DNA from: an uncultured Bacteroidia bacterium
GTDB lineage: Bacteria > Bacteroidota > Bacteroidia > Bacteroidales > UBA932
Assembly (NCBI GenBank): GCA_902785065.1
Contig: CACZXH010000007.1
Location: forward strand, 124,001 to 188,000
Length of the DNA stretch: 64,000 bases
Direction: 5' to 3'
Shown: positions 1 through 64,000 of the stretch, in pieces
How positions within the stretch are numbered: position 1 is the first letter of the stretch
Layout of the letters: each line of letters begins with the position of its first letter
Notes under the pieces: model-generated
The model's input: the letters and a program-made list of their open reading frames with translations, nothing else
Databases searched by the model: none
What the model was told of the DNA's origin: nothing
Position numbers and translations under genes: made by a program

Positions 1-981
1 CTGCTCCCGCATCCGCTGGGATTCGCGGGTGGAGACGATCATGCCGGTGTAGGGGACTGCGATGCGGAGGACGGCGACCAGCTTGTGGAAGATCGCATCC
101 GGCAGGGCGTCGAAGTCATTGACGGAGATATCGTCGGCCGGGCAGATGCGCGGGACGCTGATGGTGTGCGGGCCGACGCCCCAGCGGGCCTCGAGATGCT
201 CGGCATGCATCAGCAGGCCCACGAGCTCGTAGCGGTAGCTGCTGAGCCCGAACAGGACGCCGATACCCACGTCGTCACAGCCGCCTTCCTGCGCGCGGTC
301 CATCGCCTCGGTATGCCACTCGTAGTTGCTTTTGGGACCGGTGGGATGCAGGCGCTGGTAGTTTTCCTTGTTGTAGGTTTCCTGGAACAGGATGTACGTA
401 CCGATGCCGGCTTCGTGCAGCTTGCGGTAGGAGTCCACGTCCGTCGCCGCGATATTGACGTTGACGCGGCGGATGCTGTTGCCGCCTTCGCGGACGCCGT
501 AAATGGTATGGATACTGTCGATGATGTATTCCAGCGGGTTGTGGCGCGGGTCCTCACCGGCTTCGACCGCGAGGCGCTTGTGCCCGATGCGGATCAGCGC
601 ACGGACTTCCTCTTCGATTTCCTGCTGGGAAAGCTTCCGGCGGGGAATCGTGCGGTTCTTGGCGTGATAGGGGCAGTAGGTGCATCCGTTGATGCAGTAA
701 TTGGACAGATATAGGGGGGCGAAAAGGACGATCCGGTTCCCGTAGAAACGATGCTTGATCGACGCAGCAAGGGAATAGATCTTCTCTTCCAGTCCGGGTT
801 CGTTGCAGTCCATCAGGATGGCGGCTTCCCGGTGGGTCAGGCCCTTGCACAGGGCGGCCTTCTCCAGGATTTCAAGCACACGCTGGTGATTGCCACTTTC
901 TCGGGCGGCTTCCTCGAGGGAATCGAGCACTTCCTGGTGGTCGATGAATTCCTCGGCGTGGGCGGACTTGGGGTTATACAT
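1..981 (-). CDS. hydG: [FeFe]-hydrogenase H-cluster maturase HydG (partial, C-terminus cut by window edge)
   Basis: Radical-SAM tyrosine lyase of the ThiH/HydG group. HydG cleaves tyrosine to supply CO and CN ligands for the [FeFe]-hydrogenase active site in the cytoplasm. The visible 327 residues begin MYNPKSAHAEEF and contain the radical-SAM C-x3-C-x2-C motif as CINGCTYC (C96, C100, C103). About 140 residues of the usual ~470, including the C-terminal auxiliary cluster, lie off the left edge. A TAnnTTTG box sits 22 nt upstream of the ATG. The partner maturases HydE and HydF and the hydrogenase itself are not in view. ThiH is the main alternative, but the extended N-terminal region before the cluster favours HydG. 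Confidence 0.88.
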   Translation of the reverse strand, partial: MYNPKSAHAEEFIDHQEVLDSLEEAARESGNHQRVLEILEKAALCKGLTHREAAILMDCNEPGLEEKIYSLAASIKHRFYGNRIVLFAPLYLSNYCINGCTYCPYHAKNRTIPRRKLSQQEIEEEVRALIRIGHKRLAVEAGEDPRHNPLEYIIDSIHTIYGVREGGNSIRRVNVNIAATDVDSYRKLHEAGIGTYILFQETYNKENYQRLHPTGPKSNYEWHTEAMDRAQEGGCDDVGIGVLFGLSSYRYELVGLLMHAEHLEARWGVGPHTISVPRICPADDISVNDFDALPDAIFHKLVAVLRIAVPYTGMIVSTRESQRMREQ

Positions 982-1003
982 GATCAAAACTGAATTTGGA
1001 ACA

Positions 1004-1011
1004 CAAAAGTA
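1004..1011 (-). promoter_or_regulatory. -7 box for hydG
   Basis: TACTTTTG on the minus strand matches the Bacteroidota consensus TAnnTTTG and lies 22 nt before the hydG ATG. It is divergent from, and close to, the plus-strand box at 1024. Confidence 0.6.
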
Positions 1012-1023
1012 GGGAAGATTTCG

Positions 1024-1031
1024 TATATTTG
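1024..1031 (+). promoter_or_regulatory. -7 box for the small membrane protein-dnaG-metG operon
   Basis: TATATTTG, a full match to TAnnTTTG, lies 24 nt before the ATG of the first gene. Almost the same string, TATATTTG followed by YAAGTTAT, also precedes dnaX. Confidence 0.65.
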
Positions 1032-1055
1032 CAAGTTATAAATGAGCGAGAAAAC

Positions 1056-1361
1056 ATGACGCAGAAACAACATATCTTCCTGACCCTGGGCAAGGACCTT
1101 CTGTTTATCCTGGTGGCCCTTTTCCTCATTGTGAAAGGCCGTTTCCTGGGCGCCGTCGTCGGCGTCCTGGCCCTCCTCTGGTACGGCCGGGACTTTTCGT
1201 TCCGGATCAGGCAGCTGGGGCAGGCGGCCGATTCCAAACGCGACAACGTGGAGCGTCCCTCCGAGACCCGGCGCGCGGATGACACCCCGATCGTGGACGA
1301 CGGCAAGATCCAGGTGACGGACCTGTCCGGCGCCAAGGAAGTGGATTTCGAGAAAGAATAG
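1056..1361 (+). CDS. small membrane protein of unknown function
   Basis: A 101-residue protein, MTQKQHIFLTLGKDLL at the start. One hydrophobic stretch (about residues 12-42, possibly two short helices) is followed by a charged cytoplasmic tail rich in Arg, Asp and Lys. I do not recognise the family. The ATG chosen is the first downstream of the -7 box; an upstream in-frame start would lie inside or before the promoter. The gene ends 3 bases before dnaG and probably shares its transcript. A membrane role is inferred only from the hydrophobic segment. Confidence 0.7.
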   Translation: MTQKQHIFLTLGKDLLFILVALFLIVKGRFLGAVVGVLALLWYGRDFSFRIRQLGQAADSKRDNVERPSETRRADDTPIVDDGKIQVTDLSGAKEVDFEKE

Positions 1362-1364
1362 GAC

Positions 1365-3347
1365 ATGATTCCGCAGGAGACGGTACAACTCATCCTGGAC
1401 ACGGCCCGCGTCGAAGACGTGGTGGGCGATTTCGTGACGCTGAAGCGCCGCGGGAGCAGCCTGTGGGCCTGCTGTCCGTTCCACAATGAGAAAACGCCGT
1501 CTTTCCACGTAGAGCCGTCCCGCGGCATCTACAAGTGCTTCGGTTGCGGCAAGTCCGGCACGGCTGTGGGCTTTATCATGGAGTACGAGAAGCTCTCCTA
1601 CACGGAGGCCCTCAAGTACCTCGCCCGCAAGTACCATATCGAGGTGAAGGAGAAAGAGGAATCGGCCGAGGACATCGCCGCGCGCCAGCGGAACGAGAGC
1701 CTCCTCGCCGTCTCGGAGTTCGCCTTCAACTTTTACAAGGACCAGCTCGCCACGGACGAAGGCCGTGCCGTCGCCGTCCAGTATTTCCACTCCCGCGGCC
1801 TCGAGGACGAGACCATCGCCAAGTACGGCCTGGGATGGGCACCGAAATCCAAGAACGCGCTCACGGAAGCGGCCAAGAAGGAAGGCTACAAGGACGAATA
1901 TCTGCTGGAAACAGGCCTCTGTGCCCAATGGGATACGGACGGCTCCCTGCACGACCGCTTCTACGACCGGGTGATGTTCCCGATCCATTCGGTGAGCGGC
2001 CGCGTCATCGCCTTCGGCGGACGCACCCTGTTCACCGATAAGTCCATCGCCAAATACGTGAATTCCAAGGAGTCAGAGATCTACGTGAAGTCCCGCTCCC
2101 TGTACGGCATCTATTTCGCCAAGTCCGCGATTTCCCGTGCGGACAAGTGCTACTTGGTGGAAGGCTACCTGGACGTCCTGTCCATGCACCAGCTGGGCAT
2201 CACGAACGTCGTGGCCTCCAGCGGCACCTCCCTCACCGTGGAGCAAATCCGCCTCATCAAGCGGTTTACCGAGAACGTCACCATCATGTATGACGGCGAT
2301 TCGGCCGGCATCCACGCCGCCCTGCGCGGCATCGACCTGATCCTGAAGGAGGGCATGAACGTGAAGGTGGTCCTCATTCCCGACGGCGATGACCCCGACT
2401 CCTACGCCCGGAAGCACACGCTGGAGGAGGTGGAGGCCTTCATCGCTGCGAACGAGCAGGACTTCATCGCCTTCAAGGCGGACCTCCTGCTGGGCGAGGC
2501 GGGGAACGACCCGCTCAAGCGGGCGAACCTCATCAACGACATCGCAGACACCGTGGCCGGCATTCCCGACGCGGTGAAACGGTCGGTCTATACCGATGCC
2601 ATCTCTGCGAAATTCCGCATCGACGCGGACATCCTCACGGACCGCATCCGCCGCACTCGGGAGAAGATCCAGGGCGAAGAGCGGACGCAGGCGCAGCGCG
2701 AGGCCGTCCGCGCTCGCCGGGAGGAAGAGGCGCCCCGGCCGCAGGAATCGACCTATACGCCCCCGGTGAACGAACTCCGCGCCCTGGAGACGCAGAACCC
2801 GCTCCTGGCCCCGTCCGAGCGCGAACTCCTGGGCTTCATCCTCACGGATGGCAGCACCCCGCTCACGTTTGAGAGCGATTCGGAATTCTATGACCCGGAA
2901 GGGGGTGCCCAGACCGTGGCGGAGTTCATTGACACGGCCCTCGCCAGCGACGGAATCGAATTCGCGAACGACGCCTACCGGCGCGCATATGAGGCCTATT
3001 TCGCCCTGTACGACGCGGGCAAGGCGCAGGACGAGATTGTCCGCGACCTGCTGAACGGGCCCGACGACGACGTCCGTTTCGTCGTCTCCCAGCTCTCCGA
3101 CGACAAGTACGAACTCACGGTCAAGAACTTCCAGGCGGCCCTGACCACCCGGGATTCCTGGCTGACGAACTTCGTCCCCAAGGCCATCCTGGCCTACCAT
3201 ATCAAGCGGCTCCAGTCGGACCAGGCAGTCCTGACGCGGGAGCTCGCCACGGCCGGCACCGACCGGCAGCGCGAGATCTTCACCATGCTTTCGCGCATCA
3301 ACGAACTCAAGAAAACCATCAATATCAAACTCGGCAGATTGAAATGA
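1365..3347 (+). CDS. dnaG: DNA primase
   Basis: Synthesises RNA primers at the replication fork with DnaB helicase. The 660-residue protein has the N-terminal CHC2 zinc-binding domain (C37, H40, C58, C61), the DnaG catalytic core with the TOPRIM motifs VEGYLD (about residue 267) and YDGDSAG (about residue 308), and a C-terminal helical region expected to contact DnaB. A linker near residues 440-465 is rich in Arg, Glu and Gln. Length is normal for the family. It is the second gene of a three-gene operon and its TGA overlaps the metG ATG (ATGA), so translation is probably coupled. Confidence 0.96.
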
Positions 3348-5518
3348 ACGACCACAAGAGAACCCTCGTGACCTGCGCGCTTCCGTACGCGAACGGTCCC
3401 GTCCATATCGGCCACCTGGCCGGCGCCTACATTCCCGGCGACATCTATGTCCGCTACCTCCGGCTGCGGGGCGAGGACGTCGTCTTCGTGTGCGGCTCCG
3501 ACGAACACGGCGTGCCCATCACCATCAAGGCCCGCGCCCAGGGCGTCACGCCGCAGGACATCGTGGACAAGTACCACCAGGTGATGAAGGACGCCTTCAC
3601 CGGCCTCGGCATCAACTTCGACATCTATTCCCGCACGACCTCGGATGTGCACGACCAGACGGCCTCCGAGTTCTTCCGGAAGCTGTATGACGAGGACAAG
3701 TTCATCACCAAGGAGACCGAGCAGTATTACGACGAGGAAGCGAAGACGTTCCTGGCGGACCGCTACATCGTGGGCACCTGCCCCAAGTGCGGCAATCCCG
3801 GCGCCTACGGCGACCAGTGCGAGAAGTGCGGCTCCACGCTGAGCCCCGAGGAACTGATCGATCCGCGCTCCGCCCTGTCCGGCTCCACGCCCAAGAAGGT
3901 GAAGACCAAGCACTGGTACCTCCCGCTGGACCAGTACGAGCCCTGGCTCCGCGACTGGATCCTGGAGCAGCACAAGGAATGGAAGACGAACGTGTACGGC
4001 CAGTGCAAGAGCTGGCTGGACGGCGGCCTGCAGCCCCGTGCCGTGAGCCGCGACCTGGACTGGGGCGTCCCGGTGCCCGTGGAAGGCGCCGAGGGCAAGG
4101 TCCTCTATGTCTGGTTCGATGCGCCGATCGGCTACATCTCCAACACCAAGGAGCTCCTTCCGGAGAGTTGGGAAAAGTGGTGGAAGGACCCGGAGACCCG
4201 CCTCGTGCACTTCATCGGCAAGGACAACATCGTGTTCCACTGCATCGTGTTCCCGTCCATGCTCAAGGCATACGGTGACTTCATCCTTCCGGAGAACGTA
4301 CCGGCCAACGAGTTCCTGAACCTCGAGGGGGACAAGATCTCCACCTCCCGCAACTGGGCCGTCTGGGTCCATGAGTATGAGGAGCAGTTCCCGGGCCAGG
4401 AGGACGTCCTGCGTTACGTCCTCACCGCCAACGCTCCGGAGACCAAGGACAACGACTTCACCTGGAAGGACTTCCAGCAGCGCAACAACAGCGAGCTCGT
4501 CGCCGTGTTCGGCAACTTCGTGAACCGCGCCGTCGTCCTCACGCATAAGTATTTTGGCGGCGTCGTGCCGGAGAACCGCAAGCCCGAGCCCATCGACGCC
4601 GAGACGCTCGCTTCCATCGTCCCCTGCAAGGAGGCTTTGGAGAAGTACGTGGAGACCTTCCACTTCCGGGAGGCCCTGAAGGAGGCGATGAACATCGCCC
4701 GCATCGGCAACAAGTATATCTCCGACATGGAGCCCTGGAAGGTGGCGAAGACCGACATGGACCGCACCGCCTCCATCCTGTACACCTGCCTGCAGATCTG
4801 CGCCGATCTCGCGATTGCCTTCGAGCCCTTCACGCCCTTCAGCGCCGGGAAGCTCCGCGACATCCTCCGCGTGGGCATCGACGCCGGCACCGACCACCGC
4901 GCCGGTGAAGGCGTCCCGACCGTGAACTTCTACAAGCCGGGCGAGGGCAAGGCCCTGCATACGAATGCCGTTCCTTCGGAGGGAATCGTCCTGTCCTGGT
5001 CGATGCTGGGCGCGTCCGAGCTGCTGCCCGCCGGCCACGCCCTCGGCGAGAGCGTCCTGCTGTTCCAGAAGATCGAGGACAGCGTCGTGGACGCGCAGAT
5101 CGCCCGCCTCGCCGCCATCAAGGCCGAGCGCGAAGCGGCCGAGGCCGCCAAGGCCGCCGAGGAAGCCGCGAAGAAGGTCGAGCCGCAGAAGCCCGAGATA
5201 ACCTTCGACCAGTTCGGTGCGATGGACATCCGCACGGCCACGGTCCTCGCGGCCGAGCGCGTCCCCAAGACTGACAAGCTCCTGAAGCTCACCATCGACA
5301 CCGGCATCGACACCCGCACCATTGTCTCCGGCATCGCTGAATATTACAGCCCGGAGGATATGCTGGGCAAGCAGATCTGCATCCTGGCGAACCTCGCTCC
5401 CCGCACCATCCGCTGTATCGAGTCCAAGGGCATGATCCTGATGGCCAAGCAGGGCGATGGCCAGATGCGTTTCATCACCCCGCAGGAAGTCGTCGCCAAC
5501 GGCGCCCAGATTGGATAA
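3344..5518 (+). CDS. metG: methionine-tRNA ligase
   Basis: Class I aminoacyl-tRNA synthetase that charges tRNA-Met. Visible features are HIGH as HIGH at residues 21-24, a zinc knuckle CPKC...CEKC near residues 146-162, the KMSKS loop as KISTS, and an anticodon-binding helical domain. An Ala/Glu/Lys-rich linker (about residues 585-615) leads to a C-terminal EMAP/Trbp111-like tRNA-binding domain (about 620-724). The long form with the C-terminal tRNA-binding domain is usual in Bacteroidota. The start overlaps the dnaG stop codon by 4 bases. Confidence 0.96.
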
Positions 5519-5536
5519 ACTAAAAAACTCCCCGAT

Positions 5537-6406
5537 ATGCAAGCAACAAAAACCATCAATCCCCGCAAGTTCTCCATCGGAAAGGCCACCTGGATTTCCC
5601 TGGGCGTCACCATCCTCACCATCATCGTGATGGCCTCCTGCTGCACGACCATCGACTCGGCGGCCGTGGGCATCAAGTTCAAGAAGTGGTCTTCCAACGC
5701 GGAACTTCGTGGCGGCGTGGAAGGCACTTGCCGTGGCTGGGTGTGGTACAACCCCATCACCGAGAGCATCTTCGAGTATCCGACCTATATCCAGCGGGTC
5801 ACCTATGAACCTTTCACGGTGAACCCGAAGGATGCGGCGATTTTCTCTATGACCCCGACCCTGGCTTACCAGATTGACGAGAACAAGGCCGTGGACATCT
5901 TCGTGAAGTACCGCAAGCCGGTTCGCGAACTGGAAATGGGCTACATTAACACCTGTATTTTCGAGGCCTACCGTACCTGCGCGAATAACTACACGTCCGA
6001 TGAACTGATGGCAAACCGCGCCAAGTTCGAGACCGAGGTCCGCGCCCGCCTGGACGAGTCGATGAACGCCGAGGGCTTCATCGTCCGCGAGTTCACGACG
6101 AAGATCGACCCGCCGGCCTCGTTGACGGAAGCCATCAACGCCAAGAATGAGGCTGTCCAGAACGCCCTCAAGGCCGAAAACAAGGTGAAAGAGGCCGAAG
6201 CCGAGGCGAAGATCGCCATCGCGAAGGCCAAGGGTGAAGCCGAGGCGCAGAAGATCACGGGCGACGGCGAGGCCTACTACAACCGCGTGGTCGCCGCGTC
6301 TTTGAACGCCCTCCTCGTCCAGCAGTACGCCATCGAGAAGTGGAACGGCGAGCTCCCGACCTACAACGGCTCCAACGCCCTGCCGTTCATCAACCTGAGC
6401 AAATAG
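5537..6406 (+). CDS. SPFH/band-7 (prohibitin-like) membrane protein
   Basis: A 289-residue protein with an N-terminal membrane segment (about residues 17-37, ending in CCT, which may also be read as a weak lipobox) and an SPFH domain (about 45-200). A charged coiled coil rich in Ala, Glu and Lys follows (about 205-245), then a short C-terminal segment. Family members form oligomeric scaffolds in the inner membrane, often linked to proteolysis or membrane domains. It starts 18 bases after metG and may be read from that operon. Its stop is one base from the stop of the convergent M16 gene, with no terminator between them. Partner and exact role are unknown. Confidence 0.82.
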   Translation: MQATKTINPRKFSIGKATWISLGVTILTIIVMASCCTTIDSAAVGIKFKKWSSNAELRGGVEGTCRGWVWYNPITESIFEYPTYIQRVTYEPFTVNPKDAAIFSMTPTLAYQIDENKAVDIFVKYRKPVRELEMGYINTCIFEAYRTCANNYTSDELMANRAKFETEVRARLDESMNAEGFIVREFTTKIDPPASLTEAINAKNEAVQNALKAENKVKEAEAEAKIAIAKAKGEAEAQKITGDGEAYYNRVVAASLNALLVQQYAIEKWNGELPTYNGSNALPFINLSK

Positions 6407-6407
6407 C

Positions 6408-7646
6408 TTACAGGTAAATCAACCTTGAAAGGCGGTCCGGGTCGAAGATCCGGGCCGCCATTTGCTGCAGGGCGGCCGGGGTGACGGCTTCGATGCGGGC
6501 GCGCATTTCGGCGCTGGTGTCGATCCGGCTCCACGCCAGGAGGCTCTTGCCCATGGACAGGCACTGCGCCTCGCCGTTGTCAGAGGAGATGGCGAGTTGC
6601 CCGAGGAGTTGTTTCTTGTAGGCCTTCAGGGTGCGTTCCGAGAACGGGACCTCGCGGATACGCGTGAGGATCTTGTCCAGGGTCGTCAGGCAGCGCTCCA
6701 GATTGGGTTTGTCGCAGCCGAAGGTGATGGCGGCGATGCCGGTGTCGGCGTACTGCGTATAAGTGCATTCCACGCCGTATACCCAGCCGTTCTTCTCGCG
6801 GAGGACCTTGTTCAGCAGCGAGTTCGATGCCGGGCCGCCCAGGATGTTGCACAGCACGGCGGCCGTAATGCGGTCCTCGCTGTCGTACAGCGACGGCGCC
6901 CGGTTGCCGATGACAGCGTTCACCTCGTGGTTCCGTTTGTCCACGGTCTTGGAGAAAGGCGGAGCGCAGGGAGAAGGTGCCTTGTCATTTCGACCAAGGC
7001 CGTCAGGCCGCGTGGAGAAATCTCCGAACAGCTTTTCCACCAGCCGCAGCACCCGCTTTTCCATCACTTTCTCATCCAGGTCCGCGACAACCGTGAAGGC
7101 CATGCGTGCGGGGACGAAGAAGGTGCGGGCGAAGCGGCGGAGGTCCGCCGGCTTGATGCGCCTGACGGAAGCGGACGTGCCCAGGATGGGCAAGCCCAGG
7201 GGATGCCCCTCGAAGAGCATGCCTTCGAACTTGTCGTAGACGTCCTCGGCCGGGTTGTCCTTGTAGGAAATGATCTCGTCCAGGACGACGCCCCGTTCGG
7301 TCTCGATCTCGGCGTCGGGGAAGGTGGCTTCCGTCGCCAGCTCGAAGAGCAGGCCGGCGGCCTTGCCGAGGTCCTCCTTCAGCACGGTGGCATGCAGGAC
7401 GATCTCTTCCTTGGTGGTATAGGCATTGAGTTCGCCGCCCAGGCGGTCCAGGTAACTGTTGATGACGGAAGCGCTCTTGCGCGCCGTGCCGCGGAACATC
7501 GTGTGCTCCGCGAAATGCGCGATTCCGTTTGGAAAACCGGTTTCGTCCCGGGTCCCGCAGCGCAGGCTTAGGGCGCAGTAGCCGACGGCGGACCCGCCGC
7601 GCCGGACGGCGTACCGGAGTCCGCAGGGTGCAGTTCCGCTTCGCAT
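6408..7646 (-). CDS. M16 family zinc peptidase
   Basis: Pitrilysin-type metallopeptidase of 412 residues. The inverted zinc motif HxxEH appears as HFAEH, with the distal glutamate in ETERGVVLDE, so the active site looks intact. The protein has one catalytic and one inactive half, the short bacterial form. Residues from GDFSTRPDGLGRNDK onward are encoded by a dispersed palindromic repeat (6984-7024) that interrupts the usual loop between the two halves. The ATG overlaps the stop of the upstream secreted-protein gene (TAATG), so the two form a coupled pair. No signal peptide is visible in this reading. Confidence 0.87.
   Translation of the reverse strand: MRSGTAPCGLRYAVRRGGSAVGYCALSLRCGTRDETGFPNGIAHFAEHTMFRGTARKSASVINSYLDRLGGELNAYTTKEEIVLHATVLKEDLGKAAGLLFELATEATFPDAEIETERGVVLDEIISYKDNPAEDVYDKFEGMLFEGHPLGLPILGTSASVRRIKPADLRRFARTFFVPARMAFTVVADLDEKVMEKRVLRLVEKLFGDFSTRPDGLGRNDKAPSPCAPPFSKTVDKRNHEVNAVIGNRAPSLYDSEDRITAAVLCNILGGPASNSLLNKVLREKNGWVYGVECTYTQYADTGIAAITFGCDKPNLERCLTTLDKILTRIREVPFSERTLKAYKKQLLGQLAISSDNGEAQCLSMGKSLLAWSRIDTSAEMRARIEAVTPAALQQMAARIFDPDRLSRLIYL
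6984..7024 (+). repeat. dispersed palindromic repeat inside the M16 gene
   Basis: Starts GTCATTTCGACC and ends GGAGAAATCTC, with an inner GGCC/GGCC hairpin. It shares these end sequences with the copies in dnaX and at the end of xseA. It is read in frame, antisense to the repeat, within the peptidase. Confidence 0.7.
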
Positions 7647-8485
7647 TACCGTTTCTTCGAGATACGTTTCAGGTCGTCAGCCAGGAAGCCGGGGGCGTTC
7701 TTTGCGTTGACCTTGTGTTTGCGGATGTAGTAGACGGTGTCCGTATCGGCTTCAACGAGCATCTTGTAGCTCCAGGTGCCGGCGGAGACGGTGTAGCTGA
7801 CCAGCGTGTTGTAAGTCTTGTCGGTATAGGCCTTGTCGGCCTCGTCCTCGTCGCAGAGGATGATGTCCTCGTCCATGTACTTTTCGCGCTCCTTCGTGGA
7901 GACGGACGCGGAAAGATCCTCCTGGGCCAGGTAAATGCGCTTGATGCCGCCCTTGCGGTCAAAGTTTCCGTTGAACCAGGTCATGCCGGAGTAGGCGACC
8001 TTTTCGGATTCCATGGCCTCGGCGGTGAACGCCTGGACACCCTTCACGAGGGCCGGCAGGAACACGAGTTCCCGGCCGGAACCGCCGTCCACGGGGCACA
8101 GCGGCAGGGAAATGACCTCCGTCCGGAGGGCGATGTTGTCACCCTTTTCGGCCCCGCCCTTCTCGAGCGTCAGGAAACGGACCATCGGCTCCTCCTCACC
8201 CTTGGCCTGCCCCGCCGTCATGAGCAGGAAATAGTAGGTGTCCGATTTCTTGAGGGACTCGTACTCGGCCATCGAGCAGAACTCGAAAGGGGAGAGGGTC
8301 CACAGGTCCACCACCTCCTGGCGCAGCGCACCGTCCAGGATTTCGTTCCCGCTCATCACGACCTTTGTGATCTTGTCGGAGAAGTCGGAGAACAGGTGTT
8401 TCCGGGTGGTAACCTTGCCTTGGGCGAAGAGAACCGTGCTCGCCGCGAGCAGGGCGAAAAGTAGAGTCAGTCGCTTCATTTTCAT
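7646..8485 (-). CDS. secreted protein of unknown function
   Basis: A 279-residue protein with an N-terminal signal peptide (MKMKRLTLLFALLAASTVLFAQ; cleavage probably after the FAQ). No lipobox is present. The mature part has no motif I recognise and is rich in charged residues and Tyr, with a C-terminal basic end. A second in-frame ATG two codons in gives an equally good signal peptide. It is preceded by a TAnnTTTG box and is coupled to the M16 peptidase by a TAATG overlap, so it may be a substrate or periplasmic partner of that enzyme; this is inference from position only. Confidence 0.75.
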   Translation of the reverse strand: MKMKRLTLLFALLAASTVLFAQGKVTTRKHLFSDFSDKITKVVMSGNEILDGALRQEVVDLWTLSPFEFCSMAEYESLKKSDTYYFLLMTAGQAKGEEEPMVRFLTLEKGGAEKGDNIALRTEVISLPLCPVDGGSGRELVFLPALVKGVQAFTAEAMESEKVAYSGMTWFNGNFDRKGGIKRIYLAQEDLSASVSTKEREKYMDEDIILCDEDEADKAYTDKTYNTLVSYTVSAGTWSYKMLVEADTDTVYYIRKHKVNAKNAPGFLADDLKRISKKR

Positions 8486-8499
8486 GCTTTCTTTCCATA

Positions 8500-8507
8500 C
8501 AAAGATA
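8500..8507 (-). promoter_or_regulatory. -7 box for the secreted protein-M16 pair
   Basis: TATCTTTG on the minus strand, 14 nt before the first ATG of the pair. It lies back to back with the dnaX promoter. Confidence 0.6.
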
Positions 8508-8539
8508 ATGCTACGGCCCGGTATTTCAAAATTACTTGC

Positions 8540-8547
8540 TATATTTG
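8540..8547 (+). promoter_or_regulatory. -7 box for dnaX, predicting a leaderless mRNA
   Basis: TATATTTG with only 6 nt between the box and the dnaX ATG. Transcription in this phylum starts a few bases downstream of the box, so the mRNA would begin at or next to the start codon. Confidence 0.6.
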
Positions 8548-8553
8548 TAAGTT

Positions 8554-10296
8554 ATGAGTCAGTATATCGTATCGGCACGCAAATACCGGCCGGACTCCTT
8601 CGAAACGTTGCTCGGCCAGGACAACATCGCCCGGACCCTGTCGAACTCCATCAAGCGGGGGCAGCTTGCCCACGCCTATCTCTTCTGCGGCCCGCGCGGG
8701 GTGGGGAAGACCACCACGGCGCGTATCTTCGCGAAGATGATCAACTGCGCCCATCCCGGGCCGGACATGGAGCCTTGCGGGGAGTGCGAATCCTGCGTCT
8801 CCTTCCAGGAAGGCCGGTCCTACTGCATCCATGAGCTGGACGCTGCATCCAACAACGGCGTGGACGATATCAAGGCCCTGATCGAGCAGGTCCAGGTCCC
8901 GCCGCAGGTGGGCAAGTACAGCGTCTATATCATCGACGAGGTCCACATGCTGTCCCAGTCGGCCTTCAACGCCTTCCTGAAGACGCTGGAAGAGCCGCCG
9001 GCACACGCCATCTTCGTCCTCGCGACCACGGAAAAGCACAAGATCCTGCCCACGATCCTGTCCCGCTGCCAGACCTACGACTTCAACCGCATCAGCATCC
9101 CCGACATGGTCCGGAACCTCCGCGGCATCGCAGCCAAGGAGGGTATCTCCATCGACGATGAATCCCTGCATGTAATCGCCCAGAAGGCCGATGGCGCCAT
9201 GCGCGACGCCCTGACGATCTTCGACCAGACAGTCGCTTTCTGCGGGACGGACATCAAGTACGAGGATGTGGTCCGGAACCTGAATGTCCTCGATTACGAC
9301 TACAGTTTCGGGATGGTGGAGAACTTCCTGTCGGGAAGCTATGCCGCCGCCCTTTCCTCCTTTGACGAAATCCTGTCCAAGGGCTTCAACGCCTTGCATT
9401 TCGTGGCGGCCCTGAGCTCGCACCTGCGGGACCTCGTGGTCGCACGCACGGCCGGGCTGGACGCCCTGTTGGAATTGCCGGACTCCCTGAAGCAGCGCTA
9501 CCGCGAGCAGGCGGCCCGCTGCCCGCTGCAGTTCCTGTACGACGCCCTTGGCGTCACCACGGCCTGCGAGGCCGGCTACAAGGCGGCGGTGAATCCCCGC
9601 CTGCACATTGAGTTCGCCCTGATGAAACTCAGTTTCCTCACGGGCCGCACGGACGTGTCCACCGCGCCGCGCCCGGTCGCCGTGCCGCAGGCCGCCGTTG
9701 CTCCCGCGGATAAGACGGCCGTGGCGCCGAAACCGGAACCGGCCCCTGTCATTTCGAGCGGAGGCGAAGCTGGAGTCGAGAAATCTCCATCCCCCGCGCC
9801 GGCCGCCCCCGTGCGGCAGCGCCGCGCACCCAAGACCGGATCGGCCCTGTCCATGAACGCCATCCTCCAGGAAAAGGAGGAAAAGCCGGCGGAAGAGGCC
9901 CCTGCTGCGGCGGAGGCCGCCCTGCCGGAGGATGACGTCATCCGCGCCCGTTGGAAGGACCTCGTTCCGCGGTATGAATCCCAGCCGCGCCTGGCGAGCG
10001 CCCTTGCGAAGGCGCAACTCCGTATTACAGAGGAGAATGGCGTTAAGTCCGTGTTCTTCACGGTGTCCAACGCCGCGCAGAAAAAGTGGATCGAAGACAA
10101 GATCCTTCGGGATATGGAAAATGCCTTCCGCGAGATCCTGAACTGCCGGAAGGTCAATCTCCACGTGGACGACATACCCGAGGAGGAGCCCGGCGAGAAG
10201 AAACCCTACATGCCCGAGGAGAAAGCGAAGGACCTGATGGACAAGCACCCCGAAGTAAGAGCGTTTGTGGCCGACCTCGGCCTGGATACCAAATAG
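8554..10296 (+). CDS. dnaX: DNA polymerase III subunit gamma/tau
   Basis: Clamp-loader ATPase of 580 residues. It has Walker A GPRGVGKTTT near residue 48, the zinc-binding cysteine cluster (C-x8-C-x2-C-x2-C form, about 67-82), Walker B/DEVH with the SRC sensor motif near residues 169-171, and a collar domain to about residue 370. The following Pro/Ala-rich linker contains, at about residues 399-412, an in-frame copy of a dispersed palindromic repeat (read VISSGGEAGVEKSP). A conserved C-terminal tau-like domain follows. No slippery A/T run for a gamma frameshift was noticed. The start is fixed by the very close promoter. Confidence 0.94.
   Translation: MSQYIVSARKYRPDSFETLLGQDNIARTLSNSIKRGQLAHAYLFCGPRGVGKTTTARIFAKMINCAHPGPDMEPCGECESCVSFQEGRSYCIHELDAASNNGVDDIKALIEQVQVPPQVGKYSVYIIDEVHMLSQSAFNAFLKTLEEPPAHAIFVLATTEKHKILPTILSRCQTYDFNRISIPDMVRNLRGIAAKEGISIDDESLHVIAQKADGAMRDALTIFDQTVAFCGTDIKYEDVVRNLNVLDYDYSFGMVENFLSGSYAAALSSFDEILSKGFNALHFVAALSSHLRDLVVARTAGLDALLELPDSLKQRYREQAARCPLQFLYDALGVTTACEAGYKAAVNPRLHIEFALMKLSFLTGRTDVSTAPRPVAVPQAAVAPADKTAVAPKPEPAPVISSGGEAGVEKSPSPAPAAPVRQRRAPKTGSALSMNAILQEKEEKPAEEAPAAAEAALPEDDVIRARWKDLVPRYESQPRLASALAKAQLRITEENGVKSVFFTVSNAAQKKWIEDKILRDMENAFREILNCRKVNLHVDDIPEEEPGEKKPYMPEEKAKDLMDKHPEVRAFVADLGLDTK
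9748..9787 (+). repeat. dispersed palindromic repeat inside dnaX
   Basis: Begins GTCATTTCGAGCGGAG and ends GGAGTCGAGAAATCTC. It has the same ends as the copies in the M16 gene and xseA, here in sense orientation. It falls in the low-complexity linker of tau, where an insert should be tolerated. Confidence 0.75.
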
Positions 10297-10305
10297 CCCC
10301 CTACC

Positions 10306-11139
10306 ATGAAGTTACGCGCAGAGAACTTAGTGAAGAAATATGGCGTCCGGACCGTCGTCAAGGGCGTCTCGATGGAAGTGAGCCAGGGCGAGATCGTCGG
10401 CTTCCTGGGGCCGAACGGCGCCGGCAAGACCACGAGTTTCTACATGATCACCGGCCAGATCGTCCCGAACGAGGGCCGCATCTTCATCGACGACGACGAA
10501 CTGACCGGCCTGCCGATGTACAAGCGCTCCCAGAAGGGCGTCGGCTACCTGCCGCAGGAAGCCTCCGTCTTCCGCAAGATGTCGGTCGAAGACAACATCA
10601 TGTCCGTCATGGAGATGACCAAGATGACCCGCGAAGAGCGGGAGGCCCGTCTGGAGCAGCTCATCGACGAGTTCAACCTCTCCAAGGTCCGCAAGTCCCT
10701 GGGCATCCAGCTCTCCGGCGGCGAGCGCCGGCGCTGCGAGATCGCCCGTGCCCTCGCCGTGGACCCGAAGTTCATCCTCCTGGACGAGCCCTTCGCCGGT
10801 GTCGACCCGATTGCCGTGGAAGATATCCAGTATATTATCGCGAAGCTGAAATACCGCAACATCGGCGTGATTATCACGGACCACAACGTGGGCGAGACCC
10901 TCGCCATCACGGACCGCGCCTACCTCCTGTACGAAGGCACGATCCTCCAGGAAGGCACCCCGGAAGAACTGGCCGCCGACGAGGACGTCCGCACGAAATA
11001 CCTCGGCTCCGGCTTCCGGCTCAAGCGTTCCGTCTCCGTGGAGCGTGCCCGCAAGGAAGCGATGGCCGAAGCCGCCGCCCGCGCCGCCGCCGAGGCCCCA
11101 GCCGGGGAATCTCTCGCGGAAGAAGCCTCCTCCGACTAG
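10306..11139 (+). CDS. lptB: LPS export ABC transporter ATP-binding protein
   Basis: Cytoplasmic ATPase of the LptB2FGC complex that extracts LPS from the inner membrane. Walker A is GPNGAGKTT (about residues 38-46), the signature is LSGGERRR, Walker B is [12 protein letters not shown], and the H-loop is TDHNV. At 277 residues it exceeds the common ~240 because of an Ala/Glu-rich C-terminal tail (last ~35 residues). The gene lies 9 bases after dnaX, so it may share that transcript. The lptF/G partners are elsewhere. Confidence 0.93.
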
Positions 11140-11140
11140 T

Positions 11141-11157
11141 TTGGCACACCGCTTGCA
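11141..11157 (+). promoter_or_regulatory. sigma-54 (-24/-12) promoter
   Basis: TTGGCACACCGCTTGCA matches the RpoN consensus TGGCAC-N5-TTGCW, with GG and GC 12 bases apart. It starts two bases after the lptB stop codon and fires towards a hairpin terminator about 60 bases on. Predicted transcription start is near 11168. No matching enhancer site was identified by eye. Confidence 0.6.
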
Positions 11158-11167
11158 ATATACTAAG

Positions 11168-11241
11168 CCGGTTAGTTTAAAGTTGGTTTAGTTAATAAGG
11201 TACGATAAAGGCGAGTCGCAAGACCCGCCTCTATCGTTTTT
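11168..11241 (+). ncRNA. candidate sigma-54-dependent small RNA
   Basis: A predicted ~74-nt transcript bounded by a -24/-12 promoter and a strong intrinsic terminator. It has no ATG. The 5' half from 11170 to 11202 contains no C at all and should be unstructured, as expected of a base-pairing seed region; the 3' half is the terminator hairpin. The next gene (ispH) lies on the opposite strand, so the transcript cannot be a leader of a plus-strand gene. Both ends and the function are inference from sequence. Confidence 0.5.
11202..11241 (+). terminator. intrinsic terminator after lptB / small RNA
   Basis: Outer stem ACGATA/TATCGT and inner stems GGCG/CGCC and GTC/GAC around a GCAA tetraloop, followed by five T. 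The T run is on the plus strand only, so it mainly serves rightward transcription. Confidence 0.8.
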
Positions 11242-11253
11242 CTGTGTTGGGGC

Positions 11254-12120
11254 CTATAGCGCCCTTACCGCCTCCGCGACGGCCTCGAGGAGCCATTTCG
11301 GCGTAGATGTGGCTCCGCAGACACCCACGCGGTCGCCGTCGAGGAGCCAGGCGGGGTCGATGTCGGCCGGGGCGCCGATGCGGTAGGACCGGGGATTCAC
11401 GCTGCGGCACAGGTCGAAGAGGACGCGGCCGTTGGAGCTGGATTCGCCTGCGACGAAAAGGATCAGGTCGTGGGCGCGGGCGAAGGCCGCCAGATGCTCG
11501 TGCCGGTTCGCCACCTGCGCGCAGATGGTATCATGGACCGTCACGTGGGATCCGAGGGAGCGTACACGGTCGCAGATTTCGGCGTATTCTGCCGGACTTT
11601 TGGTGGTCTGGGAGAAGATTTCGACGGGCTGGGAGAAGTCGATACCGGGGAGCGCCGCTTCCAGCATGGCGCGGTTCTCCACGACGATGGCGTCGCCGTC
11701 CACCTGGCCCAGCAGGCCCAGGACCTCGGCGTGGCCGATTTTCCCGAAAATGAGCAGGGTCCCGTGCAGGCCGTCCGCATGCAGGCGGGCGTACGCTTCC
11801 CGGATATGGTCCTGGAGCTTGAGCACCACGGGACAGGTGCAGTCGATGACCGTGAGGCCGCGGCCACGGGCGGCAGCGTAGGTGGAGGGCGGCTCGCCGT
11901 GGGCCCGGATCAGGACGGTTTCGCCTTCCGGGACGTCCGGAATGGACGCAACCGTCCGGAGCCCTTCCGCCCCGAGGCGGTCGAGCTCGGCTTCGTTGTG
12001 GACGATGGCGCCGAGGGAGTAGAGGTGGTCGCTCTCCTGCAGGAAACGCTCCGCTTGGGAAATGGCGCGGATGACGCCGCCGCAGAAACCGGACCGGCTG
12101 TCGGTTTCGACCGTCACCAT
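11254..12120 (-). CDS. ispH: 4-hydroxy-3-methylbut-2-enyl diphosphate reductase
   Basis: Last enzyme of the MEP isoprenoid pathway, a [4Fe-4S] protein that yields IPP and DMAPP. The 288-residue reading starts MVTVETDSRSGFCGGV. The three cluster cysteines lie in SGFCGG (C13), CTCPVV and DTICAQVANR, and the substrate-binding GATSTP motif is near the C-terminus. An upstream in-frame ATG would add 18 Pro/Arg-rich residues unlike the family, so the later start was taken. It overlaps the end of cmk by 7 bases, indicating translation from one mRNA with cmk. Confidence 0.93.
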   Translation of the reverse strand: MVTVETDSRSGFCGGVIRAISQAERFLQESDHLYSLGAIVHNEAELDRLGAEGLRTVASIPDVPEGETVLIRAHGEPPSTYAAARGRGLTVIDCTCPVVLKLQDHIREAYARLHADGLHGTLLIFGKIGHAEVLGLLGQVDGDAIVVENRAMLEAALPGIDFSQPVEIFSQTTKSPAEYAEICDRVRSLGSHVTVHDTICAQVANRHEHLAAFARAHDLILFVAGESSSNGRVLFDLCRSVNPRSYRIGAPADIDPAWLLDGDRVGVCGATSTPKWLLEAVAEAVRAL

Positions 12121-12827
12121 GACAGGGCCGGGGCCTCGAGGATGCCGAACTTGCCCTGGATGACGCCCAGGCACCAGACGAGCTCCTCGTGCAGGGTCAT
12201 GTGGGTGTTGTCCATCACATAGTCCTCCGGCTGGCGGAGGGGGGAGGTTTCCCGGTGGGAGTCGATGTAGTCGCGCTCCGCGAGGTTCTTGACAATATCC
12301 TCGAAGACGGGCGTATCGCCCTTTTCCACCATCTCGTCGTAGCGGCGCTGCGCACGGACCTCGGCGTCGGCCACCATGAAGACCTTGAGTTCCGCGTTCG
12401 GGAACACGGTGGTGCCGATGTCGCGGCCGTCCATGATCACGCGGCCGCCTTCGGAAAAGGCCCGGAGCCGCTTGTCCACGTAGTTCCGGACGAACGGGAC
12501 GGCCGATACGGGACTCACGTGCGAGGAGACCGCGAGGGTGCGGATTTCCGTCTCGATGCAGCGTTCGCCGAGGTACAGGCAGGTCTTGCCGTCATCGTTG
12601 CGGAAATGCAGGTCGAGGTCCTCGATGACGGTCTTCAGGGCGGTTTCGTCAATGGTTCCGTCCTCCGCGATCATCCCGTTCTCCATGGAGAACAGGGTGA
12701 CGCCGCGGTACATCGCGCCGCTATCCAGGTACAGGAATCCGAATTCCTTCGCGACCATTTTCGCGAAGGTGCTCTTGCCGGTGGCCGAGAAGCCGTCAAC
12801 GGCGATGATGATGTCAGGAACGTTCAT
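12114..12827 (-). CDS. cmk: (d)CMP kinase
   Basis: Phosphorylates CMP and dCMP for nucleotide synthesis. The 237-residue protein has the P-loop as GFSATGKST (about residues 12-20), the LYLDSGAMYRG motif and VIMDGRDIGTTVFP, all typical of the Cmk family. It is the first gene of a two-gene operon with ispH. A TAnnTTTG box lies 22 nt upstream, divergent from the promoter of the NtrC-like regulator. Confidence 0.94.
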   Translation of the reverse strand: MNVPDIIIAVDGFSATGKSTFAKMVAKEFGFLYLDSGAMYRGVTLFSMENGMIAEDGTIDETALKTVIEDLDLHFRNDDGKTCLYLGERCIETEIRTLAVSSHVSPVSAVPFVRNYVDKRLRAFSEGGRVIMDGRDIGTTVFPNAELKVFMVADAEVRAQRRYDEMVEKGDTPVFEDIVKNLAERDYIDSHRETSPLRQPEDYVMDNTHMTLHEELVWCLGVIQGKFGILEAPALSW

Positions 12828-12849
12828 AATCTTTCAAGGATCAGTCTTA

Positions 12850-12857
12850 CAAATGTA
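12850..12857 (-). promoter_or_regulatory. -7 box for cmk-ispH
   Basis: TACATTTG on the minus strand, 22 nt before the cmk ATG. Confidence 0.55.
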
Positions 12858-12870
12858 GTAAAAAAGTCCG

Positions 12871-12878
12871 TATATTTG
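12871..12878 (+). promoter_or_regulatory. -7 box for the NtrC-like response regulator
   Basis: TATATTTG, 18 nt before the regulator ATG; divergent from the cmk box 13 bases away. Confidence 0.62.
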
Positions 12879-12896
12879 CATAAATGTTTCGAGAGT

Positions 12897-14045
12897 ATGA
12901 AGATTCTGATTGTTGACGACGAACGCTCCATCCGCAACTCCCTCAAGGAGATCCTGGAGATGGAAGATTACCAGGTGGACACGGCCGAAAACGGTGCAGA
13001 CGCCTGTGAAATGGCGGAAAAGGAGAAGTACGACGCCATCTTCTGCGATATCAAGATGCCCGGCATGGACGGGACCGAAGTCCTGCAGAAGCTCATTGCC
13101 GACGGTGTCGAGACCCCTGTCGTCATGATCTCCGGCCACGCCGACATCGACACGGCCGTCGACTGCATCAAGAAGGGCGCCTTCGACTTCATCGGCAAGC
13201 CCCTGGACCTGAACCGCATCCTCATCACCATCAAGAACGCGACCGACAAGGCGAACCTCGTCACCCAGACCAAGATCCTCAAGAAGAAGGTCTATGGGCA
13301 GGAGATGGTGGGCCAGTCCGAGGGCATGCGGCACATCCGCGACATGATCGACAAGGTTGCCCCCACCGACGCCAGCGTCCTCATCACCGGCCCCAACGGC
13401 TCCGGCAAGGAACTCGTGGCCCGCAGCCTGCACCAGCTTTCGCAGCGGTCCATGATGCCGTACGTGGAGGTGAACTGCGCGGCCATTCCCTCGGAACTCA
13501 TCGAAAGCGAACTCTTCGGCCACGAGAAAGGCTCCTTCACCTCCGCCATCAAGCAGCACAAGGGCAAGTTCGAACAGGCCGACGGCGGCACCCTTTTCCT
13601 GGACGAGATCGGCGATATGTCCCTCGCCGCGCAGGCGAAGGTCCTCCGCGTCCTGCAGGAGCGCAAGATCTCCCGCGTGGGCTCCGACAAGGACATTACC
13701 GTGAACGTCCGCGTGGTCTCCGCCACGAACAAGAACCTCGCCGAGGAAATCAAGAAAGGCACCTTCCGCGAGGACCTCTATCACCGCCTTAGCGTCATCG
13801 TTATCAAGGTCCCCACCCTGGACGAACGCAAGGATGACATCCCCCTGCTGATCAACCACTTCCTGGACCAGATCTGCTCCGAAACCGCGATGCCCCGCAA
13901 GGAATTCTCGCAGGAAGCCGTGGACCTGCTCGTCCAGAAATCCTGGACCGGCAACATCCGGGAGCTGCGCAATGTCGTCGAGCGCCTCCTCATCCTCGGC
14001 TCCAACCCCGTGAGCGTGAAGGATATCGAGGATTACGTGATCTAG
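12897..14045 (+). CDS. sigma-54-dependent response regulator (NtrC family, no HTH)
   Basis: A 382-residue response regulator. The receiver domain (about 1-120) has the acidic pair D7-D8, phosphoacceptor D51 and the lysine in GKPLD. An AAA+ sigma-54 activation domain follows (about 140-380), with Walker A GPNGSGKE and Walker B GGTLFLDEIG. The sigma-54 contact loop reads GSFTSA instead of GAFTGA. The protein stops right after the AAA+ lid with no Fis-type HTH, so it should not bind specific enhancers by itself. The start follows the -7 box and gives a standard receiver N-terminus. The likely cognate kinase is the NtrY-like gene 1.7 kb downstream. Confidence 0.9.
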   Translation: MKILIVDDERSIRNSLKEILEMEDYQVDTAENGADACEMAEKEKYDAIFCDIKMPGMDGTEVLQKLIADGVETPVVMISGHADIDTAVDCIKKGAFDFIGKPLDLNRILITIKNATDKANLVTQTKILKKKVYGQEMVGQSEGMRHIRDMIDKVAPTDASVLITGPNGSGKELVARSLHQLSQRSMMPYVEVNCAAIPSELIESELFGHEKGSFTSAIKQHKGKFEQADGGTLFLDEIGDMSLAAQAKVLRVLQERKISRVGSDKDITVNVRVVSATNKNLAEEIKKGTFREDLYHRLSVIVIKVPTLDERKDDIPLLINHFLDQICSETAMPRKEFSQEAVDLLVQKSWTGNIRELRNVVERLLILGSNPVSVKDIEDYVI

Positions 14046-14108
14046 ATTCCCGGTCAAGCCGGGAATGACGCACCAGCCGGGAATGACGCACGATCCGGGA
14101 ATGGCGTC
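14045..14108 (-). repeat. cluster of three GTCATTCCCGG palindromic units
   Basis: Read on the minus strand: three tandem partial units of GTCATTCCCGG type (the first degenerate, GCCATTCCCGG), separated by short GTGC-containing spacers. The last is completed to a hairpin by GACCGGGAATC. It overlaps the last base of the regulator gene and lies just before the terminator. A similar single unit lies between pnp and rpsO. Confidence 0.7.
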
Positions 14109-14114
14109 TACAAA

Positions 14115-14142
14115 AAAACCGGCCCCTTTCGGGGCCGGTTTT
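14115..14142. terminator. bidirectional intrinsic terminator
   Basis: AAAACCGGCCCC and GGGGCCGGTTTT around a TTTC loop. It has A and T runs on both sides and serves the convergent regulator and efp genes. Confidence 0.88.
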
Positions 14143-14161
14143 CTGTTTCTCCGGGGAAACC

Positions 14162-14731
14162 TTACTTCACGCGCTGGCCGTAGGAACGGTCGGTGGTGTT
14201 GACGGTGATGACTTCGCCGGTCTCGATGAAGAGGGGAACCATGATCTTGGCGCCGGTCTCCAGGGTGACTTCCTTCAGGGCGGAAGTGGAGGCGGTGTTG
14301 CCCTTCACGGCAGGCTCGCTGTAGGTGACTTCGAGGGTCACGTAGGTCGGGAGCTCGCAGGTGAGGCAGCGCTCCTCGGGATCGGTGAGGAACATCATTT
14401 CCACGCGCTGGCCTTCCTTCATCAGGTCGGCGTTCTCCACGACGTCGTGGGGGAGGGTGATCTGCTCGTAGGTCTCTTCGTGCATGAAGTTGAAGGCCTC
14501 GCCGTCATCGTACAGATACTGGTAAGGACGGCGTTCGACGGTGATGGTGTCGAGCTTGACACCGGCGGTGAAGGTGTTTTCGAGGATACGGCCGTTTTCG
14601 AGGTTGCGGAGCTTCGTCTTCACGAAGGCGGGACCCTTGCCGGGTTTCACGTGCTGGAAATACACCACGACGCAGGGTTTGCCGTTGAACATGATGTACA
14701 TTCCGTTCTTGAGGTCAGCTGTTGTTGCCAT
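14162..14731 (-). CDS. efp: elongation factor P
   Basis: Relieves ribosome stalling at proline stretches. The 189-residue protein has the usual three domains: KOW-like N-terminal domain, then two OB folds. The ribosome-facing loop is PGKGPAF with K32 at the tip. No EpmA/EpmB genes are in view, so the modification state cannot be judged. It lies between the response regulator and kinase genes but on the other strand, with its own promoter. Confidence 0.96.
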   Translation of the reverse strand: MATTADLKNGMYIMFNGKPCVVVYFQHVKPGKGPAFVKTKLRNLENGRILENTFTAGVKLDTITVERRPYQYLYDDGEAFNFMHEETYEQITLPHDVVENADLMKEGQRVEMMFLTDPEERCLTCELPTYVTLEVTYSEPAVKGNTASTSALKEVTLETGAKIMVPLFIETGEVITVNTTDRSYGQRVK

Positions 14732-14769
14732 AAAACTATGAATTAATCGTTATTTCGCGGTTCAGCACG

Positions 14770-14777
14770 CAAAAATA
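14770..14777 (-). promoter_or_regulatory. -7 box for efp
   Basis: TATTTTTG on the minus strand, 38 nt before the efp ATG, in a T-rich intergenic gap. Confidence 0.55.
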
Positions 14778-14806
14778 GCGATTTGCCTGATTTTATGCAA
14801 ATTTAG

Positions 14807-15220
14807 TTAATATACCGCCGTCTGGCGGTCGATCTTGAACTGCTGGATCTGGTAGGTGCCGTCGGCCTTGGAGGAGACGAAGATGGTGACGACGAAGACT
14901 TCGCCGCCCGCGTTCAGCTGGCCCAGGGCGTATTTCATGTTGGAGCGGGAGGCCTTGTGCGAAATGTCGAAGGAGCGTGGGGTGTAGGCGTCGAAGAAGG
15001 TCTTGACGATCTGGCGGGCCTGGGTCTTGGAGCAGTTGCGGGTGGAGGAGATGATGGAGACTTCCAGGTTGTCGGCAAACCAGGCGGAGAGGCTGGCGGC
15101 ATCCCCCTGGGAAATGTATTTGCCGATGGGGACAAAGACGTCATAACCTTTGTCCTGGGCGGAGAGCCCCGTAACGGTAAGCAGCAGGAGCGCTGCAAGC
15201 GTTGTAAACAGCCGTTTCAT
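14807..15220 (-). CDS. DUF4783 family secreted protein
   Basis: A 137-residue protein with a signal peptide (MKRLFTTLAALLLLTVTGLSAQ) and a compact NTF2-like domain of the DUF4783 type, a family found almost only in Bacteroidota. The mature part includes the stretch SIISSTRNCSKTQARQIVK and a C-terminal QIQQFKIDRQTAVY. Function unknown. Longer readings extend across the divergent rlmH start and lose the signal peptide, so the internal ATG was chosen. Confidence 0.8.
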   Translation of the reverse strand: MKRLFTTLAALLLLTVTGLSAQDKGYDVFVPIGKYISQGDAASLSAWFADNLEVSIISSTRNCSKTQARQIVKTFFDAYTPRSFDISHKASRSNMKYALGQLNAGGEVFVVTIFVSSKADGTYQIQQFKIDRQTAVY

Positions 15221-15256
15221 CGGTGCATATTGCTTGCAAATACCGAGCCGAAAGCG

Positions 15257-15264
15257 TATCTTTG
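15257..15264 (+). promoter_or_regulatory. -7 box for rlmH-kinase operon
   Basis: TATCTTTG with 7 nt to the rlmH ATG, which predicts a leaderless or nearly leaderless mRNA. Confidence 0.58.
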
Positions 15265-15271
15265 CGAAAGA

Positions 15272-15745
15272 ATGGACGTCAAACTCGTGACAGTCGGCCG
15301 GACCGACGTGCAGTGGGTGAAAGACGGCCTGGATCTCTATGTGTCCAGGCTGAAGCACTACGTGCCCTTCTCGGTCGTCGAGATCCCCCAGTTGAAGAAC
15401 GTGTCGGCCTTCACGCAGGAGCAGATCAAGGAGAAAGAAGGGGAGCTGATTCTCAAGCAGGTCGCTCCCGGCGACGCCGTCGTCCTGCTGGACGAGCGCG
15501 GCAAGGAGTACCGGTCCGTCGAATGGGCGGAATGGATCCGGCAGCGGCTCGCCCGGGGCGGGAAGTCGCTGGTCTTCGTCATCGGCGGTGCCTACGGCTT
15601 TTCCCGCAAGGTCTATGACCGGGCCGAAGGCCTCGTGTCCCTGTCCCGGATGACGTTCTCCCACCAGATGGTGAGAACGATTTTTGCAGAGCAGCTGTAC
15701 CGGGCTTTCACCATTATCAAGGGGGAGCCCTATCATCATGAGTAA
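15272..15745 (+). CDS. rlmH: 23S rRNA (pseudouridine-1915-N3)-methyltransferase
   Basis: SPOUT-type methyltransferase that modifies position 1915 of 23S rRNA in the decoding region of assembled ribosomes. Length 157 residues, normal for the family. The knot region contains VFVIGGAYGFS, and the C-terminus has SLSRMTFSHQMVR and LYRAFTIIKGEPYHHE, both diagnostic. The gene overlaps the start of the downstream kinase by 8 bases. Confidence 0.95.
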   Translation: MDVKLVTVGRTDVQWVKDGLDLYVSRLKHYVPFSVVEIPQLKNVSAFTQEQIKEKEGELILKQVAPGDAVVLLDERGKEYRSVEWAEWIRQRLARGGKSLVFVIGGAYGFSRKVYDRAEGLVSLSRMTFSHQMVRTIFAEQLYRAFTIIKGEPYHHE

Positions 15746-18700
15746 GACCCTCCGCATACGATTCTGGACGGGAGTGGCGGTCCTTTCCGTCGCCCTGGCG
15801 CTGCTGGCGGCCTCCCTGCTGGCGAACCAGTCGCACCCGGACACGGAATCCACGGCGCGCGACCTCGGCCGCCGGGTGGAGAAGCGGCTCGCCCTGCTGG
15901 ACGGCTATGCGGCGCAGGCACTGTCGGCCGATACGGAAGCCTGGCTCCGCCTGGAGGACTTGCCGGAGGACATGGTCGTGTACCGGTACCGGGAGGATAC
16001 CCTCCAGTCCTGGGCCCATCAGTTCCCGCTCCGCAATGACGACATCCGTTCCCGGACCCTCTTCCAACGGTTGGGAGATGGCCGGAGCAACGCGGCTTCA
16101 CCGCTTTCCGCGCTTTCATCGGCCTTGACTTATGTCAATTACGGCCCGAAGTGGTTCCTGGCCCGGTCGGTGGAGGAAGGAAACATGACCGTGATCGTGG
16201 GCCTGGAGGTGATCAATGAGCTGAAATCCAGCCCTTTCAACGGGGTGAACCCGCGGTTCCGCCTGAGCGACCGCTATTCGATCCAGCCGCTTACGGGCAG
16301 CGTCGGTGTCCCCGTGGTGGCGAACGGGCAGCCCGTGTTCAAGATTGCGGCGGAGACCGTGTCTGAACCGGAGCGGCTGAATGTCTTCCTGTTCTGGCTG
16401 TCCATCGTCCTGTTCCTCTTTGGGACGATCGTCCTCCTGCGTGTGAAACCGTCGGTGCCCGCGGCCCTTGCGGCCGGTCTCGTCCAGATAGCTTTCATCG
16501 GCGGCGTCTATCTGTACGGCCGGCAGCTCGGCCAGGCCTCGCAGCTGTTCTCCCCGCTGCTGTATGCCGACGGCCCCTTCTTCTATTCCCTCGGCGCGGT
16601 GGTGCTTGTGAACCTGCTCATCACCGCCCTCGTCCTTTCGCTGTACACCATCCGGTGGACGCTGTTGCGCCGGTTCCGCCGGAAGGATTCCCGCCTGCGG
16701 GACATCCTGGCGGTCCTGGCGGCCGTGGCCGTGGTCGCCGCCATCTGCCTGTACATCCATGTGGCCTTCAAGAGCATCGTGTTCAATTCCGGCATCTGCC
16801 TGGAACTCTACAAGGTCAACCTGATCGACGGCTATACCGCCGTCGTATACCTGTCCTTCCTGGCCCTGGCCCTCACGATTCCGCTGCTGGTGCAGCTGCT
16901 TTCCCCGCTCCTGCGGCGACTGACGGGATTCCGGTACGACATGTTTTCGCGCACAGGCCGGCTGGTGTTCGCCGTCGTGGCCGGCGCGTATTTCGCGGTC
17001 GCGTCCTCCCTGTTCGGTTTCCAGAAGGAAAAGAACCGGGTGGAGGTGTGGGCGAACCGCCTTGCGATGGACCGGGACATCAGCCTGGAACTGCAGCTGC
17101 GGGCTGCCGAAAACGCCATTTCCGAGGACTCCGTCATCGGCGCGCTCTCCCTCCTGGACAACAGTCACGAGATGATCCGGGGGCGCCTGGTCAATACCTA
17201 CCTGACCCGGATTTCCCAGGATTACGACATTTCCGTGGTGCTTCCCACGCCTTCGCTTGCGACGGACGTCCTGTTCAACGAACGGATCCGGAGCGGGGTG
17301 CGGCTTGCGGACAACTCGCATTTCTTCTACAGCACCGGCACCAACGGCCGGGCGCAGTACTCCGGCGTGTTCCCCTATTTCAACCCCGAATACGGCTCCT
17401 CTTCGGTCCTCGTGCTGGTGGAATCCAAGTCCAACCGGGAGGACCGGGGCTACCTGAGTCTCCTGGGCCTGTCCGAGCCTGGCCGGGTCTCCATGCCGCC
17501 GTACTATTCCTACGCCCGTTACGTGGATGACCATCTGGTGTTGTATAAGGGGGATTTTCCGTATGCCACCGTGGTTTCCGACCGGTTCCGCCAGGTAGTC
17601 GGGACGAACGTGGAAGGAAGCGTCGTCCTGGACGGATATATGCATTTCGTCCAGCCGGTCTCGGAGAATGAACTGGTGGTGGTCTCCCGTGAGAAGACGG
17701 AAATCCTCAATTATTTCGTGGAAGCCGTCCTGTTCGGGATTGTCGCCTATCTGCTGCTCACCCTGCTGGGCTTCCGCCTGCGCCGCAACCGCCCCGGCGA
17801 ACGGAATTACTACCGCACGCGTATCAATGTGGTGCTGTATATGTCCCTGATCCTCACCCTCGTGGCGATGGCGGCGTTCAGCGTGTACTTCGTCTACCGG
17901 CGCAACAATGCGGACCTCCAGAGCATCATGACCTCCCGCATCACCACGCTGCAGTCCATGCTGCAGGGCGGCCTGCGCGGGGCGGCGACCGAGGACGACC
18001 TCCGCTCGCAGGCGGCGAAGAACGCCGTGGAGGTCGCCGGCAACGACCTCAAGTGCGACATCACCCTGTTCACGCCGGACGGCCGCATGGTCCTGTCCAC
18101 CACCCCGGAAATCTATGACCGGATGGTGGCTGGCTGCCGGATCGCGGAGGAGGCGTACTACAGCATCGTCCTCCAGCACCGGCGGTTCAGTATCGAAACG
18201 GAACGGTGGGGCAACCGCCGTTTCTACGCCCTCTACGCGCCCGTGCTCAACGCGAACGGAGACATGGTCGCCATCGCCTCCACCCCGTATACCGACCAGA
18301 GCTACGACTTCGAGAACGAGGCCCTCGTGCACATCGCGTCCATCATCACCGTGTTCCTCCTGCTGCTGATGATCGCCCGCGTGGTCACGGTGGCGGTCAT
18401 CGGCCGGATGTTCCGTCCGCTCAGCGAGATGGGCCGCAAGATGAAGGTCTCCGACGTGGATCACCTCGAATACATTATCTACGACCAGGAGGACGAGCTG
18501 ACCTCCCTCGTCCGGGCCTACAACCTGATGGTCCACGACCTGTCGGATTCCACCCGGCAGCTGGCCCAGGCCGAGCGCGACAAGGCGTGGAGCGAAATGG
18601 CCCGCCAGGTGGCCCACGAAATCAAGAATCCGCTCACCCCGATCAAGCTCCAGCTCCAGATGCTCATCCGCATGAAGCAGGCCGGCCGTCCGGGCTGGGA

Positions 18701-19253
18701 AGACAAGTTCGAGGAGGTCTCTGCCACCGTCCTGGAGCACATAGACATCCTCGCGGACACCGCCAACGAGTTCTCCACCTTCGCCAAACTCTATTCCGAA
18801 GAGCCGGTCCGGATCGACCTGGACGCCCTCATCCGGGAGGAAGTGTCCATGTTCTCCGCCCGGGACGACATTTCCTTCCAGTACTACGGACTGGAGGGCG
18901 TCGAGGTGTCGGGCCCGAAGCCGCAGCTCACCCGCGTGCTGGTGAACCTGGTGACGAACGCCATCCAGGCCCTGGAAGGCCGGGAAGACGGACGGATCGT
19001 GGTCTCCCTCCGGAACTCCGTAAAGGAAGGCTTCTACGACATCGTGGTCGAGGACAACGGCCCCGGTGTGAAGGAGGAGAACCGCGCGAAGCTGTTCACT
19101 CCGGACTTCACCACCAAGTCGCACGGAACGGGCCTTGGGCTGGCCATCTGCCGCAACATCATCGAACGCTGCGGCGGTGAGATCGGCTACTCGAAATCTT
19201 TCACGCTCGGGGGCGCTTGTTTCACGGTCCGCTATCCCAAATTATTGAAATAA
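15738..19253 (+). CDS. NtrY-like sensor histidine kinase
   Basis: A 1171-residue membrane kinase. The N-terminal half has a membrane helix (about residues 8-28), an extracytoplasmic part, a run of hydrophobic segments (about 215-420), a second extracytoplasmic domain and further helices near 660-720 and 865-890. A HAMP domain (about 885-940) precedes the HisKA box VAHEIKNPLTPIKLQ. The ATPase has N-box NLVTNAIQAL, G1 DNGPGV and G2 GTGLGLA, all intact. HEIKNPLTPIKL is typical of NtrY/AtoS-type kinases that act on sigma-54 activators, so the likely target is the response regulator at 12897. The sensed signal is unknown. Confidence 0.88.
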   Translation: MSKTLRIRFWTGVAVLSVALALLAASLLANQSHPDTESTARDLGRRVEKRLALLDGYAAQALSADTEAWLRLEDLPEDMVVYRYREDTLQSWAHQFPLRNDDIRSRTLFQRLGDGRSNAASPLSALSSALTYVNYGPKWFLARSVEEGNMTVIVGLEVINELKSSPFNGVNPRFRLSDRYSIQPLTGSVGVPVVANGQPVFKIAAETVSEPERLNVFLFWLSIVLFLFGTIVLLRVKPSVPAALAAGLVQIAFIGGVYLYGRQLGQASQLFSPLLYADGPFFYSLGAVVLVNLLITALVLSLYTIRWTLLRRFRRKDSRLRDILAVLAAVAVVAAICLYIHVAFKSIVFNSGICLELYKVNLIDGYTAVVYLSFLALALTIPLLVQLLSPLLRRLTGFRYDMFSRTGRLVFAVVAGAYFAVASSLFGFQKEKNRVEVWANRLAMDRDISLELQLRAAENAISEDSVIGALSLLDNSHEMIRGRLVNTYLTRISQDYDISVVLPTPSLATDVLFNERIRSGVRLADNSHFFYSTGTNGRAQYSGVFPYFNPEYGSSSVLVLVESKSNREDRGYLSLLGLSEPGRVSMPPYYSYARYVDDHLVLYKGDFPYATVVSDRFRQVVGTNVEGSVVLDGYMHFVQPVSENELVVVSREKTEILNYFVEAVLFGIVAYLLLTLLGFRLRRNRPGERNYYRTRINVVLYMSLILTLVAMAAFSVYFVYRRNNADLQSIMTSRITTLQSMLQGGLRGAATEDDLRSQAAKNAVEVAGNDLKCDITLFTPDGRMVLSTTPEIYDRMVAGCRIAEEAYYSIVLQHRRFSIETERWGNRRFYALYAPVLNANGDMVAIASTPYTDQSYDFENEALVHIASIITVFLLLLMIARVVTVAVIGRMFRPLSEMGRKMKVSDVDHLEYIIYDQEDELTSLVRAYNLMVHDLSDSTRQLAQAERDKAWSEMARQVAHEIKNPLTPIKLQLQMLIRMKQAGRPGWEDKFEEVSATVLEHIDILADTANEFSTFAKLYSEEPVRIDLDALIREEVSMFSARDDISFQYYGLEGVEVSGPKPQLTRVLVNLVTNAIQALEGREDGRIVVSLRNSVKEGFYDIVVEDNGPGVKEENRAKLFTPDFTTKSHGTGLGLAICRNIIERCGGEIGYSKSFTLGGACFTVRYPKLLK

Positions 19254-19257
19254 TTTG

Positions 19258-19265
19258 TACCTTTG
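19258..19265 (+). promoter_or_regulatory. -7 box for engB-prs
   Basis: TACCTTTG, 21 nt before the engB ATG, overlapping the end of the kinase gene region. Confidence 0.55.
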
Positions 19266-19286
19266 TGCCGGAAAACGAGAGTGACC

Positions 19287-19883
19287 ATGAAGATCAAGAC
19301 CGCCATATTTTCCGGCAGCAGCACGAAGGTGGAGCAGAAACCCGCGCGGAAGCTGCCCGAATTCGCTTTCATCGGTCGCTCCAACGTGGGCAAATCCTCG
19401 CTTATCAACGCCCTGACCGGGAACTCCAAGCTGGCGAAAACCTCCCAGACCCCGGGCAAGACGCAGCTCGTGAACCATTTCCTCATCAACGACAACTGGT
19501 ATCTCGTGGACCTGCCCGGCTACGGGTACGCCCGGCTGCCGGACAAGGAGCGCGCGAAACTCCGCCATATCATCTGGGACTACATCAACCGGAGCGAAGA
19601 GCTGGTGATGCTCTTCGTCCTGCTGGATTCCCGGCACGACATGCAGGAGGTGGACCTCCGCTTCATTGCGGAGCTGGGGGAGAAGGGGATTCCCTTCGGC
19701 CTCATCTTCACCAAGGCGGACAAGCAGGGCACGAACGTCACGGCCGCGCAGGTGGAGAAGAATAAGGCCCGCCTGCTGGAAGAGTGGGAGGACCTGCCTC
19801 CGGTTTTCATCAGTTCCGCCGTGAGCGGACAGGGCAAGGAAGAGATAGTCAACTATATCGGAACCGTACTCCAAAACTTATGA
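19287..19883 (+). CDS. engB: ribosome biogenesis GTP-binding protein EngB/YsxC
   Basis: Essential GTPase for large-subunit assembly. The 198-residue protein has G1 GRSNVGKS (about residues 33-40), G2 TPGKTQ, G3 DLPGYG and G4 TKAD. An earlier in-frame ATG eight codons upstream would lie on the promoter region, so MKIKTAIF was taken. The stop overlaps the prs start (ATGA), giving a coupled pair. Confidence 0.94.
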   Translation: MKIKTAIFSGSSTKVEQKPARKLPEFAFIGRSNVGKSSLINALTGNSKLAKTSQTPGKTQLVNHFLINDNWYLVDLPGYGYARLPDKERAKLRHIIWDYINRSEELVMLFVLLDSRHDMQEVDLRFIAELGEKGIPFGLIFTKADKQGTNVTAAQVEKNKARLLEEWEDLPPVFISSAVSGQGKEEIVNYIGTVLQNL

Positions 19884-20860
19884 TAAACGATGTCCATAAG
19901 CACAGGATGGCCATCTTCACCTGTGAAGCCACTCGGTATTTCTCCGAAAAAGTGGTCGCGGCCATGAACCGGCTCAAGGGGCCGGAAGATCCGGAAGTGG
20001 TGCTCGGCCCGCTCGAGGTCACCCATTTCAGCGATGGCGAGTTCGTGCCTGTGCGGGGCGCCACCTGCTTCATCATCCAGTCCACCTTCCCGCCCACCGA
20101 CAACCTCATGGAACTCCTCCTGTCAATGGATGCGGCGAAGCGCGCCTCCGCGAACAAGGTGATCGCCGTGATCCCGTACTTCGGCTGGGCCCGCCAGGAC
20201 CGCAAGGACAAGCCCCGCGTGTCCATCGGCGCCAAGCTGGTCGCGAACATGATCAAGGCCGCCGGTGCCGACGCCCTCATGACCTGCGACCTCCACGCGG
20301 ACCAGATCCAGGGTTTCTTCGACCTCCCGGTGAACCATCTCTATGCGAGTTATGACTTCCTGGGCATCCTCCGGAAGATGCAGAAGGCCGATCCGGAGCG
20401 CTTCACCATCGCCGCGCCCGACATGGGCGGCGCGAAGCGGGCCAACGCCTACGCCAAGAACCTCCACTGCCCGGTGGTGATCTGCCACAAGACCCGTGCG
20501 CGTGCCAATGTGGTGGAGCGCATCGTCCCCATCGGCGAAGTCGAGGGTCGCGACATCGTGATCATCGACGACATCATCGACACGGCCGGCACCCTGACCG
20601 CCGCTGCGAACGAGCTGGTGAAGCGGGGCGCCCGCAGCGTCCGCGCCTTCGCCACGCACGCCGTCCTGTCCGGTCCCGCCTACGAGCGGATCGACGCGTC
20701 GGCCCTGTCCGAGGTGTACGTGACCGACACCATTCCGCTGAATCCCGATAAGCGGGCTCTCCAGGGCAAGATCCGCGTGGTCTCCCTGGCCGAGACCTTC
20801 GCCCGGATGATCCTGCGCGTGTACAACTACGAACCCATTTCCTCTGAATTCCCGCTCTAA
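19880..20860 (+). CDS. prs: ribose-phosphate pyrophosphokinase
   Basis: Makes PRPP from ribose 5-phosphate and ATP. The 326-residue protein carries the PRPP signature as DIVIIDDIIDTAGTL (about residues 228-242), the catalytic KTRARANVVE flexible loop and the N-terminal DGE motif in FSDGEFVP. The ATG overlapping the engB stop was chosen; another ATG nine codons on (MAIFTCEATRYF) matches the usual family start equally well and would give 317 residues. Confidence 0.94.
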   Translation: MINDVHKHRMAIFTCEATRYFSEKVVAAMNRLKGPEDPEVVLGPLEVTHFSDGEFVPVRGATCFIIQSTFPPTDNLMELLLSMDAAKRASANKVIAVIPYFGWARQDRKDKPRVSIGAKLVANMIKAAGADALMTCDLHADQIQGFFDLPVNHLYASYDFLGILRKMQKADPERFTIAAPDMGGAKRANAYAKNLHCPVVICHKTRARANVVERIVPIGEVEGRDIVIIDDIIDTAGTLTAAANELVKRGARSVRAFATHAVLSGPAYERIDASALSEVYVTDTIPLNPDKRALQGKIRVVSLAETFARMILRVYNYEPISSEFPL

Positions 20861-20863
20861 AGG

Positions 20864-21112
20864 ATGAAAGTCTTCCTCGCCGCCCTCGTTTTCGTGGGTC
20901 TCGCCGTACTCCTGCTCGGGGTGAATATCTTCTTTTTCCACCGTCCTTTCCCGGACGGGGAGATATCCACCAACCCGGAGATGCGGAAGCGGGGGATCAA
21001 GTGCGCGAAGGAGGAAGAACTGGAAATGCTCGCGGCGCGGAAGGGGAGGACCGTCTGCGACGGAAACTACTCGGATGCCTGCGCCTCTTGCGGTCTGTAC
21101 CGGAAAGAATAG
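20864..21112 (+). CDS. small membrane-anchored four-cysteine protein
   Basis: An 82-residue protein with one N-terminal membrane helix (about residues 2-26) and a soluble tail containing four cysteines (GIKCAK, RTVCDGN, DACASCG). The pattern resembles small membrane-anchored Cys-rich proteins such as NqrM, but identity with that family is not established here. It starts 3 bases after prs and ends one base before the PHP-domain gene. Confidence 0.68.
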   Translation: MKVFLAALVFVGLAVLLLGVNIFFFHRPFPDGEISTNPEMRKRGIKCAKEEELEMLAARKGRTVCDGNYSDACASCGLYRKE

Positions 21113-21113
21113 C

Positions 21114-22349
21114 ATGCAAGGAAACCGCACATACAAAGGTCATGTCTTGAGCAGGATGGGTCGCATCCTGCTCAAGATTGTCTATTCCGTCCTGGTTTTG
21201 CTCTTCCTGGCGGTCCTCGTCACCTCCGTCAGCCCCATTTATGACTTCCGTGAACCGCAGCCGTTCAGCGGCCCGGATATCTTCAATCCGTACCGGAACC
21301 TGGATACGGCTTACTGTTGGAAACGGGCGAATTTCCATACCCATACCCGTGTCAAGGGCCCCTTCCCGCCGAATGAGTGTGAGGAATGGCCGGACGAAAC
21401 CTTCGCCGAGTACGAACGCTTCGGGTACGACATCGTCACCTTTTCCAACCACAACGAGATCACGGCCCATCCCTTCGATTCCACCCTCCAGGTCAATGTG
21501 TACGAGCAGGGTTACAGCCCCTTCAAGTTCCACAAACTGGTGTTCGGCAGCGACCGGGTGGTCCATTACGACCCGCTCCTCCCGCTGCTGGCCTCCCAGA
21601 AGCAGTTCGAGCTGGACCGGCTCGCAAAGCATTCGGACTTCATCCAGATCAACCATCCCTACCGGACCGTGGGCATGTCCCGCCGCCACATGGAGGCGCT
21701 GTCGGGGTATGAGATCATGGAACTGGACACCGGGATCAGCACGGAGAACGAGTACTGGGACTGGGCGCTGAGCGCCGGCCACTACAGCTTCTGCCTGGCG
21801 AACGACGACTTCCATCATATTGACAGTTCCGTGAATATCGCCGTACGTTGTAATTTCCTGTGCACGCCCTCCGGCCGTTACGAGGACCTGAAGAAGACCC
21901 TCCTCGGCGGCGGTTTCTACGCCATGCGGGTGCCGGACTACGGCCACGGCGACTGGGATGTCAAGTATGCGAAGAACCGGGACCTTCCCTTCGTGAAAGC
22001 CATCGGTTTGCGCGGGGATACCGTCCATATGACCCTGTCCGAACCGGCGGACAGCATCCGCGTCACCGGGCAGGACCACCGGACGCTCGCGCTCGTGGAG
22101 CGGTGCGACAGCATCGCCTACCGGATGCGGCCGGAGGATACTTATGCCCGCTTGACGGCCTTTTTCCCAGGGGGTGAGGTCATCTATTCCAACCCCTTCG
22201 CCCGGTATGATCCGGCCCTCGCGGCCAGTCCCTTCGACGATACGCCCCAGCGGATGAGCGTCGTCTGGACCATCCTGTACAACCTGCTGCTGCTCGTCCT
22301 CTTCGGAGAGACGGTGCGGCTATGGCTCAAATACCTGCTTAAACGATGA
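21114..22349 (+). CDS. membrane-anchored PHP-domain phosphoesterase
   Basis: A 411-residue protein: an N-terminal membrane helix (about residues 17-37), a PHP domain with metal motifs NFHTHTR and TFSNHNE, then NHPYRT and DDFHH later in the domain, and a hydrophobic C-terminal helix (about 385-405). PHP enzymes use metal clusters to hydrolyse phosphoesters. Here the domain appears to face the periplasm between two membrane anchors. It overlaps the start of the EptA-like gene by 4 bases, so the two probably act together at the envelope; the substrate is unknown. Confidence 0.8.
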   Translation: MQGNRTYKGHVLSRMGRILLKIVYSVLVLLFLAVLVTSVSPIYDFREPQPFSGPDIFNPYRNLDTAYCWKRANFHTHTRVKGPFPPNECEEWPDETFAEYERFGYDIVTFSNHNEITAHPFDSTLQVNVYEQGYSPFKFHKLVFGSDRVVHYDPLLPLLASQKQFELDRLAKHSDFIQINHPYRTVGMSRRHMEALSGYEIMELDTGISTENEYWDWALSAGHYSFCLANDDFHHIDSSVNIAVRCNFLCTPSGRYEDLKKTLLGGGFYAMRVPDYGHGDWDVKYAKNRDLPFVKAIGLRGDTVHMTLSEPADSIRVTGQDHRTLALVERCDSIAYRMRPEDTYARLTAFFPGGEVIYSNPFARYDPALAASPFDDTPQRMSVVWTILYNLLLLVLFGETVRLWLKYLLKR

Positions 22350-23866
22350 GCAAGCCCGGTAAGAAAGTTTCCCTGGCGGTCTGGAGCCTCGTGCTCGCCG
22401 TATTCACGCTCGTGGCATTCCACGTGCCGTTTTTCCGGCACCTGTTCGCGAACGTGGAAGCCGGCACGAACGGCGTCATTATCGCCGTGACGGCGGCCTT
22501 GCTGCTTCTCGTGCTGGACTTCCTGCTGTACTACGTGCTGGTATGGCTGCTCCGCTTCGTGGGCAAGTGCATCGTCGCGTTCACCCTGTTCGGTGACGCC
22601 GTGATGCTCTATTTCGTGAACAATTACGACGTGCTCGTCACGGACGAGATGATGGGGAACGTGTTCCGCACGCAGTATTCCGAGGCGTCGGGTTTCTTCT
22701 CCTTCTCGTTCATCCTGTACATCCTCCTGCTGTGCGTCGTGCCTTGCATCTACGTTTTCAGGCGGAAGGTGGAATACGGCTCCTGGAAACGGCTCCTGGG
22801 CTGGCTCGGCGGCTGCGTCGCGGCCCTTCTCGTGCTCGTGTTCGGAAACATGAAGAACTGGCCCTGGATCGACCGCAACTCCACGGAACTCGGCAGCCTC
22901 CTGATGCCGTGGTCCTACATTGTCAATTCCTTCCGCTACCAGGCTGCGGAAAAGCGGAAGAGCGTGCAGGAGATCCCCCTGCCGGATGCGACGCTCACGG
23001 ATGACAGTCCGGCCGTATGCATCCTCATCATCGGCGAGTCCGCCCGGCGGGACCATTTCTCCCTGTACGGCTATCCCAAGGAGACGAATCCGTACACGGT
23101 GAAAGACAGCGTCAAGGCCTATGTGGCCGATGCGTCGGCCACCTATACCGCCGCTGGCGTGAAGGCTATCCTCGAATACAAGGATGCGGACGAGCTGTAC
23201 GAGATCCTCCCGAACTACCTGTACCGGACCGGGATCGACGTGTTCTGGCGCACCAGCAACTGGGGCGAGCCCCCGGTGCATGTGCGTTCCTACGAGACCA
23301 TCGGTGATCTCCGCAAGCGGCTCCCCGAAACGAGCGGCAAGTACGACGGCGACCTCCTCGTGGGCCTGAAGGACGAGATCCTCGCGGGCGGCAAGGACCA
23401 GGTGTTCGGCGTGCTCCACACCTATACGAACCACGGGCCGTCCTACAATACGAACTATCCGCCGGAGTTCGAGGTCTTCACTCCCGTGAGCAGCACGGTG
23501 GAAATGTCCAAGGTGAGCCCGGAGGAACTGTTCAACGCCTACGACAACAGCATCGTCTATACCGACTGGATCGTCCATTCGGTCATCGACATCGTCCGGG
23601 AAACCGGCCGCCGGGGCTGCGTGCTGTTCGTGTCGGACCATGGCGAATCCCTCGGTGAGAACAATCTGTACATGCATGGAGTCCCTTACTCGATGGCCCC
23701 CCGCGAGCAGCTGGAAATCCCCTTCGTCGTCTGGACCTCGGACCCCTCCCTCCGCCTGAAGGACCTCGATAAAGTGACGCAACATCATGTTTTCCATACG
23801 GTTTTGAACTTTTTCAAAGTAGACAGCCCCGTTTTTGACGAGAATTTCAGTATATTTGAAGATTAA
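22346..23866 (+). CDS. EptA-like phosphoethanolamine transferase
   Basis: A 506-residue member of the YhjW/EptA/MCR alkaline-phosphatase-fold family that moves phosphoethanolamine onto lipid A or other envelope sugars. Four to five membrane helices fill about residues 1-170. The periplasmic sulfatase-type domain has [15 protein letters not shown], a Thr/Ser nucleophile region near ATYTAAG, TNHGPSY and [10 protein letters not shown], with LYMHGVPY near the end. The loop around the nucleophile is shorter and less conserved than in EptA, so the exact acceptor is uncertain. Coupled to the upstream PHP gene by an ATGA overlap. Confidence 0.85.
23851..23858 (+). promoter_or_regulatory. -7 box for der
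   Basis: TATATTTG within the last codons of the EptA-like gene, 25 nt before the der ATG. Confidence 0.5.
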
Positions 23867-23883
23867 GTAAGATTGATGAAGAT

Positions 23884-25191
23884 ATGGCATTAGTAGCGAT
23901 CGTGGGCCGGCCGAATGTCGGCAAATCCACCCTTTTCAACCGGCTCGTAGGCATGCGCCAGGCAATTGTCGACGAGACCGCGGGCGTGACCCGAGACCGC
24001 CATTACGGCAAGTGCGAGTGGTGCGGCACCGAGTTCTCGGTGGTGGACACCGGCGGTTATACGTCCAATTCGGACGATGTCTTCGAGGACGCCATCCGCC
24101 GCCAGGTGGTCATTGCCGTGGAAGAGGCCGACGTGGTCCTGTTCATGTGCGAGGCGCAGACCGGCATCACCGATTATGACGCGGAGATCGCGGACCTCCT
24201 GCGCCGTTCCAAGAAACCCGTCGTCCTGTGCGTGAACAAGGTCGATACGGGCGAGAAGATGTACGATGCGTACGACTTCTACGGCCTGGGCCTCGGCGAG
24301 GTCTGGACCATCTCCGCCGCCAACGGTTCCGGCACCGGCGACCTCCTGGACGAGATCGTCAAGGTGCTTCCGAAGGACGTCCCGGAGGAAGAGGACCATT
24401 CCGATATCCCGCACATTGCGATCGTCGGCCGTCCGAACGTGGGCAAGTCCTCGCTGACGAATGCCTTGCTGGGGGAGGAACGGAACATCGTGACGCCCGT
24501 CGCGGGCACCACGCGGGATTCCATTTCCACCTACTACAACAAGTTCGGCCACGAGTTCATGCTGGTCGACACCGCCGGTATGCGCAAGCGGGCGAAAGTC
24601 ACCGAGGACCTGGAGTTCTACTCCGTTCTCCGGGCGATGCGCACCATCGAGCATTCCGACGTGTGCATCCTCATGATCGATGCCACCCTCGGCATGGAGG
24701 CGCAGGACATGAACATCTTCAACATTATCCAGAAGAACCGCAAGGGCTGTGTCATCGTCGTGAACAAGTGGGACCTCTTCGAGAAGGAGTCCAACACGAT
24801 GCGCGACTACACGGAAGCCCTGAAGGCCCGCCTGGCGCCGTTCAACGACATTCCCATCGTGTTCACCTCGGTCATCAACAAGCAGCGCATCCTGGAGGTG
24901 CTGAACGCCGCCGCCCATGTGGCAGAGAACATGGGCCGCCGTATCCCCACCTCCGAGCTGAATGACGCGATGCTCCCCGAGATCGAGAACTACCCGCCGC
25001 CGGCCTGGAAGGGCAAGTACGTGAAGATCAAGTACGTCACGCAGCTGCCCACGCGGACGCCGCAGTTCGCCTTCTTCTGCAATCTCCCGCAGTGGGTGAA
25101 GGACCCGTACAAGCGCTTCCTGGAGAACAAGCTCCGCCAGCACTTCGACTTCACCGGCTGCCCCATCCAAGTGTATACCCGAGCGAAATAG
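23884..25191 (+). CDS. der: ribosome biogenesis GTPase Der (EngA)
   Basis: Double-GTPase assembly factor for the 50S subunit, 435 residues. Two tandem G domains are visible, with P-loops GRPNVGKST (residue 8 region) and GRPNVGKSS (about residue 181), switch motifs DTGGY and DTAGM, and NKVD and NKWD specificity motifs. The C-terminal KH-like domain follows from about residue 355. Confidence 0.96.
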
Positions 25192-25194
25192 ACT

Positions 25195-25932
25195 ATGTTT
25201 GACGTGAAGAAAACCAAGGACGCCTGCGTCCGGTGGATCCGGGACTGGTTCGAGGAGAACGGCCCGGGATGCAACGCCGTCATCGGCATTTCCGGCGGCA
25301 AGGACAGTTCTGTCGTAGCCGGCCTTTGTGTGGAGGCCCTTGGCGTGGACCGTGTGATCGGCGTGACGATGCCCAACGGTGTCCAGCCGGACATCGACGA
25401 CTCCATCCGCCTGATCAACCACCTGGGCATCAAGCGGTATGATGTGAATATCGGCGCGGCGTACGACGCCCTGATGGCCGAAGTGGAGCTGAAACTCGGC
25501 CATGAGGCATCGGCACAGACCCGCATCAACATGGCCCCGCGCCTGCGGATGACGGCCCTGTATGCCGTCTCCCAGTCCAACAACGGCCGCGTGGCCAACA
25601 CCTGCAACCTCTCCGAGGACTGGGTGGGCTACAGCACGCGCTACGGCGACGCCGCGGGCGACTTCTCGCCCCTCGGCGGCCTCACCGTGCAGGAAGTCGT
25701 CGCCATCGGCAAGGAACTCGGCCTGCCTGTGGAGCTGGTGGAGAAAACCCCGTCCGACGGCCTCTGCGGCAAGACGGACGAGGACAACCTCGGGTTCACC
25801 TATGCCGTCCTGGACCGTTACATCCGCACCGGCGTGTGCGAAGACCCTGACACGAAGGCGCTCATCGACCGCAAGCACGTGATGAACCTCTTCAAGCTCA
25901 AGCCCATTCCGCATTTCGACCCGGAACTGTAG
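25195..25932 (+). CDS. nadE: NH3-dependent NAD(+) synthetase
   Basis: Final step of NAD synthesis, amidation of deamido-NAD with free ammonia. At 245 residues it has only the synthetase domain; the glutaminase domain of the long form is absent. The ATP-binding P-loop is SGGKDSS (about residues 34-40). TCNLSEDWVGYSTRYGD and KTPSDGLCGKTDE are typical family motifs. It starts 3 bases after der and ends at the xseA start. Confidence 0.95.
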   Translation: MFDVKKTKDACVRWIRDWFEENGPGCNAVIGISGGKDSSVVAGLCVEALGVDRVIGVTMPNGVQPDIDDSIRLINHLGIKRYDVNIGAAYDALMAEVELKLGHEASAQTRINMAPRLRMTALYAVSQSNNGRVANTCNLSEDWVGYSTRYGDAAGDFSPLGGLTVQEVVAIGKELGLPVELVEKTPSDGLCGKTDEDNLGFTYAVLDRYIRTGVCEDPDTKALIDRKHVMNLFKLKPIPHFDPEL

Positions 25933-25935
25933 GTG

Positions 25936-27123
25936 ATGGCGAAGGACTACCTGGAACTGACGGAGCTGCTGGCCCGGATCAAGGAGGGCGTCGAAGACGC
26001 TTTCCCCGACCGGTACTGGGTCAAGGCGGAGATCGGTTCCTGGAGTCCGCGGGCCAACGGGCACTGCTACCTGAACCTGACCCAGAGCGACCGCGGGAAG
26101 CCCGTGGCCGACATCCGGGCGATGATCTGGAAATGGCATTTCCCGCAACTGAAGGCCTTCTTCGAGCAGGAGACAGGGCAGACCCTGCAGGCCGGAATCA
26201 CGGTGCTCGTCCGCGTGCAGGTCAGTTTCAGCGAGATGTTCGGAATGTCCCTGTTCATTGACGACATCGACCCGGCCTTTACCGTGGGGGAGCAGGCGCT
26301 GGCCAAGAAGAAAGCCATCGAGAAACTCACCACCGGCGGTTATCTCGAAATGCAGCAGGAGCTGGCGATTCCGCGCTTGCCATACCGCCTGGCCGTCATC
26401 ACGTCCAAGACTGCCGCGGGCTATGGCGATTTCCGGCGGCATCTGTTGGAGAATGAGGCGGGCTACGCCTTCCGGCTGGACCTGTACGAGGCCCTGATGC
26501 AAGGCGAGCAGGCGCCGGCCTCCATCATTGCCGCCCTCGCAGAGGCGCAGGAGCATCCCTGCGACGCCATCCTGATCCTGCGCGGAGGCGGCTCGGAAAT
26601 GGACCTGGCCTGTTTCGACGACTATGACTTGGCAGTGGCCATCGCCACTTGCGCGGCGCCGGTCGTGACGGCGATCGGCCACGACCGCGATTTCCACATT
26701 GCGGACCTCGTGGCGAACCGCTCCGTGAAGACGCCCACCGCGCTGGCGGACTTGTTCCTGGACGCCTATGCCGCGGAAGACGCCCTGCTGGACGACCTCC
26801 AGGCCCGCGTCCGCCGGGCGGTCGCCGACCGCCTGGGCGGAATGCTCCGGAAGGTCGATTCCCTCGCGCAGCGGCTCCGCTTCGCGGCCGGCGCGCGCAT
26901 CGACCGGGCGCGTGCGGCCCTGGACCTGAAGGAAGCCCTTATCAAAGCCTCCGACCCCCGGAAGATCCTGTCCATGGGCTACGCCCTCGTGACGGGCCGG
27001 GACGGAAAGGTCCTCAAGAGCGTGGCGCCGGTGGCGGCCGGGGACCGGATCGGTGTCCGGTTCGCCGACGGGACGATCCGGGCGACGGTGGATTCGATAG
27101 ATTTCTCGACAAGCTCGAAATGA
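25936..27123 (+). CDS. xseA: exodeoxyribonuclease VII large subunit
   Basis: Single-strand exonuclease subunit with an N-terminal OB fold (about residues 1-100), the catalytic domain with VITSKTAAGYGDF and GGGSEMDLACFDD plus GHDRDF, and a coiled-coil C-terminal region. A GTG one codon earlier (25933) is an equally possible start. The last nine residues (about DFSTSSK) and the TGA stop are contributed by a dispersed palindromic repeat. The stop overlaps a possible upstream start of xseB. Confidence 0.94.
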   Translation: MAKDYLELTELLARIKEGVEDAFPDRYWVKAEIGSWSPRANGHCYLNLTQSDRGKPVADIRAMIWKWHFPQLKAFFEQETGQTLQAGITVLVRVQVSFSEMFGMSLFIDDIDPAFTVGEQALAKKKAIEKLTTGGYLEMQQELAIPRLPYRLAVITSKTAAGYGDFRRHLLENEAGYAFRLDLYEALMQGEQAPASIIAALAEAQEHPCDAILILRGGGSEMDLACFDDYDLAVAIATCAAPVVTAIGHDRDFHIADLVANRSVKTPTALADLFLDAYAAEDALLDDLQARVRRAVADRLGGMLRKVDSLAQRLRFAAGARIDRARAALDLKEALIKASDPRKILSMGYALVTGRDGKVLKSVAPVAAGDRIGVRFADGTIRATVDSIDFSTSSK

Positions 27124-27124
27124 C
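27096..27124 (-). repeat. dispersed palindromic repeat at the xseA/xseB junction
   Basis: Minus-strand reading begins GTCATTTCGAGC and ends GTCGAGAAATCTATC, so it has the same ends as the copies in dnaX and the M16 gene. It supplies the xseA stop codon and an upstream in-frame ATG for xseB. Confidence 0.72.
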
Positions 27125-27131
27125 AAAGGTT

Positions 27132-27320
27132 ATGGAAGAAAAGTTCGATTACGCGAAAGCGGTGGAGGAGTTGGAGAAGATTGCCGCGAAGGTGGAGGAT
27201 CCGGCGACGAAGCTGGACGACATCGACGCGCTCGTGGCCCGGAGCAACGGGCTGCTGAAGGCCTGCCGGGCGTATCTGCGCACCGTGCAGGAAAGGATTG
27301 ACAAACTGGACGAGGAATAA
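27132..27320 (+). CDS. xseB: exodeoxyribonuclease VII small subunit
   Basis: A 62-residue, highly charged helical protein, MEEKFDYAKAVEELEKIAAK at the start, which matches XseB. XseB binds the coiled coil of XseA. An ATG four codons upstream (27120), created by the palindromic repeat and overlapping the xseA stop, would add MTKV. The shorter form fits the family start better. It ends one base before glgB. Confidence 0.9.
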   Translation: MEEKFDYAKAVEELEKIAAKVEDPATKLDDIDALVARSNGLLKACRAYLRTVQERIDKLDEE

Positions 27321-27321
27321 T

Positions 27322-29319
27322 ATGAAGAAACTTTACGAAACCGACCCGTACCTGATGCCGTACAAGGAGGCCATTAAGGCCCGCCACGAACGGATCATGG
27401 GCATGAAGCGGCACATCGCCGGCGACGGCCTCCTGAAGGATGCCGTGAACAACCACATGTACTACGGCCTGCACCGCTGCGACGACGGCTCCTGGATCTT
27501 CCGCGAGTGGGCCCCGAACGCCACCAAGATCTACCTGGTGGGCGATTTCAACAACTGGAAGCGGACGGACGCCTACGCCCTGAAGCCCACGGGCGCCGGC
27601 AACTGGGAACTCTCCCTGCCCGCCTTCATGCTGCAGCACGGCGAGCTGTACAAGCTGTACATCGAGTGGCCCGGCGGGGCGGGGGAGCGCCTCCCTTCCT
27701 ACGTGACCCGCGCCGTCCAGGACGAAATGACGAAGGCTTTCGCCGCGCAGGTGTGGGATCCGGCCGAGAAATACGTCTGGAAGCATGCCCGGGCCGGCAA
27801 GCGGCCGCATCCGATGATCTATGAATGCCACATCGGCATGTCTTCCGAGCAGGAGAAGGTCGCCTCGTTCGAGGACTTCCGCACCACCGTCCTGCCGAAG
27901 GTGAAGAAGCTCGGGTACGACACCCTCCAGATCATGGCCCTGCAGGAGCATCCCTACTACGGCTCCTTCGGTTACCAGGTGTCCAATTTCTACGCCCTGA
28001 GCTCCCGTTTCGGCACGCCGGAGGAGTTCAAGCGCCTGGTGGACGACGCGCACGGCAAGGGCATCGCGGTGGTGATGGACATTGTCCATAGCCACAGCGT
28101 GGACAACGAGGCCGAGGGCCTGTCGAACTTCGACGGCACGGACCACCTGTACTTCTATTCCGGTCCGCAGGGCCGACATCCCGCCTGGGGCTCCCGCTGC
28201 TTCGACTACGGCAAGGACGAGACCAAGTACTTCCTCCTGTCGAACGTGAAATACTGGATGGAGGAGTACCACATCGACGGTTTCCGCTTCGACGGCGTCA
28301 CTTCCATGCTGTACTGGGACCACGGTCTCGGAAAGGATTTCGTGGGCTATGACAACTACTTCAACCAGGGTGTCGACGAGAACGCGGTGACCTACCTCGC
28401 CCTCGCGAACATCCTCGTGAAGGAAATGGACCCGAACGCCTTCACCATCGCCGAGGACGTTTCCGGCATGGCCGGCCTGGCCGCCCCGCTGGCGGCCGGC
28501 GGCGTGGGCTTCGACTTCCGGATGTCGATGGGCGTCGCGGACCACTGGATCAAGTGGATCAAGGAGCTCTCCGACGAGCAGTGGTCCGTGGGCGAGATCT
28601 GGTGGCAGCTCACGAACAAGCGCGCCGATGAGAAGACCATTTCCTACGCCGAGTGCCACGACCAGGCGCTGGTGGGGGACAAGACCTTGATTTTCAGGCT
28701 GATGGACAAGGAAATGTACTTCTCCATGAACACCGAGTCCCGGAATCCCGTCGTGGACCGGGGCATCGCCCTCCACAAGATGATCCGCCTGGTGACCGCC
28801 GCCACCGCGGGCGACGGCTACCTCAATTTCATGGGCAACGAGTTCGGTCATCCCGAATGGATCGACTTCCCCCGCGAGGGGAACGGCTGGTCCTACAAGC
28901 ACGCCCGCCGGCAGTGGTCCCTCGCGGACCCGGACTACCTCCGCTACGGATTCCTGCGGAATTTCGACGAGGCGATGGTCCATCTGCTGCGCTCGGAAAA
29001 GGCTCTGTATGACCGTCCTGAGCTTCTTGTGCAGGATGAGGAGAAGAAAATCTTGATTTTCAGACGTAAAAACTGTATCTTTGCGCTGAATTTCTCGGCG
29101 ACGGGTTCCTATGCGGACTATGGGTTCGCGGCGCCCGCCGGAGAATGGGTGAATATCCTTGACAGCGACGACCCCAAGTTCAACGGGTTCGGCCGCACCG
29201 TTGCGGGAGAGCATCATTTAACCGTTCCCGAGAAATCGCCCAACGGCAACCCGCGCTATAGCGATACCCTGTATCTCTACCTCCCCTCCCGCAGCGCTGT
29301 CGTATTGAAGAAATTATAA
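27322..29319 (+). CDS. glgB: 1,4-alpha-glucan branching enzyme
   Basis: Introduces alpha-1,6 branches into glycogen. The 665-residue protein has an N-terminal CBM48-like domain (WIFREWAPNATKIYLVGDFN, about residues 57-76) and a GH13 barrel with the nucleophile region DGFRFDGVTSMLY, the acid EDVSG and a C-terminal beta domain. This shorter organisation resembles the GH13_8 eukaryotic-type branching enzymes more than E. coli GlgB. It opens a five-gene glycogen block. Confidence 0.93.
   Translation: MKKLYETDPYLMPYKEAIKARHERIMGMKRHIAGDGLLKDAVNNHMYYGLHRCDDGSWIFREWAPNATKIYLVGDFNNWKRTDAYALKPTGAGNWELSLPAFMLQHGELYKLYIEWPGGAGERLPSYVTRAVQDEMTKAFAAQVWDPAEKYVWKHARAGKRPHPMIYECHIGMSSEQEKVASFEDFRTTVLPKVKKLGYDTLQIMALQEHPYYGSFGYQVSNFYALSSRFGTPEEFKRLVDDAHGKGIAVVMDIVHSHSVDNEAEGLSNFDGTDHLYFYSGPQGRHPAWGSRCFDYGKDETKYFLLSNVKYWMEEYHIDGFRFDGVTSMLYWDHGLGKDFVGYDNYFNQGVDENAVTYLALANILVKEMDPNAFTIAEDVSGMAGLAAPLAAGGVGFDFRMSMGVADHWIKWIKELSDEQWSVGEIWWQLTNKRADEKTISYAECHDQALVGDKTLIFRLMDKEMYFSMNTESRNPVVDRGIALHKMIRLVTAATAGDGYLNFMGNEFGHPEWIDFPREGNGWSYKHARRQWSLADPDYLRYGFLRNFDEAMVHLLRSEKALYDRPELLVQDEEKKILIFRRKNCIFALNFSATGSYADYGFAAPAGEWVNILDSDDPKFNGFGRTVAGEHHLTVPEKSPNGNPRYSDTLYLYLPSRSAVVLKKL
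29076..29083 (+). promoter_or_regulatory. possible internal promoter within glgB
   Basis: TATCTTTG with TTG about 20 nt upstream, inside the 3' part of glgB and about 250 nt before the debranching enzyme gene. It could give separate expression of the downstream glycogen genes but may be a chance coding match. Confidence 0.3.
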
Positions 29320-29330
29320 TTGAGACGAAT

Positions 29331-31268
29331 ATGGCTTTTTTGAAATTCAACAAGTCTGAGCTCGTCAACCTGTCCTACTCGCTGAAGCGGGAAATCCTGC
29401 TTGCGAGCAAGACCGGCGCGTATTGCAACACGTCCATCGTGACCTGCAACACGCGCCGCTACCACGGCCTCCTGGCCGTTCCGGTGGAGAGGTTCGGAGG
29501 TTACAGGTACATGCTCCTGTCCTCCCTGGACGAAAGCCTCACGCTCCGCGGGAAGCGGTTCAACCTGGGTATCCACTGCTATGGGGACATCTACGAGCCG
29601 CGCGGGCACAAGTACATCGTGGACTTCGATGCCGACCCGGTCCCGATGGTTACGTACAAGATCGGCGAGATCGTCTTCCGCAAGAGCCTTGTCCTGTCGC
29701 AGGACGCCAACCAGCTCCTCATCAAGTACGAGCTGGTGAAGTCTCCGGCGCCCGTCCGCCTCGAGCTCAAGCCGTTCCTCTCCTTCCGCCGGGTCCATGA
29801 CCTGACCCAGCAGAACGGCGAGGCCCGCACGGCGGCCCAGGAGATCGAAGGCGGCGTTTCCTTCAACCTGTACGAAGGATTCCCGGACCTGAACCTCCAG
29901 GTGAGCGGCCAGAGCAAGTTCAACCAGGCTCCCTGCTGGTACAACGGCGTCACCTATTCCGACGAGATGCGCCGCGGCTTCGACTGCCGCGAGGACCTCT
30001 TCGTCCCCGGCACCTTCGAGCTGGAGCTGAAGAGCGGCGAGTCCGTGGTCTTCTCCGCCAATGCCGACGGCCCCGTCGCGAAGGCCGGCCTCAAGCGCAA
30101 GTTCGAGGGCATGGTGAGCAAGATCGGACCCATCACCTCGTTCCACGACCAGCTCGTCCGCCAGGCGGACCTGCTGATCCGTGACAGCGGCGGCAAGAAG
30201 CAGATCGTCGCCGGTTATTCCTGGCTCCTCACCGGCCTCCTCCGCGAGACCCTCTATTCCCTCGCCGGCCTCACCCTCTATGGGAAGAACGACCCGAAGG
30301 AATTCGAGGAGATCCTGGACAACCTGATCGCCGACGAGCCCGAGCGTCTGTTCCACCGCACCACGCAGGTGGAAGCTCCGCTCTTCATGACCGTCACTCT
30401 CCAGCAGTACATCGCCTACGCCGGCAATGAAAAACATGTCTGGACCAAGTACGGCAAGACCCTGAAGGGCATCCTCGAGAGCTACCTGCCGGGTCACCGC
30501 AAGGAAGTGGCCATGCATCCGAACGGACTCCTGTGGGCCCAGGTTGACGGCGTCGCCCTCTCCTGGATGAACGCTTACATCAACGGCCGCGCGGTCACCG
30601 AGCGTCCGGGCTACCAGGTGGAAACCAACGCCCTCTGGTACAATGCCCTGTGCTTCGCCCTCGACCTGGAAGCGAAGTACGGGAATAAGAACAGCGAATT
30701 CATCAAGCAGTGGACTCCGGTCCGCGAGCTCGTCCTCCGCAACTTCCAGCCTACCTTCTGGAACGCGGAATACGGCTTCCTCGCCGACTACGTGGACGGT
30801 TATGGCCAGAATCTCGACCTCCGTCCGAACCAGCTGTGGGCTGTTTCCGTGGACTACAAGCCCGTCTCCGACGAAGTCATCCACTCGGTCATGCGCATGG
30901 TCCGCAACGAGCTCCTGACCCGCCGCGGCATCCGCACCCTGTCCCCGCGCGACAGCAAGTACAAGGGCGTCTACGAGGGCAACCAGATCGAGCGCGACCT
31001 CGCCTACAACAACGGCTGCGCCTGGCCTTTCCTGCTGGCCCAGTACAGCTACGCCTGCTTCAACATGATGGGCAAGAACTTCATCAAGCGGGCCGAATAC
31101 CTCACCGAGGGCTTCTACGAGGACCTCTCCAAGCACGGCGTCGGCTGCTTCTCCGAACTCTACGACGGCGATCCGCCCCACGAGCCGCACGGAGCCATTT
31201 CCTCCGCGACGACGACGTCCGCCCTGCTGAACATCAATTGGCTGATTGAAAAATACAAGGAGGAATAG
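29331..31268 (+). CDS. glycogen debranching enzyme (amylo-alpha-1,6-glucosidase type, GH133)
   Basis: A 645-residue protein with the bacterial debranching N-terminal domain (about residues 10-230: CNTRRYHGLL, YGDIYEPRGH) and a C-terminal (alpha/alpha)6 glucosidase domain (about 270-640) with YSWLLTGLLRET, DGVALSWMNAY, ETNALWYNAL and NNGCAWPFL. It removes alpha-1,6 branches from limit dextrins. The order debranching enzyme, GT4, GH57 is a known arrangement in Bacteroidales. It lies 11 bases after glgB and 3 bases before the GT4 gene. Confidence 0.9.
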   Translation: MAFLKFNKSELVNLSYSLKREILLASKTGAYCNTSIVTCNTRRYHGLLAVPVERFGGYRYMLLSSLDESLTLRGKRFNLGIHCYGDIYEPRGHKYIVDFDADPVPMVTYKIGEIVFRKSLVLSQDANQLLIKYELVKSPAPVRLELKPFLSFRRVHDLTQQNGEARTAAQEIEGGVSFNLYEGFPDLNLQVSGQSKFNQAPCWYNGVTYSDEMRRGFDCREDLFVPGTFELELKSGESVVFSANADGPVAKAGLKRKFEGMVSKIGPITSFHDQLVRQADLLIRDSGGKKQIVAGYSWLLTGLLRETLYSLAGLTLYGKNDPKEFEEILDNLIADEPERLFHRTTQVEAPLFMTVTLQQYIAYAGNEKHVWTKYGKTLKGILESYLPGHRKEVAMHPNGLLWAQVDGVALSWMNAYINGRAVTERPGYQVETNALWYNALCFALDLEAKYGNKNSEFIKQWTPVRELVLRNFQPTFWNAEYGFLADYVDGYGQNLDLRPNQLWAVSVDYKPVSDEVIHSVMRMVRNELLTRRGIRTLSPRDSKYKGVYEGNQIERDLAYNNGCAWPFLLAQYSYACFNMMGKNFIKRAEYLTEGFYEDLSKHGVGCFSELYDGDPPHEPHGAISSATTTSALLNINWLIEKYKEE

Positions 31269-31271
31269 ACC

Positions 31272-32561
31272 ATGAGAGTACTTATGTTCGGTTGGGAGTT
31301 TCCTCCCCACATCGCGGGCGGTCTGGGTACGGCCTGCGAAGGCATTGTCAAGGGTCTCGCCTACAATGGCGTGGAAACCCTGTTCGTGATGCCGTCCGCC
31401 TCTGGCGACGAGGACCAGAGCGCCACGACGATCATCAACGCGAGCGACGTGGCCGTCGATACGGTCTCCGAGACGGTCGAGGAATACCTCGACAAGGTCA
31501 AGTTCATCCACATCGGCACCAACATGGTCCCCTATGCGGATCCGGAAGAGTTCTCCCGGCTCGTCGACGAGGACCGCAAGCGCCAGGTGAAGGACTTCTC
31601 CATCAGCTATGGCCAGAAGTACAAGTTCTCCGGCAAGTACGGCGCGAACCTCATGGAGGAGGTCGCCCGCTACGCGATGGTGGGCGGTACGATCGCCATG
31701 CAGCGCAAGGACGAGTTCGACGTCATCCACGCCCATGACTGGCTGACCTATTACGCCGGCATCGCCGCCAAGGAACTGACCGGCAAGCCCCTCGTGATCC
31801 ACGTCCACGCCACTTCCTTCGACCGCGGCAGCGTCGACAACATCGACACCCGCGTCTTCGCGATCGAGCAGAAGGGCATGATGATGGCCGACCGCGTGGT
31901 GACGGTCTCCAACCTCACCCGCAACATCGTCATCAACCGCTACGGCATCGACCCCGGCAAGGTGGTCACCGTCCATAACGCCGTGGATTTCAGCGGCCGC
32001 GAGAACCTCGTGGTCGAGCGTGGCGTCAAGGAGAAGGTCGTCACCTTCCTCGGCCGCATCACCTACCAGAAGGGTCCCGAATATTTCATCGAAGCTGCCG
32101 CGAAGGTGCTCAAGCGCACCAAGAACGTCCGCTTCGTGATGGCCGGCAGCGGCGACATGATGAACCGCTGCATCCGCCACGCCGCCCGGTTGGGCATTTC
32201 CGACCGCTTCCACTTCACGGGCTTCCTCCGCGGGGCCGACGTGCAGAAGATGTTCGCCCTCTCGGACGTGTACATCATGCCGTCCATCTCCGAGCCGTTC
32301 GGCATCTCGCCCCTCGAGGCGATGCGGACCGGCGTCCCGTCCATCATTTCCAAGCAGTCCGGCGCCGCCGAGATCCTGAAGTACGCCTTCAAGGTGGACT
32401 TCTGGGATGTGGATGCGATGGCCGACGAGATCTACGCCCTCCTCAACTATCCCGCCCTCGCGGACTTCTCCGCCCGGGCCGGCTTCGACGAAGTGAACGC
32501 CCTCAAATGGAACGGCGCCACCGCCAAACTCAAGCAAGTGTACGAATCAGTAGTCAAATAA
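31272..32561 (+). CDS. GT4 glycosyltransferase, glycogen/starch synthase-like
   Basis: A 429-residue GT-B fold enzyme. The N-terminal domain starts MRVLMFGWEFPPHIAGGLGT, the loop typical of nucleotide-sugar glucosyltransferases acting on glucans. The C-terminal domain has GRITYQKGPEYFIEAA and the donor-site EPFGISPLEAM. Members beside GH57 and debranching genes are usually assigned to glycogen or maltodextrin metabolism, possibly maltose-1-phosphate or glucan synthesis; the exact donor and acceptor are not decided by sequence. Confidence 0.85.
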   Translation: MRVLMFGWEFPPHIAGGLGTACEGIVKGLAYNGVETLFVMPSASGDEDQSATTIINASDVAVDTVSETVEEYLDKVKFIHIGTNMVPYADPEEFSRLVDEDRKRQVKDFSISYGQKYKFSGKYGANLMEEVARYAMVGGTIAMQRKDEFDVIHAHDWLTYYAGIAAKELTGKPLVIHVHATSFDRGSVDNIDTRVFAIEQKGMMMADRVVTVSNLTRNIVINRYGIDPGKVVTVHNAVDFSGRENLVVERGVKEKVVTFLGRITYQKGPEYFIEAAAKVLKRTKNVRFVMAGSGDMMNRCIRHAARLGISDRFHFTGFLRGADVQKMFALSDVYIMPSISEPFGISPLEAMRTGVPSIISKQSGAAEILKYAFKVDFWDVDAMADEIYALLNYPALADFSARAGFDEVNALKWNGATAKLKQVYESVVK

Positions 32562-32574
32562 AAACGCAATACAT

Positions 32575-33864
32575 ATGGCTTCCAAAAGCATCTGCCTGTA
32601 TTTCCAGGTCCATCAGCCCACCCGGCTCCGGCTCTACAGATTCTTCGATATCGGCAAGGACTCCCACTACTATGACGACTTCGCCAACCGGACCATCCTC
32701 CGCCGCATCGCCCAGAAGTGCTATCTGCCGATGAACGCCCAGCTCCTGCAGCTGATCCAGGCGAACAAGGGCAAGTTCAAGGTGGCGTTCTCCATTTCCG
32801 GTTCCGCCCTGGAGCAGTTCCAGCGGTTCGCCCCCGACGTGATCGACAGCTTCCGCGCCCTGGCCGCGACCGGCTGCGTCGAGTTCCTGTGCGAGACGTA
32901 TTACCATTCCCTGGCGTCCCTCGCCTCCGAGTCCGAGTTCACCCACCAGGTGATGAAGCACAAGAAGGCCATCGAGGACCTGTTCGGCATCACTCCGACC
33001 GCGTTCCGCAACACCGAGCTCATCTATTCCAACGCCATCGGCGAGAACGTGTACCGCCTCGGCTTCAAGACGATGCTCACCGAGGGCGCCCGCCACATCA
33101 TGGGCTGGCAGAGCCCGAACTTCGTGTACGGCTGCGACACCCAGCCCAAGCTCCGGCTCCTGCTCCGCAACTACGGCCTCTCCGACGACATCGCCTTCCG
33201 GTTCTCCAACCAGGGCTGGGACATGTATCCCCTCACGGCCGAGAAGTATCTCGCCTGGGTGAAGGATTCCGCCCGCAACGACGACATCGTGAACCTGTTC
33301 ATGGATTACGAGACCTTCGGTGAGCACCAGAGCGCTGCCAGCGGGATCTTCGACTTCATGAAGGCCTTTCCGGAAACCGTGATTTCCGACGGAACCTTCT
33401 CCTTCGTCACCCCGACCGAGGCTACGAAGAAGTACAAGCCGGTCGCCGACCTCGACGTCCCCGATCCCATCTCCTGGGCCGACGAAGAGCGCGACATCAC
33501 CGCCTGGCTGGGCAACGAGCTCCAGCAGGAGGCCTTCAACAAGGTCTACGCGATGACTGAAAAGCTTTCCATCGTGGGCGATCCCGACCTCTGGGAGGAC
33601 TTCGGCCACCTGCAGGAGAGCGACCACTTCTACTATATGTGCACGAAGTTCTTCTCCGACGGAGAGGTCCACAAATACTTCAACCCGTACGACACTCCGT
33701 ACGAGGCGTTCATCAACTACATGAACGTCCTGTCCGACTTCCAGATCCGGCTCGATGAGAAGCGCGCCGCCCTGGACGTCAAGGAGACCGCCGTCCGCGA
33801 AGTGGAGGCCGCTCCCGCGAAGAAGAAACCCGCTGCCCGGAAACCCGCTGTCAAGAAGAAATAG
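32575..33864 (+). CDS. GH57 alpha-amylase/glucanotransferase
   Basis: A 429-residue GH57 enzyme with CLYFQVHQPTR near the N-terminus, the FRNTELIYSN region with the presumed catalytic Glu, and MDYETFGEHQ with the presumed catalytic Asp. No signal peptide, so it acts on intracellular glycogen or dextrins. The last 20 residues form a Lys/Ala/Pro tail (KKKPAARKPAVKKK) not needed for the fold. It ends directly against the start of the synthase-phosphorylase fusion. Confidence 0.88.
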   Translation: MASKSICLYFQVHQPTRLRLYRFFDIGKDSHYYDDFANRTILRRIAQKCYLPMNAQLLQLIQANKGKFKVAFSISGSALEQFQRFAPDVIDSFRALAATGCVEFLCETYYHSLASLASESEFTHQVMKHKKAIEDLFGITPTAFRNTELIYSNAIGENVYRLGFKTMLTEGARHIMGWQSPNFVYGCDTQPKLRLLLRNYGLSDDIAFRFSNQGWDMYPLTAEKYLAWVKDSARNDDIVNLFMDYETFGEHQSAASGIFDFMKAFPETVISDGTFSFVTPTEATKKYKPVADLDVPDPISWADEERDITAWLGNELQQEAFNKVYAMTEKLSIVGDPDLWEDFGHLQESDHFYYMCTKFFSDGEVHKYFNPYDTPYEAFINYMNVLSDFQIRLDEKRAALDVKETAVREVEAAPAKKKPAARKPAVKKK

Positions 33865-36800
33865 ATGGACAAACATATTCTCAATCCGGACTACCTGTTC
33901 GAGGTCAGCTGGGAGGTCTGCAACAAAGTCGGCGGCATTTACACCGTCGTCGCGACCAAGGCCCTCCACCTGAAGTCCCAGCTGGGACGCCATCACATCC
34001 TCATCGGACCGGACGTCTGGATGCACCGGGCGAGCAATCCCGATTTCATCGAGGATCCGCTCCTGTTCCGGTCGTGGAGGCAGCAGGCGGCCTCGGAAGG
34101 TCTCCGGTTGCGTGTGGGCAAGTGGAACATTCCCGGTACCCCGGTCGCCGTGCTGGTGGATTACAAGACCTTCCTCCCGCAGAGCGATGAGATCCTCACG
34201 GATTTCTGGACGGCCTTCGGGGTGGATTCCATCACCGGCAACTGGGACTACAAGGAGGCCGCCGTGTTCGGCTACGTGGCCGGCAAGGTGATCGAGAGCT
34301 TCTACAACTACAACCTGTCTTCGGCCGACCATGCCGTGGCCCAGTTCCACGAGTGGCAGACCGGCGCCGGCATCCTGCAGCTCAAGCGGGCCAACATTCC
34401 CGTCGCCACAGTCTTCACGACCCACGCGACGGTCGTTGGCCGTTGCCTCGCCGGGAACAACCTCCGGCTCTATGACGACATGCCGTACTTCAACGGGGAC
34501 GAGATGGCGCAGCGCTTCGGCGTGGTGGCCCTCCACTCCCTGGAGAAGATGGCCGCCCGCGAGGCCGATGTGTTCACGACGGTGAGCGAGATCACGGCCA
34601 AGGAATGCGCCCAGTTCCTGGAGCGCTCCGTGGACGTGGTGACGCCGAACGGCTTCGAGAATTCCTTCACCCCCGCCTCTGACGAAGAGTATGCCCGGCT
34701 GCATGACGCGGCCCGGCAGCGCCTGGTGGAGGTGGCGACGGCGATGTCCGCCGAAGAAGTGCCCGCCAACGCCGTCTTCATCGGCATCGGCGGCCGCTAC
34801 GAGTTCCGCAACAAGGGTATCGACGTGTTCATCGACGCGCTGGACAAGCTCAACCGGTCCGGTTACGAAGGCCGGAGCATCCAGGCGTTCATCTTCATCC
34901 CTTCCGGCCATCACGGCCCCGACCGCGGCCTGGTCCAGAAACTCGCCGGCGACGGTGACTTGCAGTACCAGACCCAGGTCTCGCACTACCTGATGGACGC
35001 CGAAAACGACACCATCACCCGCCGCTTCCGGGAGACCGGCCTCGTGAACTGTGTCGGCGACAAGGTGAAGGTGTATTTCATCCCGTCCTACCTGAACGGC
35101 AACGACGGCGTGTTCAACATGCCGTACTACGACCTGCTGTGCGGCCTGGACCTCGCCCTGTTCCCGTCCTATTACGAGCCTTGGGGTTATACCCCGCTGG
35201 AAGCCCTCGCTTTCCGCGTTCCCACCCTCACCACCAGCCTCGCCGGCTTCGGTCTCTGGGTGCGGGACCACTATGAGGGCCCCCATCCGGGCATTACCGT
35301 GCTGGACCGCAACGACTCCAACTACGAGGAAGTCGTGGACGGTGTCATGGACCGTGTCCGCGAAATCGCCGGTCTGGAGCTGGACGTGCGGAACGAGTAT
35401 CGCGAGAACGCCCGTGAGGTCGCGCAGATCGCCCTGTGGGACAACCAGATCGTCTATTACCAGAAAGCCTATTCCCAGGCCCTAGAGAAGGTGCGCGATG
35501 CCCTTCCTACTTATAAAACGAAAGAAAAGACCATTCAGTACATGAAATCCGAACTCAACAATCCGAGCTGGCGGACCGTCTTGGTGACGCGCCACCTGCC
35601 CGCAAAACTCTCTCCCCTCGAGCGGCTTTCCAAGAATCTGTGGTGGTGCTGGAACGAGAGCGCCAAAGAGCTCTTCCATACCATCGACCCGGATATTTGG
35701 CACGCCTCCGGTCACAACCCGCTGGCCTTGCTGGACACCGTGAGCATCAAGCGGTTCCATCAGCTCAGCGAAGATGACGCGTTCGTCGAGAAGATGAACG
35801 CCGTCCTCGCCGAATTCGACACCTACATGGCCGAGAAGGCCAAGCGCACCGACCCTTCCATTGCCTACTTCTGCATGGAATATGGTCTGGATACTTCCCT
35901 GAAGATCTATTCGGGCGGTCTCGGCATCCTTGCCGGCGACTACCTGAAGGAGACCTCCGACATGAACGTGAACCTCGTCGCCGTGGGCTTCCTCTACCGG
36001 TTCGGCTACTTTACCCAGGTCATTTCCGGCCAGGGCTACCAGGTGGCCAACTACGATGCGCAGGACTTCCTCAAGATCCCGGCCACGCCGGTCATGGACG
36101 CCGAGGGCAACTGGGTCACCACGAGCGTGGCCTTCCCGGGCCGCACCATTACCGCCCGCGTGTGGAAGGTGGAAGTGGGCCGTACGGACCTATATCTGCT
36201 GGACACCGACTATGAGGCCAACATCCCCGAGGACCGTGAGGTGACCTATCACCTGTACGGCGGCAACTGGGAGAACCGGCTCAAGCAGGAGCTCCTGCTG
36301 GGCGTGGGCGGTATCCGTGCCCTCCGCAAGCTGGGCATCGACACCCAGGTGTACCACTGCAACGAAGGCCATGCCGCATTCATCGGCCTGGAGCGCCTCC
36401 GCGAGTACATCGAGAAGGACAACCTCGACTTCTCCGAAGCCCTCGAGGTGGTCCGCGCCTCCTCCCTCTTCACGACGCACACCCCGGTTCCGGCCGGCCA
36501 CGACGCCTTCGACGAGGGCATGCTGCGCCAGTACATCGGCCATTATCCCGAGCGCCTGAAGGTAGACTGGGAGACGCTGATGTCCCTCGGCAAGGACAAC
36601 CCGCTGGACCCGAACGAGAAGTTCTCGATGTCCAACCTCGCTGCCAACATTTCCCAGAACGTGAACGGCGTGTCCATGCTCCACGGCAAGGTGAGCCAGG
36701 ACATCTTCTCCCACATGTATCCGGGCTATCTGCCGGAGGAACTCTTCGTCAGCTACGTCACCAACGGTGTCCATTATCCCACCTGGTGCGCCCCGGAATG

Positions 36801-38097
36801 GAAGCCGGTCCATGCCAAGGTGTTCGGGGACGAGTTCCTGACGCACCACTACAACAAGAAGTGCTTCGAGGGCATCTATGAGGTGTCCGACCAGGAGGTG
36901 TGGAATGTCAAGAAGTCCCTGAAGAAGAAGCTTGTCGCCTATGTGCGCGAGCGTCTGCAGGACAAGCGCATCTCCAACCATTATTCCCCGGCCGAGATCG
37001 TCACCATCCTGGACAACCTCCGCGACGATGTCCTGACCATCGGCTTCGCCCGCCGGTTTGCGACCTACAAGCGTGCGACGCTCCTGTTCCGCGACCTGGA
37101 CCGCTTGGACGCCATCGTCAACAACCCGCACCGTCCGGTGCAGTTCCTCTTCGCCGGCAAGGCACATCCGGCCGACAAGGCGGGACAGGACCTGATCAAG
37201 CAGATCGTGGACATTTCCAAGGATCCCCGCTTCATCGGCAAGGTCATTTTCGTTCCGGGCTATGACATCACGCTCGCAAAGCGGATGGTCCAGGGCGTGG
37301 ACGTGTGGATGAACAATCCGACCCGTCCGCTGGAAGCTTCCGGCACCTCCGGCGAGAAGGCCGCGATGAACGGAACCATGCATTTCTCCGTCCTGGACGG
37401 CTGGTGGGTGGAAGGCTACAAGGAAGGCGCCGGCTGGGCCCTTCCGCTGGAGCGCACCTATGACGACCAGGGCTTCCAGAACGAGCTGGATTCCGCGACG
37501 ATCTACCAGATCCTGGAGAACGATATCGCTCCGGCCTACTACAATGTGGACCGCACCACGGGCCGCAGCCACGAGTGGATCGGCTACATCAAGAACACGA
37601 TCGCCCAGGTGGCCTGCGAATTCACGACCAACCGGATGCTCACCGACTACATGAACCAGTTCTACGCGCCGCAGGCGGCCCGCGCCGCCCAGGTGAAGGA
37701 GGATGACTTCAAGCTGGCCCGCGAGATCGCTGCCTGGAAGAAACATGTCCGCCGCAGCTGGGACGATGTCCAGGTGATTTCCCGCACCGAGCCTCAGGCG
37801 GCCTACGACATCTCCGAGAAGAGCCCGCTGCACAGCGAAATCGTGCTGAACATCGGGGACCTCCGTCCGGAGTACGTGGGCGTGGAACTCGTGTTCGCGC
37901 AGAACGACATCCACGGCAACCTGCATATCGACCAGGTGAACGAACTCCAGGTGGTCGAGGCCCAGGACGGCACCGCCCGCTACGCGGTGGATGTGATGCC
38001 GGCGACCACCGGTGCCTACCAGGTAGGTCTCCGGATCTTCGCGAAGCACCCGCTCCTGCCTCACCGGCAGGACTTCGAGTGCGTGAAGTGGGTCTAG
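33865..38097 (+). CDS. glycogen synthase (GT3) - alpha-glucan phosphorylase (GT35) fusion
   Basis: A 1410-residue bifunctional protein. Residues 1 to about 545 form a GT3 glycogen synthase of the eukaryotic type (LFEVSWEVCNKVGGIYTVV at residues 10-28, CLAGNNLRLYDDMPYFN, and the donor site FPSYYEPWGYTPLE). After a linker around 545-575, residues to about 1300 form an alpha-glucan phosphorylase of the short GlgP type (SKNLWWCWNE, ASLFTTHTPVPAGHD-like motif, EASGTSGEKAAMNG with the presumed PLP lysine at about 1165). A C-terminal beta domain ends the chain. One polypeptide thus joins glycogen synthesis and breakdown. Fusions of this kind are known in Bacteroidales. Confidence 0.92.
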   Translation: MDKHILNPDYLFEVSWEVCNKVGGIYTVVATKALHLKSQLGRHHILIGPDVWMHRASNPDFIEDPLLFRSWRQQAASEGLRLRVGKWNIPGTPVAVLVDYKTFLPQSDEILTDFWTAFGVDSITGNWDYKEAAVFGYVAGKVIESFYNYNLSSADHAVAQFHEWQTGAGILQLKRANIPVATVFTTHATVVGRCLAGNNLRLYDDMPYFNGDEMAQRFGVVALHSLEKMAAREADVFTTVSEITAKECAQFLERSVDVVTPNGFENSFTPASDEEYARLHDAARQRLVEVATAMSAEEVPANAVFIGIGGRYEFRNKGIDVFIDALDKLNRSGYEGRSIQAFIFIPSGHHGPDRGLVQKLAGDGDLQYQTQVSHYLMDAENDTITRRFRETGLVNCVGDKVKVYFIPSYLNGNDGVFNMPYYDLLCGLDLALFPSYYEPWGYTPLEALAFRVPTLTTSLAGFGLWVRDHYEGPHPGITVLDRNDSNYEEVVDGVMDRVREIAGLELDVRNEYRENAREVAQIALWDNQIVYYQKAYSQALEKVRDALPTYKTKEKTIQYMKSELNNPSWRTVLVTRHLPAKLSPLERLSKNLWWCWNESAKELFHTIDPDIWHASGHNPLALLDTVSIKRFHQLSEDDAFVEKMNAVLAEFDTYMAEKAKRTDPSIAYFCMEYGLDTSLKIYSGGLGILAGDYLKETSDMNVNLVAVGFLYRFGYFTQVISGQGYQVANYDAQDFLKIPATPVMDAEGNWVTTSVAFPGRTITARVWKVEVGRTDLYLLDTDYEANIPEDREVTYHLYGGNWENRLKQELLLGVGGIRALRKLGIDTQVYHCNEGHAAFIGLERLREYIEKDNLDFSEALEVVRASSLFTTHTPVPAGHDAFDEGMLRQYIGHYPERLKVDWETLMSLGKDNPLDPNEKFSMSNLAANISQNVNGVSMLHGKVSQDIFSHMYPGYLPEELFVSYVTNGVHYPTWCAPEWKPVHAKVFGDEFLTHHYNKKCFEGIYEVSDQEVWNVKKSLKKKLVAYVRERLQDKRISNHYSPAEIVTILDNLRDDVLTIGFARRFATYKRATLLFRDLDRLDAIVNNPHRPVQFLFAGKAHPADKAGQDLIKQIVDISKDPRFIGKVIFVPGYDITLAKRMVQGVDVWMNNPTRPLEASGTSGEKAAMNGTMHFSVLDGWWVEGYKEGAGWALPLERTYDDQGFQNELDSATIYQILENDIAPAYYNVDRTTGRSHEWIGYIKNTIAQVACEFTTNRMLTDYMNQFYAPQAARAAQVKEDDFKLAREIAAWKKHVRRSWDDVQVISRTEPQAAYDISEKSPLHSEIVLNIGDLRPEYVGVELVFAQNDIHGNLHIDQVNELQVVEAQDGTARYAVDVMPATTGAYQVGLRIFAKHPLLPHRQDFECVKWV

Positions 38098-38102
38098 GCC
38101 CC

Positions 38103-39086
38103 ATGATTGCGACTACAGGCTTTTTTGACGGTGTCCACCTCGGGCACCGTCTCGTGATAGAGAGGCTCGTCTCCCTGGCGCATGCGCGCGGAGACGAGTC
38201 CCTCGTTGTCACCTTCTGGCCGCATCCACGGGCCGTCCTCCAGGACGGCGCCCGGGAGCTCCGCCTGCTCAACTCGCTGGAAGAAAAGAAGGAACTGCTC
38301 CGCGTCCTCGGTGTAGACCGGGTCGAAGTCCTCGACTTCACCCGCTCCTTCGCGGCCCTGACCGCCGGACAATACCTCCGCGAAATCCTTCGCGACCGCT
38401 TCGGGGTTACCACCCTCCTGATGGGGTACGACAACCGGCTGGGTTCTGACCGGTTGACGGCCGATTCCCTGAAACCGATTGCTTCTTCAATAGGTATTGA
38501 ACTTGTTGAGTTAGAACCGTTTGGTCAGGGTAAACATCCGGAAACCGTCGACAGAGTCGACCCCTCCCAAAGCAAGCTTTGGGCCCCTCCCTCTTATATG
38601 GCCGAGGGTGGCCATAGGTTTCCGGATGTTCACCCTGACCTAACTCCCGTGTCTTCTACAAAGATCCGGAAAGCGCTGGAAGAAGGGAAGGTGGAAACAG
38701 CGGCGGAGATGCTGGGGTATGGGTACACCCTGCGGGGCGTGGTCGTAGCGGGGAACCGGCTGGGGAGGACGATCGGGTTTCCGACGGCGAACATGAAACT
38801 GTACGAACCGTTGAAGCTGGTGCCGGGAAGGGGAGTGTATGCCGTTGAGGCGAAGGTGCTGGGGAAGAAGTATCGGGGAATGACGAACATCGGCCTGCGG
38901 CCGACGGTGGGTGGTTCTTTCACCACCATCGAAACGCACATCCTGGACTTCGACGAAGATATCTATGGCTTGCCGCTCCGGATTACTTTCCTCCGCCGCC
39001 TGCGCGACGAGGTGCATTTCCCCTCGCTGGAAGCATTGAAAGAGCAGCTGGAAAAGGACCGGGATTGTTGCCGGGAACAAAAATAA
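38103..39086 (+). CDS. ribF: bifunctional riboflavin kinase/FAD synthetase with palindrome-derived insert
   Basis: Makes FMN and FAD from riboflavin. The N-terminal adenylyltransferase domain has TTGFFDGVHLGH (residues 4-15) and TTLLMGYDNRLG, and the C-terminal kinase domain has GRTIGFPTANM. VSSTKIRKALEEG joins the two. At about residues 141-180, just before VSSTKIR, the protein carries roughly 40 extra residues encoded by a 118-bp palindrome; homologues have only a short loop there. The frame is kept. The start is 5 bases after the glycogen fusion gene; an upstream start inside that gene is less likely. Confidence 0.92.
   Translation: MIATTGFFDGVHLGHRLVIERLVSLAHARGDESLVVTFWPHPRAVLQDGARELRLLNSLEEKKELLRVLGVDRVEVLDFTRSFAALTAGQYLREILRDRFGVTTLLMGYDNRLGSDRLTADSLKPIASSIGIELVELEPFGQGKHPETVDRVDPSQSKLWAPPSYMAEGGHRFPDVHPDLTPVSSTKIRKALEEGKVETAAEMLGYGYTLRGVVVAGNRLGRTIGFPTANMKLYEPLKLVPGRGVYAVEAKVLGKKYRGMTNIGLRPTVGGSFTTIETHILDFDEDIYGLPLRITFLRRLRDEVHFPSLEALKEQLEKDRDCCREQK
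38523..38640. repeat. 118-bp palindromic element inside ribF
   Basis: The outer arms, GGTCAGGGTAAACATCCGGA plus AACC at 38523-38546 and its complement at 38617-38640, match at 23 of 24 positions. Nested inside are GTCGAC repeats (38547-38561), CCCAAAGC/GCTTTGGG around AA, and CCCTC/GAGGG. The element looks like an inserted mobile palindrome, unrelated in sequence to the GTCATT-type repeats. No target-site duplication is obvious by eye. Confidence 0.8.
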
Positions 39087-39090
39087 TTGC

Positions 39091-39098
39091 TATCTTTG
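39091..39098 (+). promoter_or_regulatory. -7 box upstream of the greA leader
   Basis: TATCTTTG immediately after ribF. The predicted start near 39104 is followed within 50 nt by an intrinsic terminator, ahead of greA. Confidence 0.6.
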
Positions 39099-39113
39099 CC
39101 AAAACCAGCAGGC

Positions 39114-39147
39114 GACGACCGGGATTTCGGTCGTCGGCTCCTTTTTA
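39114..39147 (+). terminator. terminator/attenuator in the greA leader
   Basis: Stem GACGACCG/CGGTCGTC with a 6-nt loop, then GGCTCC and five T. It lies between the promoter and the greA ATG, so it would end transcripts from that promoter unless read through. Confidence 0.7.
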
Positions 39148-39182
39148 ATGCACGGAAACGAAAGAAACAAAAACGATAAACT

Positions 39183-39650
39183 ATGGCAATTGAGTACATG
39201 ACCCAGGCGGGTTACGACAAACTCAAGAAGGACCTGGCCGACGCATTGGCCCAGCGTCCGATCATCTCCGCGGCGATCGCGGAGGCGCGGGAGAAGGGCG
39301 ACCTCTCCGAGAATGCGGAATACGACGCCGCGCGTGATGCGCAGGGTCTCCTGGAGGTTAAGATTGCGCGGCTCAAGGAGAAAGTGGCGAACGCCCGCGT
39401 GATTGACGAGTCCAAGCTTTCCGCGGACACCGTCCAGCTCCTTTCCAAGGTGACGGTCGAGAATATGAACGCGAAGATGAAGATGCAGTTCCAGATCGTG
39501 GGCGAGTCCGAGGCGGACTTCTCCAAGGGTCTGCTCTCCGCATCCACCCCGATCGGCAAGGCCCTCATCGGCCACAGCAAGGGTGAAGTCGTGGAGGCGA
39601 AGGTCCCGAACGGCATCATGAAATTCAAGATCCTGGACATTTCCCTGTAA
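39183..39650 (+). CDS. greA: transcription elongation factor GreA
   Basis: Rescues backtracked RNA polymerase by stimulating transcript cleavage. The 155-residue protein has the N-terminal coiled coil (about residues 1-75) with the acidic tip in GDLSENAEYDAAR and the C-terminal FKBP-like domain with PIGKALIGHSKGEVVEAKVP. Its leader contains a terminator hairpin after a promoter, suggesting attenuation. Confidence 0.95.
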   Translation: MAIEYMTQAGYDKLKKDLADALAQRPIISAAIAEAREKGDLSENAEYDAARDAQGLLEVKIARLKEKVANARVIDESKLSADTVQLLSKVTVENMNAKMKMQFQIVGESEADFSKGLLSASTPIGKALIGHSKGEVVEAKVPNGIMKFKILDISL

Positions 39651-39651
39651 T

Positions 39652-40056
39652 ATGGCTACCATTTTCACCCGGATCGCCAACGGCGAGATCCCTTCCTACA
39701 AGTGCGCGGAGAACGAGGACTTCTACGCTTTCCTGGACATCGCTCCGATGGCCAAGGGCCACACCCTTGTGATTCCCAAGCACGTGGAGGACGATTACAT
39801 TTTCCATCTCGACGAAAAGACCTACGAGGGCCTGACGAAGTTCGCCCGCGAGGTCGCCGTCGCCATCGGCCAGGCCGTCCCGTGCAAGCGGGTGGGCGTC
39901 GCCGTCCTGGGGATGGAAGTCCCGCACACGCATATCCACCTCATCCCGCTCCAGACCGAGGCCGACATGGACTTCCGCAAGCCCAAGCTCACCCTCGCCC
40001 CGGAGGAAATGAAGGCTATCGCCGATGCCATCCTTGCCGCGTATGAAAACCGTTAA
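39652..40056 (+). CDS. HIT family nucleotide-binding hydrolase
   Basis: A 134-residue histidine-triad protein with HTHIHLIPL near residue 95. HIT enzymes hydrolyse AMP-linked substrates such as adenosine phosphoramidates or aminoacyl-AMP. It starts one base after greA and overlaps the next lipoprotein gene by 14 bases. Confidence 0.93.
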   Translation: MATIFTRIANGEIPSYKCAENEDFYAFLDIAPMAKGHTLVIPKHVEDDYIFHLDEKTYEGLTKFAREVAVAIGQAVPCKRVGVAVLGMEVPHTHIHLIPLQTEADMDFRKPKLTLAPEEMKAIADAILAAYENR

Positions 40057-41149
40057 GATCCTCGCCGTCCTCGGGGCGGCCCTCCTTCTGGCCGCCTGCG
40101 GCCCGAAGACCGTCATCGACGGAACCCTGCAGGACAAGGCCGATGCGCCCGTGATCGTCAAGCTCCTGGATGTCAATAAGTACCAGGTGCTGGACACCGT
40201 CAAGACGGACGCCGCCGGCGCCTTCTCCTACAAGCCCGAACTGCAGGAGAACTGCCCGGAATTCCTCTATCTCTTCTACGGGGACAAGAAGATCGCCTCC
40301 CTCCTCCTCAAGCAGGGCGACCACGTGAAAGTGACCGCCGACACCCTGGGCAACTATACCGTCGAGGGTTCCGAAGAGTCCCTGCTCCTGCAGGAGGTCG
40401 AAAGCAACTATGCGCAGTTCATGCTCGATATGGCCCGCCTCTCCGCGGACCCGGATGCGAACCAGGAACTGAGCCGCCGCTATGTCGATTACTACCGCCG
40501 CGGCGTCCGTTATGTGATGGAGCATCCGAAGTCCCTGACTTCCGTGCCGGTCCTGTTCCAGCGGGTCAATGACGGCCTGGCCGTGTTCGACCAGCCCACG
40601 GACGGCATCCTGTTCGGCAGCATCTGCGATTCCCTGAAGACCGTCTATCCGGACTCCCGCTACGTGAAGGCGCTGGAGCGCGAGGCGGCCCGCCGGACGA
40701 ACCTCCTGCAGATCAGCCAGCGCCTGCAGGAAGCCGAGCAGGTGGGATATTTCGACATCGACCTCCCGACCCTTACCGGTACGAATGCGAAGCTGTCCGA
40801 GGCGAAGGCCAAGGTCGTGATGCTCTATTTCTGGGCGACGACCGACGAGCAGAAGCTTTTCAACATGGACACCCTGATTCCGGTGTACAACGAGTTCCAC
40901 GACCGCGGCTTCGAGATCTACGCCGTGTCCCTGGACGTCGACAAGACGGCCTGGGCGACGGTAGTCCGCAGCCAGCAGCTTCCTTGGATCAATGTCTGCG
41001 ACACCCGTGGCAACCAGTCTCCGCTCATCACCCAGTACGGCCTGACCGCCCTTCCGACGGCCTATTTCCTGGTGGATGGCGAAATGGACCCCAACGCCTC
41101 AATCAGCGATGCGGCGTCCATGCGGAAGTATTTGCAGAGCAAGCTTTAA
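40043..41149 (+). CDS. thioredoxin-fold lipoprotein without CxxC
   Basis: A 368-residue lipoprotein: signal peptide with lipobox LAAC (Cys at about residue 22), an N-terminal DUF4369-like beta domain (about 25-110), a helical middle and a TlpA/AhpC-type thioredoxin fold (about 240-368). Where TlpA has WCxxC, this protein has YFWATTDEQ, so it cannot do thiol-disulfide exchange. The cis-Pro loop ALPTAYFLVDG is kept. It is probably an outer-membrane or periplasmic binding or scaffold protein. Its stop overlaps the convergent tsaB stop by 4 bases. Confidence 0.82.
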   Translation: MKTVKILAVLGAALLLAACGPKTVIDGTLQDKADAPVIVKLLDVNKYQVLDTVKTDAAGAFSYKPELQENCPEFLYLFYGDKKIASLLLKQGDHVKVTADTLGNYTVEGSEESLLLQEVESNYAQFMLDMARLSADPDANQELSRRYVDYYRRGVRYVMEHPKSLTSVPVLFQRVNDGLAVFDQPTDGILFGSICDSLKTVYPDSRYVKALEREAARRTNLLQISQRLQEAEQVGYFDIDLPTLTGTNAKLSEAKAKVVMLYFWATTDEQKLFNMDTLIPVYNEFHDRGFEIYAVSLDVDKTAWATVVRSQQLPWINVCDTRGNQSPLITQYGLTALPTAYFLVDGEMDPNASISDAASMRKYLQSKL

Positions 41150-41838
41150 AACAGTTTCTTGCGAGAAACGGTCGCGACGAAATCCTTCAGATAGAACGGT
41201 TCGAAGTACGCAGTGTCTTCGAACCGTTTTTCGTTGTAGGCCGTTTCCGCCAGGGGCGCCATGGCCATGGCGGTGGGGAAGGCCTCCGCGAAATACGCGT
41301 TCGGGGACTGGATAGTTTCGCGGCACTTGAGAGCGCCATCGCCGATGAACAGGACGGGGCCCTCGGCGAGTTCGCCGGCGAAACTGCCGGCCTCGACGAT
41401 GACGGGCTTCGTCTCCGTCAGTTGCCGGCCATCCGGCGTGAAGACGGCTGCGTAGACCTCCATCCGGCGGGCGTCCACCATGGGTACGATCGCGTGACAT
41501 CCATCGGGAACTACGCCGAGACGGTGCGCCTCGCTCACGAGGACATCCAAGGTGCCGGCGGCCAGGAGGGGAATTCCCGCGCCGAAACAGAGGCCCTTGG
41601 CCGTCGAAACGCCCACGCGAAGCCCCGTATAGGAACCCGGCCCCTTGCCCACGCAGACGGCATCCAAATCCTTGACGGCCCATCCTTTTTCGTCCAGTAC
41701 TTCTTTCACGTAGGGGGCGGTGAGGGCGGCTTGCATGCGGGGTTCCCCGCAGGTGCGGAAGGCCGTCACGACGCCGTCCTCGGCGAGGGCGGCGGAGAGC
41801 TGGGCGGTCGATGTTTCAATGAGGAGGATGCGGGCCAT
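41146..41838 (-). CDS. tsaB: tRNA threonylcarbamoyladenosine biosynthesis protein TsaB
   Basis: Non-catalytic ASKHA-fold partner of TsaD in t6A synthesis on tRNAs reading ANN codons. The 230-residue protein starts MARILLIETST and has GKGPGSYTGLRVGVSTAKGL (about 64-83), diagnostic of TsaB. It lies 4 bases after cvpA on the minus strand. Confidence 0.93.
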   Translation of the reverse strand: MARILLIETSTAQLSAALAEDGVVTAFRTCGEPRMQAALTAPYVKEVLDEKGWAVKDLDAVCVGKGPGSYTGLRVGVSTAKGLCFGAGIPLLAAGTLDVLVSEAHRLGVVPDGCHAIVPMVDARRMEVYAAVFTPDGRQLTETKPVIVEAGSFAGELAEGPVLFIGDGALKCRETIQSPNAYFAEAFPTAMAMAPLAETAYNEKRFEDTAYFEPFYLKDFVATVSRKKLF

Positions 41839-41842
41839 GCTG

Positions 41843-42337
41843 CTACTGCTTGAAAAAGAAGGATTTCAGATAGGGGAAGACCAGATAGCTCAGGTCCCGG
41901 AGGCTCGTGTAGACGACGGATGCGTCCAGGACTTCGGGCTTGACGAAGGCAAACTTCGCATTGACGGTGTCGAACAGGATAATGAACACGCCGATCACGA
42001 GGGCGTTCACCGCCAGGGCGAACACCAGGCCGAGCGTCTTGTCCAGCCAGCCGAGCATGGCCAGTTCCGCCACTTTCGTGAGGAGTTTCGCCACGAGGAC
42101 CACGAGCAGGCTGATGACAATGAGGATCAGGGCGAAGGAGACGATGTTCAGGGTCGTTTCCGAGATATTCAGATAGGGTTTCAGCCAGGTGCAGACCAGC
42201 GTGGAGAACTTGAAAGCCGCCCAGACGCTTACGACGATGCCCGCGAGAGCCAGGGCCTGTTCCAGGAAACCCTTTGACAATCCGCGGATTATGCCGGGGA
42301 TGAAGCAGCAGAGCAGGATGATGTCGAGTGTTGCCAT
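41843..42337 (-). CDS. cvpA: CvpA family membrane protein
   Basis: A 164-residue inner-membrane protein with four predicted helices (about 3-22, 30-46, 62-88, 100-122). It starts MATLDIILLCCFIPGIIRGLSKGF, typical of the colicin-V-production (CvpA) family. The molecular role is unclear; it is linked to purine gene expression and envelope integrity in other bacteria. First gene of a pair with tsaB, divergent from ileS. Confidence 0.85.
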   Translation of the reverse strand: MATLDIILLCCFIPGIIRGLSKGFLEQALALAGIVVSVWAAFKFSTLVCTWLKPYLNISETTLNIVSFALILIVISLLVVLVAKLLTKVAELAMLGWLDKTLGLVFALAVNALVIGVFIILFDTVNAKFAFVKPEVLDASVVYTSLRDLSYLVFPYLKSFFFKQ

Positions 42338-42353
42338 TGTCCTTGAAAATGCT

Positions 42354-42361
42354 TATCTTTG
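42354..42361 (+). promoter_or_regulatory. -7 box for ileS operon
   Basis: TATCTTTG, 41 nt before the ileS ATG, with CTTG further upstream in the -33 region. Confidence 0.62.
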
Positions 42362-42378
42362 CACCCTTATAAAGGGTG
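42362..42378 (+). promoter_or_regulatory. hairpin at the 5' end of the ileS mRNA
   Basis: CACCCTT-ATA-AAGGGTG, a perfect 7-bp inverted repeat starting right after the -7 box. It could be a 5'-end stabilising hairpin or an operator; no T-box elements were seen. Confidence 0.5.
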
Positions 42379-42402
42379 TGATTGCAAAATTAGGCAAAAA
42401 AT

Positions 42403-45400
42403 ATGACATTCAAAGAATACAAGGGTCTTGATTTGGTATCGACGGGGAACGCGATCCTCGAAAGATGGCTCGCGAACCACGCCTTCGAGAAGTCGCTGGA
42501 AGTCCGGGAGGGCTGTCCGGAGTTCGTCTTCTTCGAGGGACCGCCGTCCGCCAACGGCATGCCCGGCATCCATCACGTGATGGCGCGGTCCATCAAGGAT
42601 GCCATCTGCCGCTACAAGACCCAGACCGGATTCCAGGTCCGCCGCCGTGCCGGTTGGGATACCCACGGCCTCCCGGTGGAACTGGGCGTGGAGAAGAAAC
42701 TCGGCATCACCAAGGCCGACATCGGCACGAAGATCTCCGTGGGCGAGTACAACGCCACCTGCCGCAAGGAGGTGATGAAGTATACGAAGGAGTGGGAGGT
42801 CATGACCCAGCGCGTCGGCTACTGGGTGGATATGAACGACCCGTACATCACCTACGACAACCGCTACATCGAAACCCTCTGGTATCTGCTGAAGGATATC
42901 TACAACAAGGGTCTCCTCTATAAGGGCTACACCATCCAGCCCTATTCCCCGACGGACGGCACCGGCCTGAGCTCGCACGAGCTCAACCAGCCCGGCTGTT
43001 ACAAGGACGTGACCGACACCACCGCCACGGCCCAGTTCGAGGTCGTGAAGGACGGCGCTTCCCAGCCGCTGTTCGGCACCGAGACTTTCCCGGTGTACTT
43101 CCTGGCCTGGACCACGACGCCGTGGACCCTTCCTTCCAACACCGCCCTCTGCGTGGGGCCGAACATCGACTATGTCCGTGTCCTGTCCTTCAACCCCTAC
43201 ACCGGCACGCCGGCCATCTATGTGCTGGCCGAAGCCCTCGTGGGTGCCTGGTTCAACGCGAAGGGGGCCGGCGTGCCCCTGGAGAGCTACCAGAAGGGGG
43301 ACAAGGTCGTTCCCTGGAAGCTCCTCGACGGCAAGTTCAAGGGCGCCGACCTCGTGGGAATCCGCTACAAGCAGCTTATCCCGTGGTTCAAGCCGGACGG
43401 CGACGCCTTCCGTGTGATTCCGGGTGACTATGTGACCACCGAGGACGGTACCGGCATCGTCCATATCGCCCCGACCTTCGGCGCGGACGACAAGCGCGTT
43501 GCCGCCGCTTCTGGCATCGGCGCCATCATGCCGGTGGACCGCGATGGGAACCCGCAGGCGCAGGTGGACCGTCAGGGCCGTTTCTTCCGCCTGGAAGACA
43601 TGGACCCGGCCTATGCTGCTACCGTGGCTCCGACCTATGTTCCGTTCTCCGGCCGGTACGTGAAGTCCGGCTATGTGGAGTACTTCGAGCACAGGACCGA
43701 GGAAACGAGCCTGGACGTGGACCTCTGCCTCCAGATGAAGGCCGAGGGCACCTTGTTCAAGATGCAGAAGCACGTGCACAGCTACCCGCACTCCTGGCGC
43801 ACCGACCGCCCGGTCCTGTACTACCCGCTGGACTCCTGGTTCATCAAGGCGTCCGCGGTGAAGGACCAGATGGTGGCCCTGAACAAGCAGATCCGCTGGA
43901 AGCCGGAATCCACCGGCACCGGCCGCTTCGGCCAGTGGCTGGAGAATATCCAGGACTGGAACCTCTCCCGTAGCCGTTTCTGGGGCACCCCGCTCCCGAT
44001 CTGGCGCACCGAGGACGGCAAGGAGGAGAAATGCATCGGCTCCGCCGCGGAACTCTACAACGAACTCGAAAAGGCCGTCGCCGCCGGAATCATGCCGTCC
44101 AACCCGCTGAAGGACAAGGGCTTCGATCCGGCCGACATGAGCCTCGAAAACTACGACAAGATCGACCTGCACCGTCCCTACGTGGACGGTATGTTCCTGG
44201 TGTCCGACTCCGGGAAGAAGATGGTTCGCGAATCCGACCTCATCGACGTCTGGTTCGACTCCGGCGCGATGCCGTACGCCCAGGAAGGCCTTCGCGGCCT
44301 TGACGGCGGCCGCTTCGGCGCCACGGCCGACTTCATTGCCGAAGGCGTGGACCAGACGCGCGGCTGGTTCTACACCCTGCACGCCATCCACACGATGGTG
44401 AGCGGGACGCCGGCCTTCAAGCGCGTGATTTCCAACGGCCTCGTGCTGGACAAGAACGGCAACAAGATGTCCAAGCGCCTCGGCAACGCCGTCGATCCGT
44501 TCTACGCGCTGGACAAGTACGGCGCCGATGCCCTCCGCTGGTACATGCTCACCAACGCTGAGCCCTGGGACAACCTCAAATTCGACGAGAACGGCGTGGA
44601 CGAAGTGCGCCGCAAGTTCTTCGGCACCCTGTACAACACCTACTCCTTCTTCGCGCTGTATGCGAACATCGAGGGGTGGACCCCGGGTGACGGTGTCGGG
44701 ATGGTCGAGCTCGACGGCAACATGGTCGATGTGGGCGAAGACCGCCAGGCCCGTCCCGAAATCGACCGCTGGATCACCTCCAAGCTGAACACCCTCATCC
44801 GGGAGGTCAAGGCTGCCTATGAGGATTACGACGTCAAGACCGCGGGCCGTCTCATCGAGACCTTCGTGTGCGACCACGTCTCCAACTGGTACGTCCGCCT
44901 GAACCGCTCCCGTTTCTGGAACGGCGACAAGGATGCCTTCCAGACGCTGTACGACGTGCTGATGGACGTCGCCGTCCTCGCCGCCCCGATCGCCCCGTTC
45001 TTCATGGACCAGCTCTACCTGGACCTCGGCGGTCAGTCCGAGTCCGTCCATTACGTCCTCATGCCCGAGGCCGATGCTTCCGTCATCGATCAGGAACTGG
45101 AGGAGCGGATGGCGCTCGCGCAGCAGGCCACGTCCATGGTGCTCGCGCTTCGCAAGAAGGTGGGCATCCCCGTGCGCCAGCCGCTGGCGAAGATGCTGGT
45201 CCCGGTCATTTCCGACGCCGTCCGCGCGCGCCTGGAGGCCGTGAAGGACCTGATCCTCACGGAAGTGAACGTGAAGGAGATGGAATTCGTGACGGATACC
45301 ACTGGCATCCTCACCAAGAAGATCAAACCCAATTTCAAGACCCTCGGAAAGGTGTACGGCGCCCGGATGAAGGAGATCGCCGCCGCCTTCGGTTCGCTGG

Positions 45401-45855
45401 ACCAGGCTACGATCACCGCCATGCAGAACGCAGAAACCGCCGGTGACGCCTATACGCTCGTCCTCCCGGGCGGTGATGTGGTACTGAACCCCGGCGACTA
45501 CCAGATCTCCTCCGAGGATATGCCGGGCTGGCTGGTCGCCTCCGAAGGCGCCCTGACCATCGCCCTGGACGTGGAACTCACCGACGACCTGCGCCGCGAA
45601 GGCGTGGCCCGCGAGTTGGTGAACCGCATCCAGAACCTCCGCAAGACCGCCGGTTTCGAGGTCACCGACCGCATCGACACCGTCATCTATGCCGATGCCC
45701 CCGAAATCGCGCCCGCCCTCGCCGCCTTCGGCGAGTGGATCGGCTCCCAGACCCTCTCCCGCAGCGTGAAGCAGGCCCCGGCCGCCGAGGCCCCCGCCGA
45801 CGCCCGCGAGGTGGAGTGGACCGAAGGCACCATTCAAATCGCAGTAAAACGTTAA
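42403..45855 (+). CDS. ileS: isoleucine-tRNA ligase
   Basis: Class I synthetase of 1150 residues. HIGH appears as GIHH in ANGMPGIHHVMAR (about residues 48-60) and KMSKS as NKMSKR (about residue 690). The editing domain (about 200-400) is present. Length and the C-terminal region without the bacterial Cys4 zinc knuckle place it with the long, eukaryote-like (type 2) IleRS, a form linked elsewhere with lower mupirocin sensitivity; that property is not tested here. It heads an operon with the DksA-like gene and lspA. Confidence 0.95.
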   Translation: MTFKEYKGLDLVSTGNAILERWLANHAFEKSLEVREGCPEFVFFEGPPSANGMPGIHHVMARSIKDAICRYKTQTGFQVRRRAGWDTHGLPVELGVEKKLGITKADIGTKISVGEYNATCRKEVMKYTKEWEVMTQRVGYWVDMNDPYITYDNRYIETLWYLLKDIYNKGLLYKGYTIQPYSPTDGTGLSSHELNQPGCYKDVTDTTATAQFEVVKDGASQPLFGTETFPVYFLAWTTTPWTLPSNTALCVGPNIDYVRVLSFNPYTGTPAIYVLAEALVGAWFNAKGAGVPLESYQKGDKVVPWKLLDGKFKGADLVGIRYKQLIPWFKPDGDAFRVIPGDYVTTEDGTGIVHIAPTFGADDKRVAAASGIGAIMPVDRDGNPQAQVDRQGRFFRLEDMDPAYAATVAPTYVPFSGRYVKSGYVEYFEHRTEETSLDVDLCLQMKAEGTLFKMQKHVHSYPHSWRTDRPVLYYPLDSWFIKASAVKDQMVALNKQIRWKPESTGTGRFGQWLENIQDWNLSRSRFWGTPLPIWRTEDGKEEKCIGSAAELYNELEKAVAAGIMPSNPLKDKGFDPADMSLENYDKIDLHRPYVDGMFLVSDSGKKMVRESDLIDVWFDSGAMPYAQEGLRGLDGGRFGATADFIAEGVDQTRGWFYTLHAIHTMVSGTPAFKRVISNGLVLDKNGNKMSKRLGNAVDPFYALDKYGADALRWYMLTNAEPWDNLKFDENGVDEVRRKFFGTLYNTYSFFALYANIEGWTPGDGVGMVELDGNMVDVGEDRQARPEIDRWITSKLNTLIREVKAAYEDYDVKTAGRLIETFVCDHVSNWYVRLNRSRFWNGDKDAFQTLYDVLMDVAVLAAPIAPFFMDQLYLDLGGQSESVHYVLMPEADASVIDQELEERMALAQQATSMVLALRKKVGIPVRQPLAKMLVPVISDAVRARLEAVKDLILTEVNVKEMEFVTDTTGILTKKIKPNFKTLGKVYGARMKEIAAAFGSLDQATITAMQNAETAGDAYTLVLPGGDVVLNPGDYQISSEDMPGWLVASEGALTIALDVELTDDLRREGVARELVNRIQNLRKTAGFEVTDRIDTVIYADAPEIAPALAAFGEWIGSQTLSRSVKQAPAAEAPADAREVEWTEGTIQIAVKR

Positions 45856-46269
45856 ATGACAGATACGATGGAAGAGAACACCAAAACCCGCTATTCTGAC
45901 GAGGAGCTCGAGGAATTCCGCGGCATTATCAATGAGATGCTGGACAAGGCCCGCGCCGAATACGCCACCCTCCGCAAGGTGATCATGAACGCCGGCGGAA
46001 ACGACATCCTGGACACCGCCCCGACCTTCAAGACGGTCGAGGACGACGGCGCTTTCCAGCTGTCCAAGGAGGAGGCGAGCGCCCTGGCGCAGCGTCAGTA
46101 CAAGTTCATCCAGAACCTCGAGGCGGCCCTCGTCCGCATCGAGAACAAGAGCTATGGCATCTGCCGCGTGACCGGGAAGCTGATCCCCAAGGAGCGCCTC
46201 CGTCTGGTCCCGCACGCCACGCTCACCGTGGAAGCCAAGGAAATGCTGGCCCGTCAGGGGAAGAACTAG
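45856..46269 (+). CDS. TraR/DksA-like protein without zinc cysteines
   Basis: A 137-residue protein of the DksA/TraR family. A long N-terminal coiled coil (about residues 15-95) precedes a degenerate zinc-finger region YGICRVTGKLIPKERL, in which only one of four cysteines remains. This form is typical of Bacteroidota. DksA binds RNA polymerase through the secondary channel; the acidic coiled-coil tip here is not the classic DxxDxA. It is placed directly after ileS with no spacer. Confidence 0.88.
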   Translation: MTDTMEENTKTRYSDEELEEFRGIINEMLDKARAEYATLRKVIMNAGGNDILDTAPTFKTVEDDGAFQLSKEEASALAQRQYKFIQNLEAALVRIENKSYGICRVTGKLIPKERLRLVPHATLTVEAKEMLARQGKN

Positions 46270-46276
46270 GTCCCCT

Positions 46277-46897
46277 ATGCGGCTGGGCAAAGGAAAGTGG
46301 CTGCTCATCCTCGGGGCCGTCCTCGTGGTCATCGACCAGGTCATCAAAGTCCTGGTGAAGACGGGTATGTCCATCGGGGAACACTTCAACGTGTTCGGGG
46401 CAGACTGGTTCCAGATCCTGTTCATCGAAAACAAGGGCATGGCCTTCGGGATGTCGTTCGGCGGGGTCATCGGCAAGTACGCCTTGACCGCCTTCCGGAT
46501 CGTCCTGTTCGTCGTCCTGACGGTGTGGATCTCCAAGCTTCTGAAACGGGGGAGCGGCGACGACAAGCGCTCTCCGGTCCCCACCGGGGTCCTTGTCGGC
46601 CTGACGCTCATCACCGCCGGCGCCCTGGGCAATATTATCGACTGCCTGTTCTACGGGCTGGTCTTTACCGAGTCCGCTCCCGGCGTCGTTGCCACCTGGG
46701 GCCATTATGCCCCCTTCATGCAGGGCAAGGTGGTGGACATGTTCTACTTCCCGCTGTGGACCTGGCCGGACTGGGTCCCCCTCGTGGGCGGGGACATCTT
46801 TTTCGAACCGGTGTTCAACTTCGCGGACAGCTGCGTCACGGTAGGCGCGTTCTACCTGATCCTGTTCCAGTGGAAATTCTTCTCGAAAGAGGAGTAA
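46277..46897 (+). CDS. lspA: lipoprotein signal peptidase
   Basis: Aspartyl protease of the inner membrane that cleaves prolipoprotein signal peptides. The 206-residue protein has four helices and the two catalytic aspartates in GALGNIIDCLFYG and FNFADSC. An extra loop between them (about residues 130-165) makes it longer than the ~165 residues of E. coli LspA, as is usual in Bacteroidota. Last gene of the ileS operon. Confidence 0.94.
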   Translation: MRLGKGKWLLILGAVLVVIDQVIKVLVKTGMSIGEHFNVFGADWFQILFIENKGMAFGMSFGGVIGKYALTAFRIVLFVVLTVWISKLLKRGSGDDKRSPVPTGVLVGLTLITAGALGNIIDCLFYGLVFTESAPGVVATWGHYAPFMQGKVVDMFYFPLWTWPDWVPLVGGDIFFEPVFNFADSCVTVGAFYLILFQWKFFSKEE

Positions 46898-46915
46898 TAT
46901 TCGGGACAAAGTTTT

Positions 46916-46923
46916 TATCTTTG
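46916..46923 (+). promoter_or_regulatory. -7 box for tRNA-Ser(UGA)
   Basis: TATCTTTG, 10 nt before the 5' end of the tRNA. Confidence 0.65.
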
Positions 46924-46933
46924 TCCACTTTTT

Positions 46934-47018
46934 GGAGGTGTGGCCGAGTGGTCGATGGCGGCAGTCTTGAAAACTGTTGGGCGGCAACGTCCCGGGGGTT
47001 CGAATCCCTCCGCCTCCG
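46934..47018 (+). tRNA. tRNA-Ser (anticodon UGA)
   Basis: Acceptor stem GGAGGTG/CGCCTCC with discriminator G, anticodon loop CTTGAAA (anticodon TGA), a long class II variable arm and T-loop GGTTCGAATCC. Length 85 nt; no encoded CCA directly after the discriminator. Confidence 0.95.
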
Positions 47019-47057
47019 CTTCAGTATTTGGATGGGGTTTCCCCGGGTCCCAGCGCT

Positions 47058-48008
47058 ATGATTCGAAAAATCATTTTCATCGTCAGCGCCCTGTTTGCCT
47101 TCGTGTCGCTGGCCGGCGCACAGGGAACGGGGGATAAATTCGTGTTCACGCCCCAGTCCACGGCGCAGGCCCAGTTCGCCGGGTACTATGTGGCATTGGA
47201 GCAGGGGTTCTATGCGGAGGAAGGACTGGATGTCACGATCGCCCATCCTTTTACCACCACTTCCGCCGTGGACAATATCCGGACGGGCGTCTGCCAGGCG
47301 ACCACCCTGCCGCTGTCCCTCGCGATGCGGACCATCGACGGCGGCCTGCCCCTGGTCAACATCCTCCAGACCTCGATGAACAGTGCGACGGTCATCATTT
47401 CCAGGTGGGGAGCCGATCCGCTGACGCTCCGCGGTGCGAGAGTGGCTGCGTTCCGGGCGGGTTTCGGCCAGTTGGCCCGCAGCTTCGCCGAAATGGAGAA
47501 CCTGGACTATGAGTGGATCATCGCCGCATCCGTCAAGAACATCTTCATTGCCGGTGCCGTCGACGCTACACTGGCCCGGAGTTATGACGAGTACTACCAG
47601 CTTCTGCAGACACGCATCATCCAGCCCGATACGGGCATTTACCGGTTCGAGGACCACGAATACAATGTCCAGCAAGAGGGCATCTATGTGACACGCGCGT
47701 ATTACGAGACCCATCGGGCGCAGGCCGAGGCTTTCGCCCGCGCCAGCCGCCGGGGATGGGAATGGGCGGAAGAACACCCGCAGGAGACGTTGGACCTGGT
47801 GATGCGGTATGTCCGGGAGTTCCGCATTCCCACGAACCGGACCCTGCAGTTGCTGATGCTGAAGGAGGTCATCCGTCTGCAGCACGACCACGACTCGGGG
47901 ATTAAGGAGTTCCGCCTCCGTCCCGATATGGTGGACAAGGCCAACGAGATGCTGGAGAAGGCTGGGATGGTGTCCCGGCGGATCACTGTGGAAGACCTGC
48001 TGCCATGA
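47058..48008 (+). CDS. THI5/NMT1-like periplasmic substrate-binding protein
   Basis: A 316-residue protein with a signal peptide (MIRKIIFIVSALFAFVSLAGAQ) and a type II periplasmic binding fold of the SsuA/THI5/NMT1 group (QAQFAGYYVALEQGFYAEEGL at the typical position, about residues 35-55). Such proteins normally deliver pyrimidine precursors, sulfonates or similar ligands to an ABC importer. No permease or ATPase gene is adjacent. Instead the stop overlaps the start of a sensor phosphatase (ATGA), which suggests a sensing rather than a transport role. No -7 box was found between the tRNA and this gene, so it may be read from the tRNA promoter. Confidence 0.85.
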   Translation: MIRKIIFIVSALFAFVSLAGAQGTGDKFVFTPQSTAQAQFAGYYVALEQGFYAEEGLDVTIAHPFTTTSAVDNIRTGVCQATTLPLSLAMRTIDGGLPLVNILQTSMNSATVIISRWGADPLTLRGARVAAFRAGFGQLARSFAEMENLDYEWIIAASVKNIFIAGAVDATLARSYDEYYQLLQTRIIQPDTGIYRFEDHEYNVQQEGIYVTRAYYETHRAQAEAFARASRRGWEWAEEHPQETLDLVMRYVREFRIPTNRTLQLLMLKEVIRLQHDHDSGIKEFRLRPDMVDKANEMLEKAGMVSRRITVEDLLP

Positions 48009-49936
48009 GGAAACTGATCGACTCCTTCCGCCGCTCCTTCTCGGCGCGCCTGAGCCTCTGGGTGGTCAGCTTCGCCGCCCTCGTTTTCCTGGCGGCGATG
48101 TCCTATATCTTCTTCGTGTCCCGCCGTTATGTCCGGGAGGAGGCCATTCTCCGCGCCACCCAGGTCGTGGAGAATTCGGTCCTCCGGCTGAACAGCATCC
48201 TGGAGGATGTGGAAATCTCCGCCGACAACCTGGAATGGCTGGTCTACCGCCATCTGGATGAACCCGAGTCGATGATGGAGTACACCCGCACCACGGTGCA
48301 GAGCAATCCGGTCCTGTCCGGCTGTTCCATCTCCTTCGAACCGAACTTCTTCGAGGGCCATTACTATTATTCCGCCTATTCAGGCTATATCGGCGGCAAT
48401 TTGGAGACTGAACAGGAAGGCGATGAGGATTACCAGTACTTCTATCTGGACTGGTATCTCCAGCCCAAACTCCTGAACCAGCCCTGCTGGACCGAACCCT
48501 ACAGCGACTGGGAGCAGGATGATGCCGAAGACCGGCAGACGCAGCGGATGGTTTCCTACTGCAAGCCGCTGACAACCTCCGACGGATATATCGGCAGCAT
48601 CTCGCTGGATGTTTCCCTGAAATGGCTGTCCGACAACCTGTCGCCTGTGAAGCCTTATCCGCACTCCTACAGCATCCTGGTCAGCCGCGGCGGTACATTC
48701 CTGGTGCATCCCGACCCCGAGAAGCTCTTCTACCAGACCATCTTCACGGAGGGCCTCATCGATCCGAAACCGGAGTTGGACGAACTGGGAAAGAGCATGC
48801 TGGGGCTGGAAGCCGGATACCGGCGGATGGAGATCGATGGCATCCGCAGCTATGTCTTCTTCACACCCCTCAATGCGACGGGTTGGAGCATGGCCATCGT
48901 CTGCCCCGAAAGCGACATCTTCGGCCGGTTCAACCGGCTCCGGCGGTTTATCATCGCGATTGACATCCTGGGGCTGCTCCTGCTCTTCCTCTCGTGTTTC
49001 CGGGTGATCCGGAAGTCGATGCAGCCGCTCAGCGACCTGGCCCGGCAGGCGGAGGACATCGCCTCCGGCCATTTCGACACCGTCCTCCCGGAGAATACGC
49101 AGCCTGATGAGCTGGGCACCCTGTCCCGTTCCTTCGCGGACATGCAGTCCTCACTGGTCACCTATATGGACGAGTTGACGCGGACCACCGCCAACAAGGT
49201 CCGGATCGAAAGGGAACTGCAGATCGCCCAGAACATCCAGATGGGCATGATCCCTCAGGTGTTCCCGCCGTTCCCGGAGCGGAAGGATATTGACCTGTAT
49301 GCGTCCATGGTGCCGGCCCGCGAAGTGGGCGGCGACTTGTACGATTATTTCATCCAGGGCAGACGTCTGTATTTCTGCATCGGCGATGTCAGCGGGAAGG
49401 GGGTTCCGGCGAGCCTGTTCATGACCGTCGTGCTGAACCTGTTCCGCGCCGCCGGCAAGCAAGGGTTGCTGCCGGCTGAGATTGCGCATCAGATCAATGA
49501 GACCCTGACCGACGGAAATGAGCAGCTGATGTTCGTGACGATGTTCATCGGCGCCATCGACCTGCAGACCGGAAAACTGGATTTCTGCAACTGCGGGCAC
49601 AATCCGCCGGTCATCCTCCCGCCTGGCGGGAATCCCGTCTTCCTGTCCTGTAAGTCCAATACGGCCATCGGAGTCCTCTCCGACGCCGTGTTCGAGGGCG
49701 AGTATGTGGATGGCTTCAAGGATACGCCGCTGTTCCTGTATACCGATGGCTTGAACGAGGCCGAGAACCCGGGCCATGAACTGTTCGGCTCCGACCGCCT
49801 CCTCGCCGTTCTGGGCGAGTCCTTTACCGATGCGGAAACCGTCGTCAAGCGCATGCAGGCCGCCATTTCCGACCATGTCGCCGGAGCCGATGCCAGCGAT
49901 GATTTGACCATGCTGTGCCTCGAAATCAAAAAATAG
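48005..49936 (+). CDS. membrane sensor SpoIIE-type PP2C phosphatase
   Basis: A 643-residue protein: membrane helix (about 14-40), a long extracytoplasmic dCache-like sensor (about 42-305), second helix (about 312-335), HAMP (about 335-390), a short coiled coil and a C-terminal SpoIIE/RsbU phosphatase domain (about 400-643) with ARE VGGDLYDYF, GDVSGKGVPASLFM and TDGLNEAEN holding the metal-binding acids. RsbU-type enzymes dephosphorylate anti-anti-sigma factors. No STAS or RsbW-like gene is in the window, so the target is unknown. Translationally coupled to the upstream binding protein, its likely ligand-presenting partner. Confidence 0.88.
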   Translation: MRKLIDSFRRSFSARLSLWVVSFAALVFLAAMSYIFFVSRRYVREEAILRATQVVENSVLRLNSILEDVEISADNLEWLVYRHLDEPESMMEYTRTTVQSNPVLSGCSISFEPNFFEGHYYYSAYSGYIGGNLETEQEGDEDYQYFYLDWYLQPKLLNQPCWTEPYSDWEQDDAEDRQTQRMVSYCKPLTTSDGYIGSISLDVSLKWLSDNLSPVKPYPHSYSILVSRGGTFLVHPDPEKLFYQTIFTEGLIDPKPELDELGKSMLGLEAGYRRMEIDGIRSYVFFTPLNATGWSMAIVCPESDIFGRFNRLRRFIIAIDILGLLLLFLSCFRVIRKSMQPLSDLARQAEDIASGHFDTVLPENTQPDELGTLSRSFADMQSSLVTYMDELTRTTANKVRIERELQIAQNIQMGMIPQVFPPFPERKDIDLYASMVPAREVGGDLYDYFIQGRRLYFCIGDVSGKGVPASLFMTVVLNLFRAAGKQGLLPAEIAHQINETLTDGNEQLMFVTMFIGAIDLQTGKLDFCNCGHNPPVILPPGGNPVFLSCKSNTAIGVLSDAVFEGEYVDGFKDTPLFLYTDGLNEAENPGHELFGSDRLLAVLGESFTDAETVVKRMQAAISDHVAGADASDDLTMLCLEIKK

Positions 49937-49959
49937 CAAGCTCCCGTCCGTCGCATACC

Positions 49960-49989
49960 AAAACAGCCCGGCGCTAAAGCGCTGGGCTG
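49960..49989 (-). terminator. terminator of tRNA-Ser(CGA)
   Basis: On the minus strand, CAGCCCAGCGCT and GCGCCGGGCTG form a stem around TTA, followed by TTTT. It lies 11 nt past the tRNA 3' end. Confidence 0.7.
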
Positions 49990-49999
49990 CAATTGGTTG

Positions 50000-50086
50000 C
50001 GGTGAGGAAGGGATTCGAACCCCCGGTACGCGCAAACGTACACCTGTTTTCGAGGCAGGCTCCTTCAACCACTCGGACACCTCACC
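50000..50086 (-). tRNA. tRNA-Ser (anticodon CGA)
   Basis: Acceptor stem GGTGAGG/CCTCACC with discriminator G, anticodon loop CTCGAAA (anticodon CGA), a long variable arm and T-loop GGTTCGAATCC. 87 nt, class II. Opposite strand to the other tRNA-Ser 3 kb away. Confidence 0.94.
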
Positions 50087-50243
50087 GTTGGGACTGCAAA
50101 TTTACGATTAGGCCGACCCAGCTCGTGATGAGCACCAGGACGCAGGAGATGACCTTGCCCACGAGGGAGATGGGCTTCTTGATGATGTCGATAACGGCGA
50201 GGATTGCCAGGACGAGGCCGATGAAATAAATGATGGAACCCAT
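50082..50243 (-). CDS. 53-residue small membrane protein
   Basis: Begins MGSIIYFIGLVLAILAVIDI and has two hydrophobic helices (about residues 3-20 and 29-47) around a basic turn IKKPISLVGK; it ends LQSQR. Small two-helix proteins of this look (GLVLAxxxVxDIxKKxISxxGK) occur widely in Bacteroidota with no known function. A -7 box lies 35 nt upstream. The 3' end contains the tRNA-Ser promoter and overlaps the tRNA 5' end by about 5 bases. Confidence 0.72.
   Translation of the reverse strand: MGSIIYFIGLVLAILAVIDIIKKPISLVGKVISCVLVLITSWVGLIVNLQSQR
50097..50104 (-). promoter_or_regulatory. -7 box for tRNA-Ser(CGA)
   Basis: TAAATTTG on the minus strand, 10 nt before the tRNA 5' end, the same spacing as at the other tRNA-Ser. 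It is embedded in the coding 3' end of the 53-residue membrane protein. Confidence 0.6.
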
Positions 50244-50278
50244 GGTAGTATTTGTTAGATGTTAAACGTTCGTGTGGT

Positions 50279-50286
50279 CAAAAATA
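50279..50286 (-). promoter_or_regulatory. -7 box for the 53-residue membrane protein
   Basis: TATTTTTG on the minus strand, 35 nt before the ATG. Confidence 0.5.
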
Positions 50287-50320
50287 CGAAAAAGTCACGG
50301 AAATCCAAGCGTATTTTGTC

Positions 50321-51517
50321 CTAACTTTCTTCGGTTGAGGCGCGTTTCACCACCCCGATGCCGGGGCGGCCGGGCAGGACGAGCTTGCCTTCGTGCAGAC
50401 CGACGCCCTCGAAGAGGTCGTTGGAAATGAGGAGGTTGCCGTCCAGGTCGGCGAAGTCGACGGCCGGAGAGAGCTGGGCGGCGGCGGAGACGGCGCAGGA
50501 AGTCTCGGTCATGCAGCCGAGCATCACTTTGAGCCCGAGTCCGCGGGCGAGGTCCACCATCTTGTGTGCATTGCGCATGCCGCCACATTTCATCAGCTTG
50601 ATGTTGACGCCGTCGAAGACGCCCACGGCCCGGCGGACGTCGTCCAGCCCCTGGATGGATTCGTCGCCGAAGACGGGCAGCGGACTGCGCTCCCGGAGCC
50701 AGGCCAGGTCGTCGATCCGGTTCACGGCCAGCGGCTGTTCCACCATGACGATTCCGTTGTCCCGGAGCCAGTAGATCATGTCCAGCGCTTTGAAGCGGTC
50801 GGTCCATCCCTGGTTTGCATCGACGGCGATGGGAAGGTCGGTGACGGAACGGATGGTGTTGATCATTTCCTTGTCGGAGTCGGTTCCTACCTTGACTTTC
50901 AGGATGTTGAAGCGGTCCACGCACTCCTGTGTCTTCTCCTTGACCACTTCGGGTGTGTCAATGCCGATGGTGAAGGTCGTCGACGGCGCCTTCGCGGGGT
51001 TGTAGCCCCAGATCCGGTACCAGGGGGCGCCGAGCATCTTGCCCACGAGGTCGTGGAGGGCGATGTCCACAGCGGCTTTGGCCGCGCTGTCGCCCGGGGA
51101 GAGACTGTCCACGTAAGCGAGGATGTCCTCCAGGCAGAACGGGTCCGCGAACTGCTCGAGGTTCACCTTCTCCAGGAAGGCAGTCACCGAGTCAACGCTC
51201 TGACCCAGGTAGGGCGGCATCGAGGCCTCGCCGTAGCCGGTGTATCCCTGATACTCGATTTCCACCTGCACGTCCGGTGTGGTGTTGCGGCTGTAGGAGG
51301 AGACGGTGAAGGTATGCTGGAGCTGGAGTTCGTACGGGTAATAACGGAGCTTCATCCGGCAGGGGCCGACGATGACGGGCTCTGCCGGCTTCAGGGTGTC
51401 GCCACCGGGCTGGTCGTCCGGCTTCGGCGGTTCCTGGCGGGGCTTGCAGCCGATTGCCAGGCCGGCGCCCACGGCGGCCAGACCGGCCACTTTCAGGAAT
51501 TCGCGTCTGTTCTGCAT
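50321..51517 (-). CDS. dipeptide epimerase (enolase superfamily), Tat lipoprotein
   Basis: A 398-residue enolase-superfamily enzyme of the muconate-lactonising/L-Ala-D/L-Glu epimerase group. Catalytic motifs are LKVKVG (Lys pair), AVDANQGW, VEQPL, FGDES and NIKLMKCGG. The N-terminus MQNRREFLKVAGLAAVGAG is a twin-arginine signal followed by LAIGC, a lipobox, so the enzyme is probably exported folded and lipid-anchored. It starts 4 bases after the NlpC/P60 gene; the pair matches a murein-peptide degradation route in which the peptidase releases L-Ala-D-Glu and the epimerase converts it. Dipeptide specificity is inferred. Confidence 0.87.
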   Translation of the reverse strand: MQNRREFLKVAGLAAVGAGLAIGCKPRQEPPKPDDQPGGDTLKPAEPVIVGPCRMKLRYYPYELQLQHTFTVSSYSRNTTPDVQVEIEYQGYTGYGEASMPPYLGQSVDSVTAFLEKVNLEQFADPFCLEDILAYVDSLSPGDSAAKAAVDIALHDLVGKMLGAPWYRIWGYNPAKAPSTTFTIGIDTPEVVKEKTQECVDRFNILKVKVGTDSDKEMINTIRSVTDLPIAVDANQGWTDRFKALDMIYWLRDNGIVMVEQPLAVNRIDDLAWLRERSPLPVFGDESIQGLDDVRRAVGVFDGVNIKLMKCGGMRNAHKMVDLARGLGLKVMLGCMTETSCAVSAAAQLSPAVDFADLDGNLLISNDLFEGVGLHEGKLVLPGRPGIGVVKRASTEES

Positions 51518-51521
51518 GGGT

Positions 51522-52466
51522 TTATTCCGAATAATAGGGGTTCGTCATCGTTGTGTTCAGGCCTTCCTGCTTGTCGATGAAAGGAAGAACGCGGCTGGCA
51601 AACAGGTACCGGCCGGTATTGTAGGCGTCGTATTCCGGATCCTCCGGGCGGAAACTGCCGATTTTCACGAGCCCGAGCGAGTGGATGAACTTGCCGTCGC
51701 CGAGGTAGAAACCGACGTGTGAAACCTTCGGCCCCGCCGCGTCCTTGCGACCGAAGAAGACAAGGTCGCCGGGCTGGAGGTCCTCCAGCCCCAGGATCCG
51801 CTCGCCCGTCCGGGACTGCGGACCGGCGTCCCGCGGGATGATGATGTCGTGCATGAAGAGCACGGTCCGGACGAAGCCGCTGCAGTCCATCCCCTTGGGC
51901 GACATCCCGGCCCACAGGTACGGGAAACCGTTCATCGTCAATGCGGAGGCGAGGATGGCGTCAACGCTCTGATCCAGCGAAGCGCGCCAGACAGCTTCGG
52001 GCTGGCCCAGCTTTTTGTCCAGATAGCCGACGCGTCCGTCCGGAAAACCGACGCGGTGGAAGCGTCCCTTCCGTCCCAGGTCCTTCAGCCGGTCGCCGGC
52101 CACGACGTCGGAGACGGTCGCGGACCGGGGCGACGGCTCTGCGTACACGACGCCCGTCAGCGCCGTCACGACAATCTTCGGCGCGGCGTTCCATGCGTGG
52201 TATTCCTCGAAGGAGAGGAGCGTGATGGCATCCTTGTGGACCCAGCCGGTGTAGGTGTCCGGGCTCTGCACCTGAGGCCAGTTGTTCTTGTCGGTAATCT
52301 GCAGGATATGGACAGGCGTTCCCAGAAGAGCCTGGGAAACCATTTCAGCATCATAATCGGGAGTTGCACGCAGGTTGCACACGGAAATATCCACGACGCC
52401 ATATTCCTGGGCGGCGGCCGTCAGGGCCGACAGCGCGGCCGTGAGGGCAATGAACCATCTTCTCAT
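51522..52466 (-). CDS. NlpC/P60 cysteine peptidase with SH3 domains
   Basis: A 314-residue secreted protein: signal peptide (MRRWFIALTAALSALTAAAQ), two bacterial SH3 domains (about 25-85 and 95-155) and a C-terminal NlpC/P60 domain with the catalytic Cys in PKGMDCSGFVRTV, His in VSHVGFYLGD and the third polar residue in FIHSLG. The layout matches YkfC-type gamma-D-glutamyl-diamino acid endopeptidases that trim murein peptides. A TAnnTTTG box lies only 5 nt before the ATG. Longer upstream readings cross the divergent nhaC start and lack the signal peptide. Confidence 0.92.
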   Translation of the reverse strand: MRRWFIALTAALSALTAAAQEYGVVDISVCNLRATPDYDAEMVSQALLGTPVHILQITDKNNWPQVQSPDTYTGWVHKDAITLLSFEEYHAWNAAPKIVVTALTGVVYAEPSPRSATVSDVVAGDRLKDLGRKGRFHRVGFPDGRVGYLDKKLGQPEAVWRASLDQSVDAILASALTMNGFPYLWAGMSPKGMDCSGFVRTVLFMHDIIIPRDAGPQSRTGERILGLEDLQPGDLVFFGRKDAAGPKVSHVGFYLGDGKFIHSLGLVKIGSFRPEDPEYDAYNTGRYLFASRVLPFIDKQEGLNTTMTNPYYSE

Positions 52467-52471
52467 ATATA

Positions 52472-52479
52472 CAAAGATA
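52472..52479 (-). promoter_or_regulatory. -7 box for the NlpC/P60-epimerase operon
   Basis: TATCTTTG on the minus strand, 5 nt before the ATG, so the transcript is probably leaderless. It faces the nhaC box 12 bases away. Confidence 0.6.
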
Positions 52480-52491
52480 CTGCTTTTTTCG

Positions 52492-52499
52492 TATCTTTG
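52492..52499 (+). promoter_or_regulatory. -7 box for nhaC
   Basis: TATCTTTG, 21 nt before the nhaC ATG. The two divergent promoters overlap, so polymerase can probably occupy only one at a time. Confidence 0.6.
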
Positions 52500-52520
52500 T
52501 CTCCGGTAAGACGAACGAAT

Positions 52521-53975
52521 ATGAAACAATCCCCCGCCTGGACGGCGGTCCTCTCCCTGATTCCCGTCCTCGTCCTGATCACGCTGCTCGCCATCAACAT
52601 CGGCATTTTCGGCAGCGACGCCATCCTCGGCGCGAGCCAGGTGGCGCTGCTCGTCTCGTCCGGCGTCTGCGTGCTGCTTGCTGCGTTGTTCTTCAAGACG
52701 CCTTGGAAGGAATTCGAGAAAGCTATCGGCCGAAATTTCTCCGACATTGCCGGGGCCACCCTCATTCTCTTCCTCATCGGCGGTGTCTCCGGCACTTGGA
52801 CGATGAGCGGTGTGGTCCCGACTTTCATCTATTACGGGGTCAAGATTATCAGTCCCAAGGTGTTCCTCCTGTCGGCCTGCGTCATTTGCGCCGTCATTTC
52901 CGTGATGACCGGCAGTTCCTGGACCACCATCGCCACCATCGGCGTCGCCCTCCTTGGCATCGGCCGGGCCGAGGGTTTTTCCGACGGGATCATCGCTGGT
53001 GCCATTATCTCCGGCGCTTACTTCGGCGACAAGATCTCCCCGCTGTCCGACACGACGGTGATGGCATCTTCCGTCAACAAGGTCCCCCTTTTCACGCACA
53101 TCCGGTACATGTTCTTCACGACGGTTCCGTCCATCGTGATCACCCTGATTATCTTCACGGTCCTGGGCCTGTCCCACGACGGTTCCGATGCCTCGCAGAT
53201 CGACCTGTACACCTCGGTCCTGGCCGGCAAGTTCCATATCACGCCCTGGCTGTTCCTCGTCCCCGTCATCACGCTCGTGCTCATCTGGCGCAGGATGCCG
53301 GCACTGCCGGTGCTGGCGATTTCTGTCCTCGCCGCCGCCCTGGCGGCACTCGTCTTCCAGCCTGGCATCATCGCGGATATCGGCGCGAAGGTCACAGAAG
53401 GGTCGCGCGCCCGCATCCTGCTAGCCGGCACGGTGGAGAGCATTTACAATACGCTTTCCCTGGAAACGGGGCATCCCGAAGTGGACGGCCTCCTGGCTAC
53501 CCGCGGCATGCTGGGCATGCTCAACACGGTATTCCTGATCCTCTGCGCGATGTGCTTCGGCGCCTGCATGCAGGCCAGCGGCATGATCGCCCGGCTCGCC
53601 CAGCTGCTGAATCCTTTCACCCGCACCCGGACCGGACTGGTGGCATCGACCGTCGTCACAGGCACGACCCTCAACGGTATCGTCTCGGACCAGTACCTGT
53701 CCATCCTGCTGACTTCCAATATCTTCCGTGGGACTTTCCAAGAGCGTGGCTACGAGGAGCGCCTGCTCAGCCGCTCCGTCGAGGACTCCGCTACGGTGAC
53801 CTCGCCGCTCTTCCCCTGGTCCAGCTGCGGCATGACCCAGGCCACCATCCTTTCCGTTCCCACCCTCGTCTACGCCCCCTTCTGTTTCTTCAACCTGATC
53901 AGCCCCCTGATGTCCATCTGCATCGCGGCCATCGGCTGGAAGATCGTGAAAAGAAGTGCGCCTCCGGAAGAATAA
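52521..53975 (+). CDS. nhaC: Na+/H+ antiporter NhaC family
   Basis: A 484-residue integral membrane protein with about eleven to twelve helices. FGDKISPLSDTTVMAS (about residues 170-185) and the later VTGTTLNGIVSDQYLS and SRSVEDSATVTSPLFPW segments are typical of NhaC. It exchanges Na+ for H+ (some relatives exchange malate/lactate). The ATG downstream of the -7 box gives a standard family N-terminus. Confidence 0.92.
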   Translation: MKQSPAWTAVLSLIPVLVLITLLAINIGIFGSDAILGASQVALLVSSGVCVLLAALFFKTPWKEFEKAIGRNFSDIAGATLILFLIGGVSGTWTMSGVVPTFIYYGVKIISPKVFLLSACVICAVISVMTGSSWTTIATIGVALLGIGRAEGFSDGIIAGAIISGAYFGDKISPLSDTTVMASSVNKVPLFTHIRYMFFTTVPSIVITLIIFTVLGLSHDGSDASQIDLYTSVLAGKFHITPWLFLVPVITLVLIWRRMPALPVLAISVLAAALAALVFQPGIIADIGAKVTEGSRARILLAGTVESIYNTLSLETGHPEVDGLLATRGMLGMLNTVFLILCAMCFGACMQASGMIARLAQLLNPFTRTRTGLVASTVVTGTTLNGIVSDQYLSILLTSNIFRGTFQERGYEERLLSRSVEDSATVTSPLFPWSSCGMTQATILSVPTLVYAPFCFFNLISPLMSICIAAIGWKIVKRSAPPEE

Positions 53976-53992
53976 GTCGTTGTAAGCCAACA

Positions 53993-54024
53993 AGAAAAGC
54001 CGGCCTGAATGGGCCGGCTTTTCT
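53993..54024. terminator. bidirectional terminator between nhaC and pnp
   Basis: AGAAAAGCCGGCC and GGCCGGCTTTTCT around a 6-nt loop; A and T runs on both sides serve the convergent genes. Confidence 0.88.
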
Positions 54025-54041
54025 ATGCTTGCGGGACGTGT

Positions 54042-56450
54042 TTAGAACACGTCGGGCTCGTTGTTCTTGGGCTCGTTGTCGGTATCCTCGAAGCGGGGCT
54101 TGCGAGGGGCGTGACGGTCGTCACGGCCGCCTTCGCGGCGCTCACCACCTTCGCGGCGCGGGCCCCGGTCGCCGTCACGACGCGGGCCACGATCTCCTTC
54201 GCGACGCTCGCCTTCGCGACGCGGACCTCGGTCACCGTCGCGGCGGGGACCCCGGTCGCCATCGCGACGCGGGCCGCGCTCCGGGCGCTTGGGCTCGACG
54301 TAGCCTTCCGGCTTCTCGGTGAGGGCGCGCATGGACAGGCGCATCTTACCGGTCTTGGGATCGATCTCGAGGAGTTTCACATCGACCTCGTCGCCCACCT
54401 TCAGGACGTCCTCGACCTTCTCGGTCTTGGTCCAGGCGATCTCGCTCACGTGCAGGAGGCCTTCCTTGCCCGGGAGGATCTCGATGAAGGCGCCGAACTC
54501 GAGGATGCTGACCACCTTTCCGTGGTAGACCTGACCGGCCTCCGGAACGGCGCAGATGTCCTTGATACGCTGCAGGGTGGCGTCCATCGCGGCCTTGTCC
54601 ACGCCGAAGATGTCCACGACACCCTTCGTGGTGCCGTCGCCCTTGCCGGCGTCGACTTCCTCGATGGTGATGGTGGTGCCGAATTCCTTCTGCATGCCCT
54701 GGATGGTCTCGCCGCCCTTGCCGATGACCGCGCCGATGAAGTCGGACGGGATCTCGATCTGGACCATGCGCGGCACGAAGGGCTTGTAGTCCTCACGCGG
54801 CTCGGCGATGGTCTTGAGCATTTCGCCCATGATGTGGATACGACCCTGGCGGGCCTGCTCGAGGGCTTTCTCGAGGACCTCGTAGGAGAGGCCGTCGACC
54901 TTGATGTCCATCTGGGTAGCGGTGATACCGTCCTTGGTGCCGGTCACCTTGAAGTCCATGTCACCGAGGTGGTCCTCATCACCGAGGATGTCGGTGAGGA
55001 TGGCGTAGCGGTCGTTCGGGCGCTCGGCGTCGGTGATCAGGCCCATGGCCACACCGGCCACCGGCTTCTTGATCTTCACGCCGGCATCCATCAGGGCCAG
55101 GCAGCCGCCGCAGACGGAAGCCATGGAGGAGGAGCCGTTGGACTCGAGGATATCGGAAACGACGCGCACGGCGTACGGGAATTCCGGAGCGGTAGGGATG
55201 ACGGGCTTGAGGGCACGCATCGCCAGGTTGCCGTGGCCGATCTCGCGACGGCCCACGCTGCGCTGGGGCTTGGCCTCACCGGTAGCGAACGGCGGGAAAT
55301 TGTAGTGGAGCACGAACTGCTGGTCGTCCTGGATGAGGACCTCGTCCATCTCCTTCATGTCCAGCTTGGTGCCGAGGGTCACGCTCGCGAGGGACTGGGT
55401 CTCGCCGCGGGTGAAGATGGCGGAACCGTGGGCGCAGGGGAGGTAGTCCACCTCGCACCAGATCGGACGGACCTCGTCGGTCCGGCGGCCGTCCAGACGG
55501 CAGCCTTCGTCCAGGATCATGTTGCGCATGGCTTCCTTCTCCACGTCGTGGTAATAACGGGCGACCATCGCGGCCTTGGCCTCCTGGTCCTCCTCGGACA
55601 GGGTGGCCAGGAATTCGGCCTGGATAGCTTCGAAACCGGCCTCGCGCTCATGCTTGGGCGCGGCGCTCTTCGCCAGCTTGTAGCACTTGTCATAGCAGAA
55701 CTCGCGGACGGCGGTGCGAAGGGCTTCGTCCTCCTCGTCGTGCGGGTAGTCACGCTTGTTCACGTCGGTGCCGAGCTCGTGCATGAGCTCCTTCTGCACG
55801 CGGCAATGCTTCTTGATCTCCTCGTGGGCGAACTTGATGGCCTCGAGCATGTCGTGCTCGGAAACCTCGTTCATCTCACCTTCGACCATCATGATGTTCT
55901 CCTCGGTGGCGGCGACCATCAGGTCGAGGTCGGCGCGTGCGCCGTCGGCGAAACCGGGGTTGATCACGAACTGGCCGTCGATGCGGGCGACGCGGACCTC
56001 GGAAACCGGACCGCCGAAGGGCAGGTCGGAGGAGGCGAGGGCGGCGGAGGCGGCCAGGCCGGCGAGTGCGTCGGGCTGGATGTCCTTCTCCGCGGAGATG
56101 AGCATGATGTTCACGAAGACCTCGAGATGGAAGTCATCCGGCCAGAGGGGGCGGATCGGGCGGTCCACCAGGCGGGCGATGAGCACCTCGTAGTCCGAGG
56201 GACGGCTCTCGCGCTTGAGGAAACCGCCGGGGAAACGGCCGGCAGAATAATACTTTTCACGATAATCTACGGTGAGGGGCATAAAGTCGGTACCCTCCTT
56301 GACTTCCTTCGCGCAGGTGACCGTGGCCAGCAGCATCGTGCCGCCCATCTTCACCACCGCGGAACCGGCGGCCTGCTTGGCCAGTTTGCCGGTCTCGATC
56401 TCGATCACCCGACCGTCGGGCAATTCGATCTTCTTGTTGATGATGTTCAT
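54042..56450 (-). CDS. pnp: polynucleotide phosphorylase with Arg/Gly/Asp-rich tail
   Basis: 3'-5' phosphorolytic exoribonuclease, 802 residues. Two RNase PH domains (about 1-220 and 310-545) flank a helical domain, then KH ([22 protein letters not shown], about 555-575 region) and S1 (about 625-695) domains. From about residue 718 a tail of repeated [19 protein letters not shown] units follows, ending in an acidic [12 protein letters not shown]. The basic repeats should bind RNA or, by analogy with other bacteria, a degradosome partner. No -7 box was seen before the ATG, so it is probably read from rpsO by leakage through the intervening terminator, or from an unseen promoter. Confidence 0.96.
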
Positions 56451-56488
56451 TGGTTTTTACTTCTGTTACGTCTTTACGTCTTTCTATC

Positions 56489-56515
56489 GTCATTCCGGGC
56501 TCGACCCGGAATCTC
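56489..56515 (+). repeat. GTCATTCCGGG palindromic unit between pnp and rpsO
   Basis: ATTCCGGG-CTCGA-CCCGGAAT hairpin with GTC before and CTC after, the same layout as the units at 14045-14108. It sits between the rpsO terminator and the pnp start. Confidence 0.72.
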
Positions 56516-56524
56516 TTTTCATCG

Positions 56525-56566
56525 AAAAAGGGGGAGAGACCCTGCCTTGCATAGATCTCTGCCCCC
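56525..56566 (-). terminator. intrinsic terminator of rpsO
   Basis: On the minus strand, GGGGGCAGAGA pairs with TCTCTCCCCC (one bulged C) and is followed by TTTTT. Confidence 0.72.
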
Positions 56567-56586
56567 GCATTTTCCTATTCTCGAAC

Positions 56587-56841
56587 TTATCGACGGAGAC
56601 CCAGCTCCTTGATAAGTGCCCTGTATCTCTCGATGTCCACCTTCTGAAGGTAGTTCAGAAGCTGACGGCGCTTACTGACCAGGCGGAGAAGGGAACGACG
56701 GGTCGCCACGTCCTTCTTGTTCTTCTTCACGTGCTCGGTAAGGTGAGCGATACGGTAGGAAAATAAAGCAACCTGACTCTCAGGGGAGCCGGTGTCCTTA
56801 TTGGACTTCCCGTACTTCGCGAAAATCTCTTGCTTTTTCAT
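56587..56841 (-). CDS. rpsO: 30S ribosomal protein S15
   Basis: Primary 16S rRNA-binding protein, 84 residues, four helices. DTGSPESQVALFSYRI and LLRLVSKRRQLLNYL are diagnostic. Longer readings extend through the promoter and were rejected. The ~20-nt leader is almost entirely a 7-bp hairpin that includes the A of the AUG, which suggests translational control. rpsO followed by pnp is a widely conserved order. Confidence 0.95.
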   Translation of the reverse strand: MKKQEIFAKYGKSNKDTGSPESQVALFSYRIAHLTEHVKKNKKDVATRRSLLRLVSKRRQLLNYLQKVDIERYRALIKELGLRR

Positions 56842-56857
56842 GCGGGACCTTCCCGCA
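56841..56857 (-). promoter_or_regulatory. hairpin abutting the rpsO start codon
   Basis: In the mRNA, UGCGGGA-AGG-UCCCGCA; the final A is the first base of AUG. It could block initiation until opened and is a candidate site for S15 autoregulation. Confidence 0.5.
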
Positions 56858-56867
56858 AAAAAGCCTG

Positions 56868-56875
56868 CAAATTTA
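56868..56875 (-). promoter_or_regulatory. -7 box for rpsO
   Basis: TAAATTTG on the minus strand, 26 nt before the ATG. Confidence 0.58.
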
Positions 56876-56906
56876 GGCATAAAATCCGATAAAACAAAAC
56901 TTTTTG

Positions 56907-56914
56907 TACCTTTG
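56907..56914 (+). promoter_or_regulatory. -7 box for the YgjP-like gene
   Basis: TACCTTTG with 6 nt to the GTG proposed as start, divergent from rpsO. Confidence 0.52.
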
Positions 56915-56920
56915 TTCCCC

Positions 56921-57556
56921 GTGAAAGAAAAGGTCCATATCGACCCGATGCTCGGGGAGATTCGGCTCCGGAAAAGCGCCCGTTCGCGGCGCATTTCAAT
57001 CCGGGTCCATCCGGTCAGTGGTATCCTCGTGACTGTTCCGTTCTATGCCCCTTACGCGATGGGCGTCGCCTTCCTGGAATCCCGCCGGGAATGGGCCCTG
57101 GCGGCGCTCGAACGGGCGAATGCCCGGAACGCGGATTTGCCGGAAGGGGAGGATATAGAGTCCCTGCGGGCGAAAGCCAAAGCCGCCCTGCCGCCCCGTC
57201 TCGCGGACCTTGCGGCCCGCTACGGCTTCCGCTACCAACGCGTCACCATCAAGCACAACACCTCCAACTGGGGCTCCTGCTCCGCGAAGGGCAACATCAA
57301 CCTGAACCTGAACCTCATGCGGGTCCCGGTCCCGCTGCAGGACTATATTCTCTTGCACGAACTGACGCACCTCCGTCACCCCGACCACGGCCCCGCCTTC
57401 CATGCGGAACTGGAGCGTATGCTCACCGATCATTTTACCCTTCATAGAGAAGAATCTGACTTCCAGCCATTTGTGTCTGCGGCTGCGAAATCCCGGGCGC
57501 AATACCCGGTCACGCGAACGCTGGAACGCGCCCTGAAAGCCTACCGGCCCGTATAA
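56921..57556 (+). CDS. YgjP-like (DUF45/M48) zinc metalloprotease
   Basis: A ~211-residue member of the DUF45/YgjP family with the zinc motif HELTHLRHPDHGPAFH (HExxH plus downstream His) near the C-terminus and TSNWGSCSAKGNINLN before it. Cytoplasmic; substrate unknown. The start is uncertain: GTG at 56921 lies at the expected transcription start (leaderless), while ATG at 56948 gives a 202-residue protein starting MLGEIRLRKS. Translation from further upstream would cross the promoter. Confidence 0.82.
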   Translation: MKEKVHIDPMLGEIRLRKSARSRRISIRVHPVSGILVTVPFYAPYAMGVAFLESRREWALAALERANARNADLPEGEDIESLRAKAKAALPPRLADLAARYGFRYQRVTIKHNTSNWGSCSAKGNINLNLNLMRVPVPLQDYILLHELTHLRHPDHGPAFHAELERMLTDHFTLHREESDFQPFVSAAAKSRAQYPVTRTLERALKAYRPV

Positions 57557-57582
57557 CGGAACGTGCAAAAATACTTGAAAAC

Positions 57583-57616
57583 TTATCCCCCGACGGCTTG
57601 GCCGTTTGGGGGATAA
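57583..57616 (+). terminator. large inverted repeat after the YgjP-like gene
   Basis: TTATCCCCCGACGGC pairs with GCCGTTTGGGGGATAA (one internal mismatch) around a short loop. It lacks a T run, so it may be a weak terminator or an operator overlapping the -33 region of the promoter ahead of the 44-residue peptide. Confidence 0.45.
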
Positions 57617-57620
57617 TCCG

Positions 57621-57628
57621 TACCTTAG
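57621..57628 (+). promoter_or_regulatory. possible -7 box for the peptide-lipoprotein operon
   Basis: TACCTTAG, one mismatch to TAnnTTTG, 40 nt before the 44-residue peptide ATG and directly after the inverted repeat. Confidence 0.4.
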
Positions 57629-57668
57629 CAAATCCAAATATAATAGAAGACAAAACAACTGCATAATT

Positions 57669-57803
57669 ATGGAAAAAAAAGAGCTTTATGTGACTCCTGC
57701 CGTACGGTTCATGGATGTACGGTTCGAGTGTAATTTCCTGACCTCCTTCACCGGAGGCGGTATTGATGACTCCGGAGAGGAGGATGATTGGGGAGATCTT
57801 TAA
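57669..57803 (+). CDS. 44-residue peptide preceding the surface lipoprotein
   Basis: Begins MEKKELYVTPAVRFMDVRFE, then a single Cys, a Gly-rich turn TGGGIDDSG and an acidic end EEDDWGDL. This fits a loose class of short Bacteroidales peptides of the form MKKxxYxxPxxxxx...Gly/Asp-rich acidic tail, whose role is unknown. No signal peptide. It lies 13 bases before the lipoprotein start, so both are probably on one mRNA. It could be a processed peptide, a regulator or a leader. Confidence 0.6.
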   Translation: MEKKELYVTPAVRFMDVRFECNFLTSFTGGGIDDSGEEDDWGDL

Positions 57804-57816
57804 AATGGACAGTACC

Positions 57817-60800
57817 ATGAAAAAGTATTTCTCTTTCTTCTGCGCAACCGTTGCGCTCTTGTTATCTGCTTGTAATAAGCAGGAAAATGACGTCAGTGTC
57901 CCTTCTCCCGGCATGATTCGTTTCGTTGCCGAGTCCATCGAGACCAGGACTACGTTCGGTTCTCCGACCGGCGGCAAGTATCCCACCCTCTGGACGACAA
58001 ACAAGGATGTGAAGGTCGCCGTCAACTATACCAGCTCGAAGGACGTTTCGGTTACTCCTTCCTCGGATTCCAAAACGGCCAAGTTCGAGGCGGAACTCAA
58101 TCTCCCCGAAGCCGGTCCGTACACGTTCATGGCTTTGAGCCCCGCAACGGCCTCGGTCGCGCTCTCCGCGGAGCATAAGAGTTGGAATGTCAATATTCCT
58201 GCGGCACAGACTCCGCTCACCGGGTCTGTTGACGAAGACGCCCAGATTATCGCGGCAGTTACCTCCGCTTACGAGGCGGCTCCCGACAAGGTGTCGTTCC
58301 AGTTCAAACACGTAACCGCCTATGGACACTTCTCCATCAAGAACCTGAATCTCTCTGGTGCTGTCGTGGAGTCCGTCTCCTTGACTTCCAGCGTTCCGTT
58401 TGTGGGCCGGTGGTATTATTATCCCGAGGACGGTACTGTCACAGCCAATAGCGCTTCTTCCACCATTACCCTGACGACTTCTTCCGTCAATGATATCTGG
58501 TTCTCCTGCGCTCCCGCAGACCTTTCCGGTGCAACTCTGAAAGTAACAGTGGCTACGGATAAAGGCTCTTTCGAGAAAACGGTCACTTGCCCGACCAACG
58601 CCAATCTTGACAGCGGTGACGTCTTCAAGTTTGCGGTCGATTTCTCCGGCATCGACATCCAGGCGCCTCAGAAGTATGTCCTGGTTGCGGATGCCGCCGA
58701 CTTGACTCCCGGCAGTCAGGTGATTATCGCCAACCAGGATGACAAGAAGGCGATCAGCACGACGCAGAACGGCAATAACAGAGGTGTCGCGGGTGTGACG
58801 ATTTCCGATAATACAATCCAGGATCCTGCGGACGATGTTCAGCTTTTCGCCCTTGAGGAGGGTACGGTCGACGGCTCTGTCGCGTTCAAGTGTGTCAATG
58901 GCGCCCAGGCCGACAAATACATTTATGCGGCTTCATCCAGTTCCAACTATCTCAGGAGCCAGGACAATTTGGATGGGAACGCCAGTTGGATTGTTGAGAT
59001 CGATGCAAATGGCATAGCCACGATCGTCGCCCAAGGCACGAACACCCATAATGTCATGAGGTATAATACCACGCTGGTTTCGGCTTACGCTTCTACTTCT
59101 TCCGTCACGGGCACCTTGTCCATTTACAAACTGGAAGGCAGCGGCGGCACGGTCACCGAAAAGACTCCGATCAGCACTCCGAAGAACATCGTCGCCACGC
59201 TCAATGCAAGCACACCCAATGCCATTGACGTGGTTTGGGATGCGGTGATGGAGGCTGACTATTACGAGGTTACTGCTACGCCCGAAACCGGTGACGCCAT
59301 TACCAATCGGGCCGACGAAGAGTCCATCACGATCACCGGGCTTGCTTTCGAGACAAAATATACCGTCTCGGTTGTCGCTTATCCTTCCGATACCCAACAT
59401 TATAAGAAGTCTGAGCCTGGCGTTGCCGCGAATACGGTGACCACCGGTACCGGCAAGGGCTCCCTGTCGAATCCTTATACGGCTTCGGAGGCCACGGCCG
59501 CTGTCATTGCCGCCGGCGCGGGTGTCAATATCTCGAACGTCCATGTCACGGGCATTGTTTCCCAGATCGACGAACTTTTGACTTCGGGGTATGGGAACGC
59601 CACCTATTACATCTCTGACGACGGCACTACCACCGACCATTTCGAGATTTACCGTGGTTTCTATTTGGATGGCGCGAAGTTCTCTTCCGAGGACCAGCTG
59701 AAGGTCGGCGACCGTGTGATTGTCTATGGCACGATCGTGTATTTTAAGGGGACGACGCCGGAAATGACCAGCGGTGGACATCTTGTTTCCATCGAACGGG
59801 ACGGTGAGGCCAAGACATTCGGCGCTACCGTTTCCGGTACGACCGTGAGCGCCGAGACCACCGAAGTGACCGTGACGGTTACCGGCAATGTAGACTGGAC
59901 GGCCTCCGTGACCGGCTCCGGCGCAGCTGTCGCCCCGAACTCCGGCACCGGCGCGGGCAGTGTCAAGGTTACCTTCCCCGAGAATACGTCAAACGCCGAC
60001 AAGACCTTTACGGTTACGGTATCGACCACGGCCGATGTCGCGCAGAAGACCTTCTCTTTCACCATTACGCAGAGCAAGCCGGTTTCCGGGAAGAACGTTG
60101 TCTTCGAAGTCGGCGAGGGGAAGGATATCATCTCCATTTTCCCGGCCGTCAAGGATGGCATCAAGTTCGAATATGCCCAGGGAGAGGGTGGAAATGCACC
60201 CGTTTTCTATTCTCCTTTCAGGTGGTATAAGAACAACACGGTCACTATCAGCGGCGCTACGATCAAGCAGGTTGTATTCACCTTCGACAGTGAAGCCAAT
60301 GCAAAGACCATGACTCCGGATTCGGGTAATTATGTCTTGTCAGGAACCGAAGGTACTTGGACAGGAGAAGCTTCTTCTGTCGTCTTTACAAATGGAGAAG
60401 CTGCCGCCCGTTTCACCCAGGTGAAAGTGGTCTACGAAGGAACCGGTTCCGAGACTGTCGGGACGTATACTCCGACGATTGCGTTTGCAAAGTCCGAGGT
60501 GACGATTGAGAAAGGCAAGTCTCTGGATAATGCGGCGACGACGACTTCCCCTGCAGCGGTTACCTATTCTTCTTCCAACACGGCTGTTGCGACGGTCGAT
60601 GAAACCGGAAAGGTTACTGCCGTTGCGGAAGGAACGGCCACGATCACCGCTTCCGTCGAAGCCGTCAATGGTACTTGCACGAAGATCAGCGCCGCTTCCG
60701 AGACCAGTGCCGTCACGGTGACCGCTCCGGCCGAGGGGGTCGTGATGGAACTGGATATGACGACGAAAGCCGCTAAATGCAACACCTACAATACCAGCAC

Positions 60801-61221
60801 GGTATATGGCGACTGGACCATTACCAATGGCGCAAATAACAGTGGCGGCTGGGCCTTCTTCAAGATGGGAGGAAAGAGCGCTACGCTTGCATCGGCTAAT
60901 CCTTGCTTCATCACTAGTGACAAGGCTTCCACCGCTGCGGCCGGTTCGGTCGTCGTCCACCTCCCCTCCGGATCCCTGTCCAAGGAAGGAATGTCTGTCA
61001 ACAGTTGGGGCTTGTATGTTTACTCCGACAAGGAGATGACCCAACAGGTCGATTTTGTCGCGGGTGGTACGATCTCCAATGAGGAAGGAACCTTCGAGTT
61101 CAAACCTTCCTCCGGTTCGACCTGGGCATCGGGTGTTTACTTCAAGGTTTCCTGGGATCTTGCCAATACGACGACCACGAACGGTATTGTCGTAGTGGAT
61201 AAGATTACCGTCAAGAAATGA
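57817..61221 (+). CDS. large multidomain surface lipoprotein (in-frame UGA before a nuclease domain)
   Basis: A 1134-residue lipoprotein: signal peptide MKKYFSFFCATVALLLSAC with lipobox LSAC, a fimbrillin-like domain (about 25-290), a beta-rich domain (about 295-455), an FN3-like domain (about 465-555), an OB-fold domain of DUF6359 type (about 560-660), BACON (about 665-760), a jelly-roll-like segment, Big_2 (about 885-955) and a final beta domain. Composition is Ser/Thr-rich. An ATG four codons upstream is possible. The terminal UGA is followed in the same frame, without another stop, by a Gly-rich linker and a nuclease domain, the arrangement seen unbroken in the paralogue at the window end. 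Confidence 0.82.
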   Translation: MKKYFSFFCATVALLLSACNKQENDVSVPSPGMIRFVAESIETRTTFGSPTGGKYPTLWTTNKDVKVAVNYTSSKDVSVTPSSDSKTAKFEAELNLPEAGPYTFMALSPATASVALSAEHKSWNVNIPAAQTPLTGSVDEDAQIIAAVTSAYEAAPDKVSFQFKHVTAYGHFSIKNLNLSGAVVESVSLTSSVPFVGRWYYYPEDGTVTANSASSTITLTTSSVNDIWFSCAPADLSGATLKVTVATDKGSFEKTVTCPTNANLDSGDVFKFAVDFSGIDIQAPQKYVLVADAADLTPGSQVIIANQDDKKAISTTQNGNNRGVAGVTISDNTIQDPADDVQLFALEEGTVDGSVAFKCVNGAQADKYIYAASSSSNYLRSQDNLDGNASWIVEIDANGIATIVAQGTNTHNVMRYNTTLVSAYASTSSVTGTLSIYKLEGSGGTVTEKTPISTPKNIVATLNASTPNAIDVVWDAVMEADYYEVTATPETGDAITNRADEESITITGLAFETKYTVSVVAYPSDTQHYKKSEPGVAANTVTTGTGKGSLSNPYTASEATAAVIAAGAGVNISNVHVTGIVSQIDELLTSGYGNATYYISDDGTTTDHFEIYRGFYLDGAKFSSEDQLKVGDRVIVYGTIVYFKGTTPEMTSGGHLVSIERDGEAKTFGATVSGTTVSAETTEVTVTVTGNVDWTASVTGSGAAVAPNSGTGAGSVKVTFPENTSNADKTFTVTVSTTADVAQKTFSFTITQSKPVSGKNVVFEVGEGKDIISIFPAVKDGIKFEYAQGEGGNAPVFYSPFRWYKNNTVTISGATIKQVVFTFDSEANAKTMTPDSGNYVLSGTEGTWTGEASSVVFTNGEAAARFTQVKVVYEGTGSETVGTYTPTIAFAKSEVTIEKGKSLDNAATTTSPAAVTYSSSNTAVATVDETGKVTAVAEGTATITASVEAVNGTCTKISAASETSAVTVTAPAEGVVMELDMTTKAAKCNTYNTSTVYGDWTITNGANNSGGWAFFKMGGKSATLASANPCFITSDKASTAAAGSVVVHLPSGSLSKEGMSVNSWGLYVYSDKEMTQQVDFVAGGTISNEEGTFEFKPSSGSTWASGVYFKVSWDLANTTTTNGIVVVDKITVKK
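61219..61221 (+). other. in-frame UGA between lipoprotein and nuclease domains
   Basis: Reading ...ITVKK-UGA-GTSGGGAGGEEPTVSTG. Both sides are open in the same frame. A 6-bp GC hairpin (61229-61244) begins 7 nt after the stop. Confidence 0.75.
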
Positions 61222-61299
61222 GGGACATCCGGCGGCGGCGCCGGGGGTGAAGAGCCCACAGTCTCGACCGGATCCGCGAGTAACGTAAGCGCGACAGGG

Positions 61300-62367
61300 G
61301 TGACCCTGTCCGCTTCGTACTCCGGGGTCCAGTCTTTCCAAGGGGCGGGTTTCTATGTAGGAACGTCCTCCAATCTCAACACGCTGACCAGCGGTCAGCC
61401 CATCTATGCCCAATCCGCGCTTACCATCGGCAGCGGGTCCTTCAACGCGTCAGTCGGTGCACTGAATGAGAATACGACCTACTACTATGTCGCCTTTGTG
61501 GAGGTGCTGGTGAATGGGACCTACAAGGAGGTCTATGGCACCGTGAAGTCGTTCCGGACGCTCTCGACATCGACCGTCGCCACCCTAAACAAAGACTGGC
61601 TGGAGGCGCCGGAATCGCCGGCATCCCTCGGCAGCAAGTACCTGGTGACCATGCGCGGGCAGTTGAACGGAAAGGATGTCCGCAACTACTCCATCCTGTA
61701 TGACCCTGCCCGGTATGCGGCGCTGTGGACGGCTTATGTGTACAGCGATGCCTACCATGGTTCCGGTACGGGTAATGGCTGGACGGTGAATACGCAGATT
61801 CCTGCCAGCAAGCAGACGAGCGTGAAGTACGCCTATCCTTCTGTCGACGGAGTCACTTATGACCGCGGCCATCAGATCCCGAATGCGGACAGAAATGCGG
61901 ATAACAGTCTGCAGAACCAGACCTACTACTGGACCAACAGTACACCGCAACACGCGTCCTTCAACCAGGGCATCTGGAACAACTTGGAGAACCAGGTCCG
62001 GAACATGGTGTCGGGCTCGGATTCCGTCTATGTCGTCACCGGCCCGGTCTACCAGACTGTGGGCGGCAGCGAGACGGTCCGCACGTTCGTGAACTCCTCC
62101 AATGATGACAAGGTCGTCCCGATTCCGAACTACTATTTCAAGGTTCTGCTGAAGGTCCGCCGCTCCGGCGGCACGGTGACCGCCGCCTCCGCCATCGGCT
62201 TCTGGTTCACCCACGAGGCCCACAGCGGCGAGAACTGGCAGAACTTCGCCGTCAGTGTGGACGAAGTCGAACGGAAAACGGGCTTCAATTTCTTCGCGAA
62301 CCTGCCACCCTCGGTGGAGACATCGGCGGAGGCCAACACCAATTGGAATACGTTCCGGAACTTCTAA
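61300..62367 (+). CDS. DNA/RNA non-specific endonuclease domain protein (probably the C-terminal part of the upstream ORF)
   Basis: A beta-beta-alpha-metal nuclease of the NucA/EndoG family. A short FN3-like domain (about residues 1-85) precedes the nuclease (about 95-350). The catalytic motif is YDRGHQIPNADRN, with the metal-binding Asn region YYWTNSTPQHASFNQGIWNNLE. The GTG start gives a protein with no signal peptide. The frame is open back to 61222, directly after the UGA that ends the lipoprotein, so the native product may be one ~1517-residue lipoprotein interrupted by a nonsense codon, or a readthrough product. Confidence 0.75.
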   Translation: MTLSASYSGVQSFQGAGFYVGTSSNLNTLTSGQPIYAQSALTIGSGSFNASVGALNENTTYYYVAFVEVLVNGTYKEVYGTVKSFRTLSTSTVATLNKDWLEAPESPASLGSKYLVTMRGQLNGKDVRNYSILYDPARYAALWTAYVYSDAYHGSGTGNGWTVNTQIPASKQTSVKYAYPSVDGVTYDRGHQIPNADRNADNSLQNQTYYWTNSTPQHASFNQGIWNNLENQVRNMVSGSDSVYVVTGPVYQTVGGSETVRTFVNSSNDDKVVPIPNYYFKVLLKVRRSGGTVTAASAIGFWFTHEAHSGENWQNFAVSVDEVERKTGFNFFANLPPSVETSAEANTNWNTFRNF

Positions 62368-62414
62368 TCGTTTTCTCCGTCCCGCTTAACCGCCTGTCTG
62401 ACAGTGCTTTAACG

Positions 62415-62448
62415 AATAATCCCTGGTGCGTTTTCACCAGGGATTATT
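62415..62448. terminator. bidirectional terminator between the two nucleases
   Basis: AATAATCCCTGGTG and CACCAGGGATTATT around CGTTTT, a perfect 14-bp stem. The rightward side continues TGTTTAATT. Confidence 0.85.
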
Positions 62449-62503
62449 GTTTAATTAACTGAGTATCAGGAAGAAAGGAGGCATGGCACGAGGGGTACGA
62501 ACG

Positions 62504-64000
62504 CTACAGCCCCCAGTCGGAGGCCTTAAAGGTATCCTTCGGGGCGTTCGGTACGTTCGGGAAGTAGGTCACGCCGGTAATGCGTTCCAGGTCCGCGACG
62601 GACATCATTTCCCGGGAGGTAACCTTCTGACCCTTCAGGGAGTTGCTGTGGGTGCGGACGAAGGCGGCGCACTTGATTTCCGAAGCGGCGCAGTCCTTGA
62701 GCGCCTTGCCGGAATTGCCCTGCTTGGTGCGGATGAGGACATAGTAGAACATCGTGGGCATGGACACGTCGTTCCGTCCACCATAGGAGATGACGGAAGG
62801 ATTCTGCGTGACGCCGTAGCCGTCGGTGTATCTGTCAAAGTAGCAGCCGATGACCTCGTACAGCGTGTCAGCGCACACCTGCGTGTCGACCCAGTCTTCC
62901 AGGTTATTCCAGCCGCCACCACCGGTATTGAATCCGGAGGATAGCTGCGGGGCGATGTTCGTGTAGTAGAATACGTCGCGGTTGGTAGCTGTCGACGACG
63001 TCCGTTCCGCGGATCCAAGCATGTGGCCCTTGTTGCAGCCGCCGCCGGTACTCTTGGAGTTGTATTGGATGCTGGAGGGGATATCCGGATCCTGCCGATA
63101 AGCGTCTGTCCGTCCGCTGCCGCCCACGTACATCGAATGTCTGGGAGCCGCCACCCACACCGGGCAGTGGTATTCGGCGCTATAGCAGACGGTATAGTTG
63201 CGGGCCGTCTTTCCGCCGGGGCCCTTTTCGCCGCCGGCGCACATGTGTATAGCGTAATACTGCGTGGGATCGTCGGAGTTCACCCGGTAATTCCCGGACT
63301 TGGTGATGTTCATCATCGGTGTCTCGAACCAGCCGGGCTGGTCGCCGCCGATGACGATCTCGCCGGCCGGCGTAGTGAAACTCTTGACCTCGCCGTAGTA
63401 GTACTGGTAAGTGGTCCCTTCCAGGACAGCAATGTATGCGCGATAATAATAGGTATGGCCGGCACCGAGTCCGTTGATAGACACATTGAAAGACCCGCCG
63501 TTCAAGTATTCCGCCTGCCAGTCTTCGGACAGGTCATCCGCGGAAAGGCCCCATTCCACGCCGCCGTAAGTGGGCGTTCCCGTGTAGGTGGCAGAAAGCG
63601 TGGCCTCGGTCTGGGTGACATTGGAGGAGCCGCCCGTGGTCACGGTCGGTGTGGAGGGCGTGGTTCCGCCGCCACCGCCGCCGGGGGCTTCGCCGTCCAG
63701 TTTGAAGAAGGTGACATCCTTCTGTGCGCTGGTATAGCAGCGGAACTGTCCGGAGCCTGCGTTGTACTGCAGGAAGCGGGAAGAATACTCAACATTGTAG
63801 GCACGCGTGACACCCTGCGTCGATGTGCTGAATGTCCACCGGTATTTATTCGTCGGTTCGCTCGTGCTGACATTCAGGGCGTTGCTGCTGGAATTCAATC
63901 CATAGTAATTGTTGCCCATCTTCATGGAATAACCGTTGACGGACTTCTCGATGCGGATGTTGTAGGCCTTGGCGGATTCGTATGGAATCTTTCCGTCTGA
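62504..64000 (-). CDS. secreted/surface non-specific endonuclease (partial, N-terminus cut by window edge)
   Basis: The C-terminal 498 residues of a larger protein that stays open to the right edge. The order is a beta domain (visible from SDGKIPYESAKAYN), a Gly linker (GGGGGG), an FN3-like domain (TLSATYTGTPTYGGVEWGL) and a NUC-type nuclease domain. The catalytic motif is CNKGHMLGSAERT, with NKGH in place of DRGH, followed by FYYTNIAPQ and WNNLEDWVD. Eight or so cysteines in the nuclease part suggest disulfides and export. It is a paralogue of the plus-strand nuclease but diverged, and it keeps the linker-nuclease fusion without a stop codon. Confidence 0.85.
   Translation of the reverse strand, partial: SDGKIPYESAKAYNIRIEKSVNGYSMKMGNNYYGLNSSSNALNVSTSEPTNKYRWTFSTSTQGVTRAYNVEYSSRFLQYNAGSGQFRCYTSAQKDVTFFKLDGEAPGGGGGGTTPSTPTVTTGGSSNVTQTEATLSATYTGTPTYGGVEWGLSADDLSEDWQAEYLNGGSFNVSINGLGAGHTYYYRAYIAVLEGTTYQYYYGEVKSFTTPAGEIVIGGDQPGWFETPMMNITKSGNYRVNSDDPTQYYAIHMCAGGEKGPGGKTARNYTVCYSAEYHCPVWVAAPRHSMYVGGSGRTDAYRQDPDIPSSIQYNSKSTGGGCNKGHMLGSAERTSSTATNRDVFYYTNIAPQLSSGFNTGGGGWNNLEDWVDTQVCADTLYEVIGCYFDRYTDGYGVTQNPSVISYGGRNDVSMPTMFYYVLIRTKQGNSGKALKDCAASEIKCAAFVRTHSNSLKGQKVTSREMMSVADLERITGVTYFPNVPNAPKDTFKASDWGL

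Follow-up and report, generated by a model that had tools for sequence, protein, structure and literature searches.

Layout of the locus

The window analyzed here is a stretch of 64,000 nucleotides, C7:124001-188000, from a 50-contig MAG that is 95% complete and probably belongs to the genus Cryptobacteroides. It holds a lipoprotein frame that runs from an ATG at 57817-57819 to a TGA at 61219-61221 and has the N-terminus MKKYFSFFCATVALLLSAC, lipobox included (Table 1). Behind this TGA the same frame stays open for 381 codons, up to a TAA at 62365-62367, and matches the Pfam profile Endonuclease_NS (PF01223) over residues 151-362 (E 5.6e-45). An earlier reading made from the letters of the window (the sequence-only reading) had claimed that a 1134-residue lipoprotein ends in UGA with the frame going on, and that this frame leads into a NucA/EndoG-type nuclease with a DRGH motif; the ORF coordinates agree with the former and the PF01223 match with the latter. 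The 6-bp hairpin that it placed 7 nt after the UGA was found as well, with helix 1 reading CCGGCG-GCGG-CGCCGG, and the paralogue that it described as unbroken is so in the window, with an 898-codon open frame in the whole contig. The pattern TGA-N6-TCCGGCGGCGGCGCCGGGGG, with up to three mismatches, has a single match in the window, and none of 100 shuffled versions contained a match. At locus L092 of another genome (G172), an antisense frame behind the nuclease suggests the same convergent pair with a fused paralogue.

Table 1. Features at the split lipoprotein-nuclease locus, in window coordinates.
Feature	Position	Strand	Remarks
Lipoprotein ORF	57817..61221	+	1134 codons; lipobox LSAC; Ig-like Big_2 and fn3 modules (Pfam); final codon is the UGA
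Last upstream domain	60775..61218	+	No relation to its counterpart in the nearest relative (G011); left boundary approximate
In-frame UGA	61219..61221	+	One of the 72/72 intact split nucleases with UGA
Spacer, 7 nt, UGA to hairpin	61222..61228	+	
Conserved RNA element, 35 nt (model R1)	61227..61261	+	
Helix 1, 6 bp	61229-61234 with 61239-61244	+	Loop 61235-61238
Helix 2, 3 bp	61245-61247 with 61255-61257	+	Directly 3' of helix 1
Downstream frame	61222..62367	+	Gly-rich linker, then repeat-like region, then nuclease
Endonuclease_NS domain	61672..62307	+	Serratia nuclease/NucA/EndoG family; DRGH at 61861-61872
Paralogous lipoprotein-nuclease, convergent	62504..64000	-	Fused without stop; 898-codon frame extends past window

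Conservation of the UGA across genomes

We searched 200 genomes of the same genus with 1 kb of DNA around the window site and obtained matches in 21, the window genome included. Eighteen of these 21 loci match at the stop site itself, and the codon there is an in-frame TGA in all 18 (the window genome and 17 relatives), which answers the proposal of the sequence-only reading to align orthologous loci. Counted from the first base of the TGA, the BLAST match sets in 6-10 nt downstream in 12 of these relatives, and in the other five it starts slightly before the TGA.

A covariance model (R1) was built from the 35-nt element after the stop in 15 loci, with the TGA left out. Searched against 400 genus genomes, it returned 44 strong sites (E ≤5e-6) in 41 genomes, and every one of them, including 29 outside the model set, has a TGA in frame at exactly 8 nt before the start of R1. 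A sense codon in close relatives, by which the sequence-only reading would have recognized an error or a strain-specific mutation, was thus found at none of the 44. From the weaker tail down to E 0.1 we examined 13 matches (L130-L138, L142-L145), and none of the 13 has a TGA at that offset. Further loci with the TGA came from the DNA search (L139, L141 and L050), one of which, L139, is missed by R1.

Frames were measured at 46 loci of this kind (class 1), leaving out L140/L050, a locus where the UGA is seen. Upstream and downstream frames are in the same phase in all 46. The upstream frame spans 420-1412 codons, two of these frames running open to where the contig or locus stops; downstream frames have 276-537 codons, save for two cut by contig ends and L118. 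Over the 46 sites, 12 different codons precede the UGA. A second in-frame UGA lies inside the hairpin of L118, four codons later (L118:6935-6960, genome G032), and could reflect double readthrough or decay. In genome G415, the same element, with identical first 46 codons behind it, stands at the end of two different lipoproteins (L109 and L110, both contig ends), so this genome may carry the nuclease cassette twice.

The wider distribution of the element is narrow. A pattern from which the TGA had been omitted was run against 84,980 species genomes, and all 21 matches fell in Bacteroidales/Bacteroidia MAGs, two of them labelled Rikenellaceae; a TGA precedes each of the 21, of which 20 are apparently contigs already in our set and one (L208) is new. 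The hosts named for these MAGs are deer, goat, sheep, cow or horse. Among 393 genomes of the order, representing 206 genera, R1 had a match at E 1e-4 only in the window genome. A viral origin was considered and set aside, as the exact class 1 pattern, the only class scanned there, had no match in viral contigs.

Other long frames use their stop codons differently. The 275 other mechanical ORFs of at least 300 codons in the fetched regions end in TAA (136), TAG (82) or TGA (57). Against these 57 of 275, UGA occupies the site in all 72 intact split nucleases examined (43 of class 1, 22 of class 2 and seven others, the latter two described below), a count that leaves out L109/L110 for their contig ends and L118 for its second UGA, and that draws on the fetched subset of all nuclease matches.

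The RNA element behind the stop codon

Forty-two class 1 sites without loop insertion were aligned, and all have the UGA. The four bases that follow vary freely, a C stands fifth in 32 of the 42, positions 9-43 are conserved, and conservation is lost sharply after position 43. Third-codon positions within the stem are identical in 41-42 of the 42 sites, and the third position in the loop is free (21/17/3/1). Across 47 sites, 35 of them distinct, 99.0% of cells are paired in the 6-bp helix 1 and 95.2% in the 3-bp helix 2, and five of the nine pairs have changed on both sides, that is, in a compensatory manner. The covariation score is 0.242 vs. 0.093 in shuffled alignments (reached in 0 of 500) and at most 0.061 in slid controls, although it is inflated by sequence relatedness and by an alignment fitted to helix 1.

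Single-sequence folding gives a weaker signal. The 45-nt window site has a z-score of -1.64, with 11 of 200 shuffles folding equally well, and the energies of ten sites are mostly unexceptional (z -0.47 to -2.73). The case for the predicted class 1 structure is thus one of conservation and covariation, not of folding energy. An additional outer stem, pairing the spacer with bases past position 43, appeared in three of ten folds, inconsistently by eye, and was dropped. The class 1 element has no match among the Rfam families.

The downstream and upstream frames

All 44 downstream frames scanned match the Endonuclease_NS profile; the Gly-His of the xRGH motif, among other columns, is invariant across them, and the full motif is present in 42 of 43. 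Among solved structures, the closest are those of Serratia nuclease, NucA and EndoG (1g8t, E 7.2e-20). Ratios of dN/dS range from 0.10 to 0.27 in 13 hand-chosen pairs, two of which are near saturation at silent sites. The downstream frame is under purifying selection at the protein level.

We also assessed whether these frames carry start or export signals of their own. Across 43 downstream frames no start codon lies at a common position: the first ATG, GTG or TTG is scattered over codons 13-98 and the first ATG over codons 21-308, and some ATG precedes the RGH motif in 41 of the 43, again at scattered places. The best 12-residue hydrophobicity mean within the first 60 residues averages 0.66 and reaches at most 1.58, vs. 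an average of 2.31 and a minimum of 1.86 in the upstream N-termini. None of the 43 has a signal peptide or a hydrophobic N-terminus, in keeping with the earlier claim that the nuclease lacks an export signal unless it is linked to the lipoprotein. The linker right behind the UGA, SGGGAGGEEPT, is conserved.

Nucleases with other arrangements offer a comparison. Eleven that have a lipobox of their own follow a TGA in five cases, a TAA in three and a TAG in three; for the 14 that lack a signal of their own and have a long frame upstream, the stop before them is always TGA. Long frames before a TAA occur at L003, L021, L022, L028 and L035, and the nucleases there have their own signal sequence. 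The fused paralogues indicate that the nuclease can be made without any stop. At L194 and L195 (G000:C6 and G003:C47, G000 being the window genome), a nuclease gene with its own lipoprotein signal lies in frame behind a long frame whose stop is TAA; this arrangement is possibly ancestral.

A lipobox pattern allowing Asn before Cys matched 44 of 46 upstream frames, and a stricter pattern matched 35; the frames missed by the wider pattern are the two open ones. Among 560 upstream pairs with a BLAST match, considering one best stretch per pair, 20 match through the C-termini, and all 903 pairs of the 43 downstream frames match. Between the window genome (G000) and its nearest relative (G011), upstream residues 1-1011 share 95% identity, the last upstream domains are unrelated, and the nuclease frames are 98% identical, DNA identity resuming at the fifth base after the TGA. 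Sequence comparison identifies this difference as a domain exchange ending at the element. In a second pair, L091 and L102, identity is 96-100% as far as the TGA, drops to 80-95% over the nuclease and returns to 96-98% between 1.3 and 2.6 kb, and the shift is gradual, not sharp at the UGA. Taken together, these comparisons suggest that the element can be a junction of modules, sharp only in the pair of G000 and G011.

Further split nucleases

A further split nuclease of the window genome lies on contig C30, and the sequence that follows its TGA is a different one. A structure for such sites (class 2) was drawn by hand from seven sites and tested on the same seven sequences: it comprises 12 pairs, with a hairpin enclosed by an outer stem that has at most 7 bp, has 86.9% of cells paired and 13% not, and shows double changes in seven of the 12 pairs and a covariation score of 0.306 vs. 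0.150 shuffled (reached in 0 of 500). A model built from class 2 sites (R2), with the TGA again left out, gave 28 matches in 26 of 400 genus genomes. The best 23 of these have a TGA at the same offset in all cases, and 22 of the 23 have a downstream frame of 249-503 codons. All 22 intact class 2 sites carry UGA, 15 of them lying outside the R2 model set. The spacer after the UGA is 8-9 nt in class 2 and 7 nt in class 1.

Five R2 matches (L284-L287, L290) look like decayed copies with ruined nuclease frames, one having TAA in place of TGA, and one match of the 28 is due to chance. The decayed copies include L285 (G142:C7), and in G405 a relic and an intact copy that share their upstream end are 3.6 kb apart.

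Seven further split nucleases have other sequences after the stop, and UGA is the stop in all seven; at one of them, L258, only 23 codons are present upstream before the contig starts. We also scanned 1.1 Mb of fetched sequence for other frames continuing behind a stop and, reading the results by eye, found no new effector type behind UGA. Most other in-frame pairs there have an ATG close after the stop or are antisense-like frames, two matches to the nuclease motif behind TAA turned out to be antisense frames, and two rows classed as other (L095, L249) are the elements themselves.

Possible decoding of the UGA

Of the selenocysteine machinery, neither SelB nor tRNA-Sec was found over the cut-off in the 44 element genomes. 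For SelB (TIGR00475) the count was 0 of 44, in mostly incomplete MAGs, vs. 2 of 14 controls, and the best profile matches span residues 1-273 only, as EF-Tu would. For tRNA-Sec (RF01852) it was 0 of 44 vs. 5 of 14 controls; the best score was 46.4 bits against a cut-off of 47, and the top four matches are tRNA-Leu or tRNA-Ser according to ARAGORN. A UCA suppressor tRNA was also sought, and no UCA anticodon occurs among the tRNAs named by ARAGORN in the 95% complete window genome (34 tRNA matches). Reassignment of UGA (code 4/25) was rejected because UGA is an ordinary stop elsewhere, ending 57 of the 275 other long ORFs. Ribosome hopping is unlikely given that the codon before the UGA varies (12 codons over 46 class 1 sites), a recurring landing codon having been sought by eye only, and a frameshift is discounted by the single frame that upstream and downstream parts share.

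The tRNA-Trp copy in the window genome is without its 5' end and sits beside a tuf gene in two pieces (G000 C33:2400-4500, L186), probably through an assembly fault. Complete tRNA-Trp(CCA) genes in four relatives (L146-L149) have the D-stem GAAC/GTTC with an A11-U24 pair, numbered in the standard scheme. A pattern that sees one D-loop length found the gene in 65 of 156 genus genomes, 66 times in all (91 gave no match), the 11-24 pair being A-U (U24) in 55 copies and U-A (A24) in 11. Other Bacteroidales contributed 50 sequences, with G24 in 43 and A24 in seven, the latter (L321-L327) from six genera in six families, one of them the element genus's own family. As R1 matches none of the scanned order genomes outside the genus, A24 alone does not bring the element. 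The Hirsh UGA suppressor is an E. coli tRNA-Trp that carries the change G24A (PMC11805395, PMC13092985). We infer that tRNA-Trp reads the UGA in this genus.

Probable readthrough and its alternatives

The UGA and the RNA behind it form a conserved recoding-type element, and are not the product of mutation or error. The sequence-only reading had listed programmed readthrough as one of three options, and the comparative evidence, with its conserved UGA and covarying RNA, strongly favors it. Programmed, RNA-stimulated UGA readthrough that makes a nuclease-tipped surface lipoprotein is in our judgment the best explanation of these comparisons and a probable one. The majority of ribosomes would terminate at the UGA and release the modular surface lipoprotein. 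A minority would be stalled by the RNA fold, the base of which is 7-8 nt past the UGA; with a UGA in the A site, this is the distance at which mRNA enters the ribosome. The stalled ribosomes would decode the UGA with a near-cognate tRNA, likely tRNA-Trp with its unusual hinge pair, and go on through the Gly-rich linker into the nuclease, which the lipoprotein signal would export and anchor, presumably for nucleic-acid degradation at the cell surface. That readthrough occurs, how efficient it is, which amino acid is inserted, what part tRNA-Trp plays and what function results are all things that we infer. Against readthrough stands the restriction of the element to one of 206 genera and, within it, to 41 (R1) and 26 (R2) of 400 genomes. 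The mostly unexceptional folding energies, the scattered ATG codons of the downstream frames, the unpaired cells of class 2, the fused paralogues, the second UGA of L118 and the decayed-looking class 2 copies also count against it.

Other explanations have to be weighed against this one. The element could be a DNA recombination site and the nuclease a silent cassette, expressed only after recombination into the fused form. The existence of fused paralogues would fit, as would the window genome and G011, which differ in the last upstream domain and are identical from the fifth base after the UGA, and the nuclease segment of L091 and L102, which is more diverged than its flanks, though with no sharp change at the UGA. 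We nevertheless consider a silent cassette improbable: all 44 strong R1 sites have the UGA, R1 has no match in the five fused loci (L190-L193, L196) and two own-signal loci (L194, L195) tested, a differently folded element occupies the same place in class 2, and the low dN/dS ratios suggest a regularly expressed frame. Moreover, the stem is kept by compensatory changes and the loop is free, and therefore an RNA suits the pattern better than a fixed DNA site. Separate translation, with reinitiation or an internal start yielding a free nuclease, is a quite improbable reading as well. The frames lie next to each other, the nuclease domain might fold by itself, and the ATG codons ahead of the RGH motif would permit internal starts on sequence grounds; against this, start codons are scattered and no signal peptide follows them, the linker frame is conserved directly after the UGA, the frames are in phase at every class 1 locus measured, and UGA is used exclusively where any stop would do for reinitiation.

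Bacterial SECIS elements have a G-rich loop, as does the hairpin described here. A UGA with an immediate hairpin likewise corresponds to bacterial SECIS anatomy as described in PMC8211752, so that selenocysteine insertion has to be considered; the lack of any SelB or tRNA-Sec match over the cut-off, together with the position of the UGA in a linker with no evident redox site, make it very improbable. Neither of the remaining options of the sequence-only reading, a sequencing error or a recent nonsense mutation, can hold, since the UGA and hairpin are kept in dozens of separately assembled species genomes, from different projects, while the flanking proteins diverged or were exchanged. The MAG is damaged elsewhere, at tuf and tRNA-Trp on C33, yet the downstream frame is under purifying selection and decayed copies, such as the five class 2 relics, look different. 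Any origin of the UGA in a pseudogene or an assembly error of this MAG therefore has a negligible probability.

With readthrough as the preferred explanation, a broader joint reading can be formulated, to which we give about even credence. The genus would have evolved a dedicated, RNA-directed UGA readthrough that is independent of selenocysteine, in which at least two folds and a genus-typical, hinge-altered tRNA-Trp set the nuclease-tipped fraction of domain-shuffled lipoproteins, and in which the element doubles as a junction for module exchange.

Comparison with known recoding systems

Viruses and animals are known to use stop codon readthrough stimulated by RNA structure. Among bacterial genes, selenocysteine is to our knowledge the clear example of a UGA whose decoding is directed by a hairpin. 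In the open-licence papers searched we found neither a bacterial gene whose readthrough is stimulated by such a structure nor a report of the phenomenon for Bacteroidales or Cryptobacteroides; related papers dealt with the codes of crAss-like phages. The Qbeta coat, in which a leaky UGA produces a minor surface extension, resembles our predicted case in that the readthrough takes place in a bacterial host, and differs from it in that coat/A1 is a phage gene; we know of no Qbeta counterpart of the conserved two-stem element.

Qbeta is also where readthrough was first found, as PMC8310308 relates. The same paper describes MuLV gag-pol, with a UAG, an 8-nt spacer and a 3' pseudoknot, and alphaviruses, in which a stem-loop 3' of the UGA raises readthrough. 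Shared with these systems are the stop, the short spacer and the conserved RNA structure, by means of which some ribosomes translating the viral genes make a C-terminally extended fusion (PMC8310308). The element described here would work like these viral signals, its extended product being predicted from sequence; unlike them (viral genes, a eukaryotic ribosome and other folds), it lies in chromosomal bacterial genes, uses UGA only and has at least two folds. Bacterial selenocysteine insertion is similar in its UGA with an in-frame hairpin directly downstream (PMC8211752), and dissimilar in the machinery that the 44 element genomes lack over the cut-off. The nuclease has the same catalytic domain (PF01223) as Serratia nuclease, Anabaena NucA and EndoG, unlike which it is attached behind a stop to a surface lipoprotein. 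Gene callers split such proteins and would annotate an unexported nuclease.

The element represents a compact, genus-wide natural family, with two folds and compensatory variation, for which fused and own-signal paralogues serve as natural controls. This makes structure-stimulated readthrough directly testable on a bacterial ribosome with RF2. Changes known to let tRNA-Trp(CCA) read UGA include the Hirsh G24A change, A9C and a 4-bp anticodon stem, and the genus shares with these cases the tRNA and a change in the hinge region. Unlike in the Hirsh tRNA-Trp, its 11-24 pair is A-U or U-A, with the anticodon CCA, and UGA remains a used stop. A possible co-evolution of the tRNA-Trp hinge with UGA recoding is a separate and testable point.
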